From: a virus
Strand: one strand, 5' to 3'
Virus record (IMG/VR): IMGVR_UViG_3300027985_001334
Coordinates: 1-34,027 of that record
Length of the DNA: 34,027 nucleotides
Shown here: in pieces, positions 1 through 34,027 of the stretch
Position numbering within the stretch: position 1 is the first letter of the stretch
Layout: each line of letters opens with the position of its first letter
The notes under the pieces: model-generated
Seen by the model: only the letters and a program-made list of their open reading frames with translations
Databases searched by the model: none
Told to the model about the DNA's origin: nothing
Position numbers and translations under genes: made by a program

Positions 1-165
1 TAAAGCATTACATATTTTTGCCAATACCTTGCCATCGTATCTTTGAGCCCTATTTTTAGCATAGTTATTTAATGTAGGATAACTAATTAACGTCTCTTTT
101 TCTAACCAATACAGACTCTTCTTTTTATTTTTTAAAAGCTTTTCTAGTTTACAAATTGTATTCAT
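1..165 (-). CDS. XRE-family (Cro/CI-type) repressor, cut by the window edge
   Basis: The first 55 codons of a small helix-turn-helix protein, starting at ATG 165 and running off the left edge in frame. The region WLEKETLISYPTLNNYAKNR followed by VLAKICNAL matches the compact HTH of short Cro/CI-like regulators (helix 2, recognition helix, then the L-x-K-I-C-x-A-L helix). The upstream ATG at 169 hits a stop after six codons, so 165 is the start. It diverges from the Rha-HNH gene at 288, and overlapping opposed promoters lie between, so it probably represses both. If the molecule is circular, reading from base 34027 adds V-K-E and a stop, giving 58 residues. Family assignment is fairly secure; the controlled genes are inferred. 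Confidence 0.75.
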   Translation of the reverse strand, partial: MNTICKLEKLLKNKKKSLYWLEKETLISYPTLNNYAKNRAQRYDGKVLAKICNAL

Positions 166-188
166 TCATCTACCTATTAATATTTAGT

Positions 189-217
189 TATATAATCAAC
201 TCTTGACATATTATCAA
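189..217 (-). promoter_or_regulatory. Predicted promoter of the XRE repressor gene
   Basis: On the minus strand, TTGATA (212-217) and TATATA (189-194) are 17 bases apart, upstream of the repressor start at 165. The element interleaves with the opposing promoter, whose -35 box lies at 203-208, so polymerase cannot occupy both at once. Prediction from sequence only. Confidence 0.45.
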
Positions 218-231
218 AAATAAGTTAGTAT
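203..231 (+). promoter_or_regulatory. Predicted sigma70 promoter of the Rha-HNH gene
   Basis: A perfect TTGACA (203-208) is followed after 17 bases by TAGTAT (226-231), which places transcription start near 238, ahead of the start codon at 288 and its ribosome site (AAGGGG). Inverted copies of TATATAATCAA flank it at 189-199 and 248-258 and would suit repressor binding. Confidence 0.6.
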
Positions 232-287
232 TGCAATATATAATTAATTGATTATATATAAATATATGATTAGATAAGGGGATCAAA

Positions 288-1331
288 ATGAATAATTTAC
301 TCATAGTAATTGATGGAGAATCAAGAGTTTCTCATAGAGTTATAGCTGAACAAACACATAATCAACAAAAAAATATAAATGAGTTGATAAGAAAAAATAT
401 TTCTTTTTTAGAAAGATTTGGACACCTTGCGTTTAAAACGGAGAAAACCACAAATACGGACTTAGGGAATGGTAGACCATCTCAAACCTACTACCTAAAT
501 GAAGACCAAGCAACATTTCTTATTACCCTACTTCGTAATAATGAAATAGTCCTAAACTTTAAATTTGCACTTGTAAAAGCTTTTTCTGATTTGAAGAAAA
601 AAGCTCAAGAGCTTGTAGTAAAAGAGAGTTTGATAGAAGATTTTAACTACACTAGAGTAGATTTAAATGATCAAGAAACAAGAGATATCTATTTTAAAGT
701 GTTTAATGGTACTTGTTATTATACTGGAGCTAAACTTAGTCGTGATGAGTTTCACATAGATCATATACATCCTAGATCATTAGGTGGTCAAGATATTGTT
801 ATGAATCTTGTTTTAAGTGATCCAACAGTAAACATACAAAAATCAGATAAATATGATACTGCATTTATACAACATCATCAAAACATAGTTATAAAACACT
901 ACTCAAGTAAAATAGTAGCTATGTTATCTGTAAATCAAAAGTTGGAAGTAAGTGCAAAAGATATCCCAGCTTTATTAAATGCTAAAACCATAGATAAAAT
1001 TGAGAATCTATTCGGGAAAGATGTTACTAGAAAATACTATGCAGATATTTTAGGTTTAGATTGGCAAGAACTTAAAAAAACTATGCTGCCATATGATGAA
1101 CATATAAAAATATTTATTGATAGATATGTAATAAAAGACAATCAATGCATAACTACAAGTGAAAATATTTATACCCATTATGAAGAGTATTGCACTTCAA
1201 ATAATATAAAACCAAAATCTTACAATGCTTTTTTTACTATCTTTGCAAAAGAGCTTGAAATGAAATCTTCACAAAAAAGATTAAATGGTACAAGAACTAG
1301 AGTTTATCAAATCAATTTAAAAGGAGAATAG
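288..1331 (+). CDS. Rha-type antirepressor-like protein fused to an HNH nuclease motif
   Basis: Three parts can be seen in 347 residues. Residues 1-110 resemble the phage Rha regulatory domain (SRVSHRVIAEQ, then FLERFGHLAFKTEK, GRPSQTYYLNEDQA and LRNN). Residues 143-186 carry an HNH-type nuclease motif: C143, H156-I-D-H159, P162, then N173, N182 and K185. Residues 285-345 look like the winged-helix tail common after phage primases and other DNA-binding phage proteins (NIYTHYEEYC...YNAFFTIFAKEL). Rha proteins are known from lambdoid and P22-like phages, where they can act against repressors. Here a DNA-cutting domain sits in the middle. The gene follows a strong promoter opposite the XRE repressor. 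Rha and HNH calls are good; the biological role is inferred. Confidence 0.75.
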   Translation: MNNLLIVIDGESRVSHRVIAEQTHNQQKNINELIRKNISFLERFGHLAFKTEKTTNTDLGNGRPSQTYYLNEDQATFLITLLRNNEIVLNFKFALVKAFSDLKKKAQELVVKESLIEDFNYTRVDLNDQETRDIYFKVFNGTCYYTGAKLSRDEFHIDHIHPRSLGGQDIVMNLVLSDPTVNIQKSDKYDTAFIQHHQNIVIKHYSSKIVAMLSVNQKLEVSAKDIPALLNAKTIDKIENLFGKDVTRKYYADILGLDWQELKKTMLPYDEHIKIFIDRYVIKDNQCITTSENIYTHYEEYCTSNNIKPKSYNAFFTIFAKELEMKSSQKRLNGTRTRVYQINLKGE

Positions 1332-1335
1332 GGGA

Positions 1336-1560
1336 ATGAATCAAATCGAAAAATTAGAACAAAAAATTAAAGATTACAGAAGTTTAAACGATGAATTTCA
1401 ATTGGAACTAAGAGAAGTAAAAGATATCTTGATTTGTATTGGATATACAGATAAAGATACTTTTCCAGAGGTTATCTTAAATGCAGTAGATTCTGTTAGT
1501 AAACTCTTAGAGTTAAAAATAGAAAAATTTGTAAAAGATACAACTAGAATAAATATCTAA
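1336..1560 (+). CDS. Small coiled-coil protein
   Basis: A 74-residue protein of unknown function beginning four bases after the Rha-HNH stop, with AAGGAG overlapping the end of that gene as its ribosome site, so the two are almost surely co-transcribed. Residues 1-30 are charged and heptad-like (IEKLEQKIKDYRSLNDEFQL), suggesting a coiled coil; the rest is predicted helical. No transmembrane segment or motif. It could be a partner or modulator of the upstream protein. Confidence 0.6.
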   Translation: MNQIEKLEQKIKDYRSLNDEFQLELREVKDILICIGYTDKDTFPEVILNAVDSVSKLLELKIEKFVKDTTRINI

Positions 1561-1580
1561 AACGTATCTTTTAGATATTT
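1551..1580. repeat. Perfect 12-bp inverted repeat containing the AAAACGTAT motif
   Basis: AAATATCTAAAA (1551-1562) pairs perfectly with TTTTAGATATTT (1569-1580) around CGTATC. It spans the stop codon of the 74-residue gene and precedes the next gene at 1606. It belongs to a family of AAAACGTAT-centred palindromes also found at 21495, 30392 and 33039, so it may be a protein-binding site as well as an RNA hairpin. Confidence 0.5.
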
Positions 1581-1605
1581 ATTACATACATAAAAAGGAT
1601 TTAAT

Positions 1606-1764
1606 ATGAATTTTGACTTTATAAAAAAAAGAGCTGCTTTAGTGTTGGGATGTTCTATAGATGAATTATCTTTTATAACTAAAGAATATAGTGGATATAA
1701 ATATTCTAATAAAATTGGTAAGTGTTGCATTGTGTTAAGTAATGGATCATTTATCTTACCATAG
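1606..1764 (+). CDS. Small hypothetical protein (52 aa)
   Basis: Translated here from ATG 1606: starts MNFDFIKKRAALVLGCSIDE and ends in GSFILP. It has a good ribosome site (AAAAAGGA, spacing about 6) and is followed after 12 bases by another small gene with its own GGAG. Two adjacent cysteines and a short beta-like tail are the only visible features. No function can be assigned. Coding is supported by the spacing, ribosome site and chain position before a terminator. Confidence 0.5.
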   Translation: MNFDFIKKRAALVLGCSIDELSFITKEYSGYKYSNKIGKCCIVLSNGSFILP

Positions 1765-1776
1765 GAGATTTTAATT

Positions 1777-1926
1777 ATGAAATTTGGTAAATATATATTT
1801 AACAGTTTTGAACAGTTCCAGGACCTACAACTTTTGGCGAAGGATAAAGGTCTTGAAACTTTGGAAGAATTAAATAAATTCTTTGAAGAGAAGTTTAACG
1901 AAAAACTAATTAAAAAAGCTCTTTGA
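1777..1926 (+). CDS. Small charged helical protein (49 aa)
   Basis: Begins MKFGKYIFNSFEQFQDLQLL and ends in KLIKKAL. The ribosome site TAGGAG overlaps the stop of the preceding small gene, so the two are translated from one message. The protein is amphipathic and rich in Glu, Lys and Phe, with no motif recognised. A perfect-stem terminator starts seven bases after the stop, which supports this as the last gene of the Rha-HNH operon. Confidence 0.5.
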   Translation: MKFGKYIFNSFEQFQDLQLLAKDKGLETLEELNKFFEEKFNEKLIKKAL

Positions 1927-1932
1927 CATTAC

Positions 1933-1980
1933 AAGATCTATATTTTACTTTTTACATTAAAATATAGATCTTTATTTCTT
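1933..1980 (+). terminator. Rho-independent terminator after the Rha-HNH operon
   Basis: A perfect 15-bp stem (1933-1947 with 1958-1972, core AAGATCTATATTTTA) with a 10-base loop, followed by a T-rich run (TTTATTTCTT). It closes the operon from 288 and insulates the origin. Confidence 0.8.
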
Positions 1981-2265
1981 TAAAAATTACCCTATTTTTT
2001 AAAAAACCTTTCTAAAGACTATTTCAGGGGTGTGAATAGTTTTTGAAATATTCTAATCAAGCTACGATTTTATGGTACTTTTAGAGTAGGGTGTTTTTTT
2101 AGTAAGTGTGTGTAAATTTACCCCCTTATATGTGTGAATAGACCACTAAGTGTGTGAAGATTTACCCCTTATAATTTTAGTAAGTGTGTATAAATTTACC
2201 CCCTGCAAGTGTGTAAGTTTTTACCCCCATACTTTGGGTAAGTGTGTATAAATTTACCCCTATAT

Positions 2266-2291
2266 AAAAAGCCTAAAAATAGGGCTTTTTT
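2266..2291 (+). terminator. Terminator-like hairpin inside the iteron array
   Basis: AAAAAGCC (2266-2273) pairs with GGCTTTTT (2283-2290) and the right arm ends in a T run. It sits between iterons at 2240 and 2297 and would stop transcription crossing the origin, or form a small cruciform. Confidence 0.55.
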
Positions 2292-2360
2292 ATTTAAAGT
2301 GTGTGTAAATTTACCCCTAAAAAGTTAAATTTATATATCAAGTGTGTGTAAAATGGTCTA

Positions 2361-2394
2361 TAAGTATGAGTTAATAATTAAAATGTCATACTTA
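2361..2394. promoter_or_regulatory. Inverted repeat operator upstream of rep
   Basis: TAAGTATGA (2361-2369) and TCATACTTA (2386-2394) form a 9-bp inverted repeat between the two variant iterons, overlapping a TATAAG -10-like box at 2359-2364. Iteron initiators of this type commonly bind such inverted repeats as dimers to repress their own gene; here that is inferred. Confidence 0.5.
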
Positions 2395-2434
2395 CAAGTG
2401 TGAGTAAAATGGACTACCTAAAATAGGAGCTTTT

Positions 2435-3217
2435 ATGGCAGATAGAAAAAATAATATTAAATATCCAGTTAAAATATCGAATGATTATATTCTTTCAAAA
2501 CATGATTTAAGCGCAGCTAGTCAGCAAATGATTATAGAAGTAGCTGCCAAAATCCAAAAAGATGAATATACAGAAAATCTAGTAAATGATGCAGTTGTAA
2601 AACTATATACTAAAGATTTACAAGATTCTTTTTGTACTGATCATAGAAATTTAAAAAGAATATTAAAAAGATTAAGAGAGGAGAGTGTATCAGTTCCAAC
2701 AGATTGGAATGAACATGGTGAAGTTATAAAATACAGAAATACTGGTTTAATTCTTAGATTTGATTACAAAATTGACGATGGCTGGTTTGAAATACACGTA
2801 GATGAAAAGATAAGACCTCATTTTGTAGAATTTTCAAAATTTCTTTTTACTATAGGAAATAAAAAAGAATATACAAGCCTAAATAGAAAGCACTCTAAAA
2901 GATTATATCTCATGCTGCGTAAAATACAATTTCAAATAGTCTGGAGAGTAATATATAAACTCGAAGAATTAAATAAACTTTTTGACACAAATTATAAAAG
3001 ATTTGGAGAAATAAACAGAGCTATTTTAACTCCTTGCATAGAAGAGATCAACGAAGAAACTGGATTAAAAGTATTTTGTGAAGGTAGAAAAAGTAAAGGT
3101 AGTAAAGCCATAGATGAAATTGTTTTCGATGTAGAGTTTAGCGATGTGCATAAAAACCTAGAAAAACCTTTATCAAAAGAAGATTATATAAAAAAACAAA
3201 TTGAAAAAGATATTTAA
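2435..3217 (+). CDS. rep: Plasmid replication initiator, Rep_3 / RepB family
   Basis: A 260-residue protein with the layout of Rep_3 initiators: an N-terminal winged helix opening with YPVKISNDYILSKHDLSAASQQ, where the segment after the strand matches the family start, then a second winged-helix region (RKHSKRLYLMLRKIQFQI...LEELNKLFDTNYKRFGEINRAILTPCIEEIN) that contacts iterons. Length is usual for the family. The ribosome site TAGGAG precedes ATG 2435. The iteron array lies directly upstream. It melts the origin and recruits host DnaB; monomers replicate and dimers repress. This gene is the main evidence that the phage is maintained as a plasmid. Confidence 0.9.
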   Translation: MADRKNNIKYPVKISNDYILSKHDLSAASQQMIIEVAAKIQKDEYTENLVNDAVVKLYTKDLQDSFCTDHRNLKRILKRLREESVSVPTDWNEHGEVIKYRNTGLILRFDYKIDDGWFEIHVDEKIRPHFVEFSKFLFTIGNKKEYTSLNRKHSKRLYLMLRKIQFQIVWRVIYKLEELNKLFDTNYKRFGEINRAILTPCIEEINEETGLKVFCEGRKSKGSKAIDEIVFDVEFSDVHKNLEKPLSKEDYIKKQIEKDI

Positions 3218-3239
3218 AGTATATGTTTTAAATATTTTA

Positions 3240-3273
3240 AAAGTACCTTTTATAAACAAATAAAAGGTACTTT
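3240..3273. terminator. Bidirectional terminator between rep and the late operon
   Basis: A perfect 14-bp stem (3240-3253 with 3260-3273, core AAAGTACCTTTTAT) and a 6-base loop. It lies between convergent units: rep ends at 3217 and the late minus-strand operon at 3372. On the minus strand the stem ends in a short T run. Confidence 0.65.
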
Positions 3274-3300
3274 AGAGGAGATTTTAAAATAATTCGCAAG

Positions 3301-3344
3301 AATCATTTGCAGACGAATATCTTTATCCTTCGTGCAAAATGATT
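3301..3344. repeat. Imperfect hairpin downstream of the late operon
   Basis: AATCATTTGCAGACGAA (3301-3317) pairs, with a bulge, with TTCGTGCAAAATGATT (3329-3344). It probably helps end the late transcript. The segment TTATCCTTCGTGC (3323-3335) recurs exactly at 22674-22686 in another hairpin. Confidence 0.5.
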
Positions 3345-3371
3345 ATATATATATCTTATTCCTTTTTTGTC

Positions 3372-6086
3372 CTAATTAAATGCTCTTTCAATAGATTTAT
3401 TAAAATCATCTTTTTTCTTTTTAGAATTTTTATTTTGTTTTTTAAGATTTTTTGCTAATTCTTCCTCTTCGTTGAAGTGTCTTATACCAAATGCTCTTAA
3501 AACTAACTCTTCTACTGTCATATCTTCATCATAGTAATTTTTACGTGGTTCTGCTAATCCTAACTTATTTAAACCTATTTGCCCACCTCTTTGTGCATAT
3601 CTTCCTAAAGTCATAGGTGGAAGATAGTTTTCAGCCATAGCAGCTACTCTAGCTGTATAATCATCAAATTGACTATAACCATCTTGCCCCTCTTTTTTCT
3701 TATATAAACTACGTCCTAATGGAGACTCGCCATTGAATATATTTAAAATAGAACGTGGGAAACCTCCTATTTCAAATTCAAACTTTGTTCCTGGTATCAT
3801 ACGACCAGCATTTAGATACCAGCCATTGCCAAGATTTACCCATTCTGCTACGCCAAAAAGATTTATTTTATCGTTTGCCCAATCTGGAGTTTTTAACTCA
3901 TCTTCGTCATTTTGAAATACACTCGCTTTTAAAGCTGCTATTCCAGTTCCTAATATCATAGCTCTTAAAGGATGCTTCAAAGCTATTTTAGCAACTTCTG
4001 GAGTAGCTTTGAACTGATAATGTAAAAATGGCATAAGACCAAATTTATCTAAAGTTTTTATAGCAGCTGGTAAAGGTGTACTATAATCTACATAAACCTT
4101 TACTGCTTCTTTAAATGCTTCTGCTTCTGGTAAACCAGCATCAAGATTTTTTTTAAATGCAGCTACTTTAAAAATCTTATCTTCCCAATCGTACAAGTTT
4201 CTTACAAAAGCCCCACTTTTTGAATCTTGAGATAGATATAAAGTTTTCCATATAGATTTAGCTATATTTACACCTTTGCTATTTGGTTTAAAATCTATAC
4301 CTTTATCTTCCATATCATCCAAATAACTATTTAAGCCATATTTGTTTGCACGTGATACTAACTCATCAAATTGTTTTTTGTTTTTAACCCTCATGCTTAA
4401 TACATCACTTAAAGCTCTTAAATCTCCATTTAAACCAGCTAACAATAAGTTTGAAGCTATATTATAGATATGAGTAGGGGGATTTTTAACAGTAAGGTTT
4501 ACTTTTAGATGATCAACCATACCAATAAGACCATAAGCAACTTTTGAATACACATCAAGTTCACGTTCTACTACTCTAGCATTATCAAGTTCCATTTTTA
4601 CATCTTTAGGGATATATTTTCCACCTAATGCCCCATATTTTTTTAGACCTGTTTTAGCAGATGCATCTGAAACTCTTACATATCCCTCTTTTGCTTCATC
4701 TATACCATACTTTTCAGCTAAAGTTTTTAAAACTTCTGCTTTTTGTAGTAGTACATTTTGTTCAGCGATTGTATTAGATATTACAAAACTAGCATCTTCT
4801 ATCATACCTAAAGCTACTCTCTCATCGTATGTTAAATCTTTTCTTTTTTTCAACTTTTCAAAAGCAGCAGAGCTACCTCTTGTGACACCCTCATCAACAT
4901 AATCTTTGTAATATCTTTTTATGTAGTGTTCTATTTTGTCTTTTTCACTTAATACTCCAGCATCTACAAGCTTTTGAGCATTTTTATCTATGATTGCTCT
5001 AAAAGTATTGTAAAAAGGTTTTAAATCACTATTTAAATCAGTAGCTGCTAAATCTCCATTTAGAGCCTTTATTAGATTTTTATTATCATCTTGAGATAAT
5101 TTTTCTAAAGCTTTTTTTATAGCTCCAGCTTCATTATAGATTTGAGTTCTCATTATTCTATAACTGTTTACTACTTCATTTGCTGCTTTTTGTTCATCAC
5201 TTAAAGTAAACCATCTTGATTCTTTGACACCTTTTGTAAACTCTCCACCCATAGCCTCAATAATTGCTTTAGGGATATAATCAGATACTTTTTCTAGACC
5301 TTTAAAAAAGCCAGTCCAAACATCATCTACAAATTTATCCCTTTTACTTGGTGCTTTTTTATAGTTTTCAATTCCTTGATTTATAAAACTTTTCATCTTT
5401 TCAGAAGTAGGGAAGGGGATTACCATGCTATTGATTTGTACATCATTTTTTGATATACTATCATCAGAACCTATGGGAGGTGTATCGCCTTTTGGATCGG
5501 TACCTCGTACTCGCCCGTTTGTGTGCGATGAGTTGTCAAAAGCATTGAGTCTTTTGCTCTCATAGGCATCATCTGTAAAATAAGTAATTAACTTATGCTT
5601 TTTATTGTTATGCTTCTCAACGATTACAACATATTTTTTATCATTCATTTCATAAGTATATTTATGCCTACCACTTTTTAAGTCTATATCAGCAATACCT
5701 TTTTTAACAACTTCTCCCAAAGATATTAGATCAATCCAGTCAAGTTTACCACCATTTAAATCACCAGCATCTCCAAAATGTCTTTTTACTATATGAACTG
5801 CACCATAGTTTTCATCTCCTTTATCTAATCTGATATCTCTTACATACTGACCAACTGAATCTAAATCATCTCTTTTTATATCAAAATATTTTTGTTTACC
5901 CGAAAACACTTTTAAAAGTTCTTTGTGATCTCTTGAAAGTCCCTCAAACTGTCTATATAAATAGTCTTGCAGATTTTTAAAATCTGTATCTGATAATTCA
6001 TCAAATGTTTTATCTAAATAAGCAGCTCTATTTTTTTTGAAATCTTCCAAACTACCTTTAAAGTTTATTCTATTTTTACAATCCAT
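3372..6086 (-). CDS. Large internal virion/ejection protein with N-terminal PBECR-like nuclease domain
   Basis: A 904-residue protein, last of the late operon. Residues 90-172 resemble the phage Barnase-EndoU-ColicinE5/D-RelE-like (PBECR) nuclease group: GAVHIVKRHFGD (H98, H103), then LGEVVKKGIADI, YVVIVEKHNNKKHKLITYFTDD. A Gly/Pro/Ser/Asp-rich linker (185-215) separates it from a long helical body. Around residues 525-560 NLTVKNPPTHIYNIASNLLLAG resembles the C-terminal domains that accompany large polyvalent phage proteins. A short hydrophobic stretch lies near residue 705 (MILGTGIAALKASVF) and the C-terminus is very Lys-rich. It starts one base after the preceding gene, so the two are coupled. 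Most likely injected with the DNA, like T7 gp16-class proteins. Nuclease family good; activity not shown. Confidence 0.65.
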   Translation of the reverse strand: MDCKNRINFKGSLEDFKKNRAAYLDKTFDELSDTDFKNLQDYLYRQFEGLSRDHKELLKVFSGKQKYFDIKRDDLDSVGQYVRDIRLDKGDENYGAVHIVKRHFGDAGDLNGGKLDWIDLISLGEVVKKGIADIDLKSGRHKYTYEMNDKKYVVIVEKHNNKKHKLITYFTDDAYESKRLNAFDNSSHTNGRVRGTDPKGDTPPIGSDDSISKNDVQINSMVIPFPTSEKMKSFINQGIENYKKAPSKRDKFVDDVWTGFFKGLEKVSDYIPKAIIEAMGGEFTKGVKESRWFTLSDEQKAANEVVNSYRIMRTQIYNEAGAIKKALEKLSQDDNKNLIKALNGDLAATDLNSDLKPFYNTFRAIIDKNAQKLVDAGVLSEKDKIEHYIKRYYKDYVDEGVTRGSSAAFEKLKKRKDLTYDERVALGMIEDASFVISNTIAEQNVLLQKAEVLKTLAEKYGIDEAKEGYVRVSDASAKTGLKKYGALGGKYIPKDVKMELDNARVVERELDVYSKVAYGLIGMVDHLKVNLTVKNPPTHIYNIASNLLLAGLNGDLRALSDVLSMRVKNKKQFDELVSRANKYGLNSYLDDMEDKGIDFKPNSKGVNIAKSIWKTLYLSQDSKSGAFVRNLYDWEDKIFKVAAFKKNLDAGLPEAEAFKEAVKVYVDYSTPLPAAIKTLDKFGLMPFLHYQFKATPEVAKIALKHPLRAMILGTGIAALKASVFQNDEDELKTPDWANDKINLFGVAEWVNLGNGWYLNAGRMIPGTKFEFEIGGFPRSILNIFNGESPLGRSLYKKKEGQDGYSQFDDYTARVAAMAENYLPPMTLGRYAQRGGQIGLNKLGLAEPRKNYYDEDMTVEELVLRAFGIRHFNEEEELAKNLKKQNKNSKKKKDDFNKSIERAFN

Positions 6087-6087
6087 A

Positions 6088-8397
6088 TTAACACCCCTCT
6101 ATTAGCATTTTTGTTACATTATTAAAATCTGTTTCTATCTCTTTTGGTTTAGTAGTTAGATTCTCCACAGCTTCAACAGCTCTTATTAAATCAAGTTTTC
6201 TTTTTTCTTCTGGAAGATATCTAGTTAAAGTATCATCATCAAACTTAGTAGATATCTCTTTAATTTTATTTACTTGAATTTCATCTTGTAAAAACTCTTT
6301 TATACCTGGTACTAATTCAACATAATTATTTATTTTTGTTACTAAATCATCTACAACAAAATCTTTAGGCTTCTGCCTAAATTTGTAAGTATTAAAATCA
6401 TTTTTATTTATTTTTGTTAGTTTATTTTGATATCTAATATCTTCATCTTTAAAATCTTGTATAAGTTTTTGTTGAATTTGATTTTTAATTTGATTGTTTT
6501 GTTCATTTAGATTAGTTGTTAGCTTTTCAGAGATATAAGAATCTAAGATATTGATATCTTTATTTACAACAGTATCTATAATAGCTTTTTGTAAATCTGG
6601 CTGAATATTTGCATTATCTAGTTTTATTTTTAGATCGTTGATATCTGGATTTTCTAAATTTTCTAAAGTGTTTTTGGCAAGTTCTCGAAGCCTTAAACCA
6701 CTATATCTATTTTCTATAGGCTGACCATCATTTAAAGTTTTAGATATCTTACTTTCTAAAACCGTTGGTAAAAATCTTTTATTTATAACTTCTTTTATTT
6801 GTCCTGGTGTTGCACCTTCATTTATTAGATCTGTTTCTATTTTTAAAGATGATTCTATAGCCTTATTAGATTCTAGCTCTACTTTGGCCATATCGTTTAT
6901 TTTTTTTGCATTTATTGCATCTACAATATGTTGTCCTAGATTCTCACTCCATCCCTCAAAATTTGAATATATAACACCCTTATTTGATAATTGAAGGATC
7001 TTATTTTTATACTCAATTTGTGCAGCTGCTTTAGGATCTATTATTTCAGTATCTACTAGCTCTCTTAATGTTGCTGGTAAATTTTTATTCACCAGGATAA
7101 AATCTGGTTTATAATCTTCTTCCAGGATCTTACCTTTTTTATAAGCATCTTCTACTTTTCTAACTCTATTATTTATCTCTATGATATCTTCATCTTTTAC
7201 CTCTGGTAAAGAATCAATAGTATCTTTCATTCTTTTTTTAATCTCTTGAGGTGATAAAATCTTTTGAAGTTCATCTAAAGGATTTGGATCTTTTTTATTA
7301 TTTGGATCTAAAGCATTTTGATAAGCTTCATACTCTTTTAGATCATCTACTTTCCTTTGTACAGCTTTAGGCAGTTCTTTATAAATTGTTTCATCATCTA
7401 AAGCTGCAATAGCTTTATTTTTAATTTCGATATCTTCATCTTTTAAAATATCTTTTGCAACACTCATTATTGAAGTAGGGCGCTGTTTTGGTGTTTGGTT
7501 TTGTGTATTTGCGATATCTTCTGCTTGAGTATTTTTAAGCTCATTTAAAAGAGGATTATCTAACATTTCATCATGAATAGAAGCATTATTATTATCTAAG
7601 TTTTCGGCAGCGCTTTTATCTTTTAATGCAGCTGCTTTTTTATCTTTAAAAGCAACACCACCAACAGAACCAAAAGCAGCACCAGCTACAGCACCACCAG
7701 CTGCACTCTGTAAAGCTATCTTTTGTGCTTCCTCTTCACTTTGATTACCACCTCTAGCTACTGCATACTCATAACCAGAGTTTACTACTGCATTTTCAGC
7801 AGCACCAACACCAGCACCTACAGCTGCTTTACCTAAAATTGTTTTAGCAGTTCTAGCAGCTATTCCACCAGCTCCAAAAGAGATAGCATTTAAAGGATCT
7901 ACTAAAGTTTCTACAACTCCTTGAGTAGTCCACTCTTCTGGATGCGTAGCAAGATCTACAACTTGATTAACTCCAGCTTTAATATTTTCTACTGTACCTT
8001 TTGCATTTTGTGACTGATCTTGAAGAGTAGATATCTCTGCTAATCTTTCTTTGCTAAGTCCTTTTTGAGAAACACGATCTTTAGCAGCTGCTATTTTTTC
8101 TTGTGATTTATTTATGTAGTCTGTAGTTTCATCTGATACCAGGTCAAAGCCTATAGATTCAGCGCCAAAATCTAAAGCTTTTGTAAGTCTCATTCCAGTA
8201 TCTGCTAAACCTCTTACTGTTTGAGTATATAAATTATCATTATCTAGTAGATAGTTTCCAGTTTTTGTAGGTTCTGGTATATTTAACTGTTTACGTCTTT
8301 CTTTTTGTGCAAGTTCTACAAGTTCATCATCCGAAGCACCAGCAGCTATTAAACCCTCAAATCTATCTTTACCTAGAATTTCAGATATCTTAGGCAT
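6088..8397 (-). CDS. Large internal virion/ejection-type protein
   Basis: A 769-residue, mostly helical and charged protein with a Gly/Ala-rich, membrane-prone stretch at about residues 172-255 (FGAGGIAARTAKTILGKAAVGAG, then SAAGGAVAGAAFGSVGGVAF). Such glycine-zipper segments are common in proteins that enter the host envelope during DNA ejection. The ribosome site AAGGAG precedes ATG 8397. Its position before the 904-residue nuclease-bearing protein, after two smaller candidates, matches the gp14-gp15-gp16 order of short-tailed phages. No enzymatic motif seen. Role inferred from size, composition and position. Confidence 0.55.
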   Translation of the reverse strand: MPKISEILGKDRFEGLIAAGASDDELVELAQKERRKQLNIPEPTKTGNYLLDNDNLYTQTVRGLADTGMRLTKALDFGAESIGFDLVSDETTDYINKSQEKIAAAKDRVSQKGLSKERLAEISTLQDQSQNAKGTVENIKAGVNQVVDLATHPEEWTTQGVVETLVDPLNAISFGAGGIAARTAKTILGKAAVGAGVGAAENAVVNSGYEYAVARGGNQSEEEAQKIALQSAAGGAVAGAAFGSVGGVAFKDKKAAALKDKSAAENLDNNNASIHDEMLDNPLLNELKNTQAEDIANTQNQTPKQRPTSIMSVAKDILKDEDIEIKNKAIAALDDETIYKELPKAVQRKVDDLKEYEAYQNALDPNNKKDPNPLDELQKILSPQEIKKRMKDTIDSLPEVKDEDIIEINNRVRKVEDAYKKGKILEEDYKPDFILVNKNLPATLRELVDTEIIDPKAAAQIEYKNKILQLSNKGVIYSNFEGWSENLGQHIVDAINAKKINDMAKVELESNKAIESSLKIETDLINEGATPGQIKEVINKRFLPTVLESKISKTLNDGQPIENRYSGLRLRELAKNTLENLENPDINDLKIKLDNANIQPDLQKAIIDTVVNKDINILDSYISEKLTTNLNEQNNQIKNQIQQKLIQDFKDEDIRYQNKLTKINKNDFNTYKFRQKPKDFVVDDLVTKINNYVELVPGIKEFLQDEIQVNKIKEISTKFDDDTLTRYLPEEKRKLDLIRAVEAVENLTTKPKEIETDFNNVTKMLIEGC

Positions 8398-8441
8398 ACA
8401 ATCTCCTTTTTGATTATATGCTACTAAGAATTTAGTACGTT

Positions 8442-9098
8442 TTAGTCTATATTAAATTGATCTAATCTTTCAGCTCTTAACTTATTTGCTCTCTCTTGAG
8501 CTTTTTTAGATAACTCTCCACTTTGAGTTAGATCAAAGCCTGGTTCATCACTACTAGATTGTTGATAATCTTTTGCTTTAAAGCCTAAAGGTTTTATAGT
8601 ACCATCTTTATATATTGCAACTCTCTCACCATCTGCTCTAGTTGATACATTTATAACTTGTGGAGTTTTAGGATTAAAAGCTTCATTAGCACCTAGTTTA
8701 ACTAAAGCTAATTTTTCAGCTCTTGAGAGTTTTTCATAATCTTTATTGATAGAACCATCTTTATTTTTTTTACCCATAAAAATAGGATGCTTCTCTTCAA
8801 AAGCTTTTATAGTTGCATCCTCTAGCTCTATTCTATCTGCTTCACTCTTTGAAGCTTTTTCAATTAATCTATTAGTTGCATCCTCATCATTTTGTAATCT
8901 TTGTTCTGCTCTTTTATCCTGGTTTTCATAGATATTCAACATAGCATTTTTATAATTTGCTGCATCTTCTCTTTTCTTCTTATCAAGTTGTGTATCAGAT
9001 AAATCTATCATAGCCTTACCAGCACCAACTATACCAGCACCCGAATTTTCATTAATTTTAAATCTAACACTTGTATCGAACATATCACGACTAGCCAT
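8442..9098 (-). CDS. Internal virion protein candidate (helical, Lys/Glu-rich)
   Basis: A 218-residue protein from ATG 9098 (MASRDMFDTSVRFKINEN). AAGGAGGAT lies about eight bases upstream, so this start is preferred over an in-frame TTG at 9122. It overlaps the preceding gene by eight bases. The N-terminal segment contains GAGIVGAGKAMIDL, a short glycine-rich patch, followed by a long charged helix (about 45-115). No known domain. In position it corresponds to the mid-sized internal proteins of podoviruses. Confidence 0.5.
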   Translation of the reverse strand: MASRDMFDTSVRFKINENSGAGIVGAGKAMIDLSDTQLDKKKREDAANYKNAMLNIYENQDKRAEQRLQNDEDATNRLIEKASKSEADRIELEDATIKAFEEKHPIFMGKKNKDGSINKDYEKLSRAEKLALVKLGANEAFNPKTPQVINVSTRADGERVAIYKDGTIKPLGFKAKDYQQSSSDEPGFDLTQSGELSKKAQERANKLRAERLDQFNID

Positions 9099-9405
9099 TT
9101 TGGATATCCTCCTTTTTACCAAAACTTAAAGCTACTGCATCATCTAAAGATTTTTGAGCTTTATTCTCTTTATCTATTTGTCTTTGTCTCTCTTCTGCAT
9201 ATAAATTATTTGCTATTTTATATTGTTTATTTGTATTGTAAGCATTATATATAGCACCAGCTCCACCAAGTAAAGATCCAGCACCTTTTACCCAATCCCA
9301 ATTTACATTAGATAAATCAAAACCTATATTTGATGAAGTAGAACCTACAGCACTTCCTATTGATTGAGGATTTATCTCACTACTTAAATCAAACCACTTA
9401 CTCAT
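9091..9405 (-). CDS. Small virion protein with Gly-rich hydrophobic segment (gp14-like position)
   Basis: 104 residues. The segment WVKGAGSLLGGAGAIYNAYN (about 39-58) is glycine-rich and weakly hydrophobic, followed by a charged helix (YAEERQRQIDKENKAQKSL). Strong ribosome site AAAAAGGAG. Short proteins of this form (membrane-interacting GAG/GGAG segment plus amphipathic helix) often open the internal-protein cluster of short-tailed phages. Function is inferred from form and position. Confidence 0.5.
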   Translation of the reverse strand: MSKWFDLSSEINPQSIGSAVGSTSSNIGFDLSNVNWDWVKGAGSLLGGAGAIYNAYNTNKQYKIANNLYAEERQRQIDKENKAQKSLDDAVALSFGKKEDIQNG

Positions 9406-9445
9406 AATATCTCCTTTTTATTATAATATTAAACAAATAGTATAT

Positions 9446-11353
9446 TTATGTCATAGGTATTTTAGATATATTCATAACTTTTTGAATATAAGTCATACCT
9501 ACATTTTCCGATTCTTCAATATAACCAAAGCTTTTTTCTTCTGCTGTTTGAGCTGTTTCACTATCAATACTATTTGATTGATTACTCAACATAGTATCAA
9601 TACCGTTTATAGTGCTACCAATAGATATTAAATTACTTAAACCAAAATTACTAATATAGTTTTTAAATACTTCCCCAAATGACATATTTAATACCATATC
9701 ATCTGCTATAGTTTTAGCAGCTGCTGGAGTAAAACCTTGATTTATAAAATTTTGTATTAACTTTCCATTAGTTTGATTTAAAATACCCCCATAAAAAGAG
9801 ACTAAAGTACCAGCAATACTAAAAGCTTTTATCCCCGTGACACTTCCAAAATTGCCTAATAATCCCCCAAGTTGCAACATTGGTACAGCAGCAGTAGCAA
9901 CTAAACCAAATTCAGCAAAAATCATAGGTAAAAATGTAGCTAAGACAAAAGATACTACAGGTATCACACCAATATACCAGTAATTATCTTCATGTATATA
10001 AAGCTCAAATTGATCATTAAACTGATCTATAAAATCCCATTTATTTTGTACTAACTTTCCATCATCTTGATAACAAAGTGGCAAGTACATAACTTTTGCT
10101 GGAACATTAACATAAGTATCTATTCCACCATCTCCAGAAGCATATCCATACTTATAAGGAGGATGAATTTGGATGCAAGTTCCATCATTAAAAATATAAA
10201 TATTACTTGTTTCATCACCTAAAGATAATTGATAAATAACACTTCCCCAACCTCCAGAGGTATCTAAAGTTGGCATTGTATAAGGTACATCACTTTCTGT
10301 GTGTACAACTGTTCCAAGTTGAGAAAAATCGACTTTATAGTATTGAACATAATTATGATCCAAAGTCAAATTAACATAATCTATAGTTAAAAGACTAGCA
10401 GCAGTTTGACTGATATTTAAATTTATTGTTTCAACAATAGATCCATTTAAATAAGTAACTAATTGAGTATCAATAAATAACGATACAGTTACAATAGTTT
10501 GTTGAATATAAGTTTGTTCTTGATTATTTTCATCAAGATATGTACTTTCAAAAACTATATCATCAGGTATTGTATAACTTGAGGTATCAGTATCATAGTT
10601 TGTATCACTTTGTACAACAGAAGTATCAGGATCATATGTAATTGTTCTTACATTGATATTATCACCATCTAAAGTATATGTAACTCTACTTATAAGTTGT
10701 GATAAAGTATTATAATTGTTTTCAGTTGTTACATATCTATAAACATCCTCCAAGCTAACAGAATCTACGATTTGATTACCTTCTGGACTATACTCATACT
10801 CTTGTATAGTATTTTCATAGTATATAGTAGTATTACCAATTTCAGCATCATAAAAAGATGATAAAACATACCAACCAGTCATATCATAAGTTGTTACAAA
10901 ATCCTCTTCTACAGCTTTTGGTTTTATTTGACAAGTATCGTGATAAATTCCATTCGATGGATCACCATCATATTGACTTTTTGGATTTTGGCCTATAAAT
11001 AATTGATTTAATCCTAAAGCCATAAGATCATCTTTATAGTATTTTACTTTAGAAGGTGATTTAATATCCCAATATTTTATAGGTTTAACTGGCCGATTGT
11101 TAAAATTAAATTGATAATTCACAAAATTTATTCTATCAGGGATATCTATTAAATTTATTATATCGGTACTATCATCATAGCTATTAACAGATATTGTAAA
11201 TCCACTACCAGCAGCTTTTAACTGGTCCTTATGCCAAAGCTGCTTATGTAGTAAAGTAAGAGTTTTATTATATGAAAGAGATAAAGCTATAGCAGCTTCT
11301 TCTACAGAACCTATAAGATCATCATTAGATACAATTAGTTTCTTTATTTTCAT
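9446..11353 (-). CDS. Structural protein with beta-rich body and C-terminal membrane segments
   Basis: 635 residues of no recognised family. About residues 45-410 are beta-rich, Tyr/Asp/Thr-heavy and low in Lys (many YD, DTS, TY patterns), typical of exposed tail or spike folds. Residues about 465-530 hold hydrophobic segments (VIPVVSFVLATFLPMIFAEFG, then Gly-rich GLLGNFGSVTGIKAFSIAGTL) that look membrane-inserting. ATGA overlap with the gene before it. The combination suggests a tail-tip or tail-needle component that reaches the host membrane, but other virion roles fit equally. Confidence 0.5.
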   Translation of the reverse strand: MKIKKLIVSNDDLIGSVEEAAIALSLSYNKTLTLLHKQLWHKDQLKAAGSGFTISVNSYDDSTDIINLIDIPDRINFVNYQFNFNNRPVKPIKYWDIKSPSKVKYYKDDLMALGLNQLFIGQNPKSQYDGDPSNGIYHDTCQIKPKAVEEDFVTTYDMTGWYVLSSFYDAEIGNTTIYYENTIQEYEYSPEGNQIVDSVSLEDVYRYVTTENNYNTLSQLISRVTYTLDGDNINVRTITYDPDTSVVQSDTNYDTDTSSYTIPDDIVFESTYLDENNQEQTYIQQTIVTVSLFIDTQLVTYLNGSIVETINLNISQTAASLLTIDYVNLTLDHNYVQYYKVDFSQLGTVVHTESDVPYTMPTLDTSGGWGSVIYQLSLGDETSNIYIFNDGTCIQIHPPYKYGYASGDGGIDTYVNVPAKVMYLPLCYQDDGKLVQNKWDFIDQFNDQFELYIHEDNYWYIGVIPVVSFVLATFLPMIFAEFGLVATAAVPMLQLGGLLGNFGSVTGIKAFSIAGTLVSFYGGILNQTNGKLIQNFINQGFTPAAAKTIADDMVLNMSFGEVFKNYISNFGLSNLISIGSTINGIDTMLSNQSNSIDSETAQTAEEKSFGYIEESENVGMTYIQKVMNISKIPMT

Positions 11354-11946
11354 GAATTTAAAAGAGATACTAGAGTTTGAAAATTATTAGCTTTAATACC
11401 ATTAAAAAAGGCAGTATTTAAATCTGTAGGTATTACTTGTTCTGACATAGCATATCCAAACACAGCTTTTTCTAGTGATTTTGTTTTTTCAATTAATAAG
11501 CTATCATCAAAACCGTCATATTGACGATCAACTAAAAGTATTTGAGAAGTTTTAAGAGAGATATCTTTATCAATTAAACCTCCAGCAATATTACGTTTTT
11601 GTTCAGATATAATCTGCTCCATAACATATAATTTATCTTGTGTAGTTTTTTCTATAAGTGCAGTAGCTTTATTATCTTCTCTAATTATAGAAGCTTCTAT
11701 CTCATCAATTTGTTTATAAATAAGATCTGTTTTTGCATCAGCTTCTGAAATTTGATATTCTATTAGCTGCTGTTGTTGAACTGAATCAACGGACTTATTT
11801 ATAATTGTTGCTATTGTATTAGATATAACCGATGCTTTTTGCTCTTCACTTAATGCAAATGCAGCAATATAAGAGTTTAAAGTATTACTAGCTTTCCCCT
11901 CTAAAACATCGTAAAGCTCACCAATTTTTGTAGTATCTAAAGGCAT
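11350..11946 (-). CDS. Helical virion-associated protein of unknown function
   Basis: 198 residues, almost entirely helical, with a Gln/Glu-rich centre (VDSVQQQQLIEYQISEADAK, then IDEIEASIIREDNKATALIEK) likely to form a trimeric coiled coil. Its start has a ribosome site (AAAGGAT) and its stop overlaps the next gene as ATGA, so the pair is translationally coupled. Probably a partner, chaperone or stalk for the 635-residue protein. Confidence 0.5.
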   Translation of the reverse strand: MPLDTTKIGELYDVLEGKASNTLNSYIAAFALSEEQKASVISNTIATIINKSVDSVQQQQLIEYQISEADAKTDLIYKQIDEIEASIIREDNKATALIEKTTQDKLYVMEQIISEQKRNIAGGLIDKDISLKTSQILLVDRQYDGFDDSLLIEKTKSLEKAVFGYAMSEQVIPTDLNTAFFNGIKANNFQTLVSLLNS

Positions 11947-11957
11947 GATTTATCCTT

Positions 11958-12317
11958 TCATAAAGCTAATATTTCTATTTTATTTGTAGCTTCAATTAAC
12001 TTAACTCTAATAAAAATATTAGTATCAATCCAAGAGTTAGTAGAGATTTTTTCTTGCAAAGAATATTTTAAACTAATTACATCTTTATCATCTATTTTAT
12101 CTGTAATAGTAATAGATCCATTTACACCAGGTGTTAATATATTTCCAAATTCATCTTTAATATCTGGAGTTGGTAAAGTGTAAGTTTCTTCTAGATCAAC
12201 ATCATTTAATGATCTATTAGTGATTCTAACAACTCTATATTTTTTTAAATCTTTTTTACAGTTTTTAGAAACAATAAAAGATATTGTGAAATCTTTGCCA
12301 AATTGTACATTATTCAT
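11958..12317 (-). CDS. Small beta-rich protein after the lysozyme
   Basis: 119 residues with alternating hydrophobic/polar strands (FTISFIVSKN, YRVVRITNRS, GSITITDKI, IFIRVKLIEATNKIEILAL) suggesting an immunoglobulin-like or tail-fold domain. Starts by ATGA overlap with the lysozyme stop. No signal peptide. It may be a small tail or decoration protein. Function unknown. Confidence 0.45.
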   Translation of the reverse strand: MNNVQFGKDFTISFIVSKNCKKDLKKYRVVRITNRSLNDVDLEETYTLPTPDIKDEFGNILTPGVNGSITITDKIDDKDVISLKYSLQEKISTNSWIDTNIFIRVKLIEATNKIEILAL

Positions 12318-12775
12318 TTATAATCCCTTTTTTTAAACTTATTATGTTCCATCATCCAGCTTAACCACTCTGCACGATTTTCGCCATCTTTTCCATTTTT
12401 CATATCTAATTCGTGCATTTCTCTAAACCATTTTGAATCTAACATTTCAGCAGCTGCATTTTTATAATCTTCATTTTCTAGATATTTTCTAGTATTTTTA
12501 AAAGCATGAAAACCAGCCTCACCTAATTGAAATACCATAGATATAATTATCCCTTGTCTAAGAAATGATAATTTATTAAACCAGGCATAAGTCATTCTAA
12601 GATAACTTTTTATCTCATTAGCTCTTTTTTCCAAGATCATTTTAGATTCATCCTCTGTTATATAGGTTAATCCATGACCAAAAGTAAAAGGTTCTTTTCC
12701 AGTTAAAGGATCTGGATAAGGTTTAGGTTTAAATCCTTCTGGTTCTGCAATTAAAGAATCTACAGTATCTATCAT
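12314..12775 (-). CDS. Endolysin, T4-type lysozyme (GH24)
   Basis: 153 residues from ATG 12775, preferred over an ATG 15 bases upstream because AAGGAT is correctly placed for it. Catalytic pattern E13-8aa-D22, then T31 followed by F-G-H-G (P-E-G-F...Y-P-D...P-F-T-F-G-H-G-L-T) matches the Glu/Asp/Thr triad of T4-type muramidases, with a slightly longer D-to-T loop than T4. It cleaves peptidoglycan between N-acetylmuramic acid and N-acetylglucosamine at lysis. No signal peptide, so it needs a holin. The C-terminal half (FQLGEAGFHAFKNT) also fits the family. Sits in the lysis cassette just after a one-TM coiled-coil protein. Confidence 0.85.
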   Translation of the reverse strand: MIDTVDSLIAEPEGFKPKPYPDPLTGKEPFTFGHGLTYITEDESKMILEKRANEIKSYLRMTYAWFNKLSFLRQGIIISMVFQLGEAGFHAFKNTRKYLENEDYKNAAAEMLDSKWFREMHELDMKNGKDGENRAEWLSWMMEHNKFKKRDYK

Positions 12776-12777
12776 AA

Positions 12778-13077
12778 TTAATCCTTGCAACTTAAATTTT
12801 TATGTTTACTTTCGCATATTTGGTGTGGAACATACTCTTTACCTAAATTATGAATCTCATCATTTAACTTATCAAACTTTTCAAATAAAAGCTTAAAATT
12901 ATCGTTTATGTTTTTTAGATCTGTGTCTAATTGTCTTTTTAACTCTTTATTTTCTTTTTCTAAGCTATCTTGTTTTGATTCAAGCTTATTAATTCTTCCT
13001 TCACTTCGCCAAATCCACATAAAAGCTGGTATAAAAAGTGTATTAATAAGCAATGCGTATGCTCCTATATTTTCCAT
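12778..13077 (-). CDS. Single-TM coiled-coil protein: holin or inner spanin candidate
   Basis: 99 residues: an N-terminal transmembrane helix (about 5-23, YALLINTLFIPAFMWIW), then a charged heptad coiled coil (about 30-75, LESKQDSLEKENKEL) and a tail with two cysteines. This form fits an inner-membrane spanin subunit and also some one-TM holins. Located directly before the lysozyme, with the lysozyme ribosome site inside its last codons. The lipoprotein gene just before it would be the outer partner in the spanin reading. Confidence 0.55.
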   Translation of the reverse strand: MENIGAYALLINTLFIPAFMWIWRSEGRINKLESKQDSLEKENKELKRQLDTDLKNINDNFKLLFEKFDKLNDEIHNLGKEYVPHQICESKHKNLSCKD

Positions 13078-13090
13078 ATGATAAAACCTT

Positions 13091-13456
13091 CTATTGCGTA
13101 ATTGTTGTTTCCGTCTCTATAGATTCTATATCTATAGTAGTACCTTTCAGTTCTTCTACTTCTACTTTGTTTCCCTCATTAATATTCCCTTGCTCATCAG
13201 CTACATAAGAATACGCATATCTAATAATTGAATTAGCTTTATCCAAACCAGCTTTTTGAATTTGATCTTTTGTCATAAGAGTTTTTACACCAAAAGTTAA
13301 AACCTCATAAACATGAACTAAAGAAGAAAACTTATAAGTAGCACCACTAACAATACCCTTTAAACCTACCACCTCATTGTTTGCATTTGTAGCAATACAA
13401 CCAGTAAACGTAAACATAGCAAATAAACTCGCTAAAATTAAACTCATTCTTTTCAT
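13091..13456 (-). CDS. Lipoprotein, candidate outer spanin
   Basis: 121 residues starting at the second in-frame Met (ATG 13456, overlapping the previous stop as ATGA; ribosome site GGAGAG). Signal peptide MKRMSLILASLFAMFTFTGC with a clear lipobox (FTGC; Cys at 20), so it is lipid-anchored. The mature part is mostly helical and ends in an acidic Thr/Glu tail. In a lysis cassette this suggests an outer-membrane spanin subunit, but it is longer than most, so another exported role is possible. Confidence 0.55.
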   Translation of the reverse strand: MKRMSLILASLFAMFTFTGCIATNANNEVVGLKGIVSGATYKFSSLVHVYEVLTFGVKTLMTKDQIQKAGLDKANSIIRYAYSYVADEQGNINEGNKVEVEELKGTTIDIESIETETTITQ

Positions 13457-14043
13457 ACTATTTTCTCTCCATTCCATTTATTTTGAAGATCTGTTACATC
13501 ATTCCAGATCTTATTTTCACTATCCCACTTAAATAATCTAACAAATTTTCTATTTTTTAAAATCTCATCATCACTATGACTAACTTTATTTCTTTTTTCT
13601 TGATACCATCTAAATGGATACCCAAAAACAATAGTAGCTGCTGCATGATATGAAGCAACAAAAGTATTAAATCCCTCTTGTAACTTTCTTACCACTTTTT
13701 TATCACTATATTTTGTAGTAAGTTTAAACAATAATATCAACCCATGATAAAGCTCAATATTTGATTTTATGAATCCTAAAAACTCTGCACCAAACCAACC
13801 ATCATGATTACGACAAATGATAGTTTTATCACCACCTCTTTTTAAAATAGATTTAGAACATTTGTCATACTCAAAACCTATATTTATAAAAGTTGCAGTT
13901 ACATTGTCTTTGTGAACATATATAGATATATCTTGAGTTTTATACTCGTCACCACCCAAAAACTTATCATCAGGCGTGATATATAGATCTCCATTCAAAT
14001 CATAAAATCCATGTTTAGGTTTAATATTTCTCAATAAATTCAT
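13453..14043 (-). CDS. Unknown protein at head of lysis cassette
   Basis: 196 residues, no signal peptide or transmembrane helix. The segment CRNHDGWFGAEFLG with later helical region SYHAAATIVFGYPFRWYQEKRNK faintly recalls DUF1353-type phage proteins, which often sit near lysis genes, but the similarity is too weak to assign. First gene after the terminator at 14163-14195, with ribosome site AAAAAGG; it overlaps the lipoprotein gene by ATGA, indicating one lysis message. Confidence 0.5.
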   Translation of the reverse strand: MNLLRNIKPKHGFYDLNGDLYITPDDKFLGGDEYKTQDISIYVHKDNVTATFINIGFEYDKCSKSILKRGGDKTIICRNHDGWFGAEFLGFIKSNIELYHGLILLFKLTTKYSDKKVVRKLQEGFNTFVASYHAAATIVFGYPFRWYQEKRNKVSHSDDEILKNRKFVRLFKWDSENKIWNDVTDLQNKWNGEKIV

Positions 14044-14162
14044 TTAGTACCTTTTTATCTGGGATTAGATGTATCTTTAAACAACAATATATACAAATAT
14101 ATTTTCACAACTTTATTTTTTATCCATCTGTAAATAAACATAATTCAAATCCTTTTTCAAAA

Positions 14163-14195
14163 AAGAGTGTAGAATTCGCAAAAAACTACACTCTT
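14163..14195 (-). terminator. Terminator between tail-fibre and lysis genes
   Basis: On the minus strand AAGAGTGTAG pairs perfectly with CTACACTCTT (14186-14195 with 14163-14172) around a 13-base loop and is followed by a T run. It ends the head and fibre message and implies a separate lysis promoter or regulated readthrough. The gap 14044-14259 is otherwise AT-rich noncoding sequence in which I see no gene. Confidence 0.75.
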
Positions 14196-14259
14196 AAAAC
14201 TTAAAATATTAAGCACAAAGTGACGGTACAAACGAGCTGACAAGGACTCTCCCATACAT

Positions 14260-14616
14260 TTAATCAATATCTATTTCTAAAGAACTTAAGTACATTTCAT
14301 CAATTTGTTCTTCTGTTTTATTTAACATAGTAGCTACTTGTGTAAATAAGATGTTATCTCTTTTTAGTCTTGTAGCATATTCCCATGCAATTTGTAGTTC
14401 CTCGTTATTCGAGCTGTCAACAAATATTTGTACATTTGATAGTAAACCTTCTCTTGCTAATTGAGTTCTACATTGAGCCATAGAGATTGAATTAGATAAC
14501 TTAGACTCTATACTTCTAGCTTCATTCTTAATATTAATTGCTTCAACATTAGAGATAAATTCATTTTCCTCTTGCTCTGTCATTTCAACTTTAACACCAT
14601 TTATAAGTTTAAACAT
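14260..14616 (-). CDS. Tail-fibre-associated protein (assembly/chaperone type)
   Basis: 118 residues from ATG 14616, with AGGAG seven bases upstream; it overlaps the fibre stop by eight bases. A longer in-frame opening exists upstream but lies in the fibre gene and has no good ribosome site. The pattern MFKLINGVKVEMTEQEENEF, then a helical middle, AWEYATRLKRDN, and LNKTEEQIDEMY near the end matches a widespread family of small proteins encoded right after phage tail fibres. Likely assists fibre folding or assembly. Confidence 0.6.
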   Translation of the reverse strand: MFKLINGVKVEMTEQEENEFISNVEAINIKNEARSIESKLSNSISMAQCRTQLAREGLLSNVQIFVDSSNNEELQIAWEYATRLKRDNILFTQVATMLNKTEEQIDEMYLSSLEIDID

Positions 14617-17293
14617 AATTAACTCCTGTAAGAGAATAAAAACCAGAGCATGTAGAAGGTATATCATATAGATAAATATTAGATATGCTATCTGACGGAG
14701 AAAGCAAACACCCTGAACCTTGAATAATTTTTCCACTATCCTGTTGTGCTATTCTATTTATAGCTACATACCCTTGTTTTCTAATAGATATTTCAAAAAT
14801 ACCTGTATGTTCAAATCTAGGGATGGCTATTTGTGTATCAGATGTGTCGTAGTTCGTATATGTACCATTTTTTTCGGCAGATATACATTGCCACTTATAA
14901 TTAAATCCAGATAAATTGTTAAGTCTTAAATACCACCAAGCGTCTGAACTATCATATACTTCTGCACTTATCCTTAGTTTTATTTCATCAAAACTAGCAA
15001 GAGAAGCATCGTTAAATGTCATAGAAGTAATCCCACTATATAACCCTTTTGCTATAACAGTTTCTAGTGTATCAAAAGTAATAGCTATATTCCCACTACC
15101 AAGTAAACTATTTCCATTTAGTGTTTTAACATTAACACCACTTACTAAAGTGGATTGTTTACCAACTAAAGCTGTATTTACATCAGTTGAATTTGCCTTA
15201 GCTGCTAAAGCATCAACTAAACCAGCAATATTTGCTATAGCTAAACTATCAAGCCCACTTGCAAGTAGATTAATTTTATCTGCTTGTTCTTGCATAGTAT
15301 CAAGGTCTGCATCATCACTATATATAGCAATAGTTATTGCATCAATCAAATCTTTTAGTACTTTACCTTGACTAGCAGATAAAGCACTTGCATCATCTGT
15401 ACTTGTAAGTACAGGTAAAACTGCTGATTTATTTAACTTAGTATTTAAAGCTGTATTTACATCTGTAGTATTAGCTTTTAAGTTTAGGGCAGTTTGAGTA
15501 GCATTAGAAATTGGTTTATTTAAATCACTTGTATTATCTACATTTTCTAAACCTAAATCTGCTTTTGTAGGAACGATACCATTTTTCTTAATCCATGTGC
15601 TAGTAGAGCCATCAGTATAAGTAATAGTATATGTATCTGTTGCTCCAGCTACACCCTCAACACCACTTGCATCTGTGGTAGATGTAAATAAATTACTTTC
15701 AATACCAGTTCCCGTTGGTCCTCTACCAAAAGAACTTCCAACCGACCAATCTGCTGGGTCATTGCTATTTTTAAAATATAATTGTGGTACTATCTCGCCA
15801 TTTATTTCTACATCATATGCAAGATATGAAAAATCTTTTAACTCATTATCATAAAGAGATCTATTTGCATATAGACCTCTTGCATCTGGTTCATAAGGAT
15901 CTCCACGATCTCCTTTTGGACCTTGAGGGATTCCAAAAGTTAATAAACCAATTAAACTGTCATATGCAACTGTTGCTAACTGATTACTTGCAAGTGTTTG
16001 AGCAGATACATTTAAACCTATTATTTGATTTCTAGCTTGTATAGCTTCCTCTGCCTTTTGACTAGCAGTATTTGCATAATTTAAAGCATTTTTAATATCT
16101 GTCATATTTTCAGCATTTGCAATAACATCTAAAATATTTACTGCAACTGTATTTATATTATCTTCATTGTTTGCATTTTTATTTATATTTGTTTCATTAT
16201 TTGCAGTTGCTATTACTTTCGCTAACTCTAAAGCTACTGCTACAATCTGATTTATATTATCAGCATTGATTTTTATTTTTGAACTTGCACCCAAATCTAA
16301 ATCTGTAGCAACTGTATTTATTGCATCTGCATTTTCTGCATTTGTATCTATATTATCTTTATTTGCATTTACTGCATCAATATTTGTTTTATTCGCATTT
16401 ACTTTTTTGATTTCACTATCAACACCTAACTGTAAATCAGCCCCAACACTATTTATATAGTTGTTTCCACCAGCTTTAATATCATTGTAAACAGTTACTA
16501 TAGCTGTAAGTTGCGCATGAGTTTCCATAAGTTCAGATAACTTATTGTAAATAGTAATATCCCCAGCTTCACCTACTAGCTCTGGTAATTTTGTTTGAAT
16601 CTCTAAAACCTCTTCAATTTTATTTATTAAAGAGATTATTCGATCTATATTATTTCCAATTTTTACTAGATCTGTTTGTCTCATAGCTATAACTTGTAAA
16701 GCTGACGTAGTATCAGCCCAAGTATAAATAGGATTTTGACTTTTATAATTTCCACTTACTGCATTTAAAGTTATTCTTTCAATTTTTGAAGGATCATTAG
16801 TAAGATCATAAACTCTTACAAATTCCCCCACAACATTAGCAGTAAATGCACCCATTAAAGTAGCTTCTAGTTTAGCTTGTAAAGCTGCATTTTGTGAGAA
16901 CTGGAGTAAAAGTTCACTATGAGTAGATATATTAACTGGATTACCATCGAATAAAAAAGGCACTTCAATCGCTACATTATCAGTAAATAAAACTGTTGCT
17001 TTATCATAAAATACTATTTGACTTGCATCTGTCCAAATTGCCTTAGCATCTACCGAATCATCGTCTAGCATATCTTGAGTTATTCCTTGAATATTTAAAG
17101 CCAGGTTTATATCAAGTTTTCTATTACCTAAATAATTCCCTTTTTTTAGATCCTCAATAGCTAGATCTATTCCTAAAGCCGATATCTCTTTTAAAATTGG
17201 TAATACACTAGCATTAAATACCTGGTTAGATTGGATAATTGCTGACATATTATTGGCGCATATATTTATATTTTCATGGTAATTAGTAGGCAT
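14609..17293 (-). CDS. Tail fibre / receptor-binding protein
   Basis: 894 residues. The N-terminal 200 (virion attachment) are followed by a coiled repeat region at about residues 290-410 of Asn-rich units (DNINQIVAVA, NEDNINTVAVNI, ENMTDIKNAL), a collagen-like GPKGDRGD turn near residue 456, then the motif ADLGLENVDNTSDLNKPIS near residue 578, a well-known tail-fibre signature that recurs before trimeric shafts. The C-terminal 200 residues should carry the receptor-binding tip. It starts immediately after the stop of the 220-residue gene. It sets host range by binding surface glycans or proteins. Confidence 0.85.
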   Translation of the reverse strand: MPTNYHENINICANNMSAIIQSNQVFNASVLPILKEISALGIDLAIEDLKKGNYLGNRKLDINLALNIQGITQDMLDDDSVDAKAIWTDASQIVFYDKATVLFTDNVAIEVPFLFDGNPVNISTHSELLLQFSQNAALQAKLEATLMGAFTANVVGEFVRVYDLTNDPSKIERITLNAVSGNYKSQNPIYTWADTTSALQVIAMRQTDLVKIGNNIDRIISLINKIEEVLEIQTKLPELVGEAGDITIYNKLSELMETHAQLTAIVTVYNDIKAGGNNYINSVGADLQLGVDSEIKKVNANKTNIDAVNANKDNIDTNAENADAINTVATDLDLGASSKIKINADNINQIVAVALELAKVIATANNETNINKNANNEDNINTVAVNILDVIANAENMTDIKNALNYANTASQKAEEAIQARNQIIGLNVSAQTLASNQLATVAYDSLIGLLTFGIPQGPKGDRGDPYEPDARGLYANRSLYDNELKDFSYLAYDVEINGEIVPQLYFKNSNDPADWSVGSSFGRGPTGTGIESNLFTSTTDASGVEGVAGATDTYTITYTDGSTSTWIKKNGIVPTKADLGLENVDNTSDLNKPISNATQTALNLKANTTDVNTALNTKLNKSAVLPVLTSTDDASALSASQGKVLKDLIDAITIAIYSDDADLDTMQEQADKINLLASGLDSLAIANIAGLVDALAAKANSTDVNTALVGKQSTLVSGVNVKTLNGNSLLGSGNIAITFDTLETVIAKGLYSGITSMTFNDASLASFDEIKLRISAEVYDSSDAWWYLRLNNLSGFNYKWQCISAEKNGTYTNYDTSDTQIAIPRFEHTGIFEISIRKQGYVAINRIAQQDSGKIIQGSGCLLSPSDSISNIYLYDIPSTCSGFYSLTGVNYV

Positions 17294-17956
17294 TTATAAA
17301 CTCCCTAAATATTTATTTATTTCTTCAAAAGCTTCATAATCTTCATCTGTAGTATCAAGCTCTCCATCTGCAAATTTTGCAAATTTTTCTAAATTGTTTC
17401 TATCTGATTTACTAAGCTCATAATCAATTAAACCAAATTGATAATCATTTAAAATAGATATAAACTCTTCATCCCATTTATAAACATATCCATTGCTAGT
17501 CATAGTTCTATCAAGATATATTTTTTTGTAACCGTACTCATTCATATAAGTATCTATTGAATCATTATTACATTCAGTAAATCCAGTTTCATATCTAGCC
17601 CAAGTATAATTATTTATAAACTGCCACATTGAATCATCATGTTTTTTTATATTATTAGAGCTGCATAAATTTTTAGCTGTCATATAAACAACAACATACA
17701 TTAAATCCTCATCCATTTTTATATTTAAATTTTCATCTGCTGGAACTATAGGAGCTAATATATATTGTTCATTTTCAAGTTTTTTTAGAATCTCACCATC
17801 TTTTTTAGAAGTTGTTAAGATTAATGGCTCATACTCTTTAGCCACTAATCTTAAGTTTTGAATTAGTAAATTTTTCATCATTGGTTCAGCTGGTAAATTT
17901 GGTCTATCACCTAATAAAGCTGTTAATAAATTTGATTTAAAATCTACATAATTCAT
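17294..17956 (-). CDS. Head-tail adaptor/connector candidate
   Basis: 220 residues, no recognised motif. The N-terminal helical part (LLTALLGDRPNLP, then NLLIQNLRLVAKEYEPLILT) and position directly after the major capsid gene suggest a connector that closes the portal and joins the short tail. The acidic C-terminus and the multiple aromatic residues (WARYETGF, YVYKWDEEF) are the other visible features. Ribosome site weak. Function by position. Confidence 0.5.
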   Translation of the reverse strand: MNYVDFKSNLLTALLGDRPNLPAEPMMKNLLIQNLRLVAKEYEPLILTTSKKDGEILKKLENEQYILAPIVPADENLNIKMDEDLMYVVVYMTAKNLCSSNNIKKHDDSMWQFINNYTWARYETGFTECNNDSIDTYMNEYGYKKIYLDRTMTSNGYVYKWDEEFISILNDYQFGLIDYELSKSDRNNLEKFAKFADGELDTTDEDYEAFEEINKYLGSL

Positions 17957-17964
17957 GCTGCACC

Positions 17965-18894
17965 TTATGCTGGTAATTTAATATTTTTAACCCAAATAAT
18001 TGCATTTGGATCAATAACTTGTATTGTATGCTCGAAAACATCTTCATAAGCTACACCATCATAAGTAGGATCGCTACACTCTCTATCTTTAATCGCTCTT
18101 AATACAACTGGATTAATTAAATCAGGAGCATAAATGATAAGCTCATTATCTGCTAAACTCATATTTGGAACAATTGGAATATTTGTACCCCATCCAGAAT
18201 CTTGTACATGAGTTACATTTCTAACTACTTTTTTCTCATTGTTTCCAGTTTGTTTTTTATCATCTAAAACACCATTGATTACATCTTTTACCTCGATACC
18301 TGGCATAATGATTTTATCTTCATGTACTCCAGATTTCCACATATGTTTTAATGGATCTGAAATATGCTTTTTAAAATCAAACTCATCGATATTCGCTGCA
18401 TCTATAATGATTCCAGCAAAGTGTTTAGCACCAGCCATACTATTTTTTCTGTTTCCATCTGCATCTGTATCAACAACTGGAGCAGCATCTTTTAACATTG
18501 CAAGTTCACTATCAAGTCTAATTTGTTTTCTGTTTTGATCTTTTTGTTCTTGTAGTTTTGCTTTTTGTTTTGTAATAGTATATGCTTCAAGTTGTGAACC
18601 AGTAAAACCAGAAGTACGCTTCATGATTTGTAAATGATTCATTAGTTCAGTAGTTGGCCATTTTGTGATAGTAGCTCTTTGTGAACCTTCACCATATACA
18701 TTAGATTCACCAACTGTAGCACCTGGTCTAAATTGCCATTTATGACCACTTGCTGGATCACCCTCAAAACCTACTGGATTTCTTAAACTATCCCAAAAAG
18801 GACAAGTAGCTAATCCCGTAGCTCTTATAACATTGTAATAACTCTGTACATTTTCTGCTGCATCAGTAGCTGAGTAAAAACCTTGTGCTGCCAT
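17965..18894 (-). CDS. Major capsid protein (SU10/DUF5309-like)
   Basis: 309 residues. The N-terminus (YYNVIRATGLATCPFWDSL), mid HKWQFRPGA, TTELMNHLQIMKRTSGFTGS and C-terminal strand region (NELIIYAPDLINPVVLR, HTIQVIDPNAIIWVKNI) look like SU10-type HK97-fold capsids. It sits between scaffold and adaptor, as usual. Ribosome site AAGGGG. Homologues of this family form icosahedral heads in several podovirus and siphovirus groups. Copy number in the virion is expected to be the highest of any protein here. Confidence 0.7.
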   Translation of the reverse strand: MAAQGFYSATDAAENVQSYYNVIRATGLATCPFWDSLRNPVGFEGDPASGHKWQFRPGATVGESNVYGEGSQRATITKWPTTELMNHLQIMKRTSGFTGSQLEAYTITKQKAKLQEQKDQNRKQIRLDSELAMLKDAAPVVDTDADGNRKNSMAGAKHFAGIIIDAANIDEFDFKKHISDPLKHMWKSGVHEDKIIMPGIEVKDVINGVLDDKKQTGNNEKKVVRNVTHVQDSGWGTNIPIVPNMSLADNELIIYAPDLINPVVLRAIKDRECSDPTYDGVAYEDVFEHTIQVIDPNAIIWVKNIKLPA

Positions 18895-18904
18895 TTATAA
18901 CCCC

Positions 18905-19459
18905 TTATCTTTTATAATTATGAGTTGTAGATACTGCATTATCTAACAACTTATTTACTGACTTTCTGTCACCTTTTTGAAACTTATCGTAAGTCTCATC
19001 AAAATCAAACTTTTCTTTTTCTTCTCTTCCTGGATTAAAATCATCATTGCCAGGATCATTAGTTTGAAAATATTTAATATGTAACAACTCAAAACCAGCT
19101 GGATTGTTTAATCTTTTTGCTTCATCTGGATTATCTTTTGCTATCTCTTTTAACTTATTTTCAACTTTTGATCTATCAATATCTGGATAATCTTTTTTCA
19201 AGTTATGAAAAATACTATTGATAGTATTTTCATGATCTCTATTTTTTTTATCTTCTCGTAGATCTTCTAACTCTTTTTTGATATCTTCTAGTCCATCATC
19301 TTTAGAATTTTCAGAACCTTTGTTATTACCACCTTTTAAATCATCGTCGTTAATCTCGATATCTTTATTTTCTGGATTTGATTCTCCACCAGAACCTCCA
19401 CCGTTAGAACCCTCTGCTGGTGTCATTTCTTCTAACAGTCCGTATAAATTAAATTTCAT
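18905..19459 (-). CDS. Capsid scaffolding protein candidate
   Basis: 184 residues, strongly charged and Gly/Ser/Asn-rich at the N-terminus (residues 16-55, GSNGGGSGGESNPEN), then an acidic-basic coiled-coil region (DGLEDIKKELEDLREDKKNR) and a C-terminal basic tail (NAVSTTHNYKR). This composition and placement immediately before the major capsid gene are typical of scaffolds. No protease motif. GGAG-type ribosome site upstream. Confidence 0.65.
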   Translation of the reverse strand: MKFNLYGLLEEMTPAEGSNGGGSGGESNPENKDIEINDDDLKGGNNKGSENSKDDGLEDIKKELEDLREDKKNRDHENTINSIFHNLKKDYPDIDRSKVENKLKEIAKDNPDEAKRLNNPAGFELLHIKYFQTNDPGNDDFNPGREEKEKFDFDETYDKFQKGDRKSVNKLLDNAVSTTHNYKR

Positions 19460-19471
19460 CTGCTTATCTCC

Positions 19472-19789
19472 CTACTTTACATCATCTTTATTTTGTGATA
19501 AATCATCAGTTTCTGACTTTTCATCATTTGCTTTAGCTGCTGCATCTTTATCACCTACATTTTTTGTTTTAGTAGTAGCTTTTTCTGCTTCTGCTTTTTC
19601 TGCTGCTTTTAAAATCTTTTTATGATCAGCAGTTGCGACACATACCACACCATTATCTCTTACAATTTGTTCACCTTTTTTAACTGGAACACCTTTTATT
19701 TGTTTTGCAAATCTATGACCTTTATCTGTTTCAGCCATACCAGATACATGGATCTCGCTAACTTTTCCAAGATCTTCTACATTTGACAT
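19472..19789 (-). CDS. Small head-associated protein
   Basis: 105 residues: a beta-like N-terminal half (VSEIHVSGMAETDKGHRFAK, then VRDNGVVCVATADHKKI) and a low-complexity Ala/Lys/Glu/Asp tail (residues about 60-105). Located between portal and scaffold. Could be a head decoration or minor capsid protein. I do not recognise a family. Ribosome site AAAGGAG. Confidence 0.5.
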   Translation of the reverse strand: MSNVEDLGKVSEIHVSGMAETDKGHRFAKQIKGVPVKKGEQIVRDNGVVCVATADHKKILKAAEKAEAEKATTKTKNVGDKDAAAKANDEKSETDDLSQNKDDVK

Positions 19790-19866
19790 TCTATCTCCTT
19801 TATTTTTTTATTAAACATCATAATTTTAACCTTTACTTTTAACAAAAATGTCCAAACTTTTTAAGC

Positions 19867-21420
19867 CTAGAGCATTGCAACACTATTTGTTTTTTGTGGT
19901 GTATTATCTGTTTGCTCCTCCTCTTGTGTTGGGATTTCTTCTGTAAATAAATTGTTTAGATTGATATCATCACCTAATCTAAGATTTAAGAATTTTTTTA
20001 CAATATAGTCTTTGACTTTTGGATTTATTCTTTGATCAGGAGCTAACATTTGTATTACATTTATAAGATCAGATATTGAAGCTTCTTTTTCTATTGTAGT
20101 TCCAAAGTTTATTTTTATTGAGTATTCTAAATTTTTTCTATTTCCTTTTGGACCAAAAGGCAACTCTACACCAGTTATTTTATTTATTACTGCATCATCG
20201 GCATTTTTTAACACCAGGTAAACCCAAGTTTTAGCCCAATGCTCAAACAATGTCTCATTCATTAAAGATATCATTTGTTGTATTCTCATAGATGAATTAG
20301 AGTTTATAGTAGCTAGTGCTTTTTGACTTCGTCTATCACTTGCTCCCGTATGCCCTTCAAGCATAGAGTTTACTCCAGAAGATTCTCTAAGATCATTTCT
20401 TATAAGTTGAGTATCTTGAGTAAGTGAATATTCTCCAGGTACTTGTCTCTCTTTTATCTCTGATAGTTTTCCTTTTACTCTAATACCTTTACCATGTCCG
20501 AAAGTTAAATCTCGTGGATCTACTTTTGCATCATCACCTAAAAAAACATCTGGATTTAAAATCTTCTCTTGTAAATCATTTTTTAAATTTCTTTTTTGAT
20601 TCAGCTCTTTAGCTAGATTTTCAACTTTATTTATAAAGTTTCCACCATAAGCTAAAATCTGATTTTCTCTTTTGCTCTTATCAACACTTGCTAACTCTGA
20701 AATAGCGAATCCATATTGAAAAGGATTTTTTTTGAGTATCTGTTTATGTACTAAAACATTTTTGATATATATTTTTTCTAGAAGTTTGCCTCTTTGAGTT
20801 AAGCTATAGTAGTGTTTTCTTTCATATCTTTTTGTATTTTCATCATCTAAATTTAGTTTGGAACTAAGACCAGATTGATTATATATTTTGTTTTTGATTT
20901 TATTTTTAATTTTTCTAACAGATTCAGTAGAGGTATAAGCAAAGTCCTCTATATCTTCTAGATTTACTGCTTCATCATCAAAGGCTAGATCAGTAACTGG
21001 AATTTGTCTAGTTATAACTCTATTTTTTTGATTATCCCAATATGTAGCAGTAATCCCAACTCGAAAAAGTAAAGCAGATCTAAAAGCTTTCACCAGTTCA
21101 GATTGAGGTTTTAATTTATCGTAATACTCTTTTACAATTAAATTTAATCTTCTTACCTCTTCTGGATCATTACCCAAAATCTCTATAGGGCATCCAGCAC
21201 TAAAAAAAGCAGTTGAAAAAATAGATTCAATGATATCTACAGTATTTTGGATAGTTGGGATAAAGATTCTAGATCTTCTTTTCTTTTTTAATCTTTTCCA
21301 TTCTTCATCTGCAAAGCGATTATTATAAAGCCTTTCGTTTTTTTCCCATTCATTTTTATAAATATTTTGCGCAGCAAATAAAGAGGTGTATCGACTTAAA
21401 TCGTTTGGTTGAGCTGACAT
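19867..21420 (-). CDS. Portal protein
   Basis: 517 residues from ATG 21420 (MSAQPNDLSRYTSLFAAQNI). An ATG six bases earlier is too close to the AAGGAT ribosome site. Portal features: N-terminal helical region with KKRRSRIFIPTIQNTVDIIES, stem/wing strands, a 'QTRQIPVTDLAFDD'-like segment (residues about 135-150), the ELRESSGVNSMLEGH-like motif before residue 385, and a long C-terminal helix. It forms the dodecameric vertex ring through which DNA enters. First gene of the late operon; a palindrome lies in the upstream promoter region. Confidence is from overall pattern, length and position. Confidence 0.7.
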   Translation of the reverse strand: MSAQPNDLSRYTSLFAAQNIYKNEWEKNERLYNNRFADEEWKRLKKKRRSRIFIPTIQNTVDIIESIFSTAFFSAGCPIEILGNDPEEVRRLNLIVKEYYDKLKPQSELVKAFRSALLFRVGITATYWDNQKNRVITRQIPVTDLAFDDEAVNLEDIEDFAYTSTESVRKIKNKIKNKIYNQSGLSSKLNLDDENTKRYERKHYYSLTQRGKLLEKIYIKNVLVHKQILKKNPFQYGFAISELASVDKSKRENQILAYGGNFINKVENLAKELNQKRNLKNDLQEKILNPDVFLGDDAKVDPRDLTFGHGKGIRVKGKLSEIKERQVPGEYSLTQDTQLIRNDLRESSGVNSMLEGHTGASDRRSQKALATINSNSSMRIQQMISLMNETLFEHWAKTWVYLVLKNADDAVINKITGVELPFGPKGNRKNLEYSIKINFGTTIEKEASISDLINVIQMLAPDQRINPKVKDYIVKKFLNLRLGDDINLNNLFTEEIPTQEEEQTDNTPQKTNSVAML

Positions 21421-21494
21421 AATCATCCTTTTTTTTGATAAAAGAATGATTATGACTTATAAGTTTTACTTTTTTGTCCTAAGATTTTGATTTT

Positions 21495-21514
21495 TTTAAA
21501 ACGTATGTTTTAAA
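21495..21514. repeat. 20-bp palindrome at the portal (late) promoter
   Basis: TTTAAAACGTATGTTTTAAA is symmetrical except for its four central bases. On the minus strand a TATAAT -10 box (21522-21527) lies eight bases upstream, so the palindrome would cover the transcription start. Related copies occur at 1551, 30392 and 33039. Operator function is inferred. Confidence 0.55.
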
Positions 21515-21521
21515 TACTTAT

Positions 21522-21527
21522 ATTATA
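21522..21527 (-). promoter_or_regulatory. Predicted -10 box of the late operon promoter
   Basis: TATAAT on the minus strand with no clear -35 box but A/T-rich DNA upstream, as in many Campylobacterota promoters or a promoter needing an activator. It lies about 100 bases before the portal start. Confidence 0.4.
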
Positions 21528-21600
21528 TTCTTTACATATTTTTAAAATATCTTTTTCAAGTCTTGATATAAAAAAAATTAGTTCTAAAATATCCTAATAT

Positions 21601-22107
21601 TTACCATGAATTATCAACAAGTATTCCCATCACTTTGTCATAATCAGCTATTGCAGTTTTTGGGATAGATTTCCATTTAATAGTTTTTATATATCTACCA
21701 TCTAAGGTAAATTTATCATACCTTTCATCTATACCAAAAGAAAAAAAACTTTTCTCTTTTGCTCCAGCATATATATAAGATTTTGATTTTGTTATAAAAG
21801 AGATATCGTAATCGTTCATATCATAATATCTTTTTATTTCAATAAAAGAGGAGATATCTAAATAAGCAGATATCTCCTCTTGTGTTTCAATTTCCCTACT
21901 ATTAAAATTTATACTATAGTAACCAATAATAAAAAATACAAATACTAAAAGATAGGCTTTTTCTTCACCAGTTCTAATACTCTCTTTTTCTTTTTTTGGT
22001 TTAATTTTTCTCAAACGATAAAGTATAAGCACGATAAAAACTACAATGATTATAAGAAAAATTAAAATTGTAGAAATAAGTGATATTAAACTTTCATTAC
22101 TTAGCAT
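21601..22107 (-). CDS. Two-TM membrane protein, candidate lysogenic-conversion/exclusion factor
   Basis: 168 residues with two hydrophobic helices (about 6-31, LISLISTILIFLIIIVVFIVL; about 50-66, AYLLVFVFFIIGYYSI) separated by a basic loop (KIKPKKEKE), then a soluble domain with a beta pattern. No family recognised. It lies 56 bases after the CI-like repressor on the same strand and before the late promoter, so it is likely expressed with the repressor in the lysogen. Proteins in this slot often block superinfection or change the host envelope; that role is only inferred here. Confidence 0.5.
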   Translation of the reverse strand: MLSNESLISLISTILIFLIIIVVFIVLILYRLRKIKPKKEKESIRTGEEKAYLLVFVFFIIGYYSINFNSREIETQEEISAYLDISSFIEIKRYYDMNDYDISFITKSKSYIYAGAKEKSFFSFGIDERYDKFTLDGRYIKTIKWKSIPKTAIADYDKVMGILVDNSW

Positions 22108-22162
22108 ATAAAAACCTTTAATATATATATTTATAATATATTAACGGATTTTTATATATTAT

Positions 22163-22522
22163 CTACTTAGTTATTTTATTTTTAAGTTCTTGTATCTCTT
22201 TACGTATGGATTCTATATTTTGTTCTCTTTTTTCTAATGTTTCTAAAATTTCTTCATTTGTCATATCTTTGGTATTATTTTCAATACCTAAATCAAATTT
22301 TGGAATATACATATCCCCCCTACCAAAAATTAGCCAAGTAGCATTTAAAAAATATTTCTCTTCAAACTCTACTGCTATTTCGGGAGTAATTTTTTTATTA
22401 CCATTCGCCATATCTTTTATTTGTTGCTCTGAAAAGTTAGGCATCTTATCCGAAATTTCAGAGTATTTAGAACATACATCTTGCGTAAATCTCTTAAATC
22501 TTTTTGCAGTATCTTTTCTCAT
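22163..22522 (-). CDS. CI-like phage repressor, HTH protein without a cleavage domain
   Basis: 119 residues. Residues 1-70 form an XRE-type DNA-binding domain: FSEQQIKDMANGNKKITPEIAV, then FLNATWLIFGRGDMY, the ending typical of phage repressor N-domains (W-L-x-x-G-x-G-x-M). Residues 80-119 are a charged helix (ILETLEKREQNIESIRKEI), probably a dimer coiled coil. The usual LexA-like self-cleaving peptidase domain is absent, so induction must use an antirepressor or another route. Divergent from the gene at 22735, with TTAATACT repeats between. Likely the main immunity repressor of the lytic side. Confidence 0.7.
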   Translation of the reverse strand: MRKDTAKRFKRFTQDVCSKYSEISDKMPNFSEQQIKDMANGNKKITPEIAVEFEEKYFLNATWLIFGRGDMYIPKFDLGIENNTKDMTNEEILETLEKREQNIESIRKEIQELKNKITK

Positions 22523-22541
22523 TTTAAAATTCCTCGTATTG

Positions 22542-22592
22542 TTTTTAATACTTTTGTAAGTTTTTTAATACTAAGATTCAATTAAGTATTAA
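22542..22592. promoter_or_regulatory. Operator cluster of the CI-like repressor
   Basis: TTTTTAATACTT (22542-22553), TTTTTAATACTA (22562-22573) and the inverse AGTATTAA (22585-22592) form three related sites; the last two make an 8-bp inverted repeat with 12 bases between. They lie in the divergent gap next to the repressor start codon and are the best candidates for its binding sites. Confidence 0.5.
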
Positions 22593-22669
22593 TTTTACTA
22601 CGAAAGTATGAAAATTATTGAATTATAACAGATTTTCATGAAATTTGTATCGAAAATTCATTTTGGAAG

Positions 22670-22705
22670 CCTATTATCCTTCGTGCGCCTTTGAAGGTTA
22701 ATAGG
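22670..22705 (+). promoter_or_regulatory. Leader hairpin before the early operon
   Basis: CCTATTATCCTTC (22670-22682) pairs, with one mismatch, with GAAGGTTAATAGG (22693-22705) around GTGCGCCTTT. It lies in the 5' leader, 30 bases before ATG 22735. It contains TTATCCTTCGTGC, identical to 3323-3335. Confidence 0.5.
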
Positions 22706-22734
22706 TTTTCAAAGTGAATAAAAAAGGCGCGAGT

Positions 22735-23136
22735 ATGAGTGATTCAGATTTTATAAGTATAGAATCAGTTGCAGCTATTGAAGGCAAAAATGTAGAAGAT
22801 CTAAAAAGATTGATCTACAGAAAAACTGATTACAACTATTTACGTTTTAAAATTGTCAATGGTAAACTTTTTATGAGAGCAGATTATGAAGCTCCATTAA
22901 AAGAAGATCTAGACAGACTAAGACAAAAAGCCTTAATCATTGCAAAAACAGAAAACAACTTATGTAGTGAACTTTCAAAACTTTCAAAAAATAAAATAAA
23001 AAAAGAAACTCTACAAAAATATTTTTATAGATATAGATTTAAACAAATTGCAAAAGCTATAAGAATAATAGACCTTCTTAAAAAATATATTTCTCAAAAT
23101 AGCCTAATAAATGAAAGTGATCTAAAATATGACTAA
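22735..23136 (+). CDS. Early DNA-binding regulator candidate
   Basis: 133 residues from ATG 22735 (MSDSDFISIESVAAIEGKNV), chosen over an in-frame GTG at 22714 because AAAAAAGG is well spaced from it. The N-terminal half (SVAAIEGKNVEDLKRLIYRK...KIVNGKLFMRADYE) looks like a winged helix-turn-helix with a wing, as in phage excisionase/MuA-type DNA-binding modules. The C-terminal half is basic and helical (KKETLQKYFYRYRFKQIAKAIR). Opposite the repressor and overlapping the primase start by eight bases; probably the early regulator or a replication accessory factor. Family uncertain. Confidence 0.5.
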   Translation: MSDSDFISIESVAAIEGKNVEDLKRLIYRKTDYNYLRFKIVNGKLFMRADYEAPLKEDLDRLRQKALIIAKTENNLCSELSKLSKNKIKKETLQKYFYRYRFKQIAKAIRIIDLLKKYISQNSLINESDLKYD

Positions 23137-26101
23137 TGATGTTTTTCAAATAATAAAAAATCATGAAATAGATATGAAAGAGTATCTATCTCAATTTTAC
23201 GGTATGGAATGGAAAAGAAATAAAACCCTATGCCCCTTTCATGGTGATAGTGAAGATAAACCTAATCTTAGCTACAACAAAAAAACAAATACTGTTAGAT
23301 GTTTTGTATGTGAAGCAAAAGGCGATCTTATAAATTTTGTTGTACAAAAAGAAGGCCTAAAAAGTAGAGAACATCCAAAAGTAGAAGCTTGTAAAATCAT
23401 ATTAGATAACTTAAAAATTCCATATCAAAGAACACAAGATGTTAAACCTCTTACAGAGGAAGAAAAAAAAGCTTTAGAAGAAAAACAAAAAAAATTAGAT
23501 CAAGAAAGAGAAGAGAAAAAACAAAAAACACAACAGCAGTTAGAAAATGATTTAAAAATAGCTGCTGCTAAAATGAAAAAAGATGCTCCCTTGTTTTCAT
23601 CAACTTTCCAAAATAAACTATTTGAGGATAAAGATCTAAACAAATTTATCGAAGATACTTTTATACAAATTCCAGATCAGGACAATTTTAAATCAACTTC
23701 AAAAATATTATTAGACTGGTCCGAACTATATTTAGGATATGATGAAAAAACTCATAACTCATTTTGTATTTTAAATAGAACTTTAGACGGAACTGTTTAT
23801 AACATCAAACATAAAACAAAATATGTTTATGATGAAGAAAACAAAAAACACTTACCAACTAGAGTAAATGGTAAATGGATATCTGCTTACAACTGCAAAA
23901 TTTATCCTTTTCCTTTTGATTATTTTAAAACTTTTGATGAGCAAGAACCGGTTATAATCTGTGAAGGCGAAAAAGATGCCCTTAACCTTTTAAGTTATGG
24001 AATAAACGTACTAACTTTAGGTGGTGTAACTAATCCCTGGACTGATTACCTAGAACTACTTAGAAATAGAAAAGTATATATCTGGTTTGATCATGACAAC
24101 GCAGGATATTTAGATTCTGTAAAAAGATTTCATGAGATATCACAAATAACTAACGAATGTTATGTTACTCTTTTTTATGACATAAATTCAGCTTTTGAAA
24201 ACAAATACGATATATCAGACTTTTTAAAAGATAAACTTTTTAAATCAAAAGAAGATATCTTTCATGCTATAGCTTACTCAAGTTATAAACTTACTACTTC
24301 AAAAATTGAAGATATCGAAGAGTTTACAGGTCTAAATTTAAAAGAATACTACTTTAATCAACCTATAAAAACATTTTTAGATATAAAAAAAGAGTGGTTA
24401 AGAACCAATGCTCATGGAGAACCAATCAATATTTTTAATCCAAAAGGTGCAAAAGATATCAAAGGTTTAGAAGAATTTTACAAAGCTTTTTCAGCAAAAA
24501 AACAAGAAGATAATTTTACCGATGCAAAAAAAGCAATACTCCAGGAAGTTCTACCAAAATTTGCAGAAGAAAAAGAAAAAGATATAGATGAACTTATAAA
24601 TATGTTTGATGCTATGTTTAAACAATATAAAAAACTTCATGAACACTATTCACAAAATAAACTTTATGATATCGTAGCTGCTTTTGAAGCTATGTGTAGA
24701 CATACTGATAATACCTTTGGCAAGTTCAATAGTAAATTATATGTTTGGACTGGTACTCATTATGAAGATATTGGAGAGGAAGAACATAACTTAGAAGGTT
24801 TTATTTTAAAGTATTGGATGCCTTTAGCTCATGTAGATAAGATGAAAATCTTAGAGGAAAATGTAAACAAAGTTATCAAAAACTTATACATGGGTGCAGA
24901 CAATTTAGCCGGTATAAAAAAACTTCAAAAAAATAAAAGAGTTTTAAACTTTTCAAATGGTACTTTATTTATAAGTAACAAAGGAAAAGTTACCTTTAAA
25001 AACTTTCATACTAAAAAAGATGCAGCTACAAATATTTTACATTTTCCTTATGATAAAAGTGCTACTTGCCCTAAGTTTGATAAGTTCCTAGATAGAGTTC
25101 TACCAGATAAAAAAGATCAACAAACTTTATTAGAGTATATAGGCTACTGCTTTTTACCAAGCCATGATTATGAAGCTTTTATTATTCTATATGGAAAATC
25201 TGGATCAAATGGAAAATCAGTAATTATAGATATCGTTAAATCTTTTTTTGGAAAAGAAAACGTATCAAATCTACAACTGCAAGACTTCGAAGGTCACCAA
25301 CTGCACTCACTAAACAATAAGATCATAAACATGGGAAGTGAGATAGATACCAAAGGTTTAAATAAAGGCCAACTTCAAAAGCTAAAAAACATAGTATCTC
25401 CAGAAGATAGTTTAGAGATAAACCCAAAGATGAGAGATCCTTATGAAATGGATTCAAAAGCAAAACCAAAACTTTGGTTTGCAGTAAATGATAAACCTAC
25501 CAATGGTATGGATGCAGCAGTATTTAGAAGAACACTATTTTTAAACTTCAATGTACAAATAGGTGATGACGAAAAAATCAGAGGTCTATCAAAAAGATTT
25601 GATGATGAGAAACCAGGTATTTTAAATAAAGCACTAAAATCGCTAAACATACTTATCAAAAATGGAAGATTCACAAAATCTGAAAATATGATAAGAGATC
25701 TAGAAGCTTACAAAGATGAAGTTTCGCCACTAAGAAGATATGTAAAAGACTGCTTAGAGATTGACACTCAAAACATGATCCCTAAAAAATACCTATATCA
25801 ACACTATAAGGAATATTCAAACGAAAAAGGACACCATCCACTAAGTGAACAAAAATTCTGGACTAGATTAAACGATGAAATAGGAATAGAACTAGAGACC
25901 GTTCAACTAAGAATGAATGAAGCAAAACATAAACTTTTAACTGACAATGTAGGAGAAAGACCTAGATTTATCAAAGGTATTTTTTGTAACAAAACAGATA
26001 TCGAATCAATCAAATATGATAAGGCAGATGTTTCAACTAATCATATAAATTATGATATCGAAACTAAAGAGATAAGCCTAAAAGAGGAGGTTAAAGAGTA
26101 A
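23129..26101 (+). CDS. Phage primase-helicase (CHC2 zinc finger, Toprim, D5-like SF3 helicase)
   Basis: A 990-residue multidomain replication protein. A zinc-binding CHC2-like motif at residues 35-61 (C35-P-F-H38, C58-F-V-C61). A charged linker (108-150), then a Toprim fold near residues 270-325 (E279 in IICEGEKDA; D321 and D323 in WFDHDNAG), which makes the RNA primer. A D5-type helicase with Walker A G689-KSGSNGKS, followed by GSEIDTKG and FAVNDKPT, the B' and C segments of SF3 helicases. A C-terminal winged helix (YLYQHYKEYSNEKGHHPLSEQKFWTRL in two parts). Replication probably starts from this protein on the lytic side, while Rep serves the plasmid state. Confidence 0.85.
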   Translation: MTNDVFQIIKNHEIDMKEYLSQFYGMEWKRNKTLCPFHGDSEDKPNLSYNKKTNTVRCFVCEAKGDLINFVVQKEGLKSREHPKVEACKIILDNLKIPYQRTQDVKPLTEEEKKALEEKQKKLDQEREEKKQKTQQQLENDLKIAAAKMKKDAPLFSSTFQNKLFEDKDLNKFIEDTFIQIPDQDNFKSTSKILLDWSELYLGYDEKTHNSFCILNRTLDGTVYNIKHKTKYVYDEENKKHLPTRVNGKWISAYNCKIYPFPFDYFKTFDEQEPVIICEGEKDALNLLSYGINVLTLGGVTNPWTDYLELLRNRKVYIWFDHDNAGYLDSVKRFHEISQITNECYVTLFYDINSAFENKYDISDFLKDKLFKSKEDIFHAIAYSSYKLTTSKIEDIEEFTGLNLKEYYFNQPIKTFLDIKKEWLRTNAHGEPINIFNPKGAKDIKGLEEFYKAFSAKKQEDNFTDAKKAILQEVLPKFAEEKEKDIDELINMFDAMFKQYKKLHEHYSQNKLYDIVAAFEAMCRHTDNTFGKFNSKLYVWTGTHYEDIGEEEHNLEGFILKYWMPLAHVDKMKILEENVNKVIKNLYMGADNLAGIKKLQKNKRVLNFSNGTLFISNKGKVTFKNFHTKKDAATNILHFPYDKSATCPKFDKFLDRVLPDKKDQQTLLEYIGYCFLPSHDYEAFIILYGKSGSNGKSVIIDIVKSFFGKENVSNLQLQDFEGHQLHSLNNKIINMGSEIDTKGLNKGQLQKLKNIVSPEDSLEINPKMRDPYEMDSKAKPKLWFAVNDKPTNGMDAAVFRRTLFLNFNVQIGDDEKIRGLSKRFDDEKPGILNKALKSLNILIKNGRFTKSENMIRDLEAYKDEVSPLRRYVKDCLEIDTQNMIPKKYLYQHYKEYSNEKGHHPLSEQKFWTRLNDEIGIELETVQLRMNEAKHKLLTDNVGERPRFIKGIFCNKTDIESIKYDKADVSTNHINYDIETKEISLKEEVKE

Positions 26102-26106
26102 TTTAT

Positions 26107-26165
26107 AGGTGGCTTAGTGGCTCAACGGTGTCTCACAACTGTTGAGCCAGAAAATAAACCTTTTT
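26107..26165 (+). terminator. Hairpin with T run after the primase-helicase
   Basis: TGGCTCAAC (26118-26126) pairs perfectly with GTTGAGCCA (26141-26149), enclosed by AGGT/ACCT (26107-26110 with 26158-26161) and followed by five T. This is a good terminator six bases after the primase stop. Confidence 0.65.
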
Positions 26166-26167
26166 AT

Positions 26168-26212
26168 GGGGCTTATAAGTGTGTTGGCTTAACGTCACAC
26201 CTTTTTTGCCCC
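26168..26212 (+). ncRNA. Second structured element after the primase-helicase
   Basis: GGGGC (26168-26172) pairs with GCCCC (26208-26212), and within it GTGTG (26179-26183) pairs with CACAC (26196-26200). It directly follows the first hairpin. It may be part of a double terminator or a small structured RNA. The remaining gap to 26422 contains the three-way element at 26284-26350 and a short tandem repeat (GACAGTTGA units near 26367-26387). Confidence 0.4.
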
Positions 26213-26283
26213 GTATTAGGTTTTATTTTTTTTCTTTTTTGTTTTTATAAATTTGTTTTTTGAAAATAAAAAAGTGAAAAAAG

Positions 26284-26350
26284 ATATGTGACACTAAGAC
26301 AGTAGTCTTTTAAACTACCATAAAATCGAAAGATTTTTAGTGTCACATAT
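26284..26350. repeat. 14-bp inverted repeat enclosing two small hairpins
   Basis: Perfect arms ATATGTGACACTAA (26284-26297) and TTAGTGTCACATAT (26337-26350). Between them, GTAGT pairs with ACTAC, and AAAATC pairs with GATTTT around a GAAA tetraloop. The result can fold as a three-way junction in RNA or as a cruciform in DNA. The spacer includes TACCATAAAATCG, found inverted at 2065 and 31301. Confidence 0.55.
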
Positions 26351-26422
26351 TTATTATTAAGTCTGTGACAGTTGAGACAGTTGAGACAGAAGAAAAAAAG
26401 GAGATTTTAGGATGGAAATTAA

Positions 26423-26614
26423 ATGAAATCATACACAATAGTTTCAAAAGAAATATTTGAAAAATTATATAAAAAAAGTGGTAGCTCTAACATTCATGCC
26501 AGGATAACAAACTACATCAATATAAACAATATAGAAAAGTTTTATTTTGAGGGAAGATGGATAGTTTTAGCAAAAGCATTTAGAGAACTTAGAAGATATC
26601 AATTAGGTTTATAA
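26423..26614 (+). CDS. Small basic protein (63 aa), possible DNA-binding
   Basis: Starts at ATG 26423, whose first bases overlap the stop of a four-codon reading frame (M-E-I-K, 26412-26426) with its own upstream AAGGAG, so translation may be coupled through this mini-ORF. The protein is basic (about a fifth Lys/Arg) with a helix-strand pattern (IHARITNYININNIEKFYFEGRW split across a turn) that could be a small winged or MerR-type fold. Function unknown. Confidence 0.5.
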   Translation: MKSYTIVSKEIFEKLYKKSGSSNIHARITNYININNIEKFYFEGRWIVLAKAFRELRRYQLGL

Positions 26615-26615
26615 G

Positions 26616-26864
26616 ATGAAAAAAATCCACGAAGTAGAAATCCATGTAAAAGGGTATGGAAGAAATAAAATATCTAAAAAGCTAGTAGGTTTAGAAACCA
26701 GGCTTTTGATTCATACTCCAAAAGGAAATACAGAGATTCACAACTTCGATTATAACTTTGAAGCTAGAAAATTCTTATTAGAAAAATTTGGAGAGCTAAA
26801 AGAAGGAAACTATAAAGTTATATCAAACTGGAGCAAATATGGAAAGGCTGGTTATAGATGGTAG
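26616..26864 (+). CDS. Small hypothetical protein (82 aa)
   Basis: Begins one base after the previous stop. Mixed alpha/beta, basic, aromatic C-terminus (NWSKYGKAGYRW). Overlaps the probable small terminase by seven bases, so all three are in one operon. No motif recognised. Confidence 0.5.
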   Translation: MKKIHEVEIHVKGYGRNKISKKLVGLETRLLIHTPKGNTEIHNFDYNFEARKFLLEKFGELKEGNYKVISNWSKYGKAGYRW

Positions 26865-27448
26865 AAAATGAAATAGTATTTTTAGATCCACAAGAGGACA
26901 ACCAAAGAAGAGCTTTAGATATTTATCTAGAATCAGCAACAGAAGATAACGGATTTAAACCAAAATCTTATCAAAAGATATCAGATCAATTATATAGCGA
27001 AGATTTTGAAAACTGCTCAAAAAGTCAAGTAGAAAGATGGGTAAAAATTTTTAAATTCAAAGAGAGACTAGACAAACAGATCCAATTAGCATATCTAAAT
27101 AAAGATAAACCAGGAGTATTAGCTAATGAAGTTAAAAGTAAATCAACTCAAGATATCGCAGATAGATTTAAAGTAAATGGAGAGCTAACAGATGATCTAT
27201 ATTATGTAGCAAGATGTTTTATTGATGATGTAAAAATAGATTTGGCAAAAGGTTACAAAATAGATAAAGATCGAATGAAAATTATTAAAGATCTGTTGGT
27301 TCTCACAACAAATAGAGAAGATAAATTACTTGATAGATTAGCTGCTACTGGAGGAGGTAAACTTACAAGTGCAGAGTTACTAAAAGAGTTTGAAGAGATA
27401 GAACTACAAATAGAAGAGCCTATAGATGTGGAGATAGATGATGAGTAA
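26858..27448 (+). CDS. Terminase small subunit candidate
   Basis: 196 residues. An N-terminal helix-turn-helix (SYQKISDQLYSEDFENC, then SQVERWVKIFKFKERLD, residues about 37-71) followed by a helical core and an acidic C-terminus (EEIELQIEEPIDVEIDDE). This layout - DNA-binding head, oligomerising middle, acidic tail - is that of small terminase subunits, and the large subunit lies about 1.3 kb downstream. It would recognise the packaging site. It is not adjacent to terL because a NUMOD1-like gene and three small genes lie between. Confidence 0.6.
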   Translation: MVENEIVFLDPQEDNQRRALDIYLESATEDNGFKPKSYQKISDQLYSEDFENCSKSQVERWVKIFKFKERLDKQIQLAYLNKDKPGVLANEVKSKSTQDIADRFKVNGELTDDLYYVARCFIDDVKIDLAKGYKIDKDRMKIIKDLLVLTTNREDKLLDRLAATGGGKLTSAELLKEFEEIELQIEEPIDVEIDDE

Positions 27449-28070
27449 AAATGAATATGTTCCTTTTGAACAAAGAGAACCATTAACAGCTAATTTTATT
27501 ATGACTGAATATTGGGCTAGACAAAAAACTACTTTAGAAATTGCAGAGGAATTAAACGTACCAGAAAATTGGGTATATAAAGAGATTAAAAGATTAGGAC
27601 TACAAAAAAAACAAAATGGCATAAAACTAAAAAGTGGCCATAAGGGAGAAATTATGTCTAAAAAAGAAAGAGAAAAAAGACAAAACCAACCCCACGCAAA
27701 ACCTATAGTACAAATATGCCCAAAAACACTTAAAGTAATAAAAGAATTTAGCTCACAAGGTGCAGTAAATAGAGAAGGCTTCAATAGAGAAAAAGTAAGA
27801 AGTGCTATTAAAACTGGTGGATTATCAAAAGGTTACTTTTGGGCTTTTAAAGGATTTGAAGCAGCCACTATAGAAGTAGTAAAAAGAAGAGGAACTATTG
27901 ATAGAAAATTACAAGTTTTTAATTATAAAAAACCATCTAAAAAAACTTTTGAATATCACTATATAACACAAAATAAAACAGCTAAAGAGTGCGCCTTAAT
28001 TTTTGAATGTCATCCAGGAACTATAGCAGCTCTAGCAAAAGAATATAAATTAAGTAAAAGAAGGAGGTAA
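27441..28070 (+). CDS. NUMOD1-like HTH protein between terminase genes
   Basis: 209 residues (ATG 27441 has better spacing from GGAG than the adjacent ATG 27438). Three parts: an N-terminal HTH (TTLEIAEELNVPENWVYKEI, 34-53), a central NUMOD1-like module (PIVQICPKTLKVIKEFSSQG then AVNREGFNREKVRSAIKTGG and KGYFWAFKG, residues 88-137), and a C-terminal HTH (KTAKECALIFECHPGTIAAL). NUMOD1 domains normally guide homing endonucleases to their targets, yet no GIY-YIG or HNH catalytic motif is seen here. It might be a decayed homing element, or a DNA-binding protein recruited for packaging or regulation. Confidence 0.55.
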   Translation: MSKNEYVPFEQREPLTANFIMTEYWARQKTTLEIAEELNVPENWVYKEIKRLGLQKKQNGIKLKSGHKGEIMSKKEREKRQNQPHAKPIVQICPKTLKVIKEFSSQGAVNREGFNREKVRSAIKTGGLSKGYFWAFKGFEAATIEVVKRRGTIDRKLQVFNYKKPSKKTFEYHYITQNKTAKECALIFECHPGTIAALAKEYKLSKRRR

Positions 28071-28073
28071 AAA

Positions 28074-28184
28074 TTGACAGAACCAGATTATCTAGATGTA
28101 ACAGTAAAAACAATAATAGTTTTAGCAGTATATATCTTTTTAATATATGCAGCTTTAAATAACTTCATTTTTAAAGGAGATTAA
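28074..28184 (+). CDS. 36-aa single-TM protein with TTG start
   Basis: TTG 28074 follows a perfect AGGAGG (28063-28068). Sequence begins MTEPDYLDVTVKTIIVLAVY; residues about 11-28 form one hydrophobic helix. Its stop is immediately followed by the next gene start (TAAATG). Small, co-translated membrane protein of unknown role; holin-like or exclusion-like roles are possible. Confidence 0.5.
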   Translation: MTEPDYLDVTVKTIIVLAVYIFLIYAALNNFIFKGD

Positions 28185-28343
28185 ATGAAAACAATAAATA
28201 GCAAGAGTGATTATAACTTTAAGCCAGGTGCAGCAAGAAAAATAAAAACTATTTTCAAAATAGACAAAATCCAAAAAGAGGAATATCCATTTTTAATAGC
28301 TATAGCAGCTGCTTTATTTTTTATTCTTAGTGGAGGTAATTAA
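28185..28343 (+). CDS. 52-aa basic protein with C-terminal TM helix
   Basis: Starts at ATG 28185, AAAGGAG nine bases upstream inside the end of the preceding gene. A basic N-terminal half (KSDYNFKPGAARKIKTIFK) is followed by one hydrophobic helix (PFLIAIAAALFFILSGG, residues about 35-51). Membrane anchored with a cytoplasmic basic head is the likely topology. Function unknown. Confidence 0.5.
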   Translation: MKTINSKSDYNFKPGAARKIKTIFKIDKIQKEEYPFLIAIAAALFFILSGGN

Positions 28344-28344
28344 A

Positions 28345-28767
28345 ATGTCTGAAAAAATATTAACTTCTACAGATGCTAGAGAATGGGCAGAAGAGTTTAT
28401 AAAAACTGTAGAAAAAAACGATATCAAAATAGATATAGATTTTATGACTACCTGGTTTGCAAATGCACTAATGACACAATATGATCATGATGCAAAAGAA
28501 TTAAAACAATACTTAGATCAAATCACACTTTTTAAAGAGGTAAATAAAGATAAAGCAGACGTAATAGAATCTTTAAAACAGATCATAGAACTTAAAAACA
28601 AAGAGATATCTACATTAAGAGATTTTAATATGATAAGTAACTCTCCACCAGTTGTTACTGTTAGTTCTCAAATAATAGATGAGATATTAACTGAATTTGA
28701 AAAACCTCAAGAAGATACTCAAATACCAGAATCAATTTTTGTATCAAAATTTTTAAAAGTGAACTAA
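28345..28767 (+). CDS. Hypothetical protein preceding the large terminase
   Basis: 140 residues from ATG 28345 (MSEKILTSTDAREWAEEF); a GTG 15 bases upstream lies inside its own ribosome site (GGAGG) and is rejected. Helical, with WFANALM near residue 37 and a coiled coil (about 60-90, VIESLKQIIELKNKEI). The stop overlaps the terL start as TAATG. The WF-NA segment resembles one seen in small phage proteins located before terminases, but no function is established. Confidence 0.5.
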   Translation: MSEKILTSTDAREWAEEFIKTVEKNDIKIDIDFMTTWFANALMTQYDHDAKELKQYLDQITLFKEVNKDKADVIESLKQIIELKNKEISTLRDFNMISNSPPVVTVSSQIIDEILTEFEKPQEDTQIPESIFVSKFLKVN

Positions 28768-30356
28768 TGAGTATAAATCCACTATTAGCTATAAAAACTT
28801 CTAAACATATAGCTCCAGCAATTTTTGAAAACAAAACACCAAGAGTTCATATAGAACTTTTAGAGTTTGTTTTCGGATCTGGAAAATATAAAGCTATAGT
28901 TATGTTTAGAGGTGGTGGTAAAACTACAAATGTAAATAAAATAGGAATGTTTAGCTATATCTTTTATCAACATGAAAGGTATATCCAAATATTTTCGGCT
29001 ACTCAAGCAAAAGCTATTAAATTTTTAAGTGATGTAAAAACTATGATAACAGAAGCCATGAGAAAAGGCTACGATATAAGAAAAGGTAGTATCTGGAGAG
29101 ACGATGCTATAGAAGTTATTATAGATGGTGAGTTTAAATGCTATGTTGAAGTTTTTGGAGCTGGTCAAGATCCAAGAGGTGGATCTTATGAATTTGCTAG
29201 ACCTTCATTACAAATTTATGATGATATCGAATCTAAAGTTGGTGTTTATGCTATTAGATCAAGAGATAATAGAACAAAATTGGAAGAGTGGTTTACTGGA
29301 GACTGTTTACCATCTTTAGGGCCAACTGGTAGAGTTATCTTTATTGGTACTATTTTACATGAAGATTCATTACTAAATAAGATCATTACAAATAAAGATG
29401 ATAAATATCCCGAATGGGAAACAAAGCTAGTTCCAATTATACGAAATGGTAAAAGCGCCTGGCCAGATCGTTTTCCTCTTACAAAAAAAGAAGCAAGAAA
29501 AAAAGAAAAAGAGATCTACTGTTTAACTGGTGCAAAAGTTCAAATAGAATCAATAGAAGATATAAGGGATTCATGGGTTAGAAAAAATCAATCAAAACTA
29601 TTTTACCAGGAGTATTTATGTGTAGCTCAAGCAGAAGAGAGCAGACTTTTTAAAGAAAGCTATTTTAAATATTTCAATGGCTTAGAATATGATATTGACA
29701 ATGTAGAATATATAGATTTTAAAAATGCTTTAGAAGAAAGAAAAGAACAAATCGTAAGACCTAAAGCAATTATTTTAGAAGATGGTACAAAAATAGATAT
29801 CAAAAATACTATTAGATATGCAACAAAAGATCAAGGATCTACAAAACTAAAAGGATCTAAATCTAAAAGGGCAAACGATGATAGTGTAGTTATAACTTGC
29901 GCCTACGATACAAAAAACAATATGTATATCTTAGATATCAAATGTGGAAAATGGACACCATTTGATAAATCAGTAAATATCATCAAATCATATAAAGAGT
30001 TTGAATTTAAAAGAATGGGTATAGAATCTGGAGGGATGCAAAACGAGTTCTTTTATACAATAGATGAAGCTCAAAAAGCAACTGGTATAAATGTTCCAGT
30101 TGAACCTATGACACATGGTGGAATAGATAAAAATATAAGAATATCAGACCTACAACCACTTTTTTTAGCTGGAAAAATATATTTCAATAGAAAAGATCCA
30201 AATACAGATAAATTAATCGCTGAATTATTAGCTTTTGATATAGAAGTAGAGGGAATAGATAACCTAATAGACACCCTAGCCTACCAATTAGGATTTATAG
30301 CTGGTCGTACTTTCGAAATGGATGAATATCAAGAAGAGGAAGAATCAACCTGGTAA
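28767..30356 (+). CDS. terL: Terminase large subunit
   Basis: 529 residues with both halves of a packaging motor. ATPase: Walker A R48-GGGKTT54 (FRGGGKTT), Walker B YDDIE at 151-155, coupling motif GTIL near 194. Nuclease (RNase H fold): D355 (ATKDQGSTK), E420 (MGIESGG) and D498/D502 (GIDNLIDTLAYQL). The protein cuts concatemers and pumps DNA into heads. It is transcribed with the replication genes rather than with the portal, which lies on the other strand. Acidic Glu-rich C-terminus for portal docking. Confidence 0.9.
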   Translation: MSINPLLAIKTSKHIAPAIFENKTPRVHIELLEFVFGSGKYKAIVMFRGGGKTTNVNKIGMFSYIFYQHERYIQIFSATQAKAIKFLSDVKTMITEAMRKGYDIRKGSIWRDDAIEVIIDGEFKCYVEVFGAGQDPRGGSYEFARPSLQIYDDIESKVGVYAIRSRDNRTKLEEWFTGDCLPSLGPTGRVIFIGTILHEDSLLNKIITNKDDKYPEWETKLVPIIRNGKSAWPDRFPLTKKEARKKEKEIYCLTGAKVQIESIEDIRDSWVRKNQSKLFYQEYLCVAQAEESRLFKESYFKYFNGLEYDIDNVEYIDFKNALEERKEQIVRPKAIILEDGTKIDIKNTIRYATKDQGSTKLKGSKSKRANDDSVVITCAYDTKNNMYILDIKCGKWTPFDKSVNIIKSYKEFEFKRMGIESGGMQNEFFYTIDEAQKATGINVPVEPMTHGGIDKNIRISDLQPLFLAGKIYFNRKDPNTDKLIAELLAFDIEVEGIDNLIDTLAYQLGFIAGRTFEMDEYQEEEESTW

Positions 30357-30391
30357 TACATTTTAGATATATATTAAATATCTAATATATA

Positions 30392-30411
30392 TCTAAAACG
30401 TATGTTTTAAA
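30392..30411. repeat. AAAACGTATGTTTT palindrome after terL
   Basis: The same palindrome as at 21495, here between terL (ends 30356) and a small gene at 30431, preceded by several ATATCTAA-type repeats. Possible operator or partition-protein site. Confidence 0.5.
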
Positions 30412-30430
30412 TATTTTAAAAGGGGATTTT

Positions 30431-30547
30431 ATGAGAAAAGAAGATTACTATTACGAAGAGCAAGAACGAGCATTGAAATTTAAGTATGAAAAAATTTTTG
30501 TTTTTCCAAATGCAGCAAGGAAATTAAAGGAGAGTAAAAAAATATAA
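30431..30547 (+). CDS. Small protein (38 aa) after terL
   Basis: ATG 30431 with ribosome site AAAAGGGG. Sequence starts MRKEDYYYEEQERALKFKYE and ends KESKKI. Acidic-aromatic N-terminus, basic C-terminus. No family recognised. The good ribosome site is the main support. Confidence 0.4.
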   Translation: MRKEDYYYEEQERALKFKYEKIFVFPNAARKLKESKKI

Positions 30548-30621
30548 ATATATGAAGTAAACTATATTTAGGTAAGTTACTCTTTTAAATTAGGAAGCCT
30601 TTTTATAATTTTCGCACAGGT

Positions 30622-30728
30622 GCATCTACATTTAGATCTTAATATAAATTCATGTAGAAGATGCTTATTAGTAAATAGGACGAGCTTTACCATTTAGCAG
30701 ACTAATAGAAAATAAGCATCTTTTTTAA
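30622..30728 (+). ncRNA. Attenuator-like RNA with mutually exclusive hairpins
   Basis: Terminator: AAGATGCTTATT (30658-30669) pairs perfectly with AATAAGCATCTT (30711-30722), followed by TTTTTT. Alternative: GCATC...TACAT (30622-30631) pairs with ATGTA...GATGC (30652-30664), using the same bases as the terminator's left arm. Forming one excludes the other, as in attenuators and riboswitches. No ligand can be named; a simple terminator with chance pairing is the main alternative. Confidence 0.5.
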
Positions 30729-30738
30729 AGGATCAAAT

Positions 30739-30864
30739 ATAAAAACTATACTTATACATCTTATACTAATAGTTGGATTCATTTTATATATATTGATTAA
30801 AAATGAAATTAAAATAAGAAAAAAATCTAAACCAAAAAAATACAACTTACCAGACAAGCTCTAA
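30739..30864 (+). CDS. Small TM protein ORF (41 aa) apparently starting at ATA
   Basis: AAAGGATCAAAT precedes ATA 30739 at ideal ribosome spacing, and an uninterrupted 41-codon frame follows: a hydrophobic helix (TILIHLILIVGFILYILI) then a basic tail. No ATG, GTG or TTG occurs near the start in this frame; the first TTG lies inside the helix. It resembles a small holin-like or regulatory membrane peptide. Either ATA is used at low efficiency, or the start was lost and this is decaying, or an error changed ATG to ATA. Confidence 0.35.
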   Translation: MKTILIHLILIVGFILYILIKNEIKIRKKSKPKKYNLPDKL

Positions 30865-31572
30865 AACTTTTGGCTCTACCCTCCTAAGCCCTAAGACGTT
30901 GGAGTATTTTTCGATTAATTTATAAGTCATTGAGCCATTTTTTTGATTATTTAAAGATATCATAAAAATTAAAAATATAAATTTTAAAAATTTTAAATTT
31001 TATATCTGAAAGTATGAAACCTATGTATATACTAGATTCTCGAATGGGGTACATACCCTCCCCCTTTTTTTCTTCTAACTCTGACATAGCCACCCTATTT
31101 ATCATCCAATTAAAAAGTTATTTTATCTATATATGTAACTGTACATATAGATTAAGTTTATCATATTTAGTTTTGGAAATTAAAATTACCAAACTCTAGC
31201 ATTTTTTTTAAATACCTCTATACATACCACCAATACGTGCCTATAGCTATTTAAGTTTATTTATTTAAGAATATAGATTAAATAGTCAAAACTTAAAGCT
31301 CGATTTTATGGTACTTCATCGTTTAAGTTTATGATTTTTTCAATAAAACTTAAAGTGTTTAGATTTATGCCAATATTTAGTTATTTTAATTATTTCGTTT
31401 AAGCTTACATCATTTTTGCGCTAACCTTAAAAAATTGCATGGGATGGGATAAAAAACTGGAGTATCCCTCCGAACTGTCCCAAACCGTAGTATTTTGACT
31501 TTGTCTCATGCTTGAATTTGTCTAATCTCACTAATCGTTTTGGTATTCTAAGGTTTTAGGGCTTAGAGCTTG
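30855..31572. repeat. Split inverted repeat bracketing the noncoding region
   Basis: The right end TTAGGGCTTAGAGCTTG (31556-31572) is the inverse of CAAGCTCTAAGCCCTAA. On the left both parts occur but are split: CAAGCTCTAA (30855-30864) and CTAAGCCCTAA (30884-30894), 19 bases apart. In addition CCAGACAAGCT occurs directly at 30850-30860 and 31698-31708. Within 30865-31730 I see no convincing gene. Confidence 0.45.
31250..31407. repeat. Cluster of TTTAAGTTT repeats, possible centromere
   Basis: TTTAAGTTT at 31250 and 31322, its inverse AAACTTAAA at 31289 and 31346, and a related TTTAAGCTTA at 31398, spaced 24-52 bases. CGATTTTATGGTACTT (31301-31316) lies between the second and third. AT-rich repeat clusters next to a ParA operon are candidate parS sites or secondary initiation zones. 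Confidence 0.4.
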
Positions 31573-31592
31573 TTAATATAGAATAGATCAAT

Positions 31593-31637
31593 GAGCGCTC
31601 CTCGCGCCTGGCTTCGCCCTGGTGCGCCTTCGGGCTT
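31593..31637. other. GC-rich patch with UUCG-type hairpin
   Basis: About 45 bases of high GC in an otherwise AT-rich genome: palindrome GAGCGCTC (31593-31600), GGCTTCGCC and GCCTTCGGGC (a stem with TTCG loop). Lies between the inverted repeat and the end of the partition operon. Possibly a protein-binding or nicking site, packaging site, or foreign insertion. Confidence 0.45.
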
Positions 31638-31694
31638 GTTATTATTATGTAAATAAGGATTAGGTAGTTTTGTAGTGTAGGAAATAATAAGGAT

Positions 31695-31713
31695 GTTCCA
31701 GACAAGCTGGAAC
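31695..31713 (-). terminator. Short hairpin after the partition operon
   Basis: GTTCCAG (31695-31701) pairs with CTGGAAC (31707-31713) around ACAAG. On the minus strand it follows the last partition gene (ends 31731) by about 18 bases. The following T-rich run is imperfect (ATCCTTATTATTT), so termination is probable but not certain. Confidence 0.45.
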
Positions 31714-31730
31714 AAGTTTAACCCACTTAT

Positions 31731-32108
31731 CTAAAGATTTGTATTTAGTTCTGGAGGATAAACTCTCTTATGTATATCTTCTATATCTTCTTTTATTTGA
31801 AAGATGCCTTCAAATAAAACCATTTCAACTTCTAAAAGACTTATTTTAAAATCCAAAGGTTTAATATAAGTTTCTTTTATTCTCTTGTTTTCTTCATCTA
31901 TTAGCTCATTTTCTCTTTTTTGATCTTCACTTAAATTATATCGCCCTATATACTTTGATTTTAATTTTTTTTCCCATTCTGATTTAGTTTTATATAACTT
32001 TACCAATTCATCCCTATCTCCAAAAAGTAAATCGTTGTAATCTTGATATTTCATTCTCCTTGAAGCTTCATCTAAAATCTTAACTCTAATTTCTTGTATT
32101 TCAGTCAT
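31731..32108 (-). CDS. Third gene of the partition operon, coiled-coil protein
   Basis: 125 residues, charged and helical (KTKSEWEKKLKSKY, EDQKRENELIDEENKRIKE), no known domain. The start overlaps the previous stop by one base (TAATG), so translation is coupled. May be an accessory partition protein or an unrelated passenger. Confidence 0.5.
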   Translation of the reverse strand: MTEIQEIRVKILDEASRRMKYQDYNDLLFGDRDELVKLYKTKSEWEKKLKSKYIGRYNLSEDQKRENELIDEENKRIKETYIKPLDFKISLLEVEMVLFEGIFQIKEDIEDIHKRVYPPELNTNL

Positions 32109-32344
32109 TATAATATCCCCTCTTCTTTTGCCAACTTCATAGCTGCTCTTTTTATAAATGTTACTGGAGCTTCACCAGTTCCATTTTTTTTATTATCTCT
32201 TAAAGCATTTAACAACTTTTTTGGTACAGCAGTTAAATTAATTGTCTCTTTTCCATCATCATCGTTTTTATTCTCTTTTAGTGCAGCTGCTGCTACAACA
32301 TCTTTAGCATCATCTTCTAAAATATCAAATTTATTCTTTGCCAT
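32108..32344 (-). CDS. Small ParB-like/centromere-binding protein
   Basis: 78 residues. N-terminal acidic-Ala region (EDDAKDVVAAAALKENKNDDD) then INLTAVPKKLLNALRDN...VTFIKRAAMKLAKEEGIL, which has the strand-helix-helix pattern of ribbon-helix-helix DNA-binding proteins. Such proteins serve as the centromere-binding partner of small ParA ATPases of type Ib. Five bases after the parA stop. Assignment by size, pattern and position. Confidence 0.6.
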   Translation of the reverse strand: MAKNKFDILEDDAKDVVAAAALKENKNDDDGKETINLTAVPKKLLNALRDNKKNGTGEAPVTFIKRAAMKLAKEEGIL

Positions 32345-32349
32345 AATTT

Positions 32350-32991
32350 TTATCCTTTTATATCTTCTATTATTTCATTTACCAACTTATTAAATATAAT
32401 AGCTGGTGTTCCTGATGTAAGTTCAGTTATGCTCTTACCTTCACTTAGCATCAATTTATATTTACTGTTTGAAGGAATTACAGTTTGATAGATATCAAAG
32501 TGATTGCTATCTTTATCTGTCCAGGCTTTTATATTTGCATAAGTGATTTTATCTGCATGGTGAACACGATTTATAAGAACTTTACATTTTATACCTGGTT
32601 GTTTTTCTACTATCTTATTTATGATCTTATTAAAATCTACTAATCCATCCAATTCATAAGATGAATCACATAAAGGAGTAATAACTAGATCAGTTAATAA
32701 TAATGCAGTTCTAGCTAAAGATGAATCATAACCACCTAAATCTATAATAGTAAGATCATCATCATTTTGTAAATGTGATATCAATTCTTTATCATTTTTG
32801 ATATCTTTCATTTTATAAGGTTGATCTCTTCTATTATTAAATTTTGTAGTGTGTTTTTGTGGATCTAAATCTAAAACAGTAACATTAAACAATTTGCTTA
32901 GTTCTACTGCTAAATTACAAACAGTAGTGGTTTTTGCTACTCCACCTTTTTGGTGAGCTACGGATATAACTTTTAGTTTTGGTTTTAACAT
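32350..32991 (-). CDS. parA: ParA-type partition ATPase
   Basis: 213 residues. Deviant Walker A KGGVAKTT (residues 15-22, HQKGGVAKTTTVCNLAVEL), Walker A' LDLDPQ near 41-46 and Walker B LTIIDLGG near 80-87. The short size, without an N-terminal DNA-binding domain, places it in type Ib ParA; these move plasmids over the nucleoid with a small DNA-binding partner, which follows here. Ribosome site AAGGAG. The upstream region holds the AAACATACGTTT-type palindromes, which could be operator or centromere. Confidence 0.9.
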   Translation of the reverse strand: MLKPKLKVISVAHQKGGVAKTTTVCNLAVELSKLFNVTVLDLDPQKHTTKFNNRRDQPYKMKDIKNDKELISHLQNDDDLTIIDLGGYDSSLARTALLLTDLVITPLCDSSYELDGLVDFNKIINKIVEKQPGIKCKVLINRVHHADKITYANIKAWTDKDSNHFDIYQTVIPSNSKYKLMLSEGKSITELTSGTPAIIFNKLVNEIIEDIKG

Positions 32992-33027
32992 TGAAAATCT
33001 CCTTAAAAGAGATTTTATATAAAAATA

Positions 33028-33056
33028 CTTTAAACATATTTTAAACGTATGTTTTA
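33028..33056. repeat. Tandem palindromes upstream of parA
   Basis: TTTTAAACGTATGTTTTA (33039-33056) belongs to the AAAACGTATGTTTT family, and TTTAAACATATTTTA overlaps it to the left (33029-33043). They lie 40-65 bases before the parA start. In small ParA systems this is the usual position of both the par operator and the centromere. Confidence 0.55.
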
Positions 33057-33072
33057 TGTAGGTAATAAGTAT

Positions 33073-33597
33073 TTATTTAATATCTTCATCTTTTATTCCG
33101 ATATCATAACTTCTAGCTTTTCTTTGAAATTCAAATCTTTTATCTTTTACATTTTTATAATAATATTTTGATTCTTCATCAGTAAGAGAATATAAATACT
33201 TATTGTATTTATCTGAAATATCCCAATGGATGCAGTCATTATATGTAGTTTTATTTGTAGCTAGTTTATTTTGAGTTTGTCCATAATAAATACTCTCTAT
33301 CTCATAACCTGCTTTAAGTATTGCAGCTAAGATATCTTCATTACACCATTCAGCATCATAAATTTTTTTTCTTTGATCGATTGCTTTTTGATTAAGACCT
33401 TTTACATTTGTTACATAATTAAATAAAATAGATTTATTTACTTTTCCAAGAGATACTATTGTAGAGTATCTATTTAGTTTTATTGGTAGCCCTTCTGCAA
33501 CTTCTGTTGCCCATACTCTTACAAATTCATCTGTTATTTTTATTTCTTTTGAAAATAATACAGTAAATAGAAGTGTAAAAGTTAATATGAATTTCAT
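33073..33597 (-). CDS. Exported protein of unknown function
   Basis: 174 residues with a signal peptide (MKFILTFTLLFTVLFSK, cleavage near 16-18). The mature part has the outline of a periplasmic family: GLPIKLNRYSTIVSLGKV, LFNYVTNVKGL, a Cys near 84 (WCNEDILAAILKAGYEIESIYYG in two parts) and a second Cys near 121 (NDC), probably a disulfide. Overlaps the previous gene by ATGA, so the two exported proteins are made together. Neither fits virion or plasmid maintenance, suggesting cargo expressed in the lysogen. Confidence 0.55.
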   Translation of the reverse strand: MKFILTFTLLFTVLFSKEIKITDEFVRVWATEVAEGLPIKLNRYSTIVSLGKVNKSILFNYVTNVKGLNQKAIDQRKKIYDAEWCNEDILAAILKAGYEIESIYYGQTQNKLATNKTTYNDCIHWDISDKYNKYLYSLTDEESKYYYKNVKDKRFEFQRKARSYDIGIKDEDIK

Positions 33598-33974
33598 TTA
33601 TTACACCTAAATTTATTAAATAATATATCAGTAATTAAAACGCTACCTATTTCCTCTTTAAGCAATAATGGATTTTTATCAACCTCACTAATTAATGTTT
33701 TTGCAAGAAGATAAGGTGTTACATCAAATAAGCATAATACAGGACTATAATTTTCTTTATTTCTAGGATCATATATTTGATAAAATTGTATTACCTCTAA
33801 TGATGCAGTATACATACCTTTTACATACATAATATCCATTAGTTCCGAATAATTAAAATCTTTTTTTCCTTCTTTAATTTGTAAAAATAATTTAGATTTT
33901 TGGTAGAGTTCTTCCGAAGATGAAGCATTTAAAACATTGAGAGTTAATAATAATGATATAAAAATATATTTCAT
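33594..33974 (-). CDS. Exported Rap1a/Tai-like immunity protein candidate
   Basis: 126 residues with signal peptide (MKYIFISLLLTLNVLNA, cleavage near 17). After YVKGMYTASLEVIQFY come C81, VTPYLLAKTLISEVDKNPLL, and a final FNKFRC, which follows the Rap1a/Tai immunity pattern (GxxxG-like helix, C-x-P-type segment, yL..hP, C-terminal phenylalanine-Cys). Members protect the cell from secreted peptidoglycan-degrading effectors. Resemblance is by eye and moderate. Ribosome site AAAGGAG; if the molecule is circular this gene follows the XRE repressor. Confidence 0.5.
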   Translation of the reverse strand: MKYIFISLLLTLNVLNASSSEELYQKSKLFLQIKEGKKDFNYSELMDIMYVKGMYTASLEVIQFYQIYDPRNKENYSPVLCLFDVTPYLLAKTLISEVDKNPLLLKEEIGSVLITDILFNKFRCNK

Positions 33975-34027
33975 AAAAGTCTCCTTTATAAAATAATATC
34001 TAAATATATTATAAATTATTCTTTGAC

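What the first reader, a model, noticed from the sequence alone, without database searches (positions are those of the whole stretch)
3372..6086. Injected-type protein with an N-terminal PBECR-like nuclease
Residues 90-172 carry GAVHIVKRHFGD and a YVVIVEKHNNKKHKLITYF strand pair typical of barnase/EndoU/ColE5-like toxins, then a linker and a large ejection-type body. If ejected with DNA, the phage delivers an RNase or tRNase into each new host at infection, which could shut down host translation or kill competing phages. No immunity gene is obvious beside it.
Basis: partly seen in the sequence, partly recalled or inferred. Interest (0 to 1): 0.7.

Follow-up and report, generated by a model that had tools for sequence, protein, structure and literature searches.

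The report
Phage-injected RNase tethered by terminal cysteines
A bacterial virus encodes a protein, probably injected into the host with its DNA, that starts with a toxin-like RNA-cutting domain, and this protein and its partner each keep only one cysteine, at the ends where they would join, so they may be delivered as one disulfide-linked chain that comes apart inside the cell.

Summary
The ORF is real: 904 aa, minus strand, the last gene of an SU10-like podovirus late block. Residues about 85-173 are a divergent PBECR-clade RNase domain. No Pfam model reaches its cut-off, but profile-profile comparison with 30 PBECR1 domains gives P=6e-8 (reversed control 0.63; best of 60 column shuffles 0.008). 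The equivalents of the catalytic His and the strand-4 Ser/Thr are H103 and T168; H98 is not conserved. Structure prediction was inconclusive. The rest of the protein matches the C-terminal part of single-chain phage polyvalent proteins, and the coupled upstream gene their N-terminal part, so injection is likely but inferred.

The surprise is cysteine. In 16 split pairs (11 clusters at 55% identity) the upstream protein has exactly one Cys (16 in 23,801 aa), always in its last three residues, and the downstream protein has a Cys at residues 3-8. Eight of nine single-chain homologues have no Cys. The pattern survives swapped gene order, an 18-kb separation and different contigs, so it is not a DNA-level artefact. 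Best reading: a C-to-N terminal disulfide joins the two chains for delivery and is reduced in the cytosol (inference). The nuclease alone is a new member of a known kind; the cysteine-joined split appears undescribed.

The parts
3372..6086 (-). gene D: 904-aa C-terminal half of a split polyvalent ejection protein (P0001)
   Evidence: ORF and translation; homologues at 40-48% identity
5568..5918 (-). PBECR-clade RNase-like module, residues 57-173 (core 85-173)
5778..5780 (-). His103 codon, equivalent of the invariant PBECR histidine
   Evidence: alignments
5574..5585 (-). Thr168 to Thr171, end of predicted strand 4; T168 aligns with the conserved T/S of PBECR1 (WIITaY), T171 with the S of FYSDR in close relatives
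   Evidence: strand at domain residues 108-115 in model
6078..6080 (-). Cys3, the only cysteine of protein D
6091..6093 (-). Cys769, last residue and only cysteine of protein U
6088..8397 (-). gene U: 769-aa partner, related to T7-gp16-type internal virion protein (residues 159-358 match phrog_342, E=9e-10)
   Evidence: 40% identical to the N-terminus of fused protein L189
3375..5429 (-). body of D (residues 220-904), conserved polyvalent/ejection C-terminal region
   Evidence: alignment A7; occurs at the C-terminus of fused polyvalent proteins
6084..6099 (-). junction: GAGGGGTGTTAATATG, ribosome-binding-like sequence in the last codons of U, one nt between the U stop and the D start

Best explanation
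Gene 3372-6086 (D) is the C-terminal half of a polyvalent ejection protein that this phage family makes as two chains. D carries a PBECR-clade RNase domain behind its N-terminus, and gene 6088-8397 (U) carries the gp16-like N-terminal part. Each chain has a single cysteine: the last residue of U and residue 3 of D. I propose that these two cysteines form a disulfide, so that U and D are packaged and threaded through the tail as one head-to-tail chain. The reducing host cytosol then opens the bond and frees the RNase-bearing chain. This would replace the covalent fusion, and in some relatives the metallopeptidase, of single-chain homologues. Shown by sequence: the domain homology, the conserved His and Thr, the split/fused relation, and the cysteine pattern. 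Inferred: virion location, injection, disulfide formation, reduction, RNase activity and its target (host or phage mRNA, or anti-phage RNA, rather than wholesale tRNA). My confidence by step: PBECR relationship 0.9; virion-delivered 0.8; active RNase 0.6; U-D disulfide 0.55.
For: Domain: PBECR1 profile link P=6e-8 with controls. The family profile and Pfam PBECR1 find the same places in five genome stretches, e.g. G340:C1:267.9 kb. The best PDB match of the family profile is 7m5f_C, a CDI toxin of BECR RNase fold, E=2.1e-5. Delivery: late virion block with SU10-like portal and capsid; tight coupling to a gp16-like gene; the D body is fused in one chain to U-type N-termini in L189 (E=7e-24 and 1e-51), L135, L133 and L191. 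Relatives of U carry ART-PolyVal, LPD23, SNF2 helicase and PBECR1/2. Cysteines: 16 pairs, U total 23,801 aa with 16 Cys, all within the last three residues; every D has a Cys at residue 3-8. Of 249 distinct ORFs of at least 300 aa, 13 end in Cys and all 13 end in their sole Cys; they are U proteins. Partners first found by homology fit as well: G104, sole Cys at 842 of 844; G299, last residue; C. gastrosuis, last residue. Order swapped in G214 and still present. Eight of nine single-chain homologues have no Cys.
Against: No Pfam model reaches its cut-off for the window domain. The AlphaFold model is weak (mean pLDDT 65), does not place H103 in a helix, and finds no BECR structure. D lacks the Arg of the FYSDR motif. 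Nothing shows the proteins in a virion. A disulfide must form after the reducing producer cytoplasm, in the particle or on release. Homodimers, metal binding, or linkage to a third virion protein would also use single cysteines. Four D proteins have a second Cys near the C-terminus (L176, L187, G104, G299; L187 is a broken copy), one fused protein (L190) has two internal Cys, and G104 has a third, PBECR1-bearing protein with two C-terminal Cys.
Confidence: 0.55

Rival explanations
1. Ordinary polyvalent ejection protein with a PBECR RNase; the terminal cysteines serve separate local purposes (homodimerisation, metal site, attachment to the portal or core) and do not join U to D.
For: All domain and context evidence is equally explained; some D proteins have an extra C-terminal Cys.
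Against: The cysteines are found exactly at the two ends that are continuous in fused homologues, occur together in all 16 pairs, and are absent from 8 of 9 fused proteins.
Confidence: 0.3
2. The Cys codons reflect translation signals at the gene junction (ribosome-binding sequence, stop-start overlap, or ribosome hopping from TGY to TGY that makes a fusion protein).
For: The window and L003 share GAGGGGTGTTAA at the junction; the gap between the two Cys codons is only 8-24 nt in 11 of the 12 adjacent pairs.
Against: TGT/TGC differ in 8 of 12 pairs; the gap is 263 nt in L181; gene order is swapped in G214; genes lie 18 kb apart in G104 and on separate contigs in G299.
Confidence: 0.04
3. The N-terminal domain is a degenerate PBECR used only as a structural spacer, without RNase activity.
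For: The conserved Arg after the terminal Ser (FYSDR) is Asp in the window; some Helicobacter-type relatives have lost the catalytic His (KQ in L116 and L124).
Against: H103, T168, T171, Tyr143 and the glycines are kept at only 35-40% overall identity to the nearest relative; PBECR domains recur in different positions and types across the junction.
Confidence: 0.2
4. The domain is not a nuclease but an unrelated alpha+beta fold (for example NTF2-like), with chance similarity to PBECR.
For: VIA-align lists NTF2/CaMKII-hub chains first, Z about 6.
Against: Those Z values are at background level for a model with pLDDT 65; profile evidence with reversed and shuffled controls, and shared loci between models, link it to PBECR1.
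Confidence: 0.05

Closest known systems
PBECR1 (PF18809), phage-Barnase-EndoU-ColicinE5/D-RelE-like nuclease 1 (Iyer et al. 2017, PMC5512222)
   Same: Profile homology over the whole domain, conserved His in the G..HI..(K/R)H motif, T/S in the last strand, location in phage polyvalent proteins of Campylobacterales.
   Different: Below Pfam's cut-off (16.5 of 27.6 bits); own motif set (GxIxxxELxxIGxVIRNG, FYSDR) shared with DUF3519-type relatives.
Phage polyvalent proteins (Iyer et al. 2017)
   Same: Several disparate domains (PBECR, ART-PolyVal, LPD23, SNF2 helicase, metallopeptidase) in virion-context proteins with shuffling between neighbours.
   Different: Split into two chains, no metallopeptidase in the window pair, and a conserved pair of terminal cysteines at the break.
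T7 gp16 / phrog_342 internal virion protein
   Same: The U protein matches a segment of the family (E=9e-10); same place in the late block.
   Different: T7 gp16 is one 1318-aa chain without Cys; no detectable homology of the D body with it.
CdiA-CT of Serratia marcescens BWH57 (PDB 7m5f), a BECR-fold CDI toxin
   Same: Family profile E=2.1e-5, aligned over the G..HI..H motif and strands; BECR fold by its authors (PMC8616854).
   Different: Delivered by contact-dependent inhibition with an immunity protein; none is seen here.
jhp1044-type polyvalent proteins of Helicobacter prophages
   Same: L013 carries a non-syntenic copy of this domain, with PBECR2, PBECR3 and ddrB-ParB.
   Different: Domain in the middle of another protein, no D body.

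Membership tests
PBECR1 (PF18809) | Score over Pfam's gathering cut-off | tested here: not met
   16.5 bits against 27.6
PBECR clade (wider) | Statistically supported profile homology to PBECR | tested here: met
   hhalign P=6.1e-8, Prob 94.7, 94 columns; controls 0.63 and 0.0083; DUF3519 over cut-off in relative L013, PF12033 and PF18809 hits overlap in genomes
PBECR clade (wider) | Conserved histidine, in an N-terminal helix | tested here: inconclusive
   H103 is conserved (23 of 23) and aligns with the PBECR1 His, but the model region has low confidence and is not a helix
PBECR clade (wider) | Ser/Thr in strand 4 | tested here: met
   T168 and T171 lie in predicted strand 164-171; T168 aligns with T/S of PBECR1
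BECR fold | Helix plus 4-5 stranded sheet matching known BECR structures | tested here: inconclusive
   Helix 117-129 and four strands are predicted, mostly at pLDDT 66-85, but Foldseek and VIA-align list no BECR match; model pLDDT 65
Metal-independent endoRNase | RNA cleavage | not testable with these tools
   needs a purified protein assay
Phage polyvalent protein | Two or more functionally disparate domains in one polypeptide | tested here: met
   PBECR-type domain plus ejection body in D; relatives with ART, LPD23, SNF2, PBECR1-3, metallopeptidase
Phage polyvalent protein | Encoded among virion genes | tested here: met
   behind gp16-like gene in a block with SU10-like MCP and portal
Phage polyvalent protein | Present in virion and injected | not testable with these tools
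   no proteomics
Toxin-immunity system (CDI type) | Adjacent immunity gene | tested here: not met
   next gene is U with 1 nt spacing; the other side is a convergent Rep gene; only antisense ORFs overlap
Phage-plasmid | Plasmid replication and partition genes plus virion genes on one element | tested here: met
   Rep3 initiator over cut-off with five 21-bp iterons, ParA-like ATPase, terminase, portal and capsid; circularity not shown

The most novel reading that the evidence does not exclude
Split polyvalent ejection proteins are spliced by a single C-terminal-to-N-terminal disulfide into one linear chain that can thread through the phage tail, and the reducing cytosol acts as the release switch. 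This would be a protease-free way to deliver several effectors, here an RNase, as one train and separate them after entry.
Probability: 0.5. Interest if true: 0.85.

Novelty: new variant of a known kind. Interest (0 to 1): 0.62.

Why it matters
How phages deliver several large proteins through a narrow tail, and how those proteins separate afterwards, is open; Iyer et al. proposed metallopeptidase domains as the answer. A conserved, otherwise unique cysteine pair at the break between two ejection proteins makes a specific alternative testable with one non-reducing gel. It also gives a simple sequence signature for other hidden split effectors, and a candidate RNase that a phage may carry into the host at the start of infection.

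Tried and rejected
Whole-protein Pfam, PHROG and PDB searches gave nothing useful for D, because the domain is divergent. My first PBECR1 alignment had half its rows on the wrong strand: its hhalign numbers are void and are replaced. A single-sequence AlphaFold run was poor, and the run with 15 sequences was moderate. Foldseek and VIA-align listed no BECR chain; the top rows (tyrosine phosphatases, NTF2-like) are at background. The second PDB hit family, secretagogin, is an EF-hand mimic of the GxITxxEL stretch. I looked for antitoxin partners beside solo copies of the domain in chromosomes and T4SS clusters; no recurrent partner was seen. D body against T7 gp14/15/16: no homology. Ribosome hopping or ribosome-binding constraint as the cause of the Cys codons: rejected by mismatched codons and non-adjacent pairs. 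P0001 and the portal have no match in the plasmid collection. Literature searches on ejection proteins, polyvalent proteins and disulfides found no description of such a pair; the library lacks most subscription papers.

Full report
OBSERVATION. The ORF at 3372-6086 exists but lies on the minus strand. It codes for 904 aa with a clean start: the upstream gene's last codons read GAGGGGTGT TAA T ATG.

THE DOMAIN. A whole-protein Pfam scan gives no relevant hit. The excised region 57-187 gives PBECR1 at 16.5 bits, below the 27.6 cut-off. Three relatives of the region match PBECR3 or DUF3519, one of them (L013, a Helicobacter cetorum prophage) over the DUF3519 cut-off. DUF3519 and PBECR1 matches overlap in the same places in genomes. 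A four-sequence profile of the region finds 68 of 397 genomes of the phylum, and weakly re-finds places that PF18809 finds strongly (for example G340:C1:267.9 kb and 1765.7 kb, G341:C27:80.2 kb, G207:C69, G170:C10:122 kb). With 30 family members against 30 correctly oriented PBECR1 domains, hhalign gives probability 94.7 and P=6.1e-8 over 94 columns. The reversed PBECR1 alignment gives 0.63 and the best of 60 column shuffles 0.0083. The window sequence itself is the best scorer of the PBECR1 HMM among its family. The family profile's best PDB match is 7m5f_C (E=2.1e-5), a CDI toxin whose authors assign it the BECR RNase fold (PMC8616854). The next PDB hits (secretagogin, 4e-4) are EF-hand mimics, so this line is supportive, not decisive.

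ACTIVE SITE. Iyer et al. 2017 (PMC5512222) define PBECR by a His in the first helix and a Ser/Thr in strand 4. H103 is conserved in the 23-member alignment and aligns with the PBECR1 His. H98 is H or K, just as the equivalent PBECR1 position varies. T168 aligns with the conserved T/S of PBECR1, and T171 with the Ser of FYSDR in close relatives. The window copy lacks the Arg of FYSDR. The AlphaFold model (pLDDT 65) shows a helix and four strands with the two Thr in the last strand, but the H103 region is unreliable and no BECR chain was listed: inconclusive.

CONTEXT. The contig carries an SU10-like major capsid protein and portal, terminase and tail proteins. Gene D is the last of the block and follows, by one nucleotide, gene U (6088-8397), which matches the T7-gp16 family phrog_342 (E=9e-10). 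D's body (residues 220-904) is 40-48% identical in relatives. More distant copies of the body lie at the C-terminus of single-chain polyvalent proteins of 1,026-2,555 aa with metallopeptidase, LPD23, PBECR and gp16-like segments. In L189 one 1,746-aa chain has the window's U N-terminus (40% identity, E=7e-24) and the D body (E=1e-51). U and D are thus two halves of one ancestral delivery protein. Delivery into the host is inferred from this, not shown.

SHUFFLING. The PBECR module sits at the start of D in the window and L003, near the end of U in L137 and L186, elsewhere in U in L178 and L180. It is replaced by PBECR3 at the start of D in L176 and is absent from D in L136.

CYSTEINES. U of the window has one Cys, its last residue; D has one, residue 3. 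In 12 adjacent pairs the U proteins (17,026 aa) have 12 Cys, 11 as the last residue and one third from last; every D has its first Cys at residue 3-6. A scan of all fetched ORFs of at least 300 aa found 13 of 249 that end in Cys, each with that Cys as its only one. Twelve were of this set or copies of it, and the extra one is the missing partner of the lone D of G214, a U protein 41% identical to that of L176, encoded after D instead of before it. Partners of D in G104 and G299 were then sought by homology only: both have a sole Cys, 3rd from last and last. A new Campylobacter gastrosuis pair fits too. In all there are 16 pairs in 11 clusters at 55% identity: U 23,801 aa with 16 Cys, all in the last three residues; D 12,346 aa with 20 Cys, 16 of them at residues 3-8. 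If the sole Cys fell at random, nine lineages alone would give about 10^-24 (a rough figure that ignores relatedness). The window's genes have 0.6% Cys overall. Eight of nine single-chain homologues (L133, L134, L135, L189, L191, L193, L194, L014) have none; L190 has two internal ones. The C-terminal sequences of U before the Cys are of several unrelated kinds. Codon mismatch (TGT/TGC in 8 of 12), a 263-nt gap, swapped order and unlinked genes rule out a nucleotide-level cause.

MECHANISM. The simplest account is a disulfide between the C-terminus of U and the N-terminus of D that restores the covalent continuity of the fused form, allows threading through the tail as one chain, and opens in the reducing cytosol. 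There D's RNase domain would act on RNA. Which RNA is unknown; wholesale tRNA cleavage is unlikely for a phage that must be translated, and Iyer et al. suggest mRNA or CRISPR RNA.

NOVELTY. The nuclease-bearing ejection protein is a new member of a published class. The cysteine-joined split was not found in the papers searched and is a new variant if confirmed.

Noticed in passing
window 2104-2416, 2435-3217 and 32350-32991: Rep3 plasmid initiator with five 21-bp direct repeats (iterons) upstream and a ParA-like ATPase on the phage contig: the element is probably a podoviral phage-plasmid. No terminal repeat shows circularity.
   Followed up: partly
L209:1138-5063 and L184: In G104 the polyvalent protein looks split in three: a U with its sole Cys 3rd from the end, a 416-aa PBECR1 protein with both its Cys near the C-terminus (407, 414), and a D 18 kb away starting MIC.
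   Followed up: partly
L143:7022-8913: Three tandem solo copies of the PBECR-like domain (192-237 aa) lie between genes that look like T4SS/conjugation components.
   Followed up: no
L140, L141, L142, L146: Solo ~150-aa chromosomal genes with the same domain and a short helical N-terminus, in the window's own genus, family and order, without a recurrent neighbour.
   Followed up: partly
L116 and L124 (IMG/VR prophage contigs): Some copies of the domain have KQ in place of the catalytic (K/R)H, suggesting inactivated versions.
   Followed up: no
window 288-1331: Rha-type phage regulatory domain fused to an HNH endonuclease domain; a similar gene lies near D in L003.
   Followed up: no
L202 (phage T7): T7 gp15 and gp16 have no Cys, and gp14 has exactly one, at residue 2; whether terminal cysteines matter in other ejectosomes was not examined.
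   Followed up: no
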